A DNA stretch of 47,003 nt from Verrucomicrobiota bacterium. GTDB taxonomy: Bacteria > Verrucomicrobiota > Verrucomicrobiia > Limisphaerales > UBA8199. Of this stretch, positions 1 to 47,003 are shown piece after piece. The notes under the pieces are model-generated. The model was given only the letters and a program-made list of their open reading frames with translations. It ran no database searches and was not told the DNA's origin. The position numbers and the translations under genes were made by a program. The stretch lies in assembly GCA_003176045.1 (NCBI GenBank), contig PSRM01000032.1, forward strand, positions 1-47,003, read 5' to 3'. Within the stretch, counting starts at the first letter, position 1; each line of letters opens with the position of its first letter.

Positions 1-72
1 AATTGGCAGACGCGCTACTTTGAGGTGGTAGTGGAGTAATCCGTGCAGGTTCAAGTCCTGCTATGCGCACCA
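1..72 (+). tRNA. tRNA-Leu (anticodon GAG), 5' end cut by window edge
   Basis: The 3' three quarters of a class II tRNA. The anticodon arm has stems CTACT (15-19) and GGTAG (27-31) around a 7-base loop whose anticodon is GAG at 22-24, which reads leucine CUC codons. A long variable arm follows, as expected for Leu. The T arm has the TTCAAGT loop flanked by GCAGG and CCTGC. The acceptor strand ends in an encoded CCA at 70-72. The 5' acceptor strand and part of the D arm lie outside the window. No integrase or att-like repeat was seen next to it. Confidence 0.95.
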
Positions 73-144
73 TTCTTCCGTGAATCACCTTGTTTTTCCG
101 CGCTGCGTCTGTGAAGGTATGCACTGGAAAACAGCATCACGTGC

Positions 145-2784
<2,640 letters not shown>

Positions 2785-2820
2785 TATGCCAATGCCTGCG
2801 TCATCCCCTCTGCCGTCCCC

Positions 2821-2844
2821 CTCGTTCTCGTCCTCGTCCTCGAA
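2821..2844 (+). repeat. hexamer array (CTCGTC-type)
   Basis: Four tandem 6-bp units of the type CTCGTT/CTCGTC/CTCGAA lie just after the kinase gene. A sister array of the same unit lies near 12320-12340, upstream of gyrA. This is one of several short tandem repeat families in the window. Confidence 0.75.
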
Positions 2845-2880
2845 ACCTAAGGCCGTGATCTCGCCTCCTAAGCGTCTCCC

Positions 2881-3034
2881 TCTCATTAACACCGCGGCTT
2901 TAGCCCGGTGGACGCAGCGGCAAAGTTTAGAAAAACCGTTTCAACGGTTTTTTCGATCAGACGAAAAGCCGTTGAAACGGCTTTCGCGATTCCGGCGCCA
3001 CTTGCACCGGGCTAAAGCCACGGTGTTAATGAGA
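2881..3034. repeat. nested palindromic element, 30-bp outer arms
   Basis: The outer arms 2881-2910 and 3005-3034 are inverted copies with a single mismatch. Inside are two smaller hairpins built on AAACCGTT/AACGGTTT and AAAGCCGTT/AACGGCTTT. The whole can fold into one cruciform-like structure. The right arm contains the ATG (3029) of the following hydrolase, so the element forms that gene's leader. Confidence 0.9.
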
Positions 3035-5029
3035 GGATCTACCGTCGGCGCGACGCTCACTTTACTGTTGCTTTCTCTGATCGCTCAGCTCGATGTTTGC
3101 CGAGCTTCAGAATCTGTTTCCGACAAGCCCTTCATCACCCTCAACACCTCGCGCGATTTCCCACACATCACCTCTCGCCAGCAATGGCAGGCCAGAGCCC
3201 GCGAAATTCGCGAGCAAATCCTCGTGAGCTGTGGCCTTTGGCCTATGCCGGACAAAACGCCGCTTAATCCTCACATTTTCGGAAAGATCGAACACGATGA
3301 TTACAGCGTCGAAAGAGTCTATTTCGAACCTTTGCCTGGTTTCTACCTGGCCGGAAATCTCTATCGTCCTCGCGGCAAAGGCCCTGGACCTTTTCCCGGC
3401 ATTCTCAATCCGCACGGCCACTGGGCGCAGGGTCGTTTAGCCGATGCCAAGGACGGCAGCGTGGTCGCCCGGTGCATCAATTTCGCAAAGCAAGGGACAG
3501 TCGCATTTGCCTACGACATGGTTGGATTCAACGACAGCCATTTCAGCGATTCGCCCACAAACAAGCCGTTTTATGACATCCACCGCCAGTTCGGCTCAGC
3601 CCACAGCGACTTGCTTTGGAACATCAGCCTGATGGGCCTTCAAACCTGGAACAGTATTCGTGCACTCGATTTTCTGGAATCACTGCCCGACGTTGACCCG
3701 ATACACCTCGCCTGCACCGGCGCATCCGGCGGCGGAACGCAAACCTACATTCTCGGCGCTATAGTCAACAGACTGGCCGCGCAAGCCCCCGTGTGCATGG
3801 TTTCTCATACGATGCAGGGCGGGTGCAGTTGCGAAAACGCACCTGGGTTGCGGGTCGAGTATTCCAACATGGAAATCGCCGCGGCTGCCGCGCCGCGCCC
3901 CCAAATCCTTGTTGCCGCTACCGGAGATTGGACAAAGGACACGCTGACCGTTGAAGGACCTGCCATCGCCCATATTTATGATCTGCTTAATGCCCCTGAA
4001 AAGCTTCGCTACGTTCGCTTCGATTTCGGACACAACTATAACCAGACCAGCCGCGAAGCCGTCTATGCGTGGTTCGATAAGTGGCTGTTAAACAACCCTG
4101 CGCCCCAAAGTAGCGCAGGCGTCCCGCCTGCGCCTTGTTTGAAAGAATCTCCGTATCAGAAAGACTCTGACTCCAACCTGCGAGTGTTTCCTGACTTCAA
4201 GTTGCCAGGCGACGCCGTCACTCTGAATGAACTGGTGGAATCACTCAAAGCCATGCACCGCAATCAATGGCGGGCGCTAGCACCTCATAGCAAGGCTGGC
4301 CTCGCGCACTTCAAAGAAGTGATGCTGCCGGCGTGGCGCCATACGCTACATGTCGAGTGGCCCGAGACAAATTCGTCCGACAGGTCGGATCAACACTTTG
4401 CTGGCGCTTCCGAGCTCTTGATGCCGAATCATCCGCGTAGCCTGCGAACTCTTGTCATCGTGGTCCACTCTGGCACAAACAATAGCGAGAGCGCTTCGCG
4501 CTTCCCTACCCTGATCGCCGGCCTCGCTCACGCCAGGATCCCCTTTATGGCGCTTGATCCGTGGCAGGTTCACCGGCCCCGCGACCAATTCGCTGACTTC
4601 TTTTCCACGTATAATCGCACCGAAGCACAGGAGCAGGTCCGTCACATTGTGGCGGCTTGCACGTATGGGCGGAAAGCGCTCAAGGCGAAAAAGATCGTTC
4701 TTTGCGGCATACGTCGCGCAGGTCTGTGGGCCTTGCTTGCTGCATCTGCCGCGGACGCCGTGGTTGCTGACTGCTGCCAATTGGACGTATCCGACGAGCA
4801 AGCCTTGCTGGCGCCGGATTTGTTTTTCCCCGGAATCCACAACATCGGCGGATTCGAAGGTGCGGCGATCCTGGCTGCTCCGCATCCACTCCTACTGCAC
4901 AATGCAGGGCAACATTTCAAAACTGACTCCCTCCGAGCGACTTACCAAGCGATCGGGCTTTCTGGAAAGTTGCGCATCGAGGCCAAACTAGTCGAGGAGG
5001 ATCTTGGGGAGTGGATTTTGTCGTTGTGA
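3029..5029 (+). CDS. secreted alpha/beta hydrolase (acetylxylan-esterase-like), tandem domains
   Basis: A 666-residue exported hydrolase. I chose the ATG at 3029 because it starts a clear signal peptide (hydrophobic TLTLLLLSLIAQL, then a small-residue site after CRA). The longer frame from 2762 would translate a palindromic repeat and overlap the kinase gene. The first alpha/beta-hydrolase domain has the nucleophile elbow TGASGGGT (Ser233), an HGHW oxyanion-side motif and a late FGHNYN that could hold the catalytic His. The second half (from about residue 390) looks like a diverged second hydrolase domain without an obvious nucleophile. The two are joined by a linker containing a translated palindrome (4113-4133). 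Family members act on acetylated polysaccharides or esters; the substrate here is unknown. Confidence 0.8.
   Translation: MRGSTVGATLTLLLLSLIAQLDVCRASESVSDKPFITLNTSRDFPHITSRQQWQARAREIREQILVSCGLWPMPDKTPLNPHIFGKIEHDDYSVERVYFEPLPGFYLAGNLYRPRGKGPGPFPGILNPHGHWAQGRLADAKDGSVVARCINFAKQGTVAFAYDMVGFNDSHFSDSPTNKPFYDIHRQFGSAHSDLLWNISLMGLQTWNSIRALDFLESLPDVDPIHLACTGASGGGTQTYILGAIVNRLAAQAPVCMVSHTMQGGCSCENAPGLRVEYSNMEIAAAAAPRPQILVAATGDWTKDTLTVEGPAIAHIYDLLNAPEKLRYVRFDFGHNYNQTSREAVYAWFDKWLLNNPAPQSSAGVPPAPCLKESPYQKDSDSNLRVFPDFKLPGDAVTLNELVESLKAMHRNQWRALAPHSKAGLAHFKEVMLPAWRHTLHVEWPETNSSDRSDQHFAGASELLMPNHPRSLRTLVIVVHSGTNNSESASRFPTLIAGLAHARIPFMALDPWQVHRPRDQFADFFSTYNRTEAQEQVRHIVAACTYGRKALKAKKIVLCGIRRAGLWALLAASAADAVVADCCQLDVSDEQALLAPDLFFPGIHNIGGFEGAAILAAPHPLLLHNAGQHFKTDSLRATYQAIGLSGKLRIEAKLVEEDLGEWILSL
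4113..4133. repeat. palindrome translated in the hydrolase linker
   Basis: 9-bp arms GCGCAGGCG and CGCCTGCGC around a 3-bp loop. It is read in frame as part of SAGVPPAP between the two hydrolase domains. A sister element with arms GGACAGGCG/CGCCTGTCC sits inside the coding sequence at 42546-42566. Confidence 0.85.
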
Positions 5030-5043
5030 GTTGCCTCCGATCA

Positions 5044-5227
5044 GTCCCGTAGGGACGAAAGATAATAGGCCACCAATTGATCGGTGGGTATTCATCAAGG
5101 AGTGATCGCAAGTCCCGCCAGGGACGAAAGAATTTCTGCCGTCCCTACGGGACTTTCTTCAGTGCGAGCGTTCCGGTCCCACCGATGAATCGGTGGGCTA
5201 TTGTCTATCGTCCCTAACGGGACTTTC
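5044..5227. repeat. composite inverted repeat, copy A
   Basis: An element of about 185 bp. It is bounded by GTCCCGTAGGGAC at the left and CGTCCCTAACGGGACT at the right. Inside it has a stem of the type CCACCAATTGATCGGTGGG and repeated GACGAAAGA / TTTCTGCCGTCC blocks. Two relatives with different inner stems occur at 31003-31189 and 40012-40197. It fills the gap between the convergent hydrolase and lepB genes, so it may act as a bidirectional terminator. Confidence 0.88.
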
Positions 5228-5233
5228 AAATAC

Positions 5234-5255
5234 GCGCGGACGAGGGCGTCCGCGC
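5234..5255. repeat. GCGGACGAGG-type palindrome
   Basis: Imperfect palindrome GCGCGGACG / CGTCCGCGC directly after the lepB stop codon. The same family is translated in hsdR (22422-22448) and in gltB (34956-35089). Confidence 0.75.
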
Positions 5256-5259
5256 TCCA

Positions 5260-6591
5260 TCACCTCTTATATCCCCATCCAAACCGATCGGTGATGGGCC
5301 AATAAACGAAGAACGCCTTGCCAATCACGTTGGTCGCGGGAAACGCGCCCCAAACGCGGGAATCGGAACTGTTCATGGTGTTGTCGCCCATCACCATGTA
5401 ACAATCGGACGGCAAAGTTTGGACTTCGTCCTGGTTCTCGAACAGCGGCGCGAGTGAAGGGCGACCAGCTAATCGGGCAATCGTACCATTCAGGTGGCCC
5501 GAATAGTGATCGGTCAGAGGCGGCTGCCTTGCATCAAATGAATAGACCTTCTCAAAGTGCGGCGTATTACTCTCCAACCGTTTGCCGTTTATGATTAGAT
5601 GCCGGTCGTCCCCAATTTGCACGCGCTCTCCCCCCAATGCCACCAGGCGCTTTATGTAGAATTGTTGCTGCTCTTCGTAGGACATCCGCTCGATACCCTT
5701 GGTTGCAAACACGATGATCTCGCCTCGCTTCGGCGGACAGAAATTATAGCTCAGGCGGTCCACAAACAGGTGATCGCCAGCCCGAATCTGGAGTTTGAAG
5801 ATGTCCTGTCCGGCATGGAACGTTTGTCCTTCGTAAATGCCCGCGCGCGCTCCCAAACCCGCCCGCTCATCGCCGTAATCCGGCGGGAACCAGATCGTGT
5901 GAGAGTTACCGGCGAACCGGTAAGTCTGCCAAATGTTCCATATCAAAAATTTGAAAGGCTTTTCGATTGGACCGAGTTCGCCGTCACTTGGCGCTACCGC
6001 GTGCAGGTAAGAAACCCCTGCGAACCATTGGCGTATGCGCTCTAAACCAGTGGGAATCCTGGACTCCGGAGTTTGGAGCAGATTTACCGAAGTCACTCCA
6101 TACAGCGTCGGCTGCATTGAACCCGTCGGGATCTTGAATGGCTGCAGGAAGAAAGTGCGGATGCCCATGGCCACCGTCAGCGCGACCAGCAGCACTTCCA
6201 CATTCTCACGCCAGGCAGCGTTTGGATAAGGCTTGATCCATTTGACCGTGGCGGCTTCCAGATTTTCCATTTCCTTATCCAGCGCCTCGGAGTACGATGC
6301 GCTGCCCACCCCACCGGCGCCAACCAGTGCTGATTGGTACCTGTTCAGGGCTGATTCCAGCGAGCCTACCGCCTGCGGCGCCAGAATATCGCGCTGGTGA
6401 TTCAGCAGTTTGCGCACGTGCTTGCCCATCGCCGTCGCATGCCGCACACGCCTGGACATAAACCAGCGAAACAAAAAGCCGGCACGCTGGCCGGGGGAGA
6501 TTTCCACGGGCGTATCTTCGATCGCCGCGGCCTTTTGGTCGCGTTGATTTTTTTCCTCTTTGCCAGCTTCTCTATTTTTAACTTTTGCCAT
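5260..6591 (-). CDS. lepB: signal peptidase I
   Basis: Cleaves signal peptides from exported preproteins at the inner membrane. The Ser-Lys dyad is visible: Ser158 in IPTGSMQPTL and Lys314 in FYIKRLVALGGERV. The family box MGDNTMNSSDSR lies near the C-terminus, followed by a hydrophobic FFVYWP. One membrane anchor (VEVLLVALTVAMGI, about 131-144) precedes the catalytic region. At 443 residues it is long: a basic 120-residue N-terminal extension and an insertion between the Ser and Lys boxes, as is common in Bacteroidetes/Verrucomicrobia-type enzymes. It lies downstream of lepA in the same direction, as in the E. coli lepA-lepB operon, but the two are separated by a 98-bp inverted repeat. Confidence 0.95.
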   Translation of the reverse strand: MAKVKNREAGKEEKNQRDQKAAAIEDTPVEISPGQRAGFLFRWFMSRRVRHATAMGKHVRKLLNHQRDILAPQAVGSLESALNRYQSALVGAGGVGSASYSEALDKEMENLEAATVKWIKPYPNAAWRENVEVLLVALTVAMGIRTFFLQPFKIPTGSMQPTLYGVTSVNLLQTPESRIPTGLERIRQWFAGVSYLHAVAPSDGELGPIEKPFKFLIWNIWQTYRFAGNSHTIWFPPDYGDERAGLGARAGIYEGQTFHAGQDIFKLQIRAGDHLFVDRLSYNFCPPKRGEIIVFATKGIERMSYEEQQQFYIKRLVALGGERVQIGDDRHLIINGKRLESNTPHFEKVYSFDARQPPLTDHYSGHLNGTIARLAGRPSLAPLFENQDEVQTLPSDCYMVMGDNTMNSSDSRVWGAFPATNVIGKAFFVYWPITDRFGWGYKR

Positions 6592-6638
6592 TCAAGTTCT
6601 TTCCGGTTTCATGTGCCCCGCCGAGTATCGCCCAACAA

Positions 6639-6736
6639 CCTGTAGCAGCCGAGGTAACGAGGCTCTGACCAATTTCGGTCTTCGGTTTTCGGCTTTCGGG
6701 TTTTCATCAGAGCCTCGTTACCTCGGCTGCTACAGG
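6639..6736. repeat. perfect 30-bp inverted repeat with a heptamer array in the loop
   Basis: Arms 6639-6668 and 6707-6736 are perfect reverse complements. The loop holds four 7-bp units at 6673-6700: TTTCGGT, CTTCGGT, TTTCGGC, TTTCGGG. One arm plus a heptamer array recurs at 19034-19113. It fills the lepA-lepB gap and could act as a transcriptional attenuator or an mRNA-stability element. Confidence 0.95.
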
Positions 6737-6738
6737 TT

Positions 6739-8529
6739 TTATGCTTTCAAGACCTCGATAAACGCTTCCTGCGGAATGTTCACCGATCCAAACGATTTCA
6801 TGCGTTTCTTGCCTTCTTTTTGCTTCTCCAGCAACTTGCGTTTGCGGGTGATGTCGCCGCCGTAGCATTTCGCGGTCACATCTTTCCGCAAAGCACCCAC
6901 TGTCTCACGCGCGATGATTTTGCCGCCGATCGCCGCCTGGATGGCCACAGCGTACTGCTGCCGAGGGATCACTTCTTTCAACTTGGCCGCCAGCGCGCGC
7001 CCGCGGCCTTCCGCTTTGTCACGATGCACAATGCAGGAGAAGGCATCTACAGCTTCGCCGTTGACGAGCATGTCCAGCTTGACCATGTCTGAGGCCTGGT
7101 ACCCAGCGTGCTCATAATCCATCGAGCCGTAGCCGCGCGTGAGGCTCTTGATACGATCATGAAAATCAATCAGGATCTCGTTCAAGGGCAACAAACTCGT
7201 GAGCATCACCCGCCGCGAATCAAGTGTCTCAGTGTGGTCCACCGTGCCGCGCTTTTCTGAAATGAGCGCAATCATGTCGCCAATGTATTCGTTTGGGCAA
7301 ATGACGAAGGCCTTCACCATCGGCTCCTCAATGATCTCGATGTAGTTCGGCTCGGGCAGGAAAGCCGGATTATCCACTTCTTTTATCGTCCTGTCTGTCA
7401 TCATGACGCGGTAAATGACGCTCGGATACGTGGCGATGATGTCCATGCTGTATTCGCGCCGCAAGCGTTCCTGAACGATCTCCAAATGTAGCAGTCCCAG
7501 GAACCCGCACCGGAACCCAAAGCCCAACGCCACCGAACTCTCGGCCTGATAAACGAACGCCGAGTCATTCAACTGCAGCTTGGCCAGGTTCGCCTTCAAA
7601 TGCTCGTAATCGGCCGTGTTGATCGGATAGATGCCGCTAAAAACCATAGGGTGGATTTCTTTGAATCCGGGCAACACCGGCGAAGAGTGGCGCGCGTCGG
7701 TGATCGTGTCGCCCATCTGAACTTCCTGGGGGCTCTTGATATTGGCGGTAATGTAACCCGTTTCGCCCAACTCCAGCTTCTCGCGCGTGTAAGGCTTTGG
7801 ATTGAAACTGCCAACCTCCTTCACCTCGACGCTCTTGCCCGAGTGCAACAGTTTGACGTGCATCCCTGGTTTTAGTTCGCCGTTGAACACGCGCACGTGC
7901 GTGACCACGCCTTTGTAGGTGTCAAAATAGGAATCGAAAACCAGCGCCTGGAGGGAGGGTGCACCGGTCGGTTTTGGAGGCGGAATCCGTTCCACGATCG
8001 CTTCCAGAATCTCATCGATGCCAATGCCTTCTTTGGCGCTGGCCATGATGGCTGACTCGCCAGGAATCGCGAGAATGTCCTCCAGTTGCTGCTTGGTCTG
8101 GGCCACGTTTGCATGAGGCAGGTCAATTTTGTTGATCACTGGCACGATGGTCAGGTTCTGCCGCATCGCCAGATGCACATTCGCCACCGTTTGCGCTTCC
8201 ACCCCTTGCGCGGCGTCGATGATCAGCAACGCGCCCTCGCAAGCGCTGAGGCTGCGGGAAACTTCATAGGAAAAGTCCACATGGCCCGGAGTGTCAATCA
8301 GGTTCAACTCGTAAGTGTCGCCTTTGACAGCCTTGTAATGCATCGTGACCGGATGGGCCTTGATCGTAATCCCGCGCTCCTTCTCCAGGTCCATGGAATC
8401 CAGCAACTGGTCTTCCATTTCCCGGGTCGTGATCGTGCCCGTCCGGTGCAGCAAGCGGTCCGAAAGCGTCGTCTTCCCATGGTCAATATGGGCGATGATG
8501 CTGAAATTTCTTATGTGCGCTGCGTCCAT
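6739..8529 (-). CDS. lepA: elongation factor 4 (back-translocating GTPase)
   Basis: A ribosome-associated translational GTPase. The start fits the family: MDAAHIRNFSIIAHIDHGKTT, with the P-loop in AHIDHGKTT. G2/G3 are visible as ERGITIK and DTPGHVDFSYEV, and G4 as NKIDLP. The C-terminal domain ends in the EF4-specific basic stretch with ITRKRKLLEKQKEGKKRMK. At 596 residues it has the normal length. It is followed by lepB on the same strand. Confidence 0.98.
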   Translation of the reverse strand: MDAAHIRNFSIIAHIDHGKTTLSDRLLHRTGTITTREMEDQLLDSMDLEKERGITIKAHPVTMHYKAVKGDTYELNLIDTPGHVDFSYEVSRSLSACEGALLIIDAAQGVEAQTVANVHLAMRQNLTIVPVINKIDLPHANVAQTKQQLEDILAIPGESAIMASAKEGIGIDEILEAIVERIPPPKPTGAPSLQALVFDSYFDTYKGVVTHVRVFNGELKPGMHVKLLHSGKSVEVKEVGSFNPKPYTREKLELGETGYITANIKSPQEVQMGDTITDARHSSPVLPGFKEIHPMVFSGIYPINTADYEHLKANLAKLQLNDSAFVYQAESSVALGFGFRCGFLGLLHLEIVQERLRREYSMDIIATYPSVIYRVMMTDRTIKEVDNPAFLPEPNYIEIIEEPMVKAFVICPNEYIGDMIALISEKRGTVDHTETLDSRRVMLTSLLPLNEILIDFHDRIKSLTRGYGSMDYEHAGYQASDMVKLDMLVNGEAVDAFSCIVHRDKAEGRGRALAAKLKEVIPRQQYAVAIQAAIGGKIIARETVGALRKDVTAKCYGGDITRKRKLLEKQKEGKKRMKSFGSVNIPQEAFIEVLKA

Positions 8530-8642
8530 CGCTTGCTAAAACTGCAAATCTCCGGAGGAATTCCCTCCCGTCCGCGTCTCTCGGCTTCTATGCCGGCAGA
8601 ACATACCAAAATCCGCCCTCAAATAAAGGGAAATTGAAGGAT

Positions 8643-8713
8643 GGAGCGCCGAACTCCGTTTCGGCGCGACGCCGCGGCTGATGAATGCGCGCCGAAATGG
8701 AATTCGGCGCTCC
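8643..8713. repeat. 26-bp inverted repeat (GGAGCGCCGAA family)
   Basis: Arms 8643-8668 and 8688-8713 are inverted with two mismatches. The element sits between lepA and the glycosyltransferase stop codon. One arm of the same family recurs at 44540-44562, directly at the stop codon of the DEAD-box gene. Confidence 0.9.
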
Positions 8714-8717
8714 GCCC

Positions 8718-9497
8718 TCACACCACCTGCGGCACGGCGGTGCGCGGCGCCTGGAGCGGAGGAAACAACCGGCTCGGCACTCCCATTTTTGCCAGCCGAA
8801 AGCGTGCAGCCGTGGCGAGACAGCCGAAGCCGTACTTGATGCTCCGTCGCAGATTGATCGAAGAGGCTTCCGGGAAGTACTTCGTAGGGCAACTCACTTC
8901 CGCAATCGTAAAGCCATGCCAAAAAATCTGCGCCAACATCTGGTTGTCAAAAGCGAAATCATCCGAGTTGCCCGACAGCTCCAATCTCTCAAGAATCTCG
9001 CGCGAAAATGCACGGTACCCTGTATGGTACTCGGAGAGCTTCGCCCGAAGCAGAATGTTTTCGGCCAGCGTCAAAAACCTGTTCGCCAGGTATTTCCAGA
9101 CCGGCATCCCGCCCTTGAGTGCGTACCCGCCCAGAATTCGGCTGCCCAATACGCACGGATGCAGCCCATTTGCGATAATGGAAACCATCGCTGGAATCAA
9201 CTTGGGCGTGTATTGGTAATCGGGGTGAATCATGATGACGATGTCAGCCCCCGCTTCCAGGGCCAGCCGATAGCATGTCTTCTGGTTGCCTCCGTAACCT
9301 TTGTTCACCTCGTGCACATGGACTTGAACGCCCTCAAGACCGCGCGCGATGGATACCGTTTCGTCACGGCTTTTATCATCCACCAGGATGATGTGGTCCA
9401 CGACTCCCTGCTCCCGGACTTCCAGGTACGTTTGGCGGAGCGTCCTGGCTGCGTTATACGCAGGCATTACCACGACGATTCGTTTATCTCGATACAT
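8718..9497 (-). CDS. family 2 glycosyltransferase (dolichol-phosphate-mannose-synthase-like)
   Basis: A 259-residue GT2 catalytic domain with no membrane segment. It begins RIVVVMPAYNAARTL, with nucleotide-binding VDDKSRDET and a second acidic motif MIHPDYQY where DPM1-type enzymes place their DxD-like site. The mid-region GSRILGG and the TGYRAFSR box are also typical of polyprenyl-phosphate sugar transferases. It probably moves a sugar from a nucleotide donor to a lipid phosphate for envelope glycan synthesis; donor and acceptor cannot be told from sequence. Its gap to lepA is occupied by an inverted repeat. Confidence 0.85.
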   Translation of the reverse strand: MYRDKRIVVVMPAYNAARTLRQTYLEVREQGVVDHIILVDDKSRDETVSIARGLEGVQVHVHEVNKGYGGNQKTCYRLALEAGADIVIMIHPDYQYTPKLIPAMVSIIANGLHPCVLGSRILGGYALKGGMPVWKYLANRFLTLAENILLRAKLSEYHTGYRAFSREILERLELSGNSDDFAFDNQMLAQIFWHGFTIAEVSCPTKYFPEASSINLRRSIKYGFGCLATAARFRLAKMGVPSRLFPPLQAPRTAVPQVV

Positions 9498-9544
9498 CTA
9501 ATCTGAGCATTAAACTAGAATTCAAGCGTCGGTGCAACGCGGAC

Positions 9545-9628
9545 TTGGAGTGCGGCGACATGTCGCCGCTTTCGAACACCGCGACATGTCGCGGTGTTCC
9601 AAAGCGCGGACATGTCCGCGCACTCCAA
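9545..9628. repeat. triple palindrome built on ACATGT
   Basis: Three successive perfect palindromes share an ACATGT core: 9552-9569, 9575-9598 and 9604-9621. They are enclosed by a 10-bp outer inverted repeat, TTGGAGTGCG (9545-9554) and CGCACTCCAA (9619-9628). The element starts 47 bp beyond the start codon of the glycosyltransferase and abuts the gyrA stop. Confidence 0.92.
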
Positions 9629-9630
9629 AC

Positions 9631-12270
9631 TCAGGATGCCGCTGCATCCTCCTGCTGCTCGCTGATGACCGGCGCGATAGCCTGCAACCGGTCACCCTCG
9701 GTCAATTCCACTAACTTTACTCCTTGCGTGTTGCGGCCGGCTTCACGGATGTCCTTCACGAAGGTCCGCACCATTTGCCCGCCCGCAGTGATCAGCATGA
9801 TTTCGTCGTTTTCACGCACGGTCAGCGCCCCAACCACCCCACCTGTCCGATCGGTGGTTTTCATTGTGATAATCCCCTTACCACCGCGAGACTGGACGCG
9901 GTATTCGTCGAAAGCGGTCCGTTTGCCGATTCCGTTTTCGCCCGCCACGAGCAGAGTTGCGTCCGGGACGACGATGGCAAGCGCAACCACGCCGTCTTCC
10001 TTCTCAACGGAAATGCCCCGCACACCGGCTGCCGGCCGGCCCATGCTGCGAACGTCCTCTTCGGCGAAACGGATGCTCATCCCATCGCGCGTGATCAAGA
10101 CTACCTGGTCCTGGCCCGAGGTGAGCTTCACATCTATCACCGTGTCCATAGACTCAATGCCAATCGCGATGATTCCGCCCTTGCGCACGTTGGCGAACTC
10201 TTCCAGCGCCGTTTTTTTCACAGTGCCTTGTCGCGTGGCGAAGAAGAGGAATCCGGGCTGTTGCCAGGTAATGTCTTCCTTGTTCGGGCCCGTCTTTGAC
10301 TCGATCCGAATCATGGCCGCAATCTTCTCCGTCTCTTTCAATTCCAGCAGATTGGCGATGCTGCGGCCTTTTGCGGCGCGGCCCATGTCGGGGATTTCAT
10401 GCACGCGCTGTATATACGCCCGGCCCAGACTCGTGAAGAACATCAGATAATCGTGCGTGCCGGCGGTGAACAGGTGCTCGATAAACTCCTTGTCTTCTTC
10501 CGTCGCGCCTTCCCGCGTGGCCATCCCTATCACCCCCTTGCCGCCGCGCCGCTGCGAACGGTAGGAGTTGATGTTGGTCCGCTTGATCAGGCCGGAGTGC
10601 GTGAGAGTGATAATCACTCCCTCGTTGGCGATCAGGTCTTCAATCGCGATCTCGCCTTCCTCAGGTACAAGTTCGGTGCGCCGTGGAGAAGCGTGCTTTT
10701 CCTTGATCGCGGCCAGCTCCGATTTGATTATCGCGAGCACCCGGGCTTCCTTTGCCAGAATGTCCAGTAAATCCTTAATCTTTTCGAGCAAACTGCGATA
10801 CTCCGCACTGACTTTGTCGATTTCCAGCCCGGTCAACTGATAGAGCCGAAGCTCGAGGATCGCGTTCACCTGCGCCTCAGTGATCGCATACCTGCCGTTG
10901 TTCAGCCGCGCCTCGCTGCGAATGAGGATTCCAAACTTCTCAACCTGCGCCCGGGTAAAATCGAACGCCAACAGTTTGATACGAGCTTCTTCGCGATTCG
11001 CCGATCCGCGGATGATCCGAATGAATTCATCCAGATTCGCCAGCGCGACGAGGTATGCTTCCAAAGTCTCCGCCCGATCTTCCGCCTTGCGCAGCTCAAA
11101 CCTGGTGCGGCGCACCACCACTTCCCTGCGGTGCTCGATGTAGCAATTGATAAGCTCCTTAAGCCCCAGCGTTTTAGGGCGGCCATGATCAATCGCCAAA
11201 GCGTTGACAGCGAAGCTGCTCTCCAGGGCCGTGTGCTGGTAAAGATTGGCGATGATGACCTTCGGGATGGCGTCCCGTCTGATTTCGATCACGACGCGGG
11301 TATTCTCGTCGGACTCATCCCGGACCGCAGTAACGTCCGTGATCACCTTTTCATTGACCAACTCCGCGATTCGCGACACCAGGTGCGCCCGATTTACGTT
11401 GAATGGAATCTCAGTAATTAAAATCTGCTCACGCCCGCCCTTGAGTTGTTCTACGGCCACTTTGCCGCGGACCTTGACACTGCCTCGCCCTGTCGAAAAA
11501 TAATCTTTGATTCCACCCAGGCCGCAGATCATGCAGCCAGTCGGGAAATCCGGGCCCTTGATATACTTCATCAGCCCTTCCAAGGTGATGTTTGGATCAT
11601 CAATCTGCGCGCAAACGCCATCTATAATCTCCCCCAAATTGTGCGGCGGCATATTCGTCGCCATGCCCACGGCGATCCCCGTCCCGCCATTGACCAGCAA
11701 GTTTGGAAATGCGGCAGGAAGAACAATCGGCTCGGTGTTCGCTTCATCGTACGTCGGGACGAAATCAACTGTGTCCTTGTCCATGTCCTCCATCAACACC
11801 GCGCCCAGAGGCGCCAGGCGCGCTTCGGTGTACCGCATCGAGGCCGGAGCATCATCTTCGACCGACCCGAAATTCCCCTGCCCATCAATCAGCAACTCCC
11901 TCATCGCCCATGGTTGCGCCATGTGTACGAGCGTCGGGTAAATCGCCTGGTCGCCGTGAGGATGGTAATTGCCCATCGTCTCGCCCACGATCTTGGCGCA
12001 TTTGATATGCTTCCGATTGGGCATGACGCCCAGCCCGTTCATCGCGTACAGAATCCGCCGTTGCGAGGGCTTGAGCCCATCCCGCACATCCGGCAGCGCC
12101 CGGGAAATGATCACCGACATCGAATAATCCAGGAACGACCCCTTGATCTCGTCGGCCACGTTGACCTTTACGATTTTCTCGTTCGCCGCAAACAGAGGTG
12201 TGCTCGGCGCCGGTGATTCCGGCGGTTCCGGCGATTTCTCCGGTCCATTTATCTCGTTTTCGTCAGGCAT
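9631..12270 (-). CDS. gyrA: DNA gyrase subunit A
   Basis: The breakage-reunion subunit of DNA gyrase, 879 residues. The active-site region ASMRYTEARLAPLG contains the catalytic Tyr. The N-terminal region has SRALPDVRDGLKPSQRR and the QTR-like GDQAIYPTLVHMAQ. The C-terminal beta-pinwheel domain has the GyrA box QRRGGKG (near residue 560), which tells it from ParC. It is co-directional with gyrB but separated from it by a toxin-like gene pair. Its leader is a heptamer array ending six bases before the start codon, with no Shine-Dalgarno visible. Confidence 0.98.
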   Translation of the reverse strand: MPDENEINGPEKSPEPPESPAPSTPLFAANEKIVKVNVADEIKGSFLDYSMSVIISRALPDVRDGLKPSQRRILYAMNGLGVMPNRKHIKCAKIVGETMGNYHPHGDQAIYPTLVHMAQPWAMRELLIDGQGNFGSVEDDAPASMRYTEARLAPLGAVLMEDMDKDTVDFVPTYDEANTEPIVLPAAFPNLLVNGGTGIAVGMATNMPPHNLGEIIDGVCAQIDDPNITLEGLMKYIKGPDFPTGCMICGLGGIKDYFSTGRGSVKVRGKVAVEQLKGGREQILITEIPFNVNRAHLVSRIAELVNEKVITDVTAVRDESDENTRVVIEIRRDAIPKVIIANLYQHTALESSFAVNALAIDHGRPKTLGLKELINCYIEHRREVVVRRTRFELRKAEDRAETLEAYLVALANLDEFIRIIRGSANREEARIKLLAFDFTRAQVEKFGILIRSEARLNNGRYAITEAQVNAILELRLYQLTGLEIDKVSAEYRSLLEKIKDLLDILAKEARVLAIIKSELAAIKEKHASPRRTELVPEEGEIAIEDLIANEGVIITLTHSGLIKRTNINSYRSQRRGGKGVIGMATREGATEEDKEFIEHLFTAGTHDYLMFFTSLGRAYIQRVHEIPDMGRAAKGRSIANLLELKETEKIAAMIRIESKTGPNKEDITWQQPGFLFFATRQGTVKKTALEEFANVRKGGIIAIGIESMDTVIDVKLTSGQDQVVLITRDGMSIRFAEEDVRSMGRPAAGVRGISVEKEDGVVALAIVVPDATLLVAGENGIGKRTAFDEYRVQSRGGKGIITMKTTDRTGGVVGALTVRENDEIMLITAGGQMVRTFVKDIREAGRNTQGVKLVELTEGDRLQAIAPVISEQQEDAAAS

Positions 12271-12275
12271 TTTGA

Positions 12276-12303
12276 AATTTACGATTTACAATTTTCGATT
12301 TAC
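12276..12303. repeat. heptamer array in the gyrA leader
   Basis: Four 7-bp units on the plus strand: AATTTAC, GATTTAC, AATTTTC, GATTTAC. It occupies the position of the gyrA ribosome binding site. A CGTCCT hexamer array follows at about 12320-12340. Confidence 0.85.
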
Positions 12304-12352
12304 GTGCTGTCAATGCTGTCGTCCTCGTCCTCGTCCTCGAATCCTTCTGGCT

Positions 12353-12661
12353 TTATGCCTTGCCGCCTGGCTCCTGACCCTTTGGCCGATCATTCAGCGC
12401 AAATGCGCCCGGATTCTGCGCCTCCAGCTCCGCAATCTTGCGGCTCAGCCGTTCCACATCCTCAAGAAATCTCTTTTCGTACGGAGCAGTCTCCTCCGGC
12501 CGCAACGATTTGGCCCGTCCGCCTTCCTGGACTACAAAATCAGTCCCAAACCGTCGAGCACGCCTAATCGCATCCAAACCGGCGTTGGCCAGAGCGCGCT
12601 CCGCTCGATAGTGGTCAATGCCAAGAATGCTTTCATCCCATTTTTCGCTTCTGATTTTCAT
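12353..12661 (-). CDS. small protein paired with zeta-like kinase (putative antitoxin)
   Basis: A 102-residue acidic/basic protein whose ATG overlaps the TGA of the upstream zeta-like gene (ATGA, 12658-12661), implying translational coupling. It has no recognised domain by eye. The middle has RRARRFGTDFVVQEGG and the C-terminal half is predicted helical (ERLSRKIAELEAQN). Position and coupling suggest it neutralises or partners the kinase, but the order is toxin first, unlike the epsilon-zeta operon. The C-terminal tail (NDRPKGQEPGGKA) looks disordered. Confidence 0.7.
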   Translation of the reverse strand: MKIRSEKWDESILGIDHYRAERALANAGLDAIRRARRFGTDFVVQEGGRAKSLRPEETAPYEKRFLEDVERLSRKIAELEAQNPGAFALNDRPKGQEPGGKA

Positions 12662-13236
12662 AACTCAACTTCTGCTTCACGCTGAATTTCCGCAAATCTT
12701 GCGGGATCATTCGTAACGAGCTTTCCTTCCGTCTCCGCCGCGATCAATCGCGGGCCGGGTCCCTCGTTCTGAAAAAGTTCCCAACTACTCAATAGCGGAC
12801 GGTATATCGAGAAGAAGTTGCGGATGGTTCGAAAGAATCGGCGACGCGAAACCTCTTCGGGAATGTTGTGCCCGCCTTCGATCACCCGCTGCCAGATTCG
12901 TCGAATGGTCGTTTCCGGGTCGCTGACCCACAGAAAATAGGCCCTTATATCGAATCCAACCTCTCGCGCCTCCTTCATCCACCCCACAGCGGTTTTCCCG
13001 CTCATTGTAGTTTCCCAGGTAAACCCGATTCGCGCCGCGATCAACTCGCGGATACGCTTCAAGGCGATCTTTCCGGCTGCAAAAGCAACCGAATCCGGAT
13101 CATACGGAGACAAGCCTCGCGCTATTAAATCTACGTTCACAAATTCCAACTGTTTGGCTTCATCGGGCAGATAACGATCTGCGAAAGTCGTCTTCCCGAC
13201 TCCGTTCGGCCCGGCGATGATGTAAAGCGTCGGCAT
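12658..13236 (-). CDS. zeta-toxin-family P-loop kinase
   Basis: A 192-residue protein with Walker A GPNGVGKTT (residues 9-17), then FVNVDLIARGLSPYDP, which matches the zeta-toxin pattern after the first helix, and FTWETTMSGK where family members bind the UDP-GlcNAc substrate region. Zeta toxins phosphorylate UDP-N-acetylglucosamine and block wall synthesis; chromosomal relatives may act on other substrates. It is followed by a coupled 102-residue gene and lies between gyrB and gyrA. A repeat-filled gap (13237-13466) separates it from gyrB. Confidence 0.82.
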   Translation of the reverse strand: MPTLYIIAGPNGVGKTTFADRYLPDEAKQLEFVNVDLIARGLSPYDPDSVAFAAGKIALKRIRELIAARIGFTWETTMSGKTAVGWMKEAREVGFDIRAYFLWVSDPETTIRRIWQRVIEGGHNIPEEVSRRRFFRTIRNFFSIYRPLLSSWELFQNEGPGPRLIAAETEGKLVTNDPARFAEIQREAEVEL

Positions 13237-13343
13237 GTAACACGCATCACATCATCATTACTCAAAATCCATCAAGGGAACTCTCAACCAGGACACACGA
13301 ATGGGGACAAGCGAATAAAAGAACGGAACCAAGAGTCATTCGT

Positions 13344-13466
13344 TTGTCACATTCAGAACCAACAATCCTTCATCCATCATCCAACATCCCTCATCCCCGC
13401 ATCCAGTATCCAGCATCCGCAACTCATCATTCCATCATTCCAATCTTCCATCATTCCAACATTCCC
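13344..13466. repeat. low-complexity CATCC/CATTCC repeats downstream of gyrB
   Basis: Degenerate tandem units such as CATCATCCAACATCC and CATCATTCCATCATTCC fill the sequence after the gyrB stop codon. This continues the general pattern of short tandem repeats directly after stop codons. No gene is seen in 13237-13466. Confidence 0.7.
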
Positions 13467-16031
<2,565 letters not shown>

Positions 16032-16040
16032 CTAAACGGA

Positions 16041-16062
16041 GCGCGGACAGCCCTGTCCGCGC
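16041..16062. repeat. GCGCGGACAG palindrome upstream of gyrB
   Basis: Arms GCGCGGACAG and CTGTCCGCGC around a 2-bp centre, 18 bp upstream of the gyrB start codon. The rest of the 325-bp gap to 16347 holds one more palindrome-like block near 16270-16300 (GGAGTGCGGCGCATTCCGCC) and no gene I can support. Confidence 0.8.
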
Positions 16063-16312
16063 AACTGGTCCGGGGACATTTTGGTATCCGCTTCTGGTCT
16101 CAAAATTTACGAAAAAATGCCCCCAAACACAAACTTTATTTCATCCCAAAACGGCCCCAAAAAGCACCATTAGTTGAGAGAATTCGCCGCCCGTAGCACT
16201 AGGTATTGAGGTGCTCCGTTAACCTTAAAGGACTCGATTTGTGCCCCTGTTCCAGAACCTCGCGAAGCGTCTGGAGTGCGGCGCATTCCGCCGCTTTCGT
16301 TTTCTCATTCGC

Positions 16313-16348
16313 TTGACGATTTCCAATATTTGTCTTACCATTTTGGTA
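16313..16348 (+). promoter_or_regulatory. toxin-antitoxin promoter with overlapping palindromic operator
   Basis: A -35-like TTGACG (16313-16318) is spaced 17 bp from a -10-like TACCAT (16336-16341). The perfect palindrome TACCATTTTGGTA (16336-16348) overlaps the -10 and ends on the A of the antitoxin ATG. The predicted transcription start falls at or next to that ATG, so the mRNA may be leaderless. Autorepression by the antitoxin is the expected use of such a site. Confidence 0.6.
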
Positions 16349-16548
16349 TGCGCGAAACGATTACGTTCCGTCCCAGCCGGCCGAAAAGTCAAATTCAGGA
16401 TGCCTTCGGGAACATAAGCGAAAAACTCAATGAACTGATCGAGCATGAGTTGGCCTCCGGAGGACCACCAGACTGGCGGGATGTTCTCAAGCGGGCAGCC
16501 CCAGTTGCAGATGCAAACGCGTATGAGCTATGCCTCAGGCCCGAGTAG
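16348..16548 (+). CDS. VapB-like antitoxin
   Basis: A 66-residue protein upstream of and overlapping a PIN-domain toxin. It starts RETITFRPSRPKSQIQ, a strand followed by helices (ISEKLNELIEHELA), which would fit a ribbon-helix-helix DNA-binding fold with a C-terminal toxin-binding tail. I chose the ATG at 16348 over an upstream one at 16276, because the longer frame translates a palindromic repeat and reads through the promoter. No ribosome binding site is visible, in line with leaderless translation. Confidence 0.7.
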   Translation: MRETITFRPSRPKSQIQDAFGNISEKLNELIEHELASGGPPDWRDVLKRAAPVADANAYELCLRPE

Positions 16549-17000
16549 CGTTCGCAGATACCAGTTGGCTGTTTTCCCTGTATTATCAGACTAAGGACAG
16601 GCCGGCAATCACAGCCTGGGCAGAAAAAGGGCCAAGCACGCTGGTGATCAGCACGACAGTACTCGCTGAGTGCCGCTGCAATTTTTGGCGGGCAGGAGAT
16701 CGTCTGAAGGCGCTCGAATCGGACCTCCATGCTCGGCTCTACCTGGATTGCGGCTATTCATTCGAAGAAATGGTGGCTATGGCCAGGGACCTGTTCCGCA
16801 GGTACGCTCCGCGCAGCAACGTTGGAACTCTCGATATTTTGCATGTTGCCGCCGCTCGTCGTTTTGGTTGCCAATGGTTTCTGAGCTTTGATTCTGCGAG
16901 CGGATGCCGAGCAGTCGCTCACGCCTGCGGCCTGAAAGTGTACCCCGAACTCGGCGCCGAGGACCGGGCTTGGCTGAGGAAGATTGGGCGAAGCGGCTAG
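16530..17000 (+). CDS. PIN-domain ribonuclease toxin (VapC-like)
   Basis: A 156-residue PIN domain. The acidic metal-binding residues are in place: D10 (FADTSWLF), E47 (VLAECRCNF), D102 (GTLDILHVAAA) and D121 (FLSFDSAS). VapC toxins are Mg-dependent RNases that cut tRNA or rRNA. The start overlaps the antitoxin gene by 19 bp, typical of coupled toxin-antitoxin pairs. About 135 bp of non-coding sequence separate it from the convergent permease gene. Confidence 0.88.
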   Translation: MPQARVAFADTSWLFSLYYQTKDRPAITAWAEKGPSTLVISTTVLAECRCNFWRAGDRLKALESDLHARLYLDCGYSFEEMVAMARDLFRRYAPRSNVGTLDILHVAAARRFGCQWFLSFDSASGCRAVAHACGLKVYPELGAEDRAWLRKIGRSG

Positions 17001-17135
17001 TAAAACGCTATTTCGGAATCCTCCTTCTGACAAATGAGCCGGAGTTTCCGCGCTTTCACGTGGTTAACCTCTTCCCCCATCCGTGTCCCTCCGTCCCGCT
17101 TAGCGCGCTTAGCGGGATCCGTGGTCAAAACCTTT

Positions 17136-17978
17136 TCACGATTTTATATCCCGCGCCTGAAACCCCGCCGCCCCAATCAAAAACGTGGTCATCTGAAACG
17201 CCACCAGCACGCAAACCGATCCCAATATCCGCGGCCAGGGAATCGGATCAGCATACGTGAGCATCCAGGCGCGGAAATGATAGAGCAGAAACCATTCATG
17301 ATACTGCTCCAGGAAAGGGATGTGCTCGATCACCAGGTTAATGAACAGGAACGAGAGTGCCAGGATCGTGGCTGCCGCCGGTTTCATGTTGAAACAAGAG
17401 AACATAAAAGCCAGCCCAACGATGATGCTGGAATTGAACGCCATAAACAGGTGCGAAAAGAAATATCGCTCCAATCCATGCCCCGGGCTCATCAGGCTAA
17501 AGATATTCTCGGGCCATTGCACGTAAACGAACATTCCGCGCCACGGAAACCATAGCCGCGCAAAAAGCAGGGCAGTTCCGCCGAGCGCGATCACCAGCAC
17601 GATCGAAAAAACCACCCCGGCCAGCCATTTCACCAACAGCAGGCGGAATCTGGAAATTGGCCGCGACAAAATCATCCGCAGTGTCCCATCCTCCGCCTCC
17701 TTCGCAACCAAATCTCCACCCACCAGCGAAGTGTAAAGCGGCATCAATAAGAGAATCTGCGGAACCAGCATCACCACAGCCACCGTGAGCGCGGAGATGT
17801 ACTCCTGCGCCACGTAACCATTCCCCTCGAGAACTTCGTGGACCCGATCCTGCCAGTGCGTGAAATGAAACAGCAGCACCATCGCGTTCTGCGCCAGCAA
17901 AAAAGCCCCAAACCCAATATAGGTCCGCTTCTTCCCAAACAGCTTCCACAACTCATTTCGTAAATGGCGATAAAACAT
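17136..17978 (-). CDS. ABC-2 type transporter permease
   Basis: A 280-residue membrane protein with about six hydrophobic segments, among them YIGFGAFLLAQNAMVLLF, ALTVAVVMLVPQILLLMPL, VVFSIVLVIALGGTALLFA and the C-terminal ILGSVCVLVAFQMTTFLI. The stretch LVAKEAEDGTLRMILSRPISR is the conserved cytoplasmic motif of ABC-2 permeases. It pairs with the ATPase encoded just upstream. The cargo (drug, lipid or polysaccharide) cannot be deduced. The two genes are separated by 143 bp of tandem repeats. Confidence 0.85.
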   Translation of the reverse strand: MFYRHLRNELWKLFGKKRTYIGFGAFLLAQNAMVLLFHFTHWQDRVHEVLEGNGYVAQEYISALTVAVVMLVPQILLLMPLYTSLVGGDLVAKEAEDGTLRMILSRPISRFRLLLVKWLAGVVFSIVLVIALGGTALLFARLWFPWRGMFVYVQWPENIFSLMSPGHGLERYFFSHLFMAFNSSIIVGLAFMFSCFNMKPAAATILALSFLFINLVIEHIPFLEQYHEWFLLYHFRAWMLTYADPIPWPRILGSVCVLVAFQMTTFLIGAAGFQARDIKS

Positions 17979-17986
17979 ATCACTGT

Positions 17987-18021
17987 GAAATCCGAAATCC
18001 GAAATCCGAAATCCGAAATCG
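17987..18021. repeat. GAAATCC heptamer array
   Basis: Five tandem 7-bp units, the last with one change, begin 9 bp upstream of the permease start codon on the opposite strand sense (GGATTTC for the gene). The array covers the expected ribosome-binding and leader region. Confidence 0.95.
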
Positions 18022-18069
18022 ATTAGTGCCTCGTTCCTACGTGAATCGCGGTGAACTTCGGCTGTGTTG

Positions 18070-18130
18070 ACGTTTTAACGTTTTAACGATTTAACCTTTT
18101 TAACGATTTAACGCTTTTAACTTATTTAAC
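18070..18130. repeat. TTTAACG-type tandem array
   Basis: Seven or eight degenerate 7-9 bp units of the form GTTTTAAC, GATTTAAC and CTTTTTAAC. It runs into the stop codon of the ABC ATPase, and the last codons of that gene (KVK-stop) lie inside the array. Confidence 0.85.
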
Positions 18131-19024
18131 TTTTGGCTCGCCATCCATGAGGCTGAGGTAGAATTGTTCCAGCGTCCTCGTCTCCGGTGCGATCTCATAC
18201 ACCGGCATTCCCCGCTCAACCAGCAACTTCACCACGCGTTCGGGTCCAACACCCTCCCGTAACGAAATAACCCGTCCATCCCGCGCATCCGTAATAAACT
18301 CCGCCTCCCGCAGCTCCTTCACCGCCGCCTCAAAACTACCCGTCCTGAGCCGCACCCATCGTTGGTCCTGTCTTGTAGCCGACAGCGGCCCCTCGAATAC
18401 TTTCCGTCCCTCGTTCAGCACCGCAATACGCGTGCAAAGCTGCTCCACTTCATTCAGCAAATGCGACGATAACAGAATCGTCAGTCCTAGCTCGCGATGC
18501 AGCCGCAGGATAGTCTGCCGCATTTCGTGAATGCCTTCCGGATCGAGCCCATCCCCCGGCTCATCAAGTATGAGCAACTCCGGGTGTGGCAAAAGCGCCT
18601 GGGCCAGCGCTAGTCGCGCCCGCATCCCGTGCGAGTAGGTGCGCACCTTCGTATGCTCGCGCCCGGTCAAGCCTACCCACTCAATGATTTCCTGAATCCG
18701 CCTCTTCGGCGTCGGCGCAGAATAGGAACTCAGGATTTCCAAATTTCTCCATCCCGTCAGGTAATCGTAAAACGCCGGACTTTCAAAAATGGCGCCAACC
18801 TTTTGCAGCGCCTGTTGTCGCCTCGCGCTAACATCGTGTCCGCACACCATTACCGCCCCGCTGCTCGGCCAGACTTGCCCCAGCATCATCCCGATAGCCG
18901 TGCTCTTCCCCGCCCCGTTATGTCCCAGTAATCCATAGATTTCCCCCGCCGGCACCTCCAGCGTCAGATCATCCACCGCCAGGCGCGAGCCAAACCGCTT
19001 CGAAACATTTTTAAGCTCGATCAT
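18122..19024 (-). CDS. ABC transporter ATP-binding protein
   Basis: A 300-residue ATPase. It has Walker A GHNGAGKS, Walker B LLILDEP, a D-loop region GDGLDP and switch His in LLSSHLL. The signature motif is YSHGMRARLALA rather than LSGGQ, as in many ABC-2 exporters of the CcmA/NatA type. The C-terminal 80 residues form a regulatory-like extension. It drives the permease encoded downstream. The extreme C-terminus is supplied by a tandem repeat. Confidence 0.92.
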   Translation of the reverse strand: MIELKNVSKRFGSRLAVDDLTLEVPAGEIYGLLGHNGAGKSTAIGMMLGQVWPSSGAVMVCGHDVSARRQQALQKVGAIFESPAFYDYLTGWRNLEILSSYSAPTPKRRIQEIIEWVGLTGREHTKVRTYSHGMRARLALAQALLPHPELLILDEPGDGLDPEGIHEMRQTILRLHRELGLTILLSSHLLNEVEQLCTRIAVLNEGRKVFEGPLSATRQDQRWVRLRTGSFEAAVKELREAEFITDARDGRVISLREGVGPERVVKLLVERGMPVYEIAPETRTLEQFYLSLMDGEPKVK

Positions 19025-19033
19025 TTCTCTTTC

Positions 19034-19113
19034 GTAGCAGCCGAGGTAACGAGGCTCTAATCAATTTCGGATCTCGGCTTTCGAACTTCGGAATTCGGAC
19101 TTCGGGTTTCGGA
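19034..19113. repeat. GTAGCAGCC arm plus TTTCGGA heptamer array
   Basis: 19034-19058 matches one arm of the 6639-6736 inverted repeat. It is followed at 19065-19113 by seven 7-bp units of the type TTTCGGA, CTTCGGA and ATTCGGA. It lies directly upstream of the ABC ATPase start codon. Confidence 0.88.
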
Positions 19114-19213
19114 TTTTGTTTCTTCATTCGTCTGTCCCCATTCGTTTGTCACATTCGGTTCTCGGCCGTCGGACTCCAGAACTCCGCTACGCAGCCAGCG
19201 CTCGGCTCGACTC

Positions 19214-19348
19214 GTAGCGCAGATTTCCAATCTGCTGTGTCGCCGATTTCCAATCGGCAGACCTTTCGATTGAAAGAGAGGTTCATTTAATTCGTTCGGT
19301 TCGCAGGCTGGAAGCACTGCGATACAGCAGATTGGAAATCTGCGCTAC
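19214..19348. repeat. perfect 25-bp inverted repeat
   Basis: Arms 19214-19238 and 19324-19348 are perfect reverse complements (core GCAGATTTCCAATCTGC). A small palindrome GCCGATTTCCAATCGGC lies between. It fills the 383-bp gap 19025-19407, in which I see no gene. Confidence 0.95.
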
Positions 19349-19378
19349 AGATGTCAAAGTCGCTCCCGCCTCATATTG

Positions 19379-19406
19379 GAGCTTGGTGTTTGGTGTTTGG
19401 TGTTTG
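19379..19406. repeat. GTGTTTG heptamer array after the pseudopilin stop
   Basis: Units GAGCTTG and three GTGTTTG. Read on the gene strand, they are CAAACAC, CAAACAC, CAAACAC, CAAGCTC, starting one base after the pseudopilin stop codon. The same two unit types follow the mpl stop codon at 46930-47003. Confidence 0.95.
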
Positions 19407-19407
19407 T

Positions 19408-19989
19408 TCACGGGCTCTGCACCGTCCCCTGAATCGCCAACAGATTTTTAATATGCCCATCCGCATACAAAAAGTTCACTCCCTTATCATTTCCACGCAG
19501 TTTATGAAAAGCTTCCTTGTCAAACATTAGCGGAATCTGATGCGGATCGAACCTCATCCCGAGTGCGCTCAAATGGTCCGCATCCTCCCCATTCAACAGG
19601 CTATTCCAGGAATAGCTGCTCCCCGTCTGCTCAAAAAGCTGCTCCCGATCCGAAGGACACCTGAGCACATTCACATTCCCCAGGTGATTCGACAGCACCA
19701 TATCCGGCGACGGCAGATCGTTGGTCACAGTCAAAGACTTGTCACGCATGTTCGGCAGCCGATTATTATTCTCCTGCACATAGAGCTGCAACGCCGTACC
19801 CATCTGGTGCAAATTGCTCAAGCAACTCGTCGCCCTCCCCGACTCCTTAATTCTCCCAAACGTCGGCAACAACATTGCCGCCAGGAGCCCAATAATCGCG
19901 ATTACGACCAGCATTTCGATCAGCGTGAAAGCCCGAAATCCGAAACCCGAAATCCGAATGTAAAGCCCTCGTGAACTCAAATGGTACAT
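19408..19989 (-). CDS. type II pseudopilin (prepilin-type N-methylation protein)
   Basis: A 193-residue pseudopilin with the prepilin cleavage/methylation motif FRAFTLIEMLVVIAIIGLLA followed by a hydrophobic helix, and a C-terminal VNFLYADGHIKNL. That ADGH ending is common in the many orphan pseudopilins of Planctomycetes and Verrucomicrobia. The residue before cleavage appears to be Ala rather than the usual Gly. I start at the ATG of MYHLSSRG because the frame upstream to 20064 is repeat-derived. The leader peptide itself is largely encoded by four heptamers (19932-19959). No secretion-system gene lies nearby. Confidence 0.85.
   Translation of the reverse strand: MYHLSSRGLYIRISGFGFRAFTLIEMLVVIAIIGLLAAMLLPTFGRIKESGRATSCLSNLHQMGTALQLYVQENNNRLPNMRDKSLTVTNDLPSPDMVLSNHLGNVNVLRCPSDREQLFEQTGSSYSWNSLLNGEDADHLSALGMRFDPHQIPLMFDKEAFHKLRGNDKGVNFLYADGHIKNLLAIQGTVQSP
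19932..19959. repeat. CCCGAAA/TCCGAAA heptamer array translated in the pseudopilin leader
   Basis: Four exact 7-bp units (CCCGAAA, TCCGAAA, CCCGAAA, TCCGAAT) that read as IRISGFGFR on the coding strand, directly before the TLIE cleavage motif. Confidence 0.95.
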
Positions 19990-20094
19990 GGGAATAAGGC
20001 AAGAAAATTTAACGGCAAGAAAATTCCTGCTCACATTTTCCTGTCTTAAATTTTTCTGTCTCATTTTCCTGCCGCAAAATTTTCCTGCCTGTCA

Positions 20095-20212
20095 TTTCGG
20101 ATTTCGGCCTTCGGCCTTCGTGCTTCGGGCTTCACTTGCTCATTCGCTTGCCCCTCATTCGTTTGCCATTTCAAATCCGACAAAGTTAAGGACAAAGTTA
20201 AGGACAAAGTTA
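20095..20212. repeat. heptamer array and 12-bp tandem repeat
   Basis: 20095-20129 has five TTTCGGA/CTTCGGC-type heptamers. 20179-20212 has nearly three copies of the 12-mer GACAAAGTTAAG. Both lie between the pseudopilin and the next gene; the gap has no coding sequence. Confidence 0.9.
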
Positions 20213-20225
20213 GCGCGCATTCGCC

Positions 20226-20849
20226 TCACCTTCCCCTAAACGGCCTGCCACTCTCCATCACCCGCTGCATCTCCTCAAGCAGCGGAGCCAACTCCGCCTT
20301 CGTTTGCGCGGAACTCTCGCTATAAAGCGCCTTCAACCCAATCGTCCGCACCTTCGCCTGAAGCTCCTCGCTCAACACCGGCGGCCCATTGGTCCCGTTC
20401 GCGCTCCCTCCTCCGAACCCTGGTCCCCTGCCCTGCCCTTCTCTCAGCCGCCGCAGCGCGTCATCAATCGTCCGATGCCTCTTTTCCGGCGGCAATTGTT
20501 CGAAGGATGCCAGCATCTGCTTAAACCCCGTCGGCATCGTCATCTCCAGAAAGCTGCCCTTCTCCTCCTCCGTCATTTCGCCGAACCACCCCCACGCCAA
20601 CCGCTCCAGCCGCGCACGTCGCCGATCTTCAATGGATAGCGCGTTCAGCATATCCGCCAGCTTCCGAATCGCCCGCGCCCGCTCATCGCCGCTCAGTTTG
20701 CTTAAATCCGTGGAAGCGATGTAGGCTTTCACCTTCTCCGGCGTGACCTTGGCATTGCGCGCAACGACGTAGCCGGCGATACCCAGGGTCCAAACCGCCA
20801 CCAGCGCAATTACGCAAAACCAAACCGCCCGCCACCGTGCATTGACCAT
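20226..20849 (-). CDS. membrane-anchored hypothetical protein
   Basis: A 207-residue protein with one N-terminal membrane segment (AVWFCVIALVAVWTLGIAGYVV) and a helical, charged soluble part, probably periplasmic. The middle has repeated helical turns rich in Arg/Glu (LSGDERARAIRKLADMLN, MTEEEKGSFLEMT). A Gly-rich hinge (GQGRGPGFGGGSANGTNG) comes before the last helices. I do not recognise a family. An array of twelve 7-bp repeats lies just upstream of its start codon. Confidence 0.7.
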   Translation of the reverse strand: MVNARWRAVWFCVIALVAVWTLGIAGYVVARNAKVTPEKVKAYIASTDLSKLSGDERARAIRKLADMLNALSIEDRRRARLERLAWGWFGEMTEEEKGSFLEMTMPTGFKQMLASFEQLPPEKRHRTIDDALRRLREGQGRGPGFGGGSANGTNGPPVLSEELQAKVRTIGLKALYSESSAQTKAELAPLLEEMQRVMESGRPFRGR

Positions 20850-20870
20850 GTGCTTAGTTTAGGACGGAGA

Positions 20871-20954
20871 GTCCAAAGTCCAAAGTCCAAAGTCCAAGGT
20901 CCACAGTCCAAAGTCCAAGGCCCAAGGTCCACAGTCCACAGTCCAAAGTCCACT
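20871..20954. repeat. GTCCAAA heptamer array (12 units)
   Basis: Twelve uninterrupted 7-bp units: GTCCAAA, GTCCAAG, GTCCACA and GCCCAAG variants with constant phase. It is the longest internal heptamer array here. The remainder of the 315-bp gap (20850-21164) holds no gene. Confidence 0.97.
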
Positions 20955-21120
20955 GCGGGCGAGCAGGAATTTCATAACAACCGTCTCTGAGAAACTTAGT
21001 CTGTCCAACATAAGTTAAAACGAAAGCGGTCCCGATTCTTATCGGGACACTCCAAACGCTGCGCGAGGTACGGGCCGAAATTTTGGGGCTCCAATGTCAA
21101 ACAGCCAAAAAAATATTTTT

Positions 21121-21163
21121 TAGGTCAAACTGGGTCAAATTAGGTCAAACTGAGTCAAAATGG
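21121..21163. repeat. 10-bp tandem repeat (TAGGTCAAAC)
   Basis: Four 10-bp units: TAGGTCAAAC, TGGGTCAAAT, TAGGTCAAAC, TGAGTCAAAA. It begins right after the stop codon of the gene at 21165-21965 on that gene's strand. Confidence 0.92.
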
Positions 21164-21164
21164 T

Positions 21165-21965
21165 TTAGGGATTGGAGGTTTCGTTTGAGCTTTCAGCTTG
21201 GAGTTTGGCGTGATGTTTTTGGGCGGCGACGCCGAGCTTGAAGAGCTGGGACTGAAGCTTGAGGATTTTTTCGAGGCGCGAGACGCCAGTGTCTTTTTCG
21301 CCCGTGATTATTTCCTTCACCTCGGGGCGATCGGCCCAGGCAAGAAAGCTGGTTGCGGTGCGTTGTTCCTGGTGAGTTTGTTCGAGGTTGAGCCAGCGAT
21401 CATCGAGTTCAAGGCGCTTGGAATCCAGTTCTGAGCGGCGGAGGCGGGAAAGATCGGTGGTGAGGCGACGGAGGAAATCAAGAGTATCGCGAGGGGTGGC
21501 ATCGGGAGACAGGAGATTTTGAGCGCAGGCGGCGTAATGGACGGTGAGGCAGCGAGACAAAATGGTGACGAGGTCGGAAGTGAAACCGGCTTGAGCGAGC
21601 GAATCGGGGTCACAGAGATTCGCGAGGAAGGTGGATGCATTGTGAGTGACGAGCCAGTCCCGGTAGCCGCCCTGTTTCCATTCGGTCAGGTTCGAAGGGG
21701 ACAGCGGATAGCCATCAAATTCGGAATCAACGAAAGAACGGACTTCGGGCAGGGAGTTCAGCCAATCAAGAATGGCGATGCCTTCCTGGCCGTCGAGCAG
21801 GCGCTGATTGATTTTGTCGCGGAGGTCGTTGGGCAGGCGGGCGATTTTACCACGGCGAACGCGAAGGGAGGAAGGGGGGCGATCCGCTGTTGCTGAAGCT
21901 TCTGCGGGCAATGTGTCGAGGTGTGCGGGATCGGGATTTGTGATGTCTGTTTTGTTGTTTTTCAT
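21165..21965 (-). CDS. hypothetical protein, possible DNA-binding N-terminal region
   Basis: A 266-residue soluble protein I do not recognise with confidence. The stretch RRGKIARLPNDLRDKINQRL, followed by the DGQEGIAILDWLNSLPEV helix region, resembles by eye the Mu-gp27/DUF3486 type of phage-derived helix-turn-helix protein. This is weak. The middle has LTTDLSRLRRSELDSKRLEL (helical, coiled-coil-like) and the C-terminus is helical. Proteins of this layout recur in Verrucomicrobia, so it is likely a real lineage gene. It is divergent from hsdR, with a 412-bp repeat-rich gap between. Confidence 0.65.
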   Translation of the reverse strand: MKNNKTDITNPDPAHLDTLPAEASATADRPPSSLRVRRGKIARLPNDLRDKINQRLLDGQEGIAILDWLNSLPEVRSFVDSEFDGYPLSPSNLTEWKQGGYRDWLVTHNASTFLANLCDPDSLAQAGFTSDLVTILSRCLTVHYAACAQNLLSPDATPRDTLDFLRRLTTDLSRLRRSELDSKRLELDDRWLNLEQTHQEQRTATSFLAWADRPEVKEIITGEKDTGVSRLEKILKLQSQLFKLGVAAQKHHAKLQAESSNETSNP

Positions 21966-22377
21966 AATTTTTGATTTGAGCGTAGCAAGGAGGGTGGGAC
22001 AAAAACTGTCCTATCAGTAAAAGTACGGACAAAGAATTTTTAACCGCGAAACACGCGAAATGACGCGAAATGGCCCGAATTTGGGGTAATGCGTGGTTGG
22101 GAAATGTCAAAACCGGCGGGGACGCGATTCAGGACCGGGGAAGGATTAAGAGTAAGAGAAAGATTAAGATTAAGAAAAGTAGGAGTGCGGTGGTTGTCCA
22201 TTGAGCACTACCTGGTAATTAACATTCCCCTTCCCCCTTGCGTCTTTGCATCTTTGCGCCTTTGCGTTAAATCGGTGCTTGGACTCCGAAGATTGAAAGA
22301 TTGAACTTTGAACTTTGAACTTTGAACTTTTCGACTAAACTGAATCCCGTCCCTCAAATTTAAAAGGGCCAGGCGCA
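21966..22377. repeat. repeat-filled gap upstream of hsdR
   Basis: It contains a GATTAAG-type hexamer array at 22144-22177, a CTTTGCG-type array near 22238-22268 and four perfect TTGAACT heptamers at 22301-22328, 49 bp before the hsdR ATG. No gene is supported here. Confidence 0.85.
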
Positions 22378-25044
22378 ATGGGTAGCAGCATCCCTAAATC
22401 AGCGTTCCAACCGGGCGTGAACGCGGACGAGGCCGTCCGCGACTCCGGCATCGCTCTGAACGAGGCCGATACCTGCCGCAAATTTGTCGTCCCAAAACTC
22501 CAGGCCGCCGGGTGGGACAACGAACCTCATTCCATCGCCGAGCAACGGGCGTTCACGGATGGGCGGATCGTAGTGCATGGCAATCGGGCCATTCGCCGCA
22601 AAGGCAAACGCGCCGATTACCTGTTGCGCTACACGCGCGATTTTCCACTGGCTGTTGTCGAGGCAAAGGCCGCGTACCAGCACGCGGCGCAGGGGCTGCA
22701 GCAGGCAAAGGAATACGCCCAAATCCTCGGGCTGAAATTTGCCTACGCAACAAACGGCCAAATCGTTATCGAGGCGGACGCCATCACAGGGCTGGAACGC
22801 GAAGTGGCCACCTTTCCTACGCCGGCTGAATTGTGGTCGCGTTGGAGCCGTTCGGAGCGCGGCATTTATGCCGCTTCACCGTTATTAGCTCCCGTAGCTA
22901 TTCCCTCCGCCCAGGAGCCGCGCTACTACCAACAAATTGCTATCCAGCGCGCCATCCTGGCCATTCTCCAGGGCAAACGGCGCGTGCTCATCACCATGGC
23001 CACGGGCACGGGCAAGACGGTTGTGGCGTTTCAGATTTGCTGGAAACTGTGGTCTTCGAAATGGAACGCCAAGGCCGATCCCACAAGGAAACCGCGAATT
23101 CTGTATCTGGCCGACCGCAATTTCCTGGTGGACGATCCCAAGGATAAAATCTTTGCCCCGTTCGGCGACGCGCGCTGGAAGATCGAAGGCGGCCAGATCG
23201 TGCAGAGCCGGGAGATTTATTTCTCGACCTACCAATCCATCACGAAGGACGAGCGGCGCCCAGGCCTTTACAAGGAATTCCCGCCGGACTTTTTCGATCT
23301 GATCATCGTGGATGAGTGCCATCGGGGCAGCGCGCGGGACGACTCGAACTGGCGCGAGATTCTGGACTATTTCTCGCCCGCCTATCAGCTCGGCATGACC
23401 GCCACGCCCCTGCGTGAGGAGAACAAGGACACCTATCTCTATTTCGGAAACCCGATCTATACCTACAGCCTCAAGCAAGGCATCGAGGACGGATTCCTGG
23501 CGCCGTACCGGGTGCATCGGATCGTGACACAATGGGATGCCGCCGGCTGGCGGCCCAGCAAGGATGAGCTGGACCGCTTCGGACGGCAGATTCCGGACGA
23601 AGAATATCGCACCGCCGATTTCGAGCGCATTGTGTCCCTGCGCGCCCGGACGCAGGCCATCGCGCGGCACCTGACGGATTTTCTGAAGAAGACTGATCGG
23701 TTTGGGAAGACGATTGTGTTCTGTGTGGATCAGGAGCATGCCTCCGAAATGCGCGCCGCCCTCCAGAATCTCAACACCGACCTCATCGGCACCCAGCCGG
23801 CGGGACTACAGACTACGGACCACAGACCACTGACCACTGACCGCGGAATCCCCCCTCACCCCAGCCCTCTCCCCCTCGGCGGGGGAGAGGGAGAATCGGA
23901 GCCCGCGTCTTTGCGAAAGGACGGTCGTGGTCAGACGCGGAGCGCTCTCGCCGGCGGGAGCCCGAGCCGGGCAGGCCATCCGGCACTCCCAGGGCCGTTC
24001 CCGGATTACGTGTGTCGGGTGACTGCGGATGAGGGGGACATTGGCCGCGGGCACATGCAGCGGTTTCAAGACGTCGAATCCCGCTCGCCCGTTATCCTGA
24101 CCACATCCCAACTCCTCAGCACCGGCCTCGACGCGCCGACCTGTCGGAACGTGGTCCTGGTGCGGCTCATCAATTCCATGGTCGAGTTTAAGCAGATCAT
24201 TGGCCGCGGCACACGCGTCCGGGACGAATACGGCAAACTCTGGTTCAACATCCTCGATTACACCGGCACCGCCACGCGCAATTTCGCCGACCCCGCCTTC
24301 GACGGCGATCCCGCCTTCGCCACACAGGAAGAAATTGACGAACACGGTAAGGTGAAGGAAACCGAGATTATCACCCCAGAGGAACCTGAATCCGAACCGC
24401 CTCCGCCGGAGGGCCTGATTGCTGAACCTTCAACTTTCAACCTCCAACCTTCAACCCGGAAATTCTACTTCGACGGCGGCCAGGTCCAGATCGTGTCCGA
24501 ACTCGTCCATGAACTGGATGCCGACGGCAAACAACTGCGCGTGATCAAACTCACCGACTACACGGCCGAAAAAGTGCGCACCCTTTGCTCCAGCCCCGAA
24601 GACCTGCGCGCCCGCTGGTCCGATTCGGAGCAACGTGCCGAAATCATCCGTCAGCTTGCCGAGCGCGGCATTGATTTCCAATCCATCGCCGCCCAGGCCG
24701 GCAAACCCGATGCCGACCCCTTCGATCTCCTGTGCCACCTGGCCTTCAATGCCCCTCTGCTCACAAGGCGGCAGCGGGCTGATCGGGTGAAGAAACAGCA
24801 AACCGCGTTCTTCAATTATCTTGGTCCGGAAGCGCGGGAGATTCTGGATGATCTGTTGGAGAAATACGCGGCGGATGGAGAAGTGCAGTTTACGCTGCCG
24901 GATGTCTTGAAGGTGCCGCCGATTTCGAGGCGGGGGAATGTGAATGAGATCATTGGGAAGTTTGGGGGTGCAAACGAGCTCCGAGCCGCTGTAAACAAAC
25001 TCCAATCGTTATTGTATGCGGCGGAGCCGTTGAATTTAACCTAA
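22378..25044 (+). CDS. hsdR: type I restriction enzyme, R subunit
   Basis: The motor and nuclease subunit of a type I restriction-modification complex, 888 residues. The N-terminal PD-(D/E)xK nuclease site is visible as RADYLLRY (D80) and VVEAKAAY (E95, K97). The SF2 helicase motor has MATGTGKTVVAF (Walker A), IIVDECHRG (motif II), GMTATPLR (III), STGLDAP (V) and QIIGRGTRV (VI). The C-terminal domain, which binds HsdM, is present. Four stretches are translated intergenic-type repeats: residues 15-24, 159-168, 476-541 and 683-693. The frame is open throughout, so the gene is intact, but the helicase insertion is large. The start is uncertain: ATG at 22378 or GTG at 22417. Its partners hsdM and hsdS lie 4.1 kb and 6.2 kb downstream, after an inserted cassette. 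Confidence 0.95.
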   Translation: MGSSIPKSAFQPGVNADEAVRDSGIALNEADTCRKFVVPKLQAAGWDNEPHSIAEQRAFTDGRIVVHGNRAIRRKGKRADYLLRYTRDFPLAVVEAKAAYQHAAQGLQQAKEYAQILGLKFAYATNGQIVIEADAITGLEREVATFPTPAELWSRWSRSERGIYAASPLLAPVAIPSAQEPRYYQQIAIQRAILAILQGKRRVLITMATGTGKTVVAFQICWKLWSSKWNAKADPTRKPRILYLADRNFLVDDPKDKIFAPFGDARWKIEGGQIVQSREIYFSTYQSITKDERRPGLYKEFPPDFFDLIIVDECHRGSARDDSNWREILDYFSPAYQLGMTATPLREENKDTYLYFGNPIYTYSLKQGIEDGFLAPYRVHRIVTQWDAAGWRPSKDELDRFGRQIPDEEYRTADFERIVSLRARTQAIARHLTDFLKKTDRFGKTIVFCVDQEHASEMRAALQNLNTDLIGTQPAGLQTTDHRPLTTDRGIPPHPSPLPLGGGEGESEPASLRKDGRGQTRSALAGGSPSRAGHPALPGPFPDYVCRVTADEGDIGRGHMQRFQDVESRSPVILTTSQLLSTGLDAPTCRNVVLVRLINSMVEFKQIIGRGTRVRDEYGKLWFNILDYTGTATRNFADPAFDGDPAFATQEEIDEHGKVKETEIITPEEPESEPPPPEGLIAEPSTFNLQPSTRKFYFDGGQVQIVSELVHELDADGKQLRVIKLTDYTAEKVRTLCSSPEDLRARWSDSEQRAEIIRQLAERGIDFQSIAAQAGKPDADPFDLLCHLAFNAPLLTRRQRADRVKKQQTAFFNYLGPEAREILDDLLEKYAADGEVQFTLPDVLKVPPISRRGNVNEIIGKFGGANELRAAVNKLQSLLYAAEPLNLT
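22422..22448. repeat. GCGGACGAGGCC palindrome translated at the HsdR N-terminus
   Basis: Same family as 5234-5255 and 34956-35089. It reads as ADEAVRDSG in HsdR; the GltB copies read as the related ADEAVRGSG. The conserved HsdR sequence appears to start just after it (LNEADTCRKFVV). Confidence 0.9.
22852..22883. repeat. GGAGCGCGGCATTTATGCCG element translated in HsdR
   Basis: 32 bases that match the intergenic copy at 45369-45400 at 31 of 32 positions. In HsdR it reads as SERGIYAASP (residues 159-168) in the linker between nuclease and helicase domains. Confidence 0.93.
23805..24000. repeat. repeat block translated in the HsdR helicase
   Basis: Begins with GACCACT-type heptamers (23811-23841). 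A hairpin element follows with arms CTCTCCCCCTC and GGGGGAGAG around 23866-23892, then a Gly/Pro/Ser-rich block to about 24000. Together it adds about 65 residues that look foreign between NLNTDL and FPDYVCRV. Confidence 0.88.
24425..24457. repeat. AACCTTC heptamer array translated in HsdR
   Basis: Units AACCTTC, AACTTTC, AACCTCC, AACCTTC and a partial AACCC. It reads as PSTFNLQPST (residues about 684-693) at the junction of the motor and C-terminal domains. Confidence 0.93.
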
Positions 25045-25053
25045 CATTCAATT

Positions 25054-26613
25054 ATGGGACTTCGAATTAATCTGCAGCATGCTAGTTGGCTCGCGCACAT
25101 ATTAAAACCGTCGGGTTCTGTTCCGCCGCTCAAACCAGATCGGGATTGGGAGCAGACCGAAGTGTTCAACCAATTTCTTGAACAGTTCGAGCATGACTTT
25201 TATTCCGGTATTGGTTATGAACGGCTTTGGCGTGAAGAAGTGCGAAGGCTTGCGGAAACGGTTCGTTCGGCTGGGGGACCTAAGGGATTCTCGGAGGGAG
25301 TTAGGCGGATTCGCCATTTTCTGGGTGACAGGCCGTGGACGGCACTTCTCCTTCCATCTGGCCGTGACGAAGAGCTGGATGAGCGACTTTGCGATCCTCG
25401 ACTGCTGCGCGAGGTATGTCGTATCCGACCCGATGACCCAGGCCTGATTCTCCAGTTGCAAGAACCTCCAAGAGATATCCTTGTCCTCAACGACCTCTTC
25501 CCGGCTTTCAAAACCGCGCTGGCGTCACCTAACGAATGGCCCGGCGTCCTGGTATGGCTCAATTCTGGCGATTCCAGATTCTTTACGCTGAAGGGCATCG
25601 CTGGATTTCACGAAGAACTGCGCTGGCTGTTCTCCCATCTGGCGGCAAGTCGATCGATAGATCTTGAGGAGCTCGGGATCCTGTACGGGACCGCGTTTGC
25701 CTCGAAATCGGAGCGAGTCGACGAAGTCACGATTATCCATCTCAGCGATGTTCACATTGGCTGTAAACAGGCAAGTTTGCGAGTGCCCCGGTTAACTCAA
25801 CTTGTGAGGAACATCATTCAGGAGGTGGGTGAAAACAGGAGATTCGTTATCGCGATTAGTGGCGATTTGATGGATAGCCCTGAGGAACGTAATCTTAATG
25901 AGGTTCGGGTTTTTCTCGATTCCCTGGCGAACCTGGTAGACGAGCCATTGATTACTTGTTTGGGCAACCACGACGTGCGCAAGGATGGTTATTTGTCGGA
26001 GGACTTGAAGATGACGATGCGCATTCCATCACTAGGCGATTCAGTGCGCGAGTTCTGTGATGGGAGGCTCGCGATCGTGAGCTTCAATTCCGTCATTAAG
26101 GGAAAACTTGCTCGTGGATTTGTTGGCGAGCAACAAATGGCTGATATCGCAAACCAGCTCGACCGCAACAGGCGCCTCCAAAGCGCTCGGCTTATTGGAA
26201 TGGTTCACCACCACCCGATTCCTGTCGCTGTCCCTAAATGGTATGCTCAACCTTTTTACGAGAAGTGGCTCGGAGGCGCGTTCGAGAAGACTGACGCTCT
26301 GGAAGATGCCGATGGATTCGTTTCATTCGTTGAGACACGTGGATTTGGATGCATCATTCATGGGCATAAACACATTCCTCACATTGGGAAGAGCATAGGA
26401 GGGGTTCCAATTTACGGGTGCGGAAGTAGCGTTGGTAAGGTTGATACTGTAGACAAGAGGCCTTACATGTCTGTCAATCTTATTAATTACGACCTCATAA
26501 AGAATCAGCTGTCAGCCAGGCTCTTGGCGGAACGTGTGGCAGGTGGGGGCTTAGTCGAGGATCGAAGAACGGAAATTCTCAGTATCCCACGACAGCCGAA
26601 ACGCATCAGGTAA
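25054..26613 (+). CDS. calcineurin-like metallophosphoesterase with novel N-terminal half
   Basis: A 519-residue protein starting 9 bp after hsdR. The C-terminal two-metal phosphoesterase domain is complete: LSDVHIG (D232, H234), SGDLMD (D271), GNHD (N305, H306), MVHHHPIP and HGHKH (436-440). It could cleave nucleotides, cyclic nucleotides or nucleic acid; the substrate is not predictable. The N-terminal 220 residues match nothing I know. They are helical, then alpha/beta (DILVLNDLFPAF, WPGVLVWLNSGDSRFF), and may be a sensor or partner domain. Codon use is visibly more AT-rich than in hsdR, and repeats are absent. This is the first gene of the insert splitting hsdR from hsdM. Confidence 0.85.
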   Translation: MGLRINLQHASWLAHILKPSGSVPPLKPDRDWEQTEVFNQFLEQFEHDFYSGIGYERLWREEVRRLAETVRSAGGPKGFSEGVRRIRHFLGDRPWTALLLPSGRDEELDERLCDPRLLREVCRIRPDDPGLILQLQEPPRDILVLNDLFPAFKTALASPNEWPGVLVWLNSGDSRFFTLKGIAGFHEELRWLFSHLAASRSIDLEELGILYGTAFASKSERVDEVTIIHLSDVHIGCKQASLRVPRLTQLVRNIIQEVGENRRFVIAISGDLMDSPEERNLNEVRVFLDSLANLVDEPLITCLGNHDVRKDGYLSEDLKMTMRIPSLGDSVREFCDGRLAIVSFNSVIKGKLARGFVGEQQMADIANQLDRNRRLQSARLIGMVHHHPIPVAVPKWYAQPFYEKWLGGAFEKTDALEDADGFVSFVETRGFGCIIHGHKHIPHIGKSIGGVPIYGCGSSVGKVDTVDKRPYMSVNLINYDLIKNQLSARLLAERVAGGGLVEDRRTEILSIPRQPKRIR

Positions 26614-26676
26614 AATCGCGCGATGTTTTCCGTTTAAGGCATGAAACACAGTTTGCCACCACCTCAACACTAATAG

Positions 26677-26838
26677 GATTTTCAGGACCTAACGCAGGCG
26701 GTCGCGAAACAACCATACGCGGACTTGATCACGCAAGTCTTTGGAAGCGAGGGACAAGAGCAGGATGGAATTGACGTTGGGGTCGAGGCCGAGCGTATAC
26801 GCGTCCAGGCAAAGAACCGAAGATTGTTTAAGTTATGA
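26677..26838 (+). pseudogene. remnant of a restriction-endonuclease-like domain
   Basis: An open frame without a usable ATG or GTG start; a TAG sits directly upstream at 26674. It reads DFQDLTQAVAKQPYADLITQ and then VFGSEGQEQDGIDVGVEAER, IRVQAKNRRLFKL-stop. This resembles the N-terminal PD-(D/E)xK nuclease domain of STAND-type or Mrr-like defence proteins, in which a G-x-x-G-Q-x-Q-x-G-I-D stretch precedes V-x-Q-x-K. The Asp and the Q-x-K are present. The TGA overlaps the next gene's ATG (ATGA, 26835-26838), so it was once the upstream gene of that operon. A short TTG-started product (from 26725) is possible but unlikely to fold. Confidence 0.55.
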
Positions 26839-27338
26839 ATTCTCAAGATGCTCGCAGTGCTATCGTGGGACTGAATGCAAGTCTCAAAAGAGCAGGTCTC
26901 GACTGGGTTGTTCAAGAGGTTTCGAGGGTTGTTGAGCGCGGAATCGAGGAGCGCAAGGAGGTTGCTTTTGAAAGCTTCGATGCCGCCGATGAACCAATAA
27001 AGAAGCGTGGCCGAAGGACTGAGGTGACAATAACGCGTCCATTGACGGAGATGGAGGAACTTCGAGTACTTGTGGCGTCCGTGCGAGCGTCGGTAATCGA
27101 CGTGAACGAGACTCAAGAAAAGGCGCTCCTCGGGCTCAAAACGAAGGATATGGAGAATCCGTCAATTGGCTTCCGCCCTGACATTCCGGACGGTTTCGAA
27201 GACAAAGGTTATGCTCTCACGGATGAACGGGGACGTCCTTTTGATTTGTCGCTCGCTGAAGTCGAGCGCCAGAAGCAGCGCATTTCCAAGTTGAAGACAA
27301 TCATCATGCAATTGGAGGAGATGATTCGTGCCGACTAG
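26835..27338 (+). CDS. small coiled-coil protein of the cassette, unknown function
   Basis: A 167-residue protein with no recognised family. It has an N-terminal helix pair (ARSAIVGLNASLKRAGLDW), a charged linker with KKRGRRTE, a central helix (MEELRVLVASVRASVIDVNE) and a C-terminal coiled coil (EVERQKQRISKLKTIIMQLE). The start overlaps the stop of the nuclease remnant by 4 bp and the end overlaps the next gene by 11 bp, so all are probably co-translated. It could be an adaptor or inhibitor for the nuclease/peptidase pair; this is inference from position only. Confidence 0.75.
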   Translation: MNSQDARSAIVGLNASLKRAGLDWVVQEVSRVVERGIEERKEVAFESFDAADEPIKKRGRRTEVTITRPLTEMEELRVLVASVRASVIDVNETQEKALLGLKTKDMENPSIGFRPDIPDGFEDKGYALTDERGRPFDLSLAEVERQKQRISKLKTIIMQLEEMIRAD

Positions 27339-28002
27339 CCAAGAACTCGTTGACGCCATTGGGCAGAGCCTCGGAGCTGTCGTTCAATCCGGATTTTCGA
27401 CCAGAACTGCGGCTTGCGACTCTTATGAGGTTTTCGTCTTCTCACTTGTGATTGATGCCGCTCGAAGGGTTGGGGCACAAATCAGCTATCGTAGCATCGG
27501 CATCAGTGCGCCCTTCAATGGTCAATTTACATTCAGGACAGGGCCGGGAAATATCTACTCTCGTGCCTATCCATATACGTACGCGCGGATCGAATTCAGC
27601 GGCCATGGCACCTTAGAGGTTCATGTCGGGATTTATGCCGCTGGTGTTTCAGGCGTTCGGCACGAATGTGACGTGGCCGTATTGCCGTTCGATGAGGCTG
27701 AAAACTGCAGGAGGCAGCGTGTTCACCCGAGGTGCAGCGAACTCTGGCTGGCTGCTGAGTGCAAGTTTTATTCTTCAGAACTCAGCATAGATCTCGGAAG
27801 GTCCTTTTTGGGGCTGGTAAAGGAGATTCACCAGGACAGCCGGTTCTTCGTTACTAATTCGTCCTCGGAGACGCTCGAAAAACTTTTGGCGCACCACAAA
27901 ATTCGCTGGCAACGAAAACTTGTTCCAGGAAATGCTGACTTGGTGAACCGACTTCGCTCCTTGTTCGAGGAGGTATTCCAAAACTACTTAGCCCTGGGTT
28001 AG
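27328..28002 (+). CDS. probable PD-(D/E)xK nuclease
   Basis: A 224-residue protein starting at a GTG inside the previous gene. The pattern RHECDVAVLP (D115), then LWLAAECKFY (E144, K146) on successive predicted strands, matches the D-(x)n-E-x-K active site of restriction-endonuclease-fold nucleases. The following helix (DLGRSFLGLVKEI) and strand (RFFVTNSSS) also fit that fold. An upstream helix contains E34, which could be the fourth acidic residue. It is likely a DNase, and the toxic or effector part of the cassette, but no close family is recognised by eye. It is followed after 21 bp by a metallopeptidase. Confidence 0.7.
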   Translation: MPTSQELVDAIGQSLGAVVQSGFSTRTAACDSYEVFVFSLVIDAARRVGAQISYRSIGISAPFNGQFTFRTGPGNIYSRAYPYTYARIEFSGHGTLEVHVGIYAAGVSGVRHECDVAVLPFDEAENCRRQRVHPRCSELWLAAECKFYSSELSIDLGRSFLGLVKEIHQDSRFFVTNSSSETLEKLLAHHKIRWQRKLVPGNADLVNRLRSLFEEVFQNYLALG

Positions 28003-28023
28003 AGCCGCGTATGCCACGACCAT

Positions 28024-29166
28024 ATGAGTAACAGCCATCGGTCATTTTTCGAAGTGGTTCAAGAGCGTGGAGGGGCCGTTAACCCGGCTAGACTTCCGTT
28101 TCCGCTTCAAGACCTCGCTAACATTACCTTAGACTCCTGTACGCAGATTCGAGTCAAGATCAATTCTTCGCCCTTGCTATGGCCACTTGGCGAAGCCCAG
28201 ATCCAAATCGTCAACAACGATGACTTTAATGCTTTTGCGCATCATCGCCAGGGATGTGAGGGAATTGGCATATATTTAGGCACCTTCGAGCGTTTGACAA
28301 AGCTTTCGATCGCGTTGTGGTCAGAAGAGGGACTGCTATCGAACGCACGCGTTGGATGGCGCGCGAATGAAGTCCTTCAAGACTACGTTGGTGCATGCGA
28401 GCTTGAACACTGGCGAACGCTGCACAAAAGCATCCTGAGCGAAGAGCACTTGGCGCAGCGTCGCATGAATACTGCGTTGACCTCGCTCTGCTACGTGTTC
28501 ATGCACGAGGTTGGACACCTTGTCAGAGCGCATATTCCGTTCTTGTCTAAACGTGCGAGTTGCGAGATCGCGACACTTTACGAGCGCGGTAACACCTCCT
28601 TGCCTTGCTCCAACACGGAATTACAGTTCTTTGAAATCGACGCTGATGTGCATGCGGTAGAAGCGGTGACCGATTTTGCTCTTACGACTTGGGCAAAGGG
28701 TAGGATTTTTCCAGTGAACTTCGCGTACCCGAAGGGAGACCTGTTTTCATACCTTGTGGATTTTTACAGGGGAGTGTGTATGGCGATGTTCTGCCTCGAT
28801 TGCGGTTCAACGTCAAGGCGTCTGGCCTCGCGTAGCAACCACCCCGTCGCGGCAGTAAGGCTTGGAATCGCATGTCTGGCTTCCATGCGCTTGTTGGACC
28901 ATCCATTCCAGATACCTCAGAAGACGGCTTTTGCCGCGTGTGTTGCGGCGTCCATGGAAGTCGGAGACTTGTTTACGAGGAAGGGATTCTCAGCACTTAC
29001 ACTTGAGAACGACCTTATCCTAATGCTCGAAAAATCTGCTGAAATGATGAAACGATCAGAATTCTACCTGGATGGGAAACAATCTGCAATCGATGAGCGC
29101 TTGCAAAGTATGGGACGAGACCCACGGCATTTTGATCAATACAGAGACTTCTACAAAAGGAAATAA
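28024..29166 (+). CDS. HExxH metallopeptidase (M48-like gluzincin)
   Basis: A 380-residue zinc peptidase. Zinc ligands are H161 and H165 in FMHEVGHLV; the third is E204 in FEIDADVHAVE (an ExxAD box). Further on, SNHPVAAVRLG resembles the HP-x-R element at the end of M48 catalytic domains. There is no signal peptide or membrane anchor, so it is cytoplasmic, unlike HtpX or Ste24. Next to a nuclease and a coiled-coil gene, it may process a partner protein after a stress or phage signal. It ends 18 bp before hsdM. Confidence 0.82.
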   Translation: MSNSHRSFFEVVQERGGAVNPARLPFPLQDLANITLDSCTQIRVKINSSPLLWPLGEAQIQIVNNDDFNAFAHHRQGCEGIGIYLGTFERLTKLSIALWSEEGLLSNARVGWRANEVLQDYVGACELEHWRTLHKSILSEEHLAQRRMNTALTSLCYVFMHEVGHLVRAHIPFLSKRASCEIATLYERGNTSLPCSNTELQFFEIDADVHAVEAVTDFALTTWAKGRIFPVNFAYPKGDLFSYLVDFYRGVCMAMFCLDCGSTSRRLASRSNHPVAAVRLGIACLASMRLLDHPFQIPQKTAFAACVAASMEVGDLFTRKGFSALTLENDLILMLEKSAEMMKRSEFYLDGKQSAIDERLQSMGRDPRHFDQYRDFYKRK

Positions 29167-29184
29167 GGCTTTGCCAATTTTCGC

Positions 29185-30765
29185 ATGAACTGGATGCCAA
29201 TGACCTCTTCCACCACCACCGCCCAATCCCTCGCCTCCCTGCTCAAATCCGCCCGGGACATCATGCGGAAGGACAAAGGGTTGAACGGAGATCTGGACCG
29301 GTTGCCGTTGCTGACGTGGATCATGTTTTTGAAGTTTTTGGATGATCTGGAGCTACAGCGAGAACAGGAGGCGAAGTTGGCGGGGAAGAAATTTAAGGCA
29401 GCGGTCGAGGCGCCGTATCGGTGGCGGGACTGGGCGGCGAAATCGGATGGGATCACGGGAGATGAATTGCTGGCGTTTATTAACAACGAGGAAACTACAA
29501 GGCCGGACGGGAAGAAGGGAGCGGGGTTGTTTCGGTATTTGCGGACGCTGACCAGCTCGAATGGGGACGATCGGCGGGATGTGATTGCGACGGTGTTCGA
29601 GGGGGTGGATAACCGGATGAAGAGCGGGTATTTGCTGCGCGATGTGGTGAACAAGGTGGCCGCGATACATTTTACATCGTCCGAGGAACTGCACACGCTG
29701 GGCGCGCTGTATGAGACGATGCTGCGCGAGATGCGGGATGCGGCGGGGGATTCGGGCGAGTTTTATACGCCGCGAGCGGTGGTGCGGTTCATGGTGGCTG
29801 TGACCGATCCGCGGCTGGGCGAGACGGTGCTCGATCCGGCCAGCGGCACGGGCGGATTTTTGGTCGAGGCGTTCAATCATTTAGCCGGCCAGGTGAAGAC
29901 GGTGGCGGACCGGCGCGTGCTGCAGGAGAAGAGCCTTTTTGGGTGCGAGCCGAAGCCGTTGCCCTATTTGCTGTGCCAAATGAACCTGCTGTTGCACGGT
30001 TTGGATGCGCCGCAGATTGATCCGGGCAACGCGCTGCGGTTTAAGTTGACGGATATCGGGGAGCGGGACCGGGTGGATGTTATTCTGACGAATCCGCCGT
30101 TCGGCGGCGAAGAAGAGCGCGGGATACAGGGGAATTTTCCGGAGGACAAACAGACGGCGGAGACGGCGCTGCTGTTCCTCCAGCTTATAATGAGGAAGTT
30201 GAGGCGCTCGCAGGGTTCAGGGTTCAGGGGGCAGGAGTTGGGGGAGAGGGTTCAGGGTTCAGGGTTCAGGGTTTCAAGGGCGGCGGTGGTGGTGCCGAAT
30301 GGGACGCTGTTTGGAGATGGGGTTTGCGCTAGGATCAAAGAAGAGCTGCTCAAGGAATTTAATCTGCACACGATTGTGCGGCTGCCCAATGGTGTGTTTG
30401 CGCCTTATACCAGCATTCCGACGAATATTTTGTTTTTTGATCGGTCGGGGCCGACGCGGGAGGTGTGGTATTATGAACAGCCGCTGCCGGAGGGGAGGAA
30501 GAATTATACCAAGACTGCGCCGATACAATTTGAGGAGTTCGCTCCGGTTATAAGTTGGTGGGACAAGCGCGAAGAAAATGAACGAGCGTGGCGAGTACCG
30601 GTGGCGGAGCTACTTGCTAATGGGTGCAATTTGGATCGGAAGAACCCGAGGGCGAAAGAAGATATTACGCATCTACCGCCGGAGGAGCTGGCGGCGAGCA
30701 TCTTGCAGAAGGAGCAGCGGATAGCGGAGATTATGGGGAATATACAAGCACTGCTGAGGAAATAA
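29185..30765 (+). CDS. hsdM: type I DNA methyltransferase, M subunit
   Basis: The N6-adenine methyltransferase of the restriction system, 526 residues. The N-terminal helical HsdM_N domain has LPLLTWIMFLKFLDDLE. The SAM-binding motif I is LDPASGTGGFLVEAF, and the catalytic motif IV is ILTNPPFGG (NPPF at 303-306). Residues 343-364 (SQGSGFRG... GSGFRVSRA) are encoded by nine 7-bp repeats just before AAVVVPNGTLFG. The array length (63 bp) keeps the frame now. ATGs at 29194 and 29200 are alternative starts. HsdS follows after a 495-bp repeat-filled gap. Confidence 0.95.
   Translation: MNWMPMTSSTTTAQSLASLLKSARDIMRKDKGLNGDLDRLPLLTWIMFLKFLDDLELQREQEAKLAGKKFKAAVEAPYRWRDWAAKSDGITGDELLAFINNEETTRPDGKKGAGLFRYLRTLTSSNGDDRRDVIATVFEGVDNRMKSGYLLRDVVNKVAAIHFTSSEELHTLGALYETMLREMRDAAGDSGEFYTPRAVVRFMVAVTDPRLGETVLDPASGTGGFLVEAFNHLAGQVKTVADRRVLQEKSLFGCEPKPLPYLLCQMNLLLHGLDAPQIDPGNALRFKLTDIGERDRVDVILTNPPFGGEEERGIQGNFPEDKQTAETALLFLQLIMRKLRRSQGSGFRGQELGERVQGSGFRVSRAAVVVPNGTLFGDGVCARIKEELLKEFNLHTIVRLPNGVFAPYTSIPTNILFFDRSGPTREVWYYEQPLPEGRKNYTKTAPIQFEEFAPVISWWDKREENERAWRVPVAELLANGCNLDRKNPRAKEDITHLPPEELAASILQKEQRIAEIMGNIQALLRK
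30212..30274. repeat. AGGGTTC heptamer array inside hsdM
   Basis: Nine consecutive 7-bp units: two perfect AGGGTTC, three degenerate, three perfect and one AGGGTTT. Total 63 bp, i.e. 21 codons, in frame. Gain or loss of one or two units would shift the frame about two thirds of the way into the gene. Confidence 0.95.
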
Positions 30766-30822
30766 GATTTTTAACCACGGATGAACACGGATGGACACAA
30801 GGCGGCGGAGCAGCCGAATATG

Positions 30823-31189
30823 GACAGAATCATTGAGGGACAGAATCATTTTCAATTAGAAATGATTCTGTCCTGCCATGATTCTGTCTCAGAATTTGCG
30901 CGGCCTGGGAGGATTCTAATGGATAGCAGTGCGCATGAGTCGAGTTTTCTCCGGAACGTGGAAAATGGTGCCGCGTCAAGCAACACCCAGATGGCATCTC
31001 TTAATCCCGTAGGGATGACAGAAAATAGCCCAGCGTTTCAACGCTGGGACCGATATGGCAGGCCAATCGAATCCCGTAGGGACGACAGAAAATGGTCTTT
31101 GTTCTGTCGTCCCTGCGGGACTTATTCCGCGCCGGGGCACGAACCCAGCGTTGAAACGCTGGGCTATTATCTGCCGTCCCTGTGGGACT
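30823..31189. repeat. repeat block between hsdM and hsdS, including composite copy B
   Basis: 30823-30887 has a GACAGAATCAT direct and inverted cluster. 31003-31189 is the second copy of the composite element, with inner stems CCCAGCGTTTCAACGCTGGG and outer CCCGTAGGGA / TCCCTGTGGGA boxes. The 495-bp gap 30766-31259 holds no gene. It separates methyltransferase and specificity genes that normally abut. Confidence 0.9.
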
Positions 31190-31259
31190 ATGACGAGCCG
31201 GACGGCCGTAGGCCGGTGGCGTTCGATGGGCTAATCAGCCAACCCCGCGGCCAAGGAGC

Positions 31260-32444
31260 ATGAAAGGACCGTGGCCAAAGGTCAGGTTGGGGGAGGTGCT
31301 CATGGAGCGGCGAGAGGTGCCTTCCGACGAGGACATCGCCTTAGGGAAGGTTCGAATTCTTTCGAAGATTAGCTTCGATTCTGGAATCATCGAGGTGCGT
31401 GCAGGGTCTGAAACAAACACGGGAATGATTCTGGCCAGGCCTGGCGACCTCGTCATTTCGGGGATTAATGCGGCCAAGGGAGCGATCGCAGTTTATGGAG
31501 CTGAAAACGGAGACCCAATCGCGGCCACTATCCATTACGGTGCCTACACACCGAAGCTTGATCGCGCCGACCTGAGATTTTTGTGGTGGTTCTTTCGCAG
31601 CAATCCTTTTCGTAACTTGCTGAATGAACATCTTCCCGGCGGCATTAAGACGGAGTTAAAATCAAAGCGGTTGTTGCCCATCCCCATTCCTCTCCCGCCG
31701 GTGTCCGAGCAGCGCCGCATCGTGGACCGGATCGAGGAACTGGCTGCACAGATCCAGGTAGCGCGCTCGCTACGCGTACAGTCTGCTGCTGAGGGAAAAG
31801 CATTAAGTCTCGCTGCCTCCGAAGCGGTCTTTCGCAATCTCAAGAACCAGGTCGGAAGTAGGCGACTCGCTGATGTTTGCCTGACCATTACGGACGGTGA
31901 TCACAACACGCCTCCGTTTACCGTTGAGGGTGTGCGGTTCATTTTCGTAGGAAACGTGTCGAGCGGAAAGCTACACTTCGAAAATGCGAAATGGGTAGAT
32001 CCTTTGTACTTTAGGTCTCTAAGCAGCAGCCGCGTCCCGAAACGCGGCGACATTCTCTACAGTGCCGTGGGAGCGACACTCGGCATACCCGCTCTTGTTG
32101 ACCTTGACGAGTCGTTCTGTTTCCAGCGCCACATCGCCATTTTAAAGCCGGACCTTGAGCGAGTGGATAGTTGCTTCATTCGTTATATGCTGTCCTCGAG
32201 GTCCGTATTTGAGCAGGCGTGGTCTTCAGCCACCGGTTCTGCCCAACCAACCGTGCCACTTCGCGCCATTCGCGATTTACCCATTCCCGTTCCCCCTCTG
32301 CCTGATCAATGCCGTATCGTGGCCGAACTCGACGCAATTCAGGCGCAAGTTGACTCGTTGAAGCGACTCCAGGCGGAGACGGCGGCGGAATTGGATGCGC
32401 TGCTGCCGGCGGTGTTGGATCGGGCGTTTAAGGGGGAGCTGTGA
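31260..32444 (+). CDS. hsdS: type I restriction-modification specificity subunit
   Basis: Sets the DNA target of the HsdR/M complex, 394 residues. It has two target-recognition domains (about 5-150 and 205-345). Each ends in the conserved proline motif and helix: LPIPIPLPPVSEQRRIVDRI and LPIPVPPLPDQCRIVAEL. The two long helices (about 155-185 and 355-385) separate the half-sites. TRD1 contains PGDLVISGINAAKGAIAVYG and TRD2 KRGDILYSAVGATLGIPAL, the usual TRD core. The frame is intact. Confidence 0.95.
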   Translation: MKGPWPKVRLGEVLMERREVPSDEDIALGKVRILSKISFDSGIIEVRAGSETNTGMILARPGDLVISGINAAKGAIAVYGAENGDPIAATIHYGAYTPKLDRADLRFLWWFFRSNPFRNLLNEHLPGGIKTELKSKRLLPIPIPLPPVSEQRRIVDRIEELAAQIQVARSLRVQSAAEGKALSLAASEAVFRNLKNQVGSRRLADVCLTITDGDHNTPPFTVEGVRFIFVGNVSSGKLHFENAKWVDPLYFRSLSSSRVPKRGDILYSAVGATLGIPALVDLDESFCFQRHIAILKPDLERVDSCFIRYMLSSRSVFEQAWSSATGSAQPTVPLRAIRDLPIPVPPLPDQCRIVAELDAIQAQVDSLKRLQAETAAELDALLPAVLDRAFKGEL

Positions 32445-32518
32445 GGACGGCATGACCACGGACCACAGACAACGGACCTGGTGAAAAGATGAAGGCGCAA
32501 ACACGATTGCATCGCCGC

Positions 32519-32719
32519 TCAAGCGGCACTCGTTCCTCCCATGATCGGATGGGGCTCGGGTTTTGTCAGATTCGGCGCCGGCTGGTTGTAGGGCGCCGGC
32601 CGCCGCTCCCCCAGAGGCATTGGATTCGAAAGGCTGCCTTCCCGAAGGATCATCGTCCCATCCTCCAGCGTTTCGACGCTGCTCCCATCCTGATACTTTT
32701 CAATGGTCGGCTTTATCAT
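32519..32719 (-). CDS. possible small hypothetical protein
   Basis: 66 residues with plausible composition: IKPTIEKYQDGSSVETLEDG, then a Pro-rich tail. The third-codon positions are mostly G/C, as in the real genes here. There is no clear ribosome binding site. A poor promoter-like TTGAAC / TAAGTA pair lies upstream. It may be a lineage-specific small gene or chance. Confidence 0.4.
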   Translation of the reverse strand: MIKPTIEKYQDGSSVETLEDGTMILREGSLSNPMPLGERRPAPYNQPAPNLTKPEPHPIMGGTSAA

Positions 32720-32788
32720 AGAGCATACTTACACGCGGCGGGTTTGATGTTCAAAGTCATACTCAGTCGAAGCCTGGATTGAGAATAT

Positions 32789-32820
32789 GATTAAGATTAA
32801 GAGAAAGAGTAAGATTAAGA
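32789..32820. repeat. GATTAA-type hexamer array
   Basis: A run of ATTAAG hexamers with a central AGAAAG unit. Closely related arrays lie at 22144-22177, 33131-33162, 37885-37917 (reverse orientation), 38447-38480 and 43158-43190. The gap 32720-33014 has no gene I can support. Confidence 0.93.
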
Positions 32821-33014
32821 GATGGGGAAATGCCCCGGGATGGAAAACGACGAAGTGGGGGACAAAGTGGAGGACGAAGTGTGGGACGGGTGGAATATTG
32901 TTGAGCGGCAATGCATAAGATATTTTAACGAAAAGATTGCAAACGGGGTTGACTTAAGGCAAAACTATTAAAATTTACTAGGTCGGCTTTGGAGAAGCGC
33001 TTCTCCTAAGAATC

Positions 33015-36000
33015 GTGACCCATACAGAAAGAGTAACCTGGGGCGGTTGGGGAGACCAGGCCCGCTCGTCAATTCAAGAGAGCGGTAAAGGAGCAGGCTT
33101 GTGCCTTCATTCCACAACGGACTCTTCGGGGATTAAGATTAAGAGAAAGATTAAGATTAAGAGCCCCTGCCCCTCCGGCCTTCCAGCTAAACAAGGCCTC
33201 TATGACCCCCAGTTTGAGCACGATGCGTGCGGGGTGGGATTTGTGGTCAATATCAAGGGGCGCAGGTCGCGGTCTATTGTCCGGGATGCCATAACCATCC
33301 TGATGAATTTGCGCCATCGTGGCGCTTGCGGGTGTGAGAACAATACGGGCGATGGGGCGGGCATTCTGATCCAAACACCTCATCTGTTTCTGCAACAGGC
33401 CTGTGAGGAGGCCAAAATCCAGTTGCCGGACGAGAAGCAATATGGGTGCGGCCTGGTTTTTCTACCGCCGATGGCGGAGCACCGGCAGCTTTGCGAGCGC
33501 GCGCTGGAGCGGATCGTGCGCGAAGAAGGCCAAACCTTTCTGGGCTGGCGCAGTGTGCCGGTTAACAATGGCGCTTTGGGCGAGACGGCCAAGGCGGCCG
33601 AACCGGTGATCCGCCAGGTATTCATTGGACGCCATCCGAAACTGGGGGACGACATGGCGTTCGAACGCAAGCTCTATGTCATCCGGCGCAGGGCCGAGGC
33701 GGAGATCCGCTTTGGGAATCCCGAATTTGGCCAATGGTTTTATGTGCCGAGCCTTTCGCACCGGACCCTGGTCTATAAAGGGATGCTCATGGCCGAGCAG
33801 CTTGATGCGTTTTTCCCGGAACTGGCCGATCCGCTAATGCAAAGCGCGCTGGCGCTGGTCCATTCGCGGTTCAGCACCAACACCTTTCCGAGCTGGGACC
33901 GGGCGCATCCTTATCGCTACGTCGCGCATAACGGGGAAATCAATACGCTGCGAGGCAATATTAATTGGGTGCACGCGCGGCAGGCGCTGTTTCAATCTTC
34001 GCTTTTTGGGGATGATCTCAAGAAGATTCTGCCGGTGATCTGCCCGGATGGCAGCGACTCGGCGATGTTCGATAATTGCCTGGAGATGCTGGTGCTGAGC
34101 GGACGCAGCCTGCCACACGCGGTCATGATGATGATTCCGGAGCCGTGGCAGCATCATCAGACCATGAGCGACGAGAAAAAGGCGTTCTACGAGTATCATC
34201 GCTTTTTGATGGAGCCATGGGATGGGCCGGCTTCGATTTCTTTTACCGATGGCGTGCGCATCGGCGCTGTGCTGGACCGGAATGGGTTGCGGCCATCCCG
34301 ATATTATGTGACAAAAGACGACACGCTGGTGCTGGCGTCGGAAGTGGGCGTGCTCGATTTTCCGGCGGACCGTATCGAGGCCAAGGGCCGGTTGCAGCCG
34401 GGCCGCATGTTGCTGGTGGACACCGAGCAAAAGCGCATCGTTTCGGATGAAGAGCTGAAGCACACGATAGCCACACAGAAGCCGTACCGGGAATGGCTAA
34501 ATCGCTTCGTGGTGCGGGTGGATGATTTGCCCGAAGCGCCGCCTTTGCCGCCTCCGGACAAGGCAACCCTGGTGCAGCAGCAGCGGGCGTTCGGCTACAC
34601 GTTTGAAGACGAGCGGTTCATTCTCACGCCAATGGCGACTGACGGTGTCGAGCCACTGGGTTCGATGGGCACAGATACGCCTCTGGCGGTGCTGTCGAAC
34701 AAGCCGCAGCTACTCTATAACTATTTCAAACAGCTTTTCGCGCAGGTGACTAATCCGCCGATTGATTATCTGCGCGAGGCGATCATAACCTCGACCGAGA
34801 CAGCGCTCGGAGCGGAGGGTAATTTGCTTGAGCCGACACCTGAAAATTGCCGATTCCTGAAGTTTGAGACGCCGATTCTTTCGAATGAGGAAGTTGCGCA
34901 GATTAAGCAGCTAAAGCATCCGGGGTTTAAGGCGGCGGTGTTGCCGATCCTGTTTGGAGCGCGGACGGCCTCGTCCGCGAGCGACCGTAAGGGAGCGCTA
35001 AACGGCGCCGAAAGCCAGACAGAACTCGCGAACGAGGCCGTCCGCAGCTCCGGGTCTGAACTCGCGGACGAGGCCGTCCGCGGCTCCGGAGCAGCTCTCG
35101 AACAAGCGCTAACCGAACTGTACGCCAAAGCCGACCAGGCCATCATCGAAGGCGCGAACATTCTTTTGCTGTCAGACCGGGACATTTCCAAAGACCGCGC
35201 GCCAATCCCCGCACTACTGGCCGTGGCGGGTCTGCACCATCACCTGATCCGATCCGGCACTCGAACTCGTGCCAGCCTGGTTTTGGAATCGGCCGAGCCG
35301 CGCGAGGTCCATCATTTTGCGCTGCTGATCGGCTATGGCATCAGCGCGATCAATCCTTACCTGGCTTTCGATACGCTCGATGATTTGATCCAGCAGGGCT
35401 TGAGCGAGAAGGTGAGCCGCGAGAAGGCGTTCGCAAATTATATCAAAGCGGCTGTGAAGGGTGTGCTGAAGGTCGCCTCCAAGATGGGCATTTCGACTAT
35501 CCAAAGCTATCGCGGGGCGCAAATTTTTGAGGCCATCGGGCTGAACTCGAAATTTGTCGAAAAATATTTCACATGGACTCCTTCCCGTGTCGAGGGAATC
35601 GGAATCGAAGAAATCGCGCGTGAAGTTTTGCTGCGGCATCAGGCGGCTTTCGGCGAGCGGCAGGATAACGGCCACGTGCTCGATCCCGGCGGCCAGTATC
35701 AGTGGCGAAGCGACGGCGAATTCCATCTCTTCAACCCCACCACCATTCACAAACTTCAGCAAGCCGTCCGCAACAACGATTACAAAGCTTTCAAGGAATA
35801 CTCGACGTCAGTGAACGAACAGGCGCGCAACCTATGCACGCTGCGCAGCCTGTTCGAGATCAAGTTCTCCGCCAAACCGATCCCGATTGACGAGGTTGAG
35901 CCCGTCGAAAGCATCATGCGCCGCTTTAAATCCGGCGCGATGAGCTACGGCTCGATCAGCCAGGAGGCGCACGAGACGCTGGCCATCGCCATGAACCGCA

Positions 36001-37880
36001 TCGGCGGCAAGAGCAATACGGGAGAAGGCGGCGAAGACCCGCAGCGATATGTGCCGCTGCCGAACGGCGATTCAAAAAACAGCGCCATCAAACAGGTGGC
36101 CTCGGGAAGGTTCGGGGTGACGAGCCTTTATTTGATCAACGCACACGAGCTGCAAATCAAAATGGCGCAGGGGGCAAAGCCGGGTGAAGGCGGCCAATTG
36201 CCCGGACACAAAGTCTATCCCTGGATCGCGCGGGTTCGGCACTCCACACCAGGTGTCGGTCTTATCTCCCCTCCCCCGCATCACGACATTTACTCGATCG
36301 AGGACCTGGCCCAACTCATCCACGATCTCAAAAATGCCAACCACGAGGCGCGCATCAGCGTGAAGCTCGTGGCTGAGGTCGGTGTGGGCACCATTGCAGC
36401 CGGTGTAGCCAAGGCCCATGCGGATGTCGTTCTGATCAGCGGCCATGACGGCGGAACGGGCGCATCGCCGCTGACCTCCATCAAACACGCCGGCGTGCCG
36501 TGGGAACTGGGGCTGGCGGAGACGCATCAAACCCTTTTGCTAAACAACCTGCGTGGCCGAATCGCGGTCGAGGTGGACGGCCAGCTAAAGACCGGGCGTG
36601 ACGTGGTGATAGCTGCGATGCTCGGTGCTGAAGAATTTGGGTTTGCTACTGCGGCGCTGGTGTCGATGGGCTGCATTCTGATGCGTGTGTGCCACAAGAA
36701 CACTTGCCCGGTGGGAGTAGCGACGCAGGATCCCCGGCTGAGAAAGCATTTTATGGGCAAACCGGAACACGTAGTGGCTTTCATGCGGTTTATTGCGCAG
36801 GAGGTTCGGGAATTGATGGCCCAACTGGGCTTCAAGACACTGAACAACATGGTTGGGCGCAATGATCGCCTTGAGATGGCCGGGGCGGTTGCGCACTGGA
36901 AGGCGCGCGGACTTGATTTCTCGAGCATTCTTTATCAGCCGGAAATTTCGCCGTTCGTGAAGCGTTTTTGCCAGGAACTTCAGAATCATGAGCTGGATAA
37001 AACGCTCGATCGCCAAATGCTCCTGCGTTTGTGCGAGCCGGCCGTGGCTCGACGCGAGCCGGTCCGAGCCACGCTGCCAATCCATAATTCCAATCGCGTG
37101 GTTGGGACGATGGTGGGCAGTGAGATCACGCGGCGCCACGGCGCCGCGGGCCTGCCTGAAGACACCATCCGGCTGCGGTTCAAAGGCTCAGCAGGCCAGA
37201 GCTTTGGCGCGTTTATGCCCAAAGGCGTCACGTTCGAGCTTGAGGGCGACGCCAACGATTACTTCGGCAAGGGGCTCTCCGGCGCAAAGCTGATGGTTTA
37301 TCCTCCCCGAGGCTCAACCTTTGCTCCCGAGGAAAACATCATCATCGGCAACGTGGCGTTCTATGGCGCGACGAGCGGCGAGGCCTACATAGCGGGGGTG
37401 GCCGGCGAACGATTTTGCGTGCGCAATTCCGGTGTCAATACCGTGGTCGAGGGTATTGGCGCGCATGGCTGCGAATATATGACCGGCGGTCGGGTGGTGG
37501 TCCTGGGCAGGACCGGCAGGAATTTCGCAGCGGGAATGTCGGGAGGCATCGGTTATGTGTTGGACATGCAGGGCGACTTCGCCAGCCGCTGCAACCTGGA
37601 GATGGTGTCGCTCGGGCCGGTGGAGGACGACGAGGAAATCACCGAACTCAAACAAATGATCGAGCGCCACGAGGAATACACCGGCAGCCGCCGGGCGGCC
37701 TCGATCGTCGTTTCCTGGGAAGAGTTCCTGCCGAAATTCGTAAAGGTGCTGCCGAAGGATTACGCGAGGGTGCTGGCAGCGTTAAGCAAGGTGCAAGAGT
37801 CCGGTTTGAGCGGTGAAGACGCAGTGATGGCGGCGTTTGTGGAGAATACAAGGGATGTGGCGAGGGTGGGTGGGGGATAG
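33015..37880 (+). CDS. gltB: glutamate synthase (NADPH) large subunit
   Basis: Makes glutamate from glutamine and 2-oxoglutarate with GltD. At 1621 residues it is longer than the usual ~1500. The class II glutaminase starts after a propeptide at Cys72 (HDACGVGFV). The FMN synthase domain has [24 protein letters not shown] and [15 protein letters not shown]. The 3Fe-4S cysteines lie in [19 protein letters not shown]-terminal GXGXG domain ends the protein. The propeptide includes KIKRKIKIK, translated from a hexamer array. Residues about 648-692 are translated palindromic repeats. No ATG lies between the array and Cys72, so the array must be translated unless a rare start codon is used. Confidence 0.96.
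33131..33162. repeat. GATTAA hexamer array translated in the GltB propeptide
   Basis: Same array as 43158-43190 over its length. It reads [10 protein letters not shown]. The propeptide is removed in GOGAT maturation, so the insertion would be tolerated. Confidence 0.93.
34956..35089. repeat. GCGGACGAGGCC repeat cluster translated in GltB
   Basis: One inverted copy at 34956-34983 and two direct 32-bp copies at 35022-35053 and 35058-35089, which differ at three positions. It reads as [11 protein letters not shown] and [11 protein letters not shown]. It sits in the central domain of GltB, between the glutaminase and synthase domains. Confidence 0.95.
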
Positions 37881-37884
37881 GCTT

Positions 37885-37960
37885 TCTTAATCTTAATCTT
37901 TCTCTTAATCTTAATCCCCTCCATTCAACCTAATCTTAATCTTAATCTTCTTCTCAACCT
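37885..37960. repeat. CTTAATC hexamer arrays (reverse orientation)
   Basis: Two arrays, 37885-37917 and about 37931-37950, of the GATTAA family in inverted orientation, directly after the gltB stop codon and before the four-helix-bundle gene. Confidence 0.92.
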
Positions 37961-38001
37961 CTCTCTAAATCCCAATCCTAATCCAAAACCAAACAAACCC
38001 T

Positions 38002-38418
38002 ATGCCCATCATCCGTTTCGATCACGAAAAGCTCACTGTGTACCAACGCTCCCTCCAATTCATCGGCTGGGCGACGACACTTCTGGAACGTATCCCTGCA
38101 AAGCTCTCGGTTCATGGACAACTGGATCGCGCGTCAACATCCATACCCTTGAACCTTGCCGAAGGAAACGGGCGCTATAAAGCAAGCGACCGGTGTCATT
38201 TCTTCGACATCGCTCGAGGCTCGACACTGGAATGTGCTGCGGCTCTGGATGTGCTGGTGGCGAAAAGGCTGGCGACGGCTGAAGACGTTGACCCGGGTAA
38301 GGCCACGCTGGCAGAAATGGTTTCGATGGAAGTTGGTTTGATTAAGAGTAACTCGGAAGATCGTTTGTACGAGGATCCGGTTCCGTATCGGGTTTCGGGA
38401 GAAGCGAAGCTGGGTTAA
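38002..38418 (+). CDS. four-helix-bundle protein (S23/IVP family)
   Basis: 138 residues of the family once found as 23S rRNA intervening-sequence proteins (TIGR02436-like). Typical motifs are FDHEKLTVYQRSLQFI, then LDRASTSIPLNLAEGNGRY and FFDIARGSTLECAAALDVL. It is a cytoplasmic helical bundle and its biochemical role is unknown. It lies between gltB and gltD and is flanked by inverted copies of the GATTAA array (37885-37917 and 38447-38480), which suggests insertion between two genes that are normally adjacent. Confidence 0.88.
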   Translation: MPIIRFDHEKLTVYQRSLQFIGWATTLLERIPAKLSVHGQLDRASTSIPLNLAEGNGRYKASDRCHFFDIARGSTLECAAALDVLVAKRLATAEDVDPGKATLAEMVSMEVGLIKSNSEDRLYEDPVPYRVSGEAKLG

Positions 38419-38446
38419 AAGCAGATAGAGGACGATTTGAGGGATT

Positions 38447-38480
38447 AAGATTAAGATTAAGAGAAAGATTAAGATTAAGA
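38447..38480. repeat. GATTAA hexamer array before gltD
   Basis: ATTAAG hexamers with a central AGAAAG unit, ending 10 bp before the gltD ATG, so it takes the place of the leader. Confidence 0.93.
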
Positions 38481-38490
38481 GTCGAAGCCG

Positions 38491-39972
38491 ATGGGCAAGC
38501 CAACAGGTTTTTTAGAATTTAGCCGCGAACTACCCCCCGAACTCGCGCCGCTCCAGCGCATTCGGAACTGGGACGAGTTCCACCTGCCTTTCGACGAGCC
38601 CAAGCTTCGCTCGCAAGGAGCCCGGTGCATGGACTGCGGCACGCCCTTTTGCCATACGGGCCAAGTGCTGGCAGGGGCCGCATCCGGTTGCCCGATCAAT
38701 AATCTGATCCCTGAATGGAACGACCTTGTTTTTCGCGGCAAATGGGACGAGGCGTTACGGCGGCTGCATAAGACGAATAATTTCCCGGAGTTCACCGGGC
38801 GAGTATGTCCAGCGCCATGCGAAGGCGCTTGCGTGTTAGGGATCATCGAGCCGCCGGTGACCATCAAAAGCATTGAATGTGCTATCGCCGATCGCGGTTG
38901 GGAAAATGGATGGATTACACCAGAACCACCCGCAGCTCGCACAGGCAAACGCGTGGCGGTAGTCGGCTCGGGGCCGGCAGGTCTTTCCTGTGCCGCGCAA
39001 CTGAACAGGGCCGGTCACCTGGTGACCGTGTATGAAAGGGCCGACCGGATTGGGGGACTGCTCATGTATGGCATCCCCAATATGAAGTTGGACAAGTCGG
39101 TCGTGCAGCGGCGCATAGACTTGCTCGCCAGTGAGGGGGTGCAGTTCGTGACGCGCTGCGAGGTCGGCAAGGATTTGCCGGCGCGAAAGCTCATTGATGA
39201 TTTTGACGCTGCTGTTCTTTGCGGGGGTGCAACCAAGCCTCGCGATTTGCCTGTGGAAGGGCGGAATCTCAAAGGCGTCCATTTAGCAATGGATTTCCTG
39301 ACGCATAACACCAAAAGCCTGCTGGATCGCTCGAAAAACGGCGGCTTTATCTCGGCTACGGGAAAAGACGTGGTCGTGATTGGTGGCGGAGATACCGGCA
39401 CTGATTGCGTGGGCACCTCGCTTCGGCACGGCTGCCGAAGCCTGATCCAACTCGAAATTCTTCCCAGGCCTCCGGAGGACCGGCCTGCCGATAATCCATG
39501 GCCGCAGTGGCCGCGTATTTACCGCGTGGACTACGGCCAGGAAGAGGCGGCGGCGCTCTTTGGCGAAGATCCGCGGCGGTTCCGCGTCACCGTTCCCCGC
39601 TTCATAGGCGATGAGCAAGGAAACGTCAAAGGCGTGCGCACGGTTCACGTGGATTGGAAAAAGGACGAACAGGGCCGGATGATCCCCCTCAATGTGCCTG
39701 GCACAGAACAGACTTTGCCCGCGCAACTGGTTCTCCTGGCGATGGGCTTTCTGGGTCCCGAGGATACCTTGCTCGACCAGTTGGAGATTGAGCGCGACCC
39801 GCGCTCGAACGCCAAAGCCGAGTTCGGAAAATTCGCCACGAATATCAAAGGTGTTTTTGCCGCCGGCGACATGCGCCGGGGCCAGAGCCTTGTGGTATGG
39901 GCTATCAATGAAGGCCGCGCCGCCGCCCGCGAATGTGACCGCTACCTGATGGGGCAGACGAACCTGCCGTAA
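38491..39972 (+). CDS. gltD: glutamate synthase (NADPH) small subunit
   Basis: Feeds electrons from NADPH to GltB, 493 residues. The N-terminal Fe-S domain has [12 protein letters not shown] and [12 protein letters not shown]. The FAD-binding Rossmann fold is [17 protein letters not shown]. The NADPH-binding fold is [16 protein letters not shown]. The C-terminal [18 protein letters not shown] is the second FAD motif. The start ATG follows a hexamer array with no clear Shine-Dalgarno. It is separated from gltB by the four-helix-bundle gene. Confidence 0.97.
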
Positions 39973-40011
39973 CGGGAGCGCAGGTTTCGGGCCCTATGCC
40001 ACCAGCATTTT

Positions 40012-40197
40012 AATCCCGTAGGGATGAAAGAGAATAGCCCAGCGTTTCAACGCTGGGTTCGAGCAGTCGAGGGGCGCGAGTCCCGTAGGGACGATAGAGG
40101 AAGTGGTTCTGCCGTCCCTAACGGGACTAATTCCACCTCCGTCACGAAGAACCCAGCGTTGAAACGCTGGGCTATTTTCTGTCGTCCCTACGGGACT
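40012..40197. repeat. composite inverted repeat, copy C
   Basis: Third copy of the composite element. It begins TCCCGTAGGGATGAAAG and ends GTCGTCCCTACGGGACT. Inner stems CCCAGCGTTTCAACGCTGGG and its relative at 40151-40171 match copy B closely. It lies after the gltD stop, next to a convergent gene. Confidence 0.93.
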
Positions 40198-40247
40198 AAG
40201 ACCAAACAACTGCGCTATAAAGAAGACTGGAATTCTAGGTTATCAGC

Positions 40248-40487
40248 CTACTTTTTGCGGGAGCGGGTCCTGGATCTGGCGTGAGTCACTTCCTCGATCA
40301 GCAGCGAACTCATCCAATGTGGATGTTCTCTGCTATCCACCACCATCACGTAAGTGCCACGGGGGCTGATGTAAATGAAATCGGGGTGCGGCACGCTATG
40401 AACCTTGCCGCTAACCAGGCGCAGGGAGTAAGGCCGAAACGGCACTGCCTGATTTAGTTCCCGAATGGCTTCGATGACCATAGGCAC
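40248..40487 (-). CDS. small hypothetical protein (lineage-conserved type)
   Basis: 79 residues. The layout FRPYSLRLVSGKVHSVPHPD, then FIYISPRGTYVMVVD, then LLIEEV resembles a small family of beta-rich proteins common in Planctomycetes and Verrucomicrobia. No function is known to me. It is divergent from the Uma2 gene, with an 82-bp gap. Confidence 0.7.
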   Translation of the reverse strand: MPMVIEAIRELNQAVPFRPYSLRLVSGKVHSVPHPDFIYISPRGTYVMVVDSREHPHWMSSLLIEEVTHARSRTRSRKK

Positions 40488-40569
40488 ACCTTTGCCCCGC
40501 GAGGACTAACAGTCAATACCAAAACAAGAGAAATTGGCTTTTTTCAGTCACTTCTGGTATTTTTTATAC

Positions 40570-41124
40570 ATGGCAGCAGTAGTGGAAAAACCCGCCAAGC
40601 GCTGGACGTACGAAGAGTATTACAGGCTTGAGGATGACCAGCGCTACGAAATTATTGATGGCAATCTCCTAATGGCCCCTGCCCCCGACATCTGGCACCA
40701 GAATTGGAGTCGTGACCTCTCCTGGCTGATCGTGGGACACATGAAGCAGCACAAGCTCGGTACCGTGTTTATTGCCCCGGTGGACGTCGTGCTCGACAAG
40801 CACAACACTGTGCAGCCCGACATCGTCTTCATCGCAACGCCCAACCTGTCCATCATCCAGCGCCGCGCAATCTTCGGGGTGCCGGATCTCGTTGTTGAAT
40901 TGGTTTCACCTTCGAGTGTCAGACGCGACCGCTATGACAAAAAGTCACTTTATGCACGTTTTGGGGTAAAGGAATACTGGATCGGCGATCCCGCCAATCG
41001 TTCGCTTGAGGTTCTTACGCTCAAAAATGGCGAATACGAGCTTTATTGCTCCGTAGAAAATACCGGGAAACTCACGTCACTGGTGCTGACTGGTCTGGAA
41101 CTGGATCTCTCCGAACTAAAATAA
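40570..41124 (+). CDS. Uma2-family PD-(D/E)xK protein
   Basis: 184 residues of the Uma2/DUF820 family, a restriction-endonuclease-like fold widespread in cyanobacteria and Planctomycetes/Verrucomicrobia. Motifs are RWTYEEYYRL, then VQPDIVFIA (Asp), VVELVSPSS (Glu) and KSLYARFGVKEYWIGDP. The role is unknown. I start at the ATG at 40570 because the upstream frame to 40534 (AFFSHFWYFLY) does not fit the family. A weak TTGGCT (40534) and TATTTT (40558) pair would place transcription start near this ATG, so it may be leaderless. Confidence 0.88.
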   Translation: MAAVVEKPAKRWTYEEYYRLEDDQRYEIIDGNLLMAPAPDIWHQNWSRDLSWLIVGHMKQHKLGTVFIAPVDVVLDKHNTVQPDIVFIATPNLSIIQRRAIFGVPDLVVELVSPSSVRRDRYDKKSLYARFGVKEYWIGDPANRSLEVLTLKNGEYELYCSVENTGKLTSLVLTGLELDLSELK

Positions 41125-41125
41125 C

Positions 41126-41149
41126 AGGGCGCTTGCCGCCGGCCCTTTT
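41126..41149 (+). terminator. weak hairpin-T terminator candidate
   Basis: AGGGC (41126-41130) can pair with GCCCT (41142-41146) over an 11-base loop, followed by TTT. The short stem makes this a weak candidate for termination after the Uma2 gene. Confidence 0.3.
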
Positions 41150-41231
41150 CTAAGGTCTCCCTAGATTTTTCTGGCCTGTTCAGCCAACCCACAGTAGATT
41201 GCACCCCCTGTGATTTTAATAGTCCGTACCG

Positions 41232-43118
41232 ATGAGCGGCCTGCCCGATAACGAACTCGATTTGGAGAAGCTGTTTCTGCCTGCCTGGGCCCAGGAACCT
41301 TCCAGCGCCAAGTACGCCAATTACCAGGGGGGCGAGGAAACGAGCGACCGCCGGGGCGATCGCCGGGACCGACGCGGGCCACGCCCGTCACGCCGTGACC
41401 GCCCGCCCCGGGCCCCTGGCGACGAGCACCGGCCACGCCGAGAAGGAGACCGGCGGCGGCCCGAAGGCCAGCGTCCACAGGCCAGACGGCCCGACGCGCC
41501 GATCGATGGCGCGCCGCCGCAGGGCGGCCCGCGCCAAAGGGGCCGCTCCCGCTTCCGTAGGCCCGAGGGTGTGCGTCCCGAAGGCCCACGGCCTGCGCCG
41601 ATTCCATTGCCCGATTTGGATGTCAGCATCCTTCCCGAAGAGAAAGGGGTGGAATCCCTGGCGCGTCAGATCAAAATGACTGGCCGCGCTTATCCACTTT
41701 TCGACATTGCCCAATTGATCCTCCAAAAACCGGAGCGGCACGCATTTGCATTTAGCGTGAAAAAGAATGCCGAAGGCAACCCAATGCAGCCTCTGTTCGG
41801 GTGTGCACTGGACGATACGATCTGGCTCTCAGAGGAGGAGGCGATCGCTCACGTCCTGCGGAAGCACTTTGGAACATTTTACCAGGCTGAACGCACTGCC
41901 ACCGAGCCGCCGAAGGGAAAATATACTTTCGTCGCTCAGTGCGGCATGAGCGGAATTATTCTGGGACCGCCTAATCATCACGATTATCAAAACCAACTTC
42001 GAAAACTCCACTCGGACCGTTTCTCCCGGATGCCGTTCGAGGTGTATAAATCGCGCATCAAAATCGTGCGGGATGAGGCCGTGGTGAAAAAGTGGATCGA
42101 AGACCAAAGCTGGCGGACCGAATATGTATGCCTGAACATGCCTGAGCCGCTGAAGCTGGCGAACATGGAAGCCGTGGAGAAGCACTTCCGGGAGACCCAC
42201 AAGGAGAACATCATCAAGCCGCTCGAATCTCAGACCTTGAGCGGCACAGCAGCTCGCGCACTGCGCAGTCCGGGGCTGACGCGGCTGGTTCGCAGCCTAT
42301 GGGAAGATCAGCGACGCTTTCCGCTTCAAATTGCCACAACGCTAAGCCAGCAATTTGCGTCACACGGCCTGCAGTTCTTCAAGGTCAACAGAACGATTAC
42401 TCACGTCTCCGTAGCCAGACCGCATTATCTGGATCTGGAAGCCACTCCGGTTTCCGATGGTGTGCGCAGAATCGTCGAGTACATCAACGCGCACACCAAA
42501 TGCTCGCGCAGGCAGCTCGTCGAAACGCTTGCTCCCGATAACGTAGGACAGGCGTCCCGCCTGTCCCCGCCGGCCGATGCGGCCTCCCCTGCTCCGGCAC
42601 CTGCGGAACCAGGAGCTGCCCCAGCCCCAACCGCGGCGGCGTCCAGCGCTCCTGCCACCACTCCAGGGCCGACTCCCGAGCAGACCGCCATCATTGCCGA
42701 TCTCCACTGGCTCATTCACCAAGGCCACGTCATTGAGTTCGCCAACGGCACACTCGACACGGCGAAAAAGCCGCTGCCCAAGCCGCCCAAACCAGAACCC
42801 AAGTCACCTGAGCCTGCTCCGGAGGCTTCCGCAACCGCCCAATCTGCCGAGCCAACCGCTGATGCCAGCCTAACTGCTGTAACTGATCCACCAGAAGCGA
42901 CAGCTCCTCCAACGGAACCTTCCGCCTCAGCAGAGATTTCACCAGATCATGCCCCGGCTGACCCTCCGAGTTCCACAATCGAAGCAGCGCCCTCTCTCGA
43001 AAACCCATCCTCCGTCTCACCATCCGCATCTGAGTTTCCTGCGGACCATTCCTCACCTGCCGCAGCCTCCCAGCCCGAACTAGCGTCACCAACCGCCCAA
43101 ACCGAGCCACCCGCCTGA
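41232..43118 (+). CDS. Arg-rich protein with winged-helix-like domain, unknown function
   Basis: 628 residues in three parts. The N-terminal 130 are Arg/Pro-rich and disordered (DRRGDRRDRRGPRPSRRDRP), as in RNA-binding tails. A central globular domain (about 135-440) is not recognised; it contains HHDYQNQLRKLHSDRFSRMP and PLKLANMEAVEKHFRETH. A winged-helix-like segment (IVEYINAHTKCSRRQLVETL ... LHWLIHQGHVIEF) is split by an Ala/Pro stretch that includes a translated palindrome (42546-42566, GQASRLSP). The C-terminal 130 residues are Ala/Pro/Ser/Glu low complexity. It lies just before a DEAD-box RNA helicase, so a role in RNA metabolism is plausible. Confidence 0.75.
   Translation: MSGLPDNELDLEKLFLPAWAQEPSSAKYANYQGGEETSDRRGDRRDRRGPRPSRRDRPPRAPGDEHRPRREGDRRRPEGQRPQARRPDAPIDGAPPQGGPRQRGRSRFRRPEGVRPEGPRPAPIPLPDLDVSILPEEKGVESLARQIKMTGRAYPLFDIAQLILQKPERHAFAFSVKKNAEGNPMQPLFGCALDDTIWLSEEEAIAHVLRKHFGTFYQAERTATEPPKGKYTFVAQCGMSGIILGPPNHHDYQNQLRKLHSDRFSRMPFEVYKSRIKIVRDEAVVKKWIEDQSWRTEYVCLNMPEPLKLANMEAVEKHFRETHKENIIKPLESQTLSGTAARALRSPGLTRLVRSLWEDQRRFPLQIATTLSQQFASHGLQFFKVNRTITHVSVARPHYLDLEATPVSDGVRRIVEYINAHTKCSRRQLVETLAPDNVGQASRLSPPADAASPAPAPAEPGAAPAPTAAASSAPATTPGPTPEQTAIIADLHWLIHQGHVIEFANGTLDTAKKPLPKPPKPEPKSPEPAPEASATAQSAEPTADASLTAVTDPPEATAPPTEPSASAEISPDHAPADPPSSTIEAAPSLENPSSVSPSASEFPADHSSPAAASQPELASPTAQTEPPA
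42546..42566. repeat. GGACAGGCG palindrome translated in the Arg-rich protein
   Basis: Arms GGACAGGCG and CGCCTGTCC around a 3-bp loop, in frame, read as GQASRLS. Same design as 4113-4133. Confidence 0.92.
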
Positions 43119-43157
43119 TCGCACGTTGCGCCAGGCCAATCTCAGAGAAAAGAACGA

Positions 43158-43190
43158 GGATTAAGATTAAGAGAAAGATTAAGATTAAGA
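43158..43190. repeat. GATTAA hexamer array
   Basis: Copy of the GATTAA array in the 189-bp gap before the DEAD-box gene. A TTAACT-rich stretch follows at 43260-43295. Confidence 0.93.
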
Positions 43191-43307
43191 CGAGCGCTCC
43201 CGCGGCCTCCTGAGCGCCACTTCACGAATTCACGTTTCACGACTCCAGCATCACCCCCCAGTTAACTCAGTTAACCACATTAAACTAATTAACTTTTCAG
43301 CGAACCA

Positions 43308-44540
43308 ATGCCCTTCTCAAAACTAGGCCTTTCCAATCCGATGCTCGAAGGCGTCAAGGCCATGGGCTACGTCGAGCCGACTCCCATCCAGCTCCGAGCC
43401 ATACCGCTGATCCTGGACGGTCGGGACGTGATCGGCAGCGCCCAGACCGGCACCGGCAAAACAGCAGCCTTTGCCCTGCCGATCCTTTCTCAAATCGGCC
43501 AGCACAATCCTCATCCTCGGGTCCTCATTCTCGAACCAACGCGCGAGCTGGCCGCCCAGGTCGAAACTGCCATCCGCGATTTCGCCCGTTTCACTAATTT
43601 GCGCACAGTCGTTTTGTTCGGCGGGGTAGGCTATGGCCGGCAGATTGATGCGCTTAAGAGCGGGGTGGACGTTATCGTCGCTACGCCTGGCCGACTGCTC
43701 GATCATCTTCACCAGGGGACCTGCCGTCTTGACCGCATCCAGTTTCTTGTCCTCGATGAAGCCGATCGAATGTTGGACATGGGTTTTCTGCCGGACGTCC
43801 GCCGGATTGTCGAACGGTGCCCACGCAACCGGCACACTTCCTTGTTCTCGGCCACAGTCCCGCCGGAAATCGAAACCCTAATCCGTTGGGCCATGCGCAA
43901 CCCGGAGACCGTCGAAATCGGCGCGCGCCGCTCTCCAAAAGAAAGCGTTAAACATGTCATTTATCCTGTCTCAGAATCCCAGAAGACGGACCTCGCGCTC
44001 GAGTTGCTAAAGCGGATGAACTACGACTCAGTCATTGTCTTTTGCCGCACCAAACACGGAGCCGATCGCGTCGCCCATTTGCTAAAACGGCACAATCATT
44101 CCGTAGCCGTGCTGCACTCGAATCGCACCCAGCGCGAGCGAGAACAGGCCCTGCGCGGATTCCGCGACGGGCGCTACGAAGTGCTGGTGGCCACCGACAT
44201 CGCCGCTCGCGGCCTCGACATCGCTGACGTGAGCCATGTTGTGAACTACGATGTCCCGCAGCATCCCGAGGATTACGTGCATCGGATTGGCCGTACCGGG
44301 CGGATGGAAGCCGCCGGCGACGCCCTGACTATAATGGTTGCGGAGGACGCCCGCCATGTGAACGCCATCGAACGGTTCATCGGCCAAAAAATCCCTCGCG
44401 TGAAAATCGAAAAATTTGATTACAAATACACCGCGCTGTTCGAGGAAGGCAAGCCCGGCCAGCCCGGCGGTTTCGCCCGCGCCCGCGGCGCCCGCGTCCG
44501 CGGCGGTTACTTCTTCGGCCCGGCCCGGCGCAGGCGCTAG
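43308..44540 (+). CDS. DEAD-box ATP-dependent RNA helicase (RhlE-like)
   Basis: Unwinds or remodels RNA, for example in ribosome assembly or mRNA decay, 410 residues. All motifs are present: Q motif GYVEPTPIQLRAIP, I AQTGTGKT, Ia PTRELAAQ, Ib TPGRL, II DEAD, III SAT, IV VIVFCRTK, V ARGLDI, VI HRIGRTGR. The short C-terminal tail is Gly/Arg-rich (FARARGARVRGGYFFG), typical for RNA-binding RhlE-type enzymes. A repeat of the GGAGCGCCGAA family begins at its stop codon. Confidence 0.96.
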   Translation: MPFSKLGLSNPMLEGVKAMGYVEPTPIQLRAIPLILDGRDVIGSAQTGTGKTAAFALPILSQIGQHNPHPRVLILEPTRELAAQVETAIRDFARFTNLRTVVLFGGVGYGRQIDALKSGVDVIVATPGRLLDHLHQGTCRLDRIQFLVLDEADRMLDMGFLPDVRRIVERCPRNRHTSLFSATVPPEIETLIRWAMRNPETVEIGARRSPKESVKHVIYPVSESQKTDLALELLKRMNYDSVIVFCRTKHGADRVAHLLKRHNHSVAVLHSNRTQREREQALRGFRDGRYEVLVATDIAARGLDIADVSHVVNYDVPQHPEDYVHRIGRTGRMEAAGDALTIMVAEDARHVNAIERFIGQKIPRVKIEKFDYKYTALFEEGKPGQPGGFARARGARVRGGYFFGPARRRR

Positions 44541-44572
44541 GAGCGCCGAACTCCGTTTCGGCACGGCGGAAA

Positions 44573-44743
44573 ATGAACAACAAAGGAACAAAGAAGCAAA
44601 AATCAATCTCTCCTTTGTCTGTTTTCAAAAGGATCAGGGATGACGAGATAGAGAAGCGCATCAAAGAACTTCGGTCCGGCTTAGTGAAAGCCATTCCGTT
44701 GGAGCAAGTCAAACGTCGGATCGAAGCCCGATTTCACTGGTGA
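44573..44743 (+). CDS. small basic hypothetical protein (56 aa)
   Basis: 56 residues: MNNKGTKKQKSISPLSVFKR, then IRDDEIEKRIKELRSGLVKA and IPLEQVKRRIEARFHW. It is strongly basic with two helices, and resembles by eye short 'addiction module component' antitoxin-like proteins, but no toxin gene is adjacent. It lies between the helicase and HAD genes on the same strand. Confidence 0.6.
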   Translation: MNNKGTKKQKSISPLSVFKRIRDDEIEKRIKELRSGLVKAIPLEQVKRRIEARFHW

Positions 44744-44820
44744 GCGCGACACCGCCTCCAATCCCGACGACATTTTGACCGTCTCGCGCTAGCTTTGCCC
44801 CGCACCATTTATTCCTTTCC

Positions 44821-45363
44821 ATGCCCGCCGCTATTTTTCTCGACCGCGATGGCACTTTAATCGAGGAAAGGAATTATTTGTCCCGCCCGGACCAGGTCGT
44901 CGTGTTCCCGGGAGCCGGCGCGGCGCTGAAGTGTCTCCAGGACGCTGGTTTCAAATTGTTTATAGTTTCCAATCAATCCGGCGTAGGCCGCGGTTATTTT
45001 ACCCTGGAGGATGTCGAACGCGTAAACCAATACCTTTCCACGCTGCTTGGAAAAGAGGGTGTTCGCGTGGAGAAAATCTATGTCGCACCCGAGGCGCCAG
45101 AGATGCCGAGCCGTGGCCGCAAACCTTCGCCGCAGTTTTTGTTCGATGCCCGCGACGAATTCGGCCTGGATTTAGCTCAAAGTCACATGATTGGAGATAA
45201 GCTGATTGACCTGGAGTGCGGCTGGAATGCCGGGGTCAAACAGTGCATCCTCGTGCGCACTGGTTATGGAGCGGAGCTGGAAAGGACAAAGAAGGACAAG
45301 CTGGCGCGAGCGATTGTGGTGGATGATCTGGCGGCTGCGGCGAGAAGGATTCTGGGGCTGTGA
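44821..45363 (+). CDS. HAD-family phosphatase (GmhB-like)
   Basis: 180 residues of the HAD-IIIA histidinol-phosphatase/GmhB group. Catalytic Asp8 and Asp10 are in IFLDRDGTLIEE, with motif II IVSNQSGVGRG, the KPSP element (RGRKPSPQFLFDA) and motif IV MIGDKLIDLE. GmhB removes the 7-phosphate of heptose bisphosphate in LPS core synthesis. The Cys/His zinc loop usual in GmhB (before RKP) is absent here: VAPEAPEMPSRGRKP has none. Thus the substrate may differ. No other heptose gene is in the window. Confidence 0.8.
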   Translation: MPAAIFLDRDGTLIEERNYLSRPDQVVVFPGAGAALKCLQDAGFKLFIVSNQSGVGRGYFTLEDVERVNQYLSTLLGKEGVRVEKIYVAPEAPEMPSRGRKPSPQFLFDARDEFGLDLAQSHMIGDKLIDLECGWNAGVKQCILVRTGYGAELERTKKDKLARAIVVDDLAAAARRILGL

Positions 45364-45368
45364 TGCGG

Positions 45369-45482
45369 TCGGAGCGCGGCATTTATGCCGCTTCAACGTT
45401 CGAACTAACCAGCGGGCCTGTATCGAATTGGCCGTGGCCATTGTTTTGTGCGGTGAAGCGGCATAAATGCCGCGCTCCGTTC
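45369..45482. repeat. inverted repeat GGAGCGCGGCATTTATGCCG
   Basis: Arms at 45369-45400 and about 45451-45482 flank a 50-bp loop. The left arm also occurs inside hsdR (22852-22883). It lies between the HAD and mpl genes. Confidence 0.93.
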
Positions 45483-45534
45483 GCTTAAATTTTTCTGTCC
45501 CTAAATTTTTCTGTCAGTTTATCATCTGGCTCGA

Positions 45535-46929
45535 ATGTTTCCGGCAATCAAATCGGTCCACTTTGTAGGCATCTGTGGCACCGCCATGGCCTCGGCGGCG
45601 GCCGCCCTTCAAGAAAAAGGCCTAAAGGTCACTGGCTCGGACCAGAACGTCTATCCTCCGATGTCCACGTTTCTGGCGGAACGCCGGATCGAAGTGATCT
45701 CGGGCTATGCAGAGCAAAACCTGGCTCATAAACCAGACCTGGTAGTCATCGGCAACGCGATCTCCCGAGGCAACCCGGAAGCTGAATTCGTCCTGGATCA
45801 TAAACTGCCGTACTGCTCCCTGCCCGAACTGCTGAAGGCGTTCTTCATCCGGGGAAAACGTTCCCTGGTTGTCACCGGCACTCATGGCAAAACGACCACC
45901 ACGTCGCTTTTGACCTGGGTGTTCGAGCACAACGGACTAAACCCCAGCTTCCTCATCGGCGGCATCCCGAACAACTTCAGCCAGGGCGCTCGTTTCACCG
46001 ACAGCGAATGGTTCATCATCGAAGGCGACGAATACGACACCGCGTTCTTCGATAAGCGCAGCAAATTCGTCCATTACCTGCCCGAAGTCGCCATCATTAA
46101 CAACATCGAGTTCGATCACGCCGACATTTTCCCCGACCTCGATTCGATCAAGACGTCGTTCAAACATTTCATCCGCCTGATTCCGCGAAACGGGTTGCTA
46201 CTGGGAAACGGCGACGACGCCAATCTGGCGCCTCTTTTGGAAGTCAGACATTGCCCGGTGAAACGGTTTGGCCTGGGCGAATCCAACGCCGTTCAGGCTT
46301 TCAACATTCGTTATGGCCCCACGGCGACGGAATTTGAAATCCCGAGCTTCAAGTTCAGGACGAATTTCCTCGGCGAGTTGAACGTTCGCAACGCATTGGC
46401 CGTTGTCGCCTGCGCTAAGCATTGCGGTCTTAAGAACCATCAGATTCAATCCGCGTTTGATACCTTCAAAGGCATCAAACGCCGGATGGAAGTTCGCGGA
46501 ATCGCGCGCGGGGTTACTGTGATTGATGATTTCGGCCATCATCCCACCGCCATCCGCGAGACCCTGCGCGCCTTGCGGATCAAATATCCCCGCCAAAAGC
46601 TATGCGCCATTTTCGAGCCGCGCAGCAACACCACGCGCCGGAACGTTTTCCAGTCCGAGCTGCGGGACGCTTTTGCCGACGCGGACTCGGTCATCGTTTC
46701 AGAAATCGCCCGCCTCGAACTGCTGGCGCCCACGGAGCGGCTCGACCCTCAAAAACTGATGCAGGAGTTGAAGCAGACCGGCAAGGCTGCCTCGTATCTG
46801 CCAGATGTGGACTCAATCATTGCGCACGTCGCGAAGAATGTGGAAGGCGGCGAAATCGTCGTCGTTTTCAGCAATGGTGGCTTCGGCGGAATCCACGGGA
46901 AGCTGCTGGAGCGATTGGGCCGCCTCTGA
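45535..46929 (+). CDS. mpl: UDP-N-acetylmuramate:L-Ala-gamma-D-Glu-meso-DAP ligase
   Basis: Recycles murein tripeptide by joining it to UDP-MurNAc, 464 residues. It begins with the Mpl-type Rossmann segment IKSVHFVGICGTAMASAAAA and VTGSDQNVYPPMS. The ATP P-loop is VTGTHGKTTTTSLL. The central domain has EGDEYDTAFFDKRSK and INNIEFDHADIF. The C-terminal domain has DDFGHHPTAIRETL and FEPRSNTTRR, all as in the Mur ligase family. NVYPPMS and length tell it from MurC. A heptamer array follows its stop codon without a gap. Confidence 0.95.
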   Translation: MFPAIKSVHFVGICGTAMASAAAALQEKGLKVTGSDQNVYPPMSTFLAERRIEVISGYAEQNLAHKPDLVVIGNAISRGNPEAEFVLDHKLPYCSLPELLKAFFIRGKRSLVVTGTHGKTTTTSLLTWVFEHNGLNPSFLIGGIPNNFSQGARFTDSEWFIIEGDEYDTAFFDKRSKFVHYLPEVAIINNIEFDHADIFPDLDSIKTSFKHFIRLIPRNGLLLGNGDDANLAPLLEVRHCPVKRFGLGESNAVQAFNIRYGPTATEFEIPSFKFRTNFLGELNVRNALAVVACAKHCGLKNHQIQSAFDTFKGIKRRMEVRGIARGVTVIDDFGHHPTAIRETLRALRIKYPRQKLCAIFEPRSNTTRRNVFQSELRDAFADADSVIVSEIARLELLAPTERLDPQKLMQELKQTGKAASYLPDVDSIIAHVAKNVEGGEIVVVFSNGGFGGIHGKLLERLGRL

Positions 46930-47003
46930 CAAACACCAAGCTCCAAACACCAAACACCAAGCTCCAAACACCAAACACCAAGCTCCAAACACCAAACACC
47001 AAG
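46930..47003. repeat. CAAACAC/CAAGCTC heptamer array, runs off window end
   Basis: At least ten 7-bp units. They start on the base after the mpl stop codon and follow a 21-bp super-repeat (CAAACAC, CAAACAC, CAAGCTC). The same units follow the pseudopilin stop at 19379-19406. Confidence 0.97.

Follow-up and report, generated by a model that had tools for sequence, protein, structure and literature searches.

Defence genes embedded in immune systems are reportedly the subject of a 2024 preprint by Payne et al., and we take the PDC families of PADLOC to be linked to that work. Lit, the phage-exclusion peptidase of the E. coli prophage e14 (Peptidase U49), cleaves EF-Tu. Type I restriction operons can carry effector genes inside them: PrrC in EcoprrI and DarTG2 in the RptR island of EPEC are described in two papers, and the RptR island also encodes a predicted M48 metallopeptidase (PMC3874165, PMC12255303). 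The metallophosphatase DS-9A, which came from DefensePredictor, is reported as anti-phage (PMC13092281). The locus analysed here lies in a 47,003-nucleotide stretch of a Verrucomicrobiota contig, PSRM01000032.1 (the window, meaning the whole of that stretch).

Gene content of the hsdR-hsdM gap

The R, M and S subunits of an EcoAI-type type I restriction system were all present on the forward strand of the window: hsdR (22378..25044), which scored 1006 bits against NF046051 (cut-off 550) and matched PF04851 and PF08463, hsdM (29185..30765; PF02384, 195.8 bits; PF12161) and hsdS (31260..32444; PF01420). Between hsdR on the 5' side and hsdM on the 3' side, 4.1 kb (25045..29184) hold, on the same strand, a metallophosphoesterase (MPE; 25054..26613, 519 aa), an open remnant of 53 codons (26677..26838), a small fast-evolving partner protein (CC; 26835..27338, 167 aa; alignment A3), a PD-(D/E)xK nuclease-like protein (NUC; 27328..28002, 224 aa, GTG start) and a Lit/U49-like zinc peptidase (PEP; 28024..29166, 380 aa). 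The ORFs of MPE, CC, NUC and PEP are open where the initial annotation of this DNA had placed them, and its gene joins are also correct, with the remnant and CC overlapping by 4 bp, CC and NUC by 11 bp, and a 21-bp gap from NUC to PEP. Its premise that hsdR and hsdM are normally adjacent fails in this lineage: a gap of about 0.8-2.3 kb separates them in all six of the relatives read that have both genes, in the order hsdR then hsdM. In each of these six, the gap holds different, unrelated genes; from their motifs, we take them to be Fic-like, TcmP-like, MurI-like, DUF3800-like and GxxExxY-like. The hsdR-hsdM gap is a recurrent cargo slot of this restriction lineage, and the window is no exception.

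The block is richer in AT than its surroundings, as had been claimed, with GC falling from about 0.59 outside to 0.50-0.52 across it. Codon use, a check that the initial annotation had named, was not equal to that of hsdR and hsdM, because both GC3 (0.53-0.56 vs. 0.72) and codon adaptation (0.52-0.54 in the cassette genes vs. 0.68-0.69 in hsdR and hsdM, with gltB of the window as reference) were lower in the cassette. The shift gives the cassette a foreign look, and its genes are likely to serve in defence, as had been proposed.

MPE matched PF00149 (40.9 bits) and NF053862, the DS-9A model, with 66.8 bits (E 1.7e-18), below the 420-bit cut-off. The N-terminal half that had been called novel is indeed uncovered, over residues 1-212, by any family in Pfam, PADLOC, NCBIfam or PHROGs. 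Among 97 relatives MPE (E ≤ 1e-15) was found in one, which is the window itself, and the other three slot genes matched no HAD family in Pfam. With MPE under the family cut-off as well, the gene pair of a DS-9 system, a metallophosphatase with a HAD phosphatase, was not recognised here. The 53-codon remnant, which had no meaningful match in the PDB, reads by its motifs like part of a REase domain.

PEP carries the residues H161-E162-x-x-H165, E204, D208 and H273-P274; H161, E162, H165, E204 and D208 were invariant in 9/9 PEP sequences, aligned with Lit. The structure model predicts a zincin, in agreement with the zinc-peptidase fold proposed earlier. By sequence, Lit/U49-like zincin is a better label than M48-like, although the nearest solved folds are M48. 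A single profile comparison of PEP with Lit gave a probability of 67.6% (E 5e-5 for that one comparison) and the NCBIfam Lit model gave E 0.019. PF10463 did not match PEP by hmmscan or genome search; a precomputed PF10463.16 label is carried by P0001 and six relatives. Foldseek with PEP returned unrelated helical proteins (E 0.23 or worse), and PDB sequences gave no meaningful match. PEP was found in one of 97 relatives and one of 387 in the phylum sample, each time the window itself, and none was confirmed in IMG/VR.

Conservation and pairing of CC and NUC

The residues D115, E144 and K146 of NUC were kept in 58/58 sequences of alignment A4 and in 41/41 when the window was aligned with all 40 related loci. 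In the NUC model they sit on predicted strands 111-120 and 141-146, and this model has the restriction-endonuclease fold that had been suggested for a "probable nuclease"; Foldseek gave a best E not below 0.014. We predict NUC to be a PD-(D/E)xK nuclease, which would cleave DNA or RNA in a metal-dependent manner. By sequence NUC had no meaningful match in the PDB and no Pfam family (single members of its alignment reached only E 0.047 or worse), and it was found in one of 387 in the phylum sample, the window itself, and in none of the phage records. CC reached only E 0.093 in Pfam, its profile found no solved relative among PDB sequences, and neither search recognised a known DNA-binding family. 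Neither protein matched PADLOC (2.0.0), NCBIfam or PHROGs at E ≤ 1. No description of CC-NUC was found in literature titles and the openings of abstracts, where the pair could not be searched by name.

In 39 of the 40 related loci (L003-L042, to which the window is additional), the exception being L039, an ORF of 90 aa or more on the strand of NUC ended at or near the NUC start. Of these 39 ORFs, 33 formed a single blastp cluster, and CC of the window matched the profile of 33 CC proteins from other loci with 52.1 bits (E 3.7e-16). The profile was matched strongly by L006 (55.3 bits) and weakly by L037 and L040 (18.9 and 17.2 bits), and L036 and L038 were linked to the cluster via L037 only. 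The CC partner was counted in 38/40 loci, because L039 has no such ORF and the ORF of L041 did not match the profile; in most of them the CC stop and the NUC start overlap. NUC start and CC stop overlapped by 1-14 bp in 37/38 and by 4 bp in 27/38, both upper bounds since the candidate start closest to a 4-bp overlap was chosen. Across 38 gene pairs, window included, the identities of CC and NUC co-varied (r 0.95) and mean identity was 0.49 for NUC and 0.31 for CC, indicating that CC diverges faster; CC ORFs ranged from 137 to 247 aa.

A partner gene placed first with a short overlap, a conserved catalytic protein beside a faster-changing partner, tight co-divergence and the swapping of the pair between loci would all suit a toxin-antitoxin pair, in which CC neutralises NUC and the carrier locus or defence island is stabilised by having the two genes. 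We regard this as possible but less likely than not: the CC size range is large for an antitoxin, CC has no known DNA-binding family, and the excess of restriction genes beside the pair, given below, is greater than plain addiction needs. Toxin-antitoxin and defence roles of CC-NUC are compatible with each other.

The initial annotation had further proposed CC, NUC and PEP as one system in which PEP activates NUC by cleaving NUC or CC. The close spacing of PEP behind NUC, their common GC3 and codon use and the Lit-like zincin nature of PEP are consistent with this, but a search for the trio elsewhere found that only the CC-NUC pair recurs (38/40), with no relative of PEP or of MPE in L003-L042 (tblastn, E ≤ 1e-3; 0/40 for PEP). 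PEP is not generally needed with NUC, because these 40 loci lack a relative of it, and we consider activation by PEP quite improbable.

Exchange of the pair between defence loci

In Streptomyces, NUC proteins that are 94-97% identical follow different restriction systems: type I in L020, ISP in L023 and type III in L026. Conversely, L011 and L026 have a common type III system (93% identity over 4.1 kb) and CC-NUC pairs with only 79.5% DNA identity. Among four Streptomyces pair groups, DNA similarity began between -44 and +11 of the CC start in 57/57 between-group comparisons and ended 0 to 37 bp beyond the NUC stop in 45/57, the remaining 12 having a further 222-303 bp in common downstream of NUC. 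Within groups, at least 114-185 bp upstream of CC were also common, with a strong hairpin in this stretch in L020, L023 and L026, and the pair may thus be expressed separately from the preceding operon. That the window, L020 and L022 are all type I loci would fit the idea that CC and NUC belong to type I restriction enzymes as dedicated accessory subunits, but the presence of near-identical NUC after type III, ISP, Wadjet and Ssp genes makes this reading extremely unlikely.

Neighbours matching a known defence family were found in 21/39 genome loci, bearing out the expectation of the initial annotation that homologues of the nuclease lie beside other defence genes. Fourteen matched directly: type I restriction (L020, L022), type III restriction (L011, L033), ISP restriction (L023), type IIG (L027), type IV (L009), a type IV-like helicase (L010), Wadjet with NaeI (L013), SspH (L017), HmaC (L006), Zorya (L035), Orf5/HEC-06 (L037) and NucS-like PDC-S11 (L018). 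Seven (L004, L008, L012, L019, L025, L026, L028) were assigned by homology to a directly matched locus or to HsdM of the window. In 9/39 loci the 8 kb upstream contained a PF04851 helicase in the same orientation, against 0.36 expected (Poisson P 2e-10); merging L008, L010 and L012 left seven loci (Poisson P 1e-7). A PF02384 N6 methylase lay inside the locus in 7/39 against 0.31 expected (P 4e-8). On a viral contig (L042) the pair is beside TIR and SIR2-like genes, and a plasmid-borne pair adjoins SAVED/ThiF/Mov34 genes.

The other 18 of the 39 loci were assigned no clear defence neighbour. Four of these (L005, L014, L016, L021) were ambiguous. In the remaining 14, a bulk scan of neighbours 230 aa or longer gave matches to DISARM (DrmD, DrmA), AbiU and others at E ≤ 1e-10, which were not attributed to a locus. 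Among scanned upstream neighbours, all picked by eye, those in L003 and L029 were metabolic enzymes, that in L004 was an integrase, and those in L036 and L040 had no family match. Defence islands gather unrelated genes, and these metabolic neighbours, together with the slot gene of one relative of the window (L073) that we take from its motifs to resemble glutamate racemase, would fit passive hitchhiking of CC-NUC without a defence role. This we consider improbable, as the active-site residues are kept in every aligned sequence and just two genes are conserved while the flanks change.

Proposed role and comparison with known systems

We think it rather probable that CC-NUC is a portable two-gene module, placed behind defence operons of many kinds to serve them as an anti-phage add-on effector, because the unit stands behind quite different systems in close relatives and, in the window, in a restriction locus with likely defence genes. 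In the window it occupies the hsdR-hsdM slot alongside PEP, which is Lit-like, and MPE, which is DS-9A-like. CC would keep NUC inactive or recruit it, and infection, or sensing by or failure of the neighbouring system, would free NUC to cut DNA. PEP and MPE would be separate defence cargo of the same slot rather than subunits of the pair. A more far-reaching version, which we consider doubtful, is that CC-NUC is a universal plug-in warhead, a self-contained nuclease whose variable CC would respond to a cue that unrelated systems share (DNA ends, stalled translocation, front-line failure). A restriction, Wadjet, Ssp or CBASS locus could then gain a second lethal layer simply through insertion of the pair at the 3' end.

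CC and NUC have no family name in Pfam, PADLOC, NCBIfam or PHROGs. If the add-on reading is true, a nameless pair that recombines between some ten types of anti-phage system would be a layer missing from defence catalogues and would show how bacteria put a second line of attack onto existing systems. At 1.2 kb the pair is a compact, testable unit whose active site is conserved. Since near-identical copies follow different systems, one can ask cleanly whether the module is autonomous or depends on its neighbour.

Compared with Can2, Card1, NucC and type II endonucleases, which are also PD-(D/E)xK enzymes, NUC is only 224 aa, with no ligand domain recognised and no PDB sequence match. PEP has its HExxH, E..AD and HP motifs in register with Lit, which is 297 aa against 380 aa. 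MPE resembles the metallophosphatase part of DS-9A and differs in its unmatched N-terminal part and in a score under the cut-off. Like the embedded genes that Payne et al. reportedly treat, CC and NUC are new candidate defence genes within or beside known systems, and one NucS-like neighbour is PDC-S11 itself; unlike the PDC families, neither is matched by a model of PADLOC 2.0.0 at E ≤ 1. As with PrrC in EcoprrI and DarTG2 in RptR, the gene of a toxic or lethal enzyme (predicted in the window) lies within an hsd operon, but the CC-NUC nuclease is of another family and stands behind many systems, not hsd operons only.

Gene content of the restriction locus

The window encodes an EcoAI-type type I restriction system consisting of the restriction subunit hsdR (22378-25044, + strand), hsdM (29185-30765) and hsdS (31260-32444). 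Between hsdR and hsdM, all on the + strand, lie a metallophosphoesterase (MPE; 25054-26613), a 53-codon remnant (26677-26838), a small partner protein (CC; 26835-27338), a PD-(D/E)xK nuclease-like protein (NUC; 27328-28002) and a Lit/U49-like zinc peptidase (PEP; 28024-29166), with hsdM forming the 3' flank. The 3' end of the remnant overlaps the CC start by 4 bp, as if it were a piece left of an earlier upstream gene since replaced. The initial annotation had described this block as apparently more AT-rich than its surroundings, and MPE, CC, NUC and PEP did differ from hsdR and hsdM in GC, GC3 and codon adaptation, the last taken against gltB of the window as reference. hsdS was intermediate in composition (GC3 0.61, CAI 0.54).

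A conserved CC-NUC pair

Database searches identified 32 other protein relatives of NUC, together with 39 loci in a scan of species genomes (L003-L041), one locus in a scan of viral contigs (L042) and one from a plasmid search (L044). Judging by genus names, we take these loci to span Pseudomonadota, Bacteroidota, Acidobacteriota, Actinomycetota, Cyanobacteriota and Chloroflexota. Pair counts refer to the 40 loci L003-L042, leaving out the plasmid locus. All of the 40 except L039 (39/40) have an ORF of 90 aa or longer, on the strand of NUC, that ends at or near the NUC start. 33 of these 39 ORFs formed a single blastp cluster, and a profile of the 33 proteins matched L006 (55.3 bits) and the window CC (52.1 bits; E 3.7e-16, 100 sequences), matched L037 (18.9 bits) and L040 (17.2 bits) weakly, and gave no match to the upstream ORFs of L036, L038 and L041. 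Those of L036 and L038 joined L037 in blastp clustering. CC was thus counted as present in 38/40 loci, a figure that takes in the two weak profile matches and the two ORFs linked via L037. Identity to the window CC was 12-25% (MAFFT, 29 others). The NUC start overlapped the CC stop in 37/38 loci, an upper bound by construction as starts were picked nearest to a 4-bp overlap, and CC and NUC identities were correlated across the 38 gene pairs (0.95, a value inflated by related sequences). On the Sphingomonas plasmid (L044:2867-9427) the annotated gene upstream of NUC is shorter (72 aa), and the pair adjoins a CBASS-like group of SAVED, ThiF and Mov34 genes.

PEP had 8 other relatives after a profile search of the protein database. 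The initial annotation had joined CC, NUC and PEP into one unit, which is not supported as a conserved one. Searches of the 40 other pair loci (tblastn, E<=1e-3) turned up neither PEP nor MPE, so the two are best regarded as cargo of the gap in their own right.

Defence neighbours and portability

Neighbours of the pair were picked by eye and scanned with Pfam and PADLOC. A clear defence match lay beside the pair in 14 genome loci: type I (L020, L022), type III (L011, L033), type ISP (L023), type IIG on the 3' side (L027), type IV (L009), a type-IV-like helicase (L010), JetC and JetD with a NaeI endonuclease (L013), SspH (L017), HmaC (L006), NucS-like PDC-S11 (L018), a divergent ZorA (L035) and a convergent Orf5/HEC-06 (L037). 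Seven further loci were assigned by homology to L010 (L008, L012), L013 (L019, L025) or L011 (L026), or by an HsdM match (L004, L028), giving 21/39 genome loci. Ambiguous neighbours were an SbcC-like AAA protein (L005), a NACHT protein (L014), a helicase (L016) and a NucS domain (L021). The remaining 14 loci contributed 100 neighbours of 230 aa or longer to one pooled scan, which matched DISARM DrmD/DrmA, AbiU and others, among 25 listed of 51 matching families and for the pool as a whole rather than per locus. Neighbours without defence meaning included a pyruvate-ferredoxin-oxidoreductase type enzyme (L003), a nitroreductase (L029) and an integrase (L004), and ORFs tried upstream in L036, L040, L028 and L007 had no defence meaning or no match in Pfam and PADLOC.

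Because neighbours were picked by eye, two markers with genome-wide counts served as a control. PF04851, counted across the 39 genomes and required to lie no more than 8 kb upstream on the same strand, was placed by coordinates at no fewer than nine loci (L008-L012, L020, L023, L026, L033) against 0.36 expected by chance, or seven once the syntenic L008, L010 and L012 were merged. PF02384 was found within seven loci (L004, L018, L020, L022, L023, L027, L028) against 0.31 expected. The Poisson P values (2e-10 for nine and 1e-7 for seven PF04851 loci; P 4e-8 for PF02384) are optimistic, since loci from the same genus are partly dependent on each other.

The 13 Streptomyces loci fell into four groups: A (L008, L010, L012), B (L011, L013, L017, L018, L019, L025), C (L020, L023, L026) and D (L027). 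All 57 comparisons between groups showed DNA similarity (75-89% identity) setting in between -44 and +11 relative to the CC start. In 45 of them it stopped 0-37 bp beyond the NUC stop; in the remaining 12, all A vs B, it ran to 222-303 bp past it. Near-identical NUC proteins accompanied different systems: L020 (type I), L026 (type III) and L023 (ISP) were 94-97% identical, L017 (Ssp) was 96% identical to L013 and L019 (Wadjet), and L021 (NucS-like) was 97% identical to L022 (type I). L011 and L026 have a common type III system (93% over 4.1 kb), yet their pairs were only 79.5% identical. In the 12 loci with enough sequence for a comparison, DNA farther than ~320 bp past NUC gave matches longer than 300 bp only between L013 and L025, and inverted; the loci therefore most likely occupy different places.

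Inside a group the pair also brings with it a leader of at least 114-185 bp. The leader of L020, L023 and L026 folds as a strong hairpin, equalled by 1/200, 0/200 and 7/200 shuffles, respectively. Long and GC-rich, this hairpin (L020:7343-7372; also in the L026 and L023 leaders) is located between the restriction operon and CC; L020 and L026 have different arms that still pair. It could end the upstream transcript, and co-transcription with the upstream operon is therefore not to be assumed. L013, L017 and L019 have ~144-185 bp before CC in common with L011, L018 and L025. In the latter three a NucS-like ORF stops ~83-92 bp short of CC; in the former the stretch may be what is left of the 3' end of a NucS-like gene that was replaced.

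We infer that CC and NUC form a portable anti-phage effector pair, with NUC as the predicted cutter, CC as its putative controlling partner and a presumed trigger. The pair may be functional by itself, may work as a toxin-antitoxin unit or may require its neighbour; its independence of neighbour type speaks for self-sufficiency or for a trigger that is very general.

A cargo slot between hsdR and hsdM

Strong hsdR matches occurred in 18/97 related genomes, the window's own counted, and DNA downstream of hsdR was read in the best seven of the other 17 (L071-L077). HsdR was followed by HsdM in six of the seven (aligned pieces 65-80% and 72-91% identical to the window, respectively); in L077 hsdR was truncated and no HsdM was found downstream. 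The initial annotation's premise that the two genes are normally adjacent was refuted for this lineage, as all six relatives with both genes have ~0.8 to 2.3 kb between them, the lengths for L075 and L076 being rough because hsdM or hsdR was split in alignment. The window HsdR contains an in-frame extra stretch of ~66 residues (roughly 475-540; 23800-23997), absent from 7/7 relatives read, that is Pro-, Gly- and Ser-rich and looks derived from repeats. In HsdM (30187-30294) the peptide QGSGFR is present twice, in what looks like repeat-derived coding sequence.

Judging by their motifs, the slot genes of L071-L076 presumably encode Fic, TcmP with its partner, MurI, GxxExxY and REase-like proteins. 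Nine slot ORFs and three from elsewhere in the relatives' loci had no match among themselves or to window genes (blastp, E<=1e-3). As the gaps of the relatives hold unrelated ORFs, the slot is a recurrent cargo site in this restriction lineage, and that of the window, at 4.1 kb, was the fullest among those compared. The recurrent slot fits the idea of embedded cargo, for which PrrC and DarTG2 provide published precedent (PMC3874165, PMC12255303).
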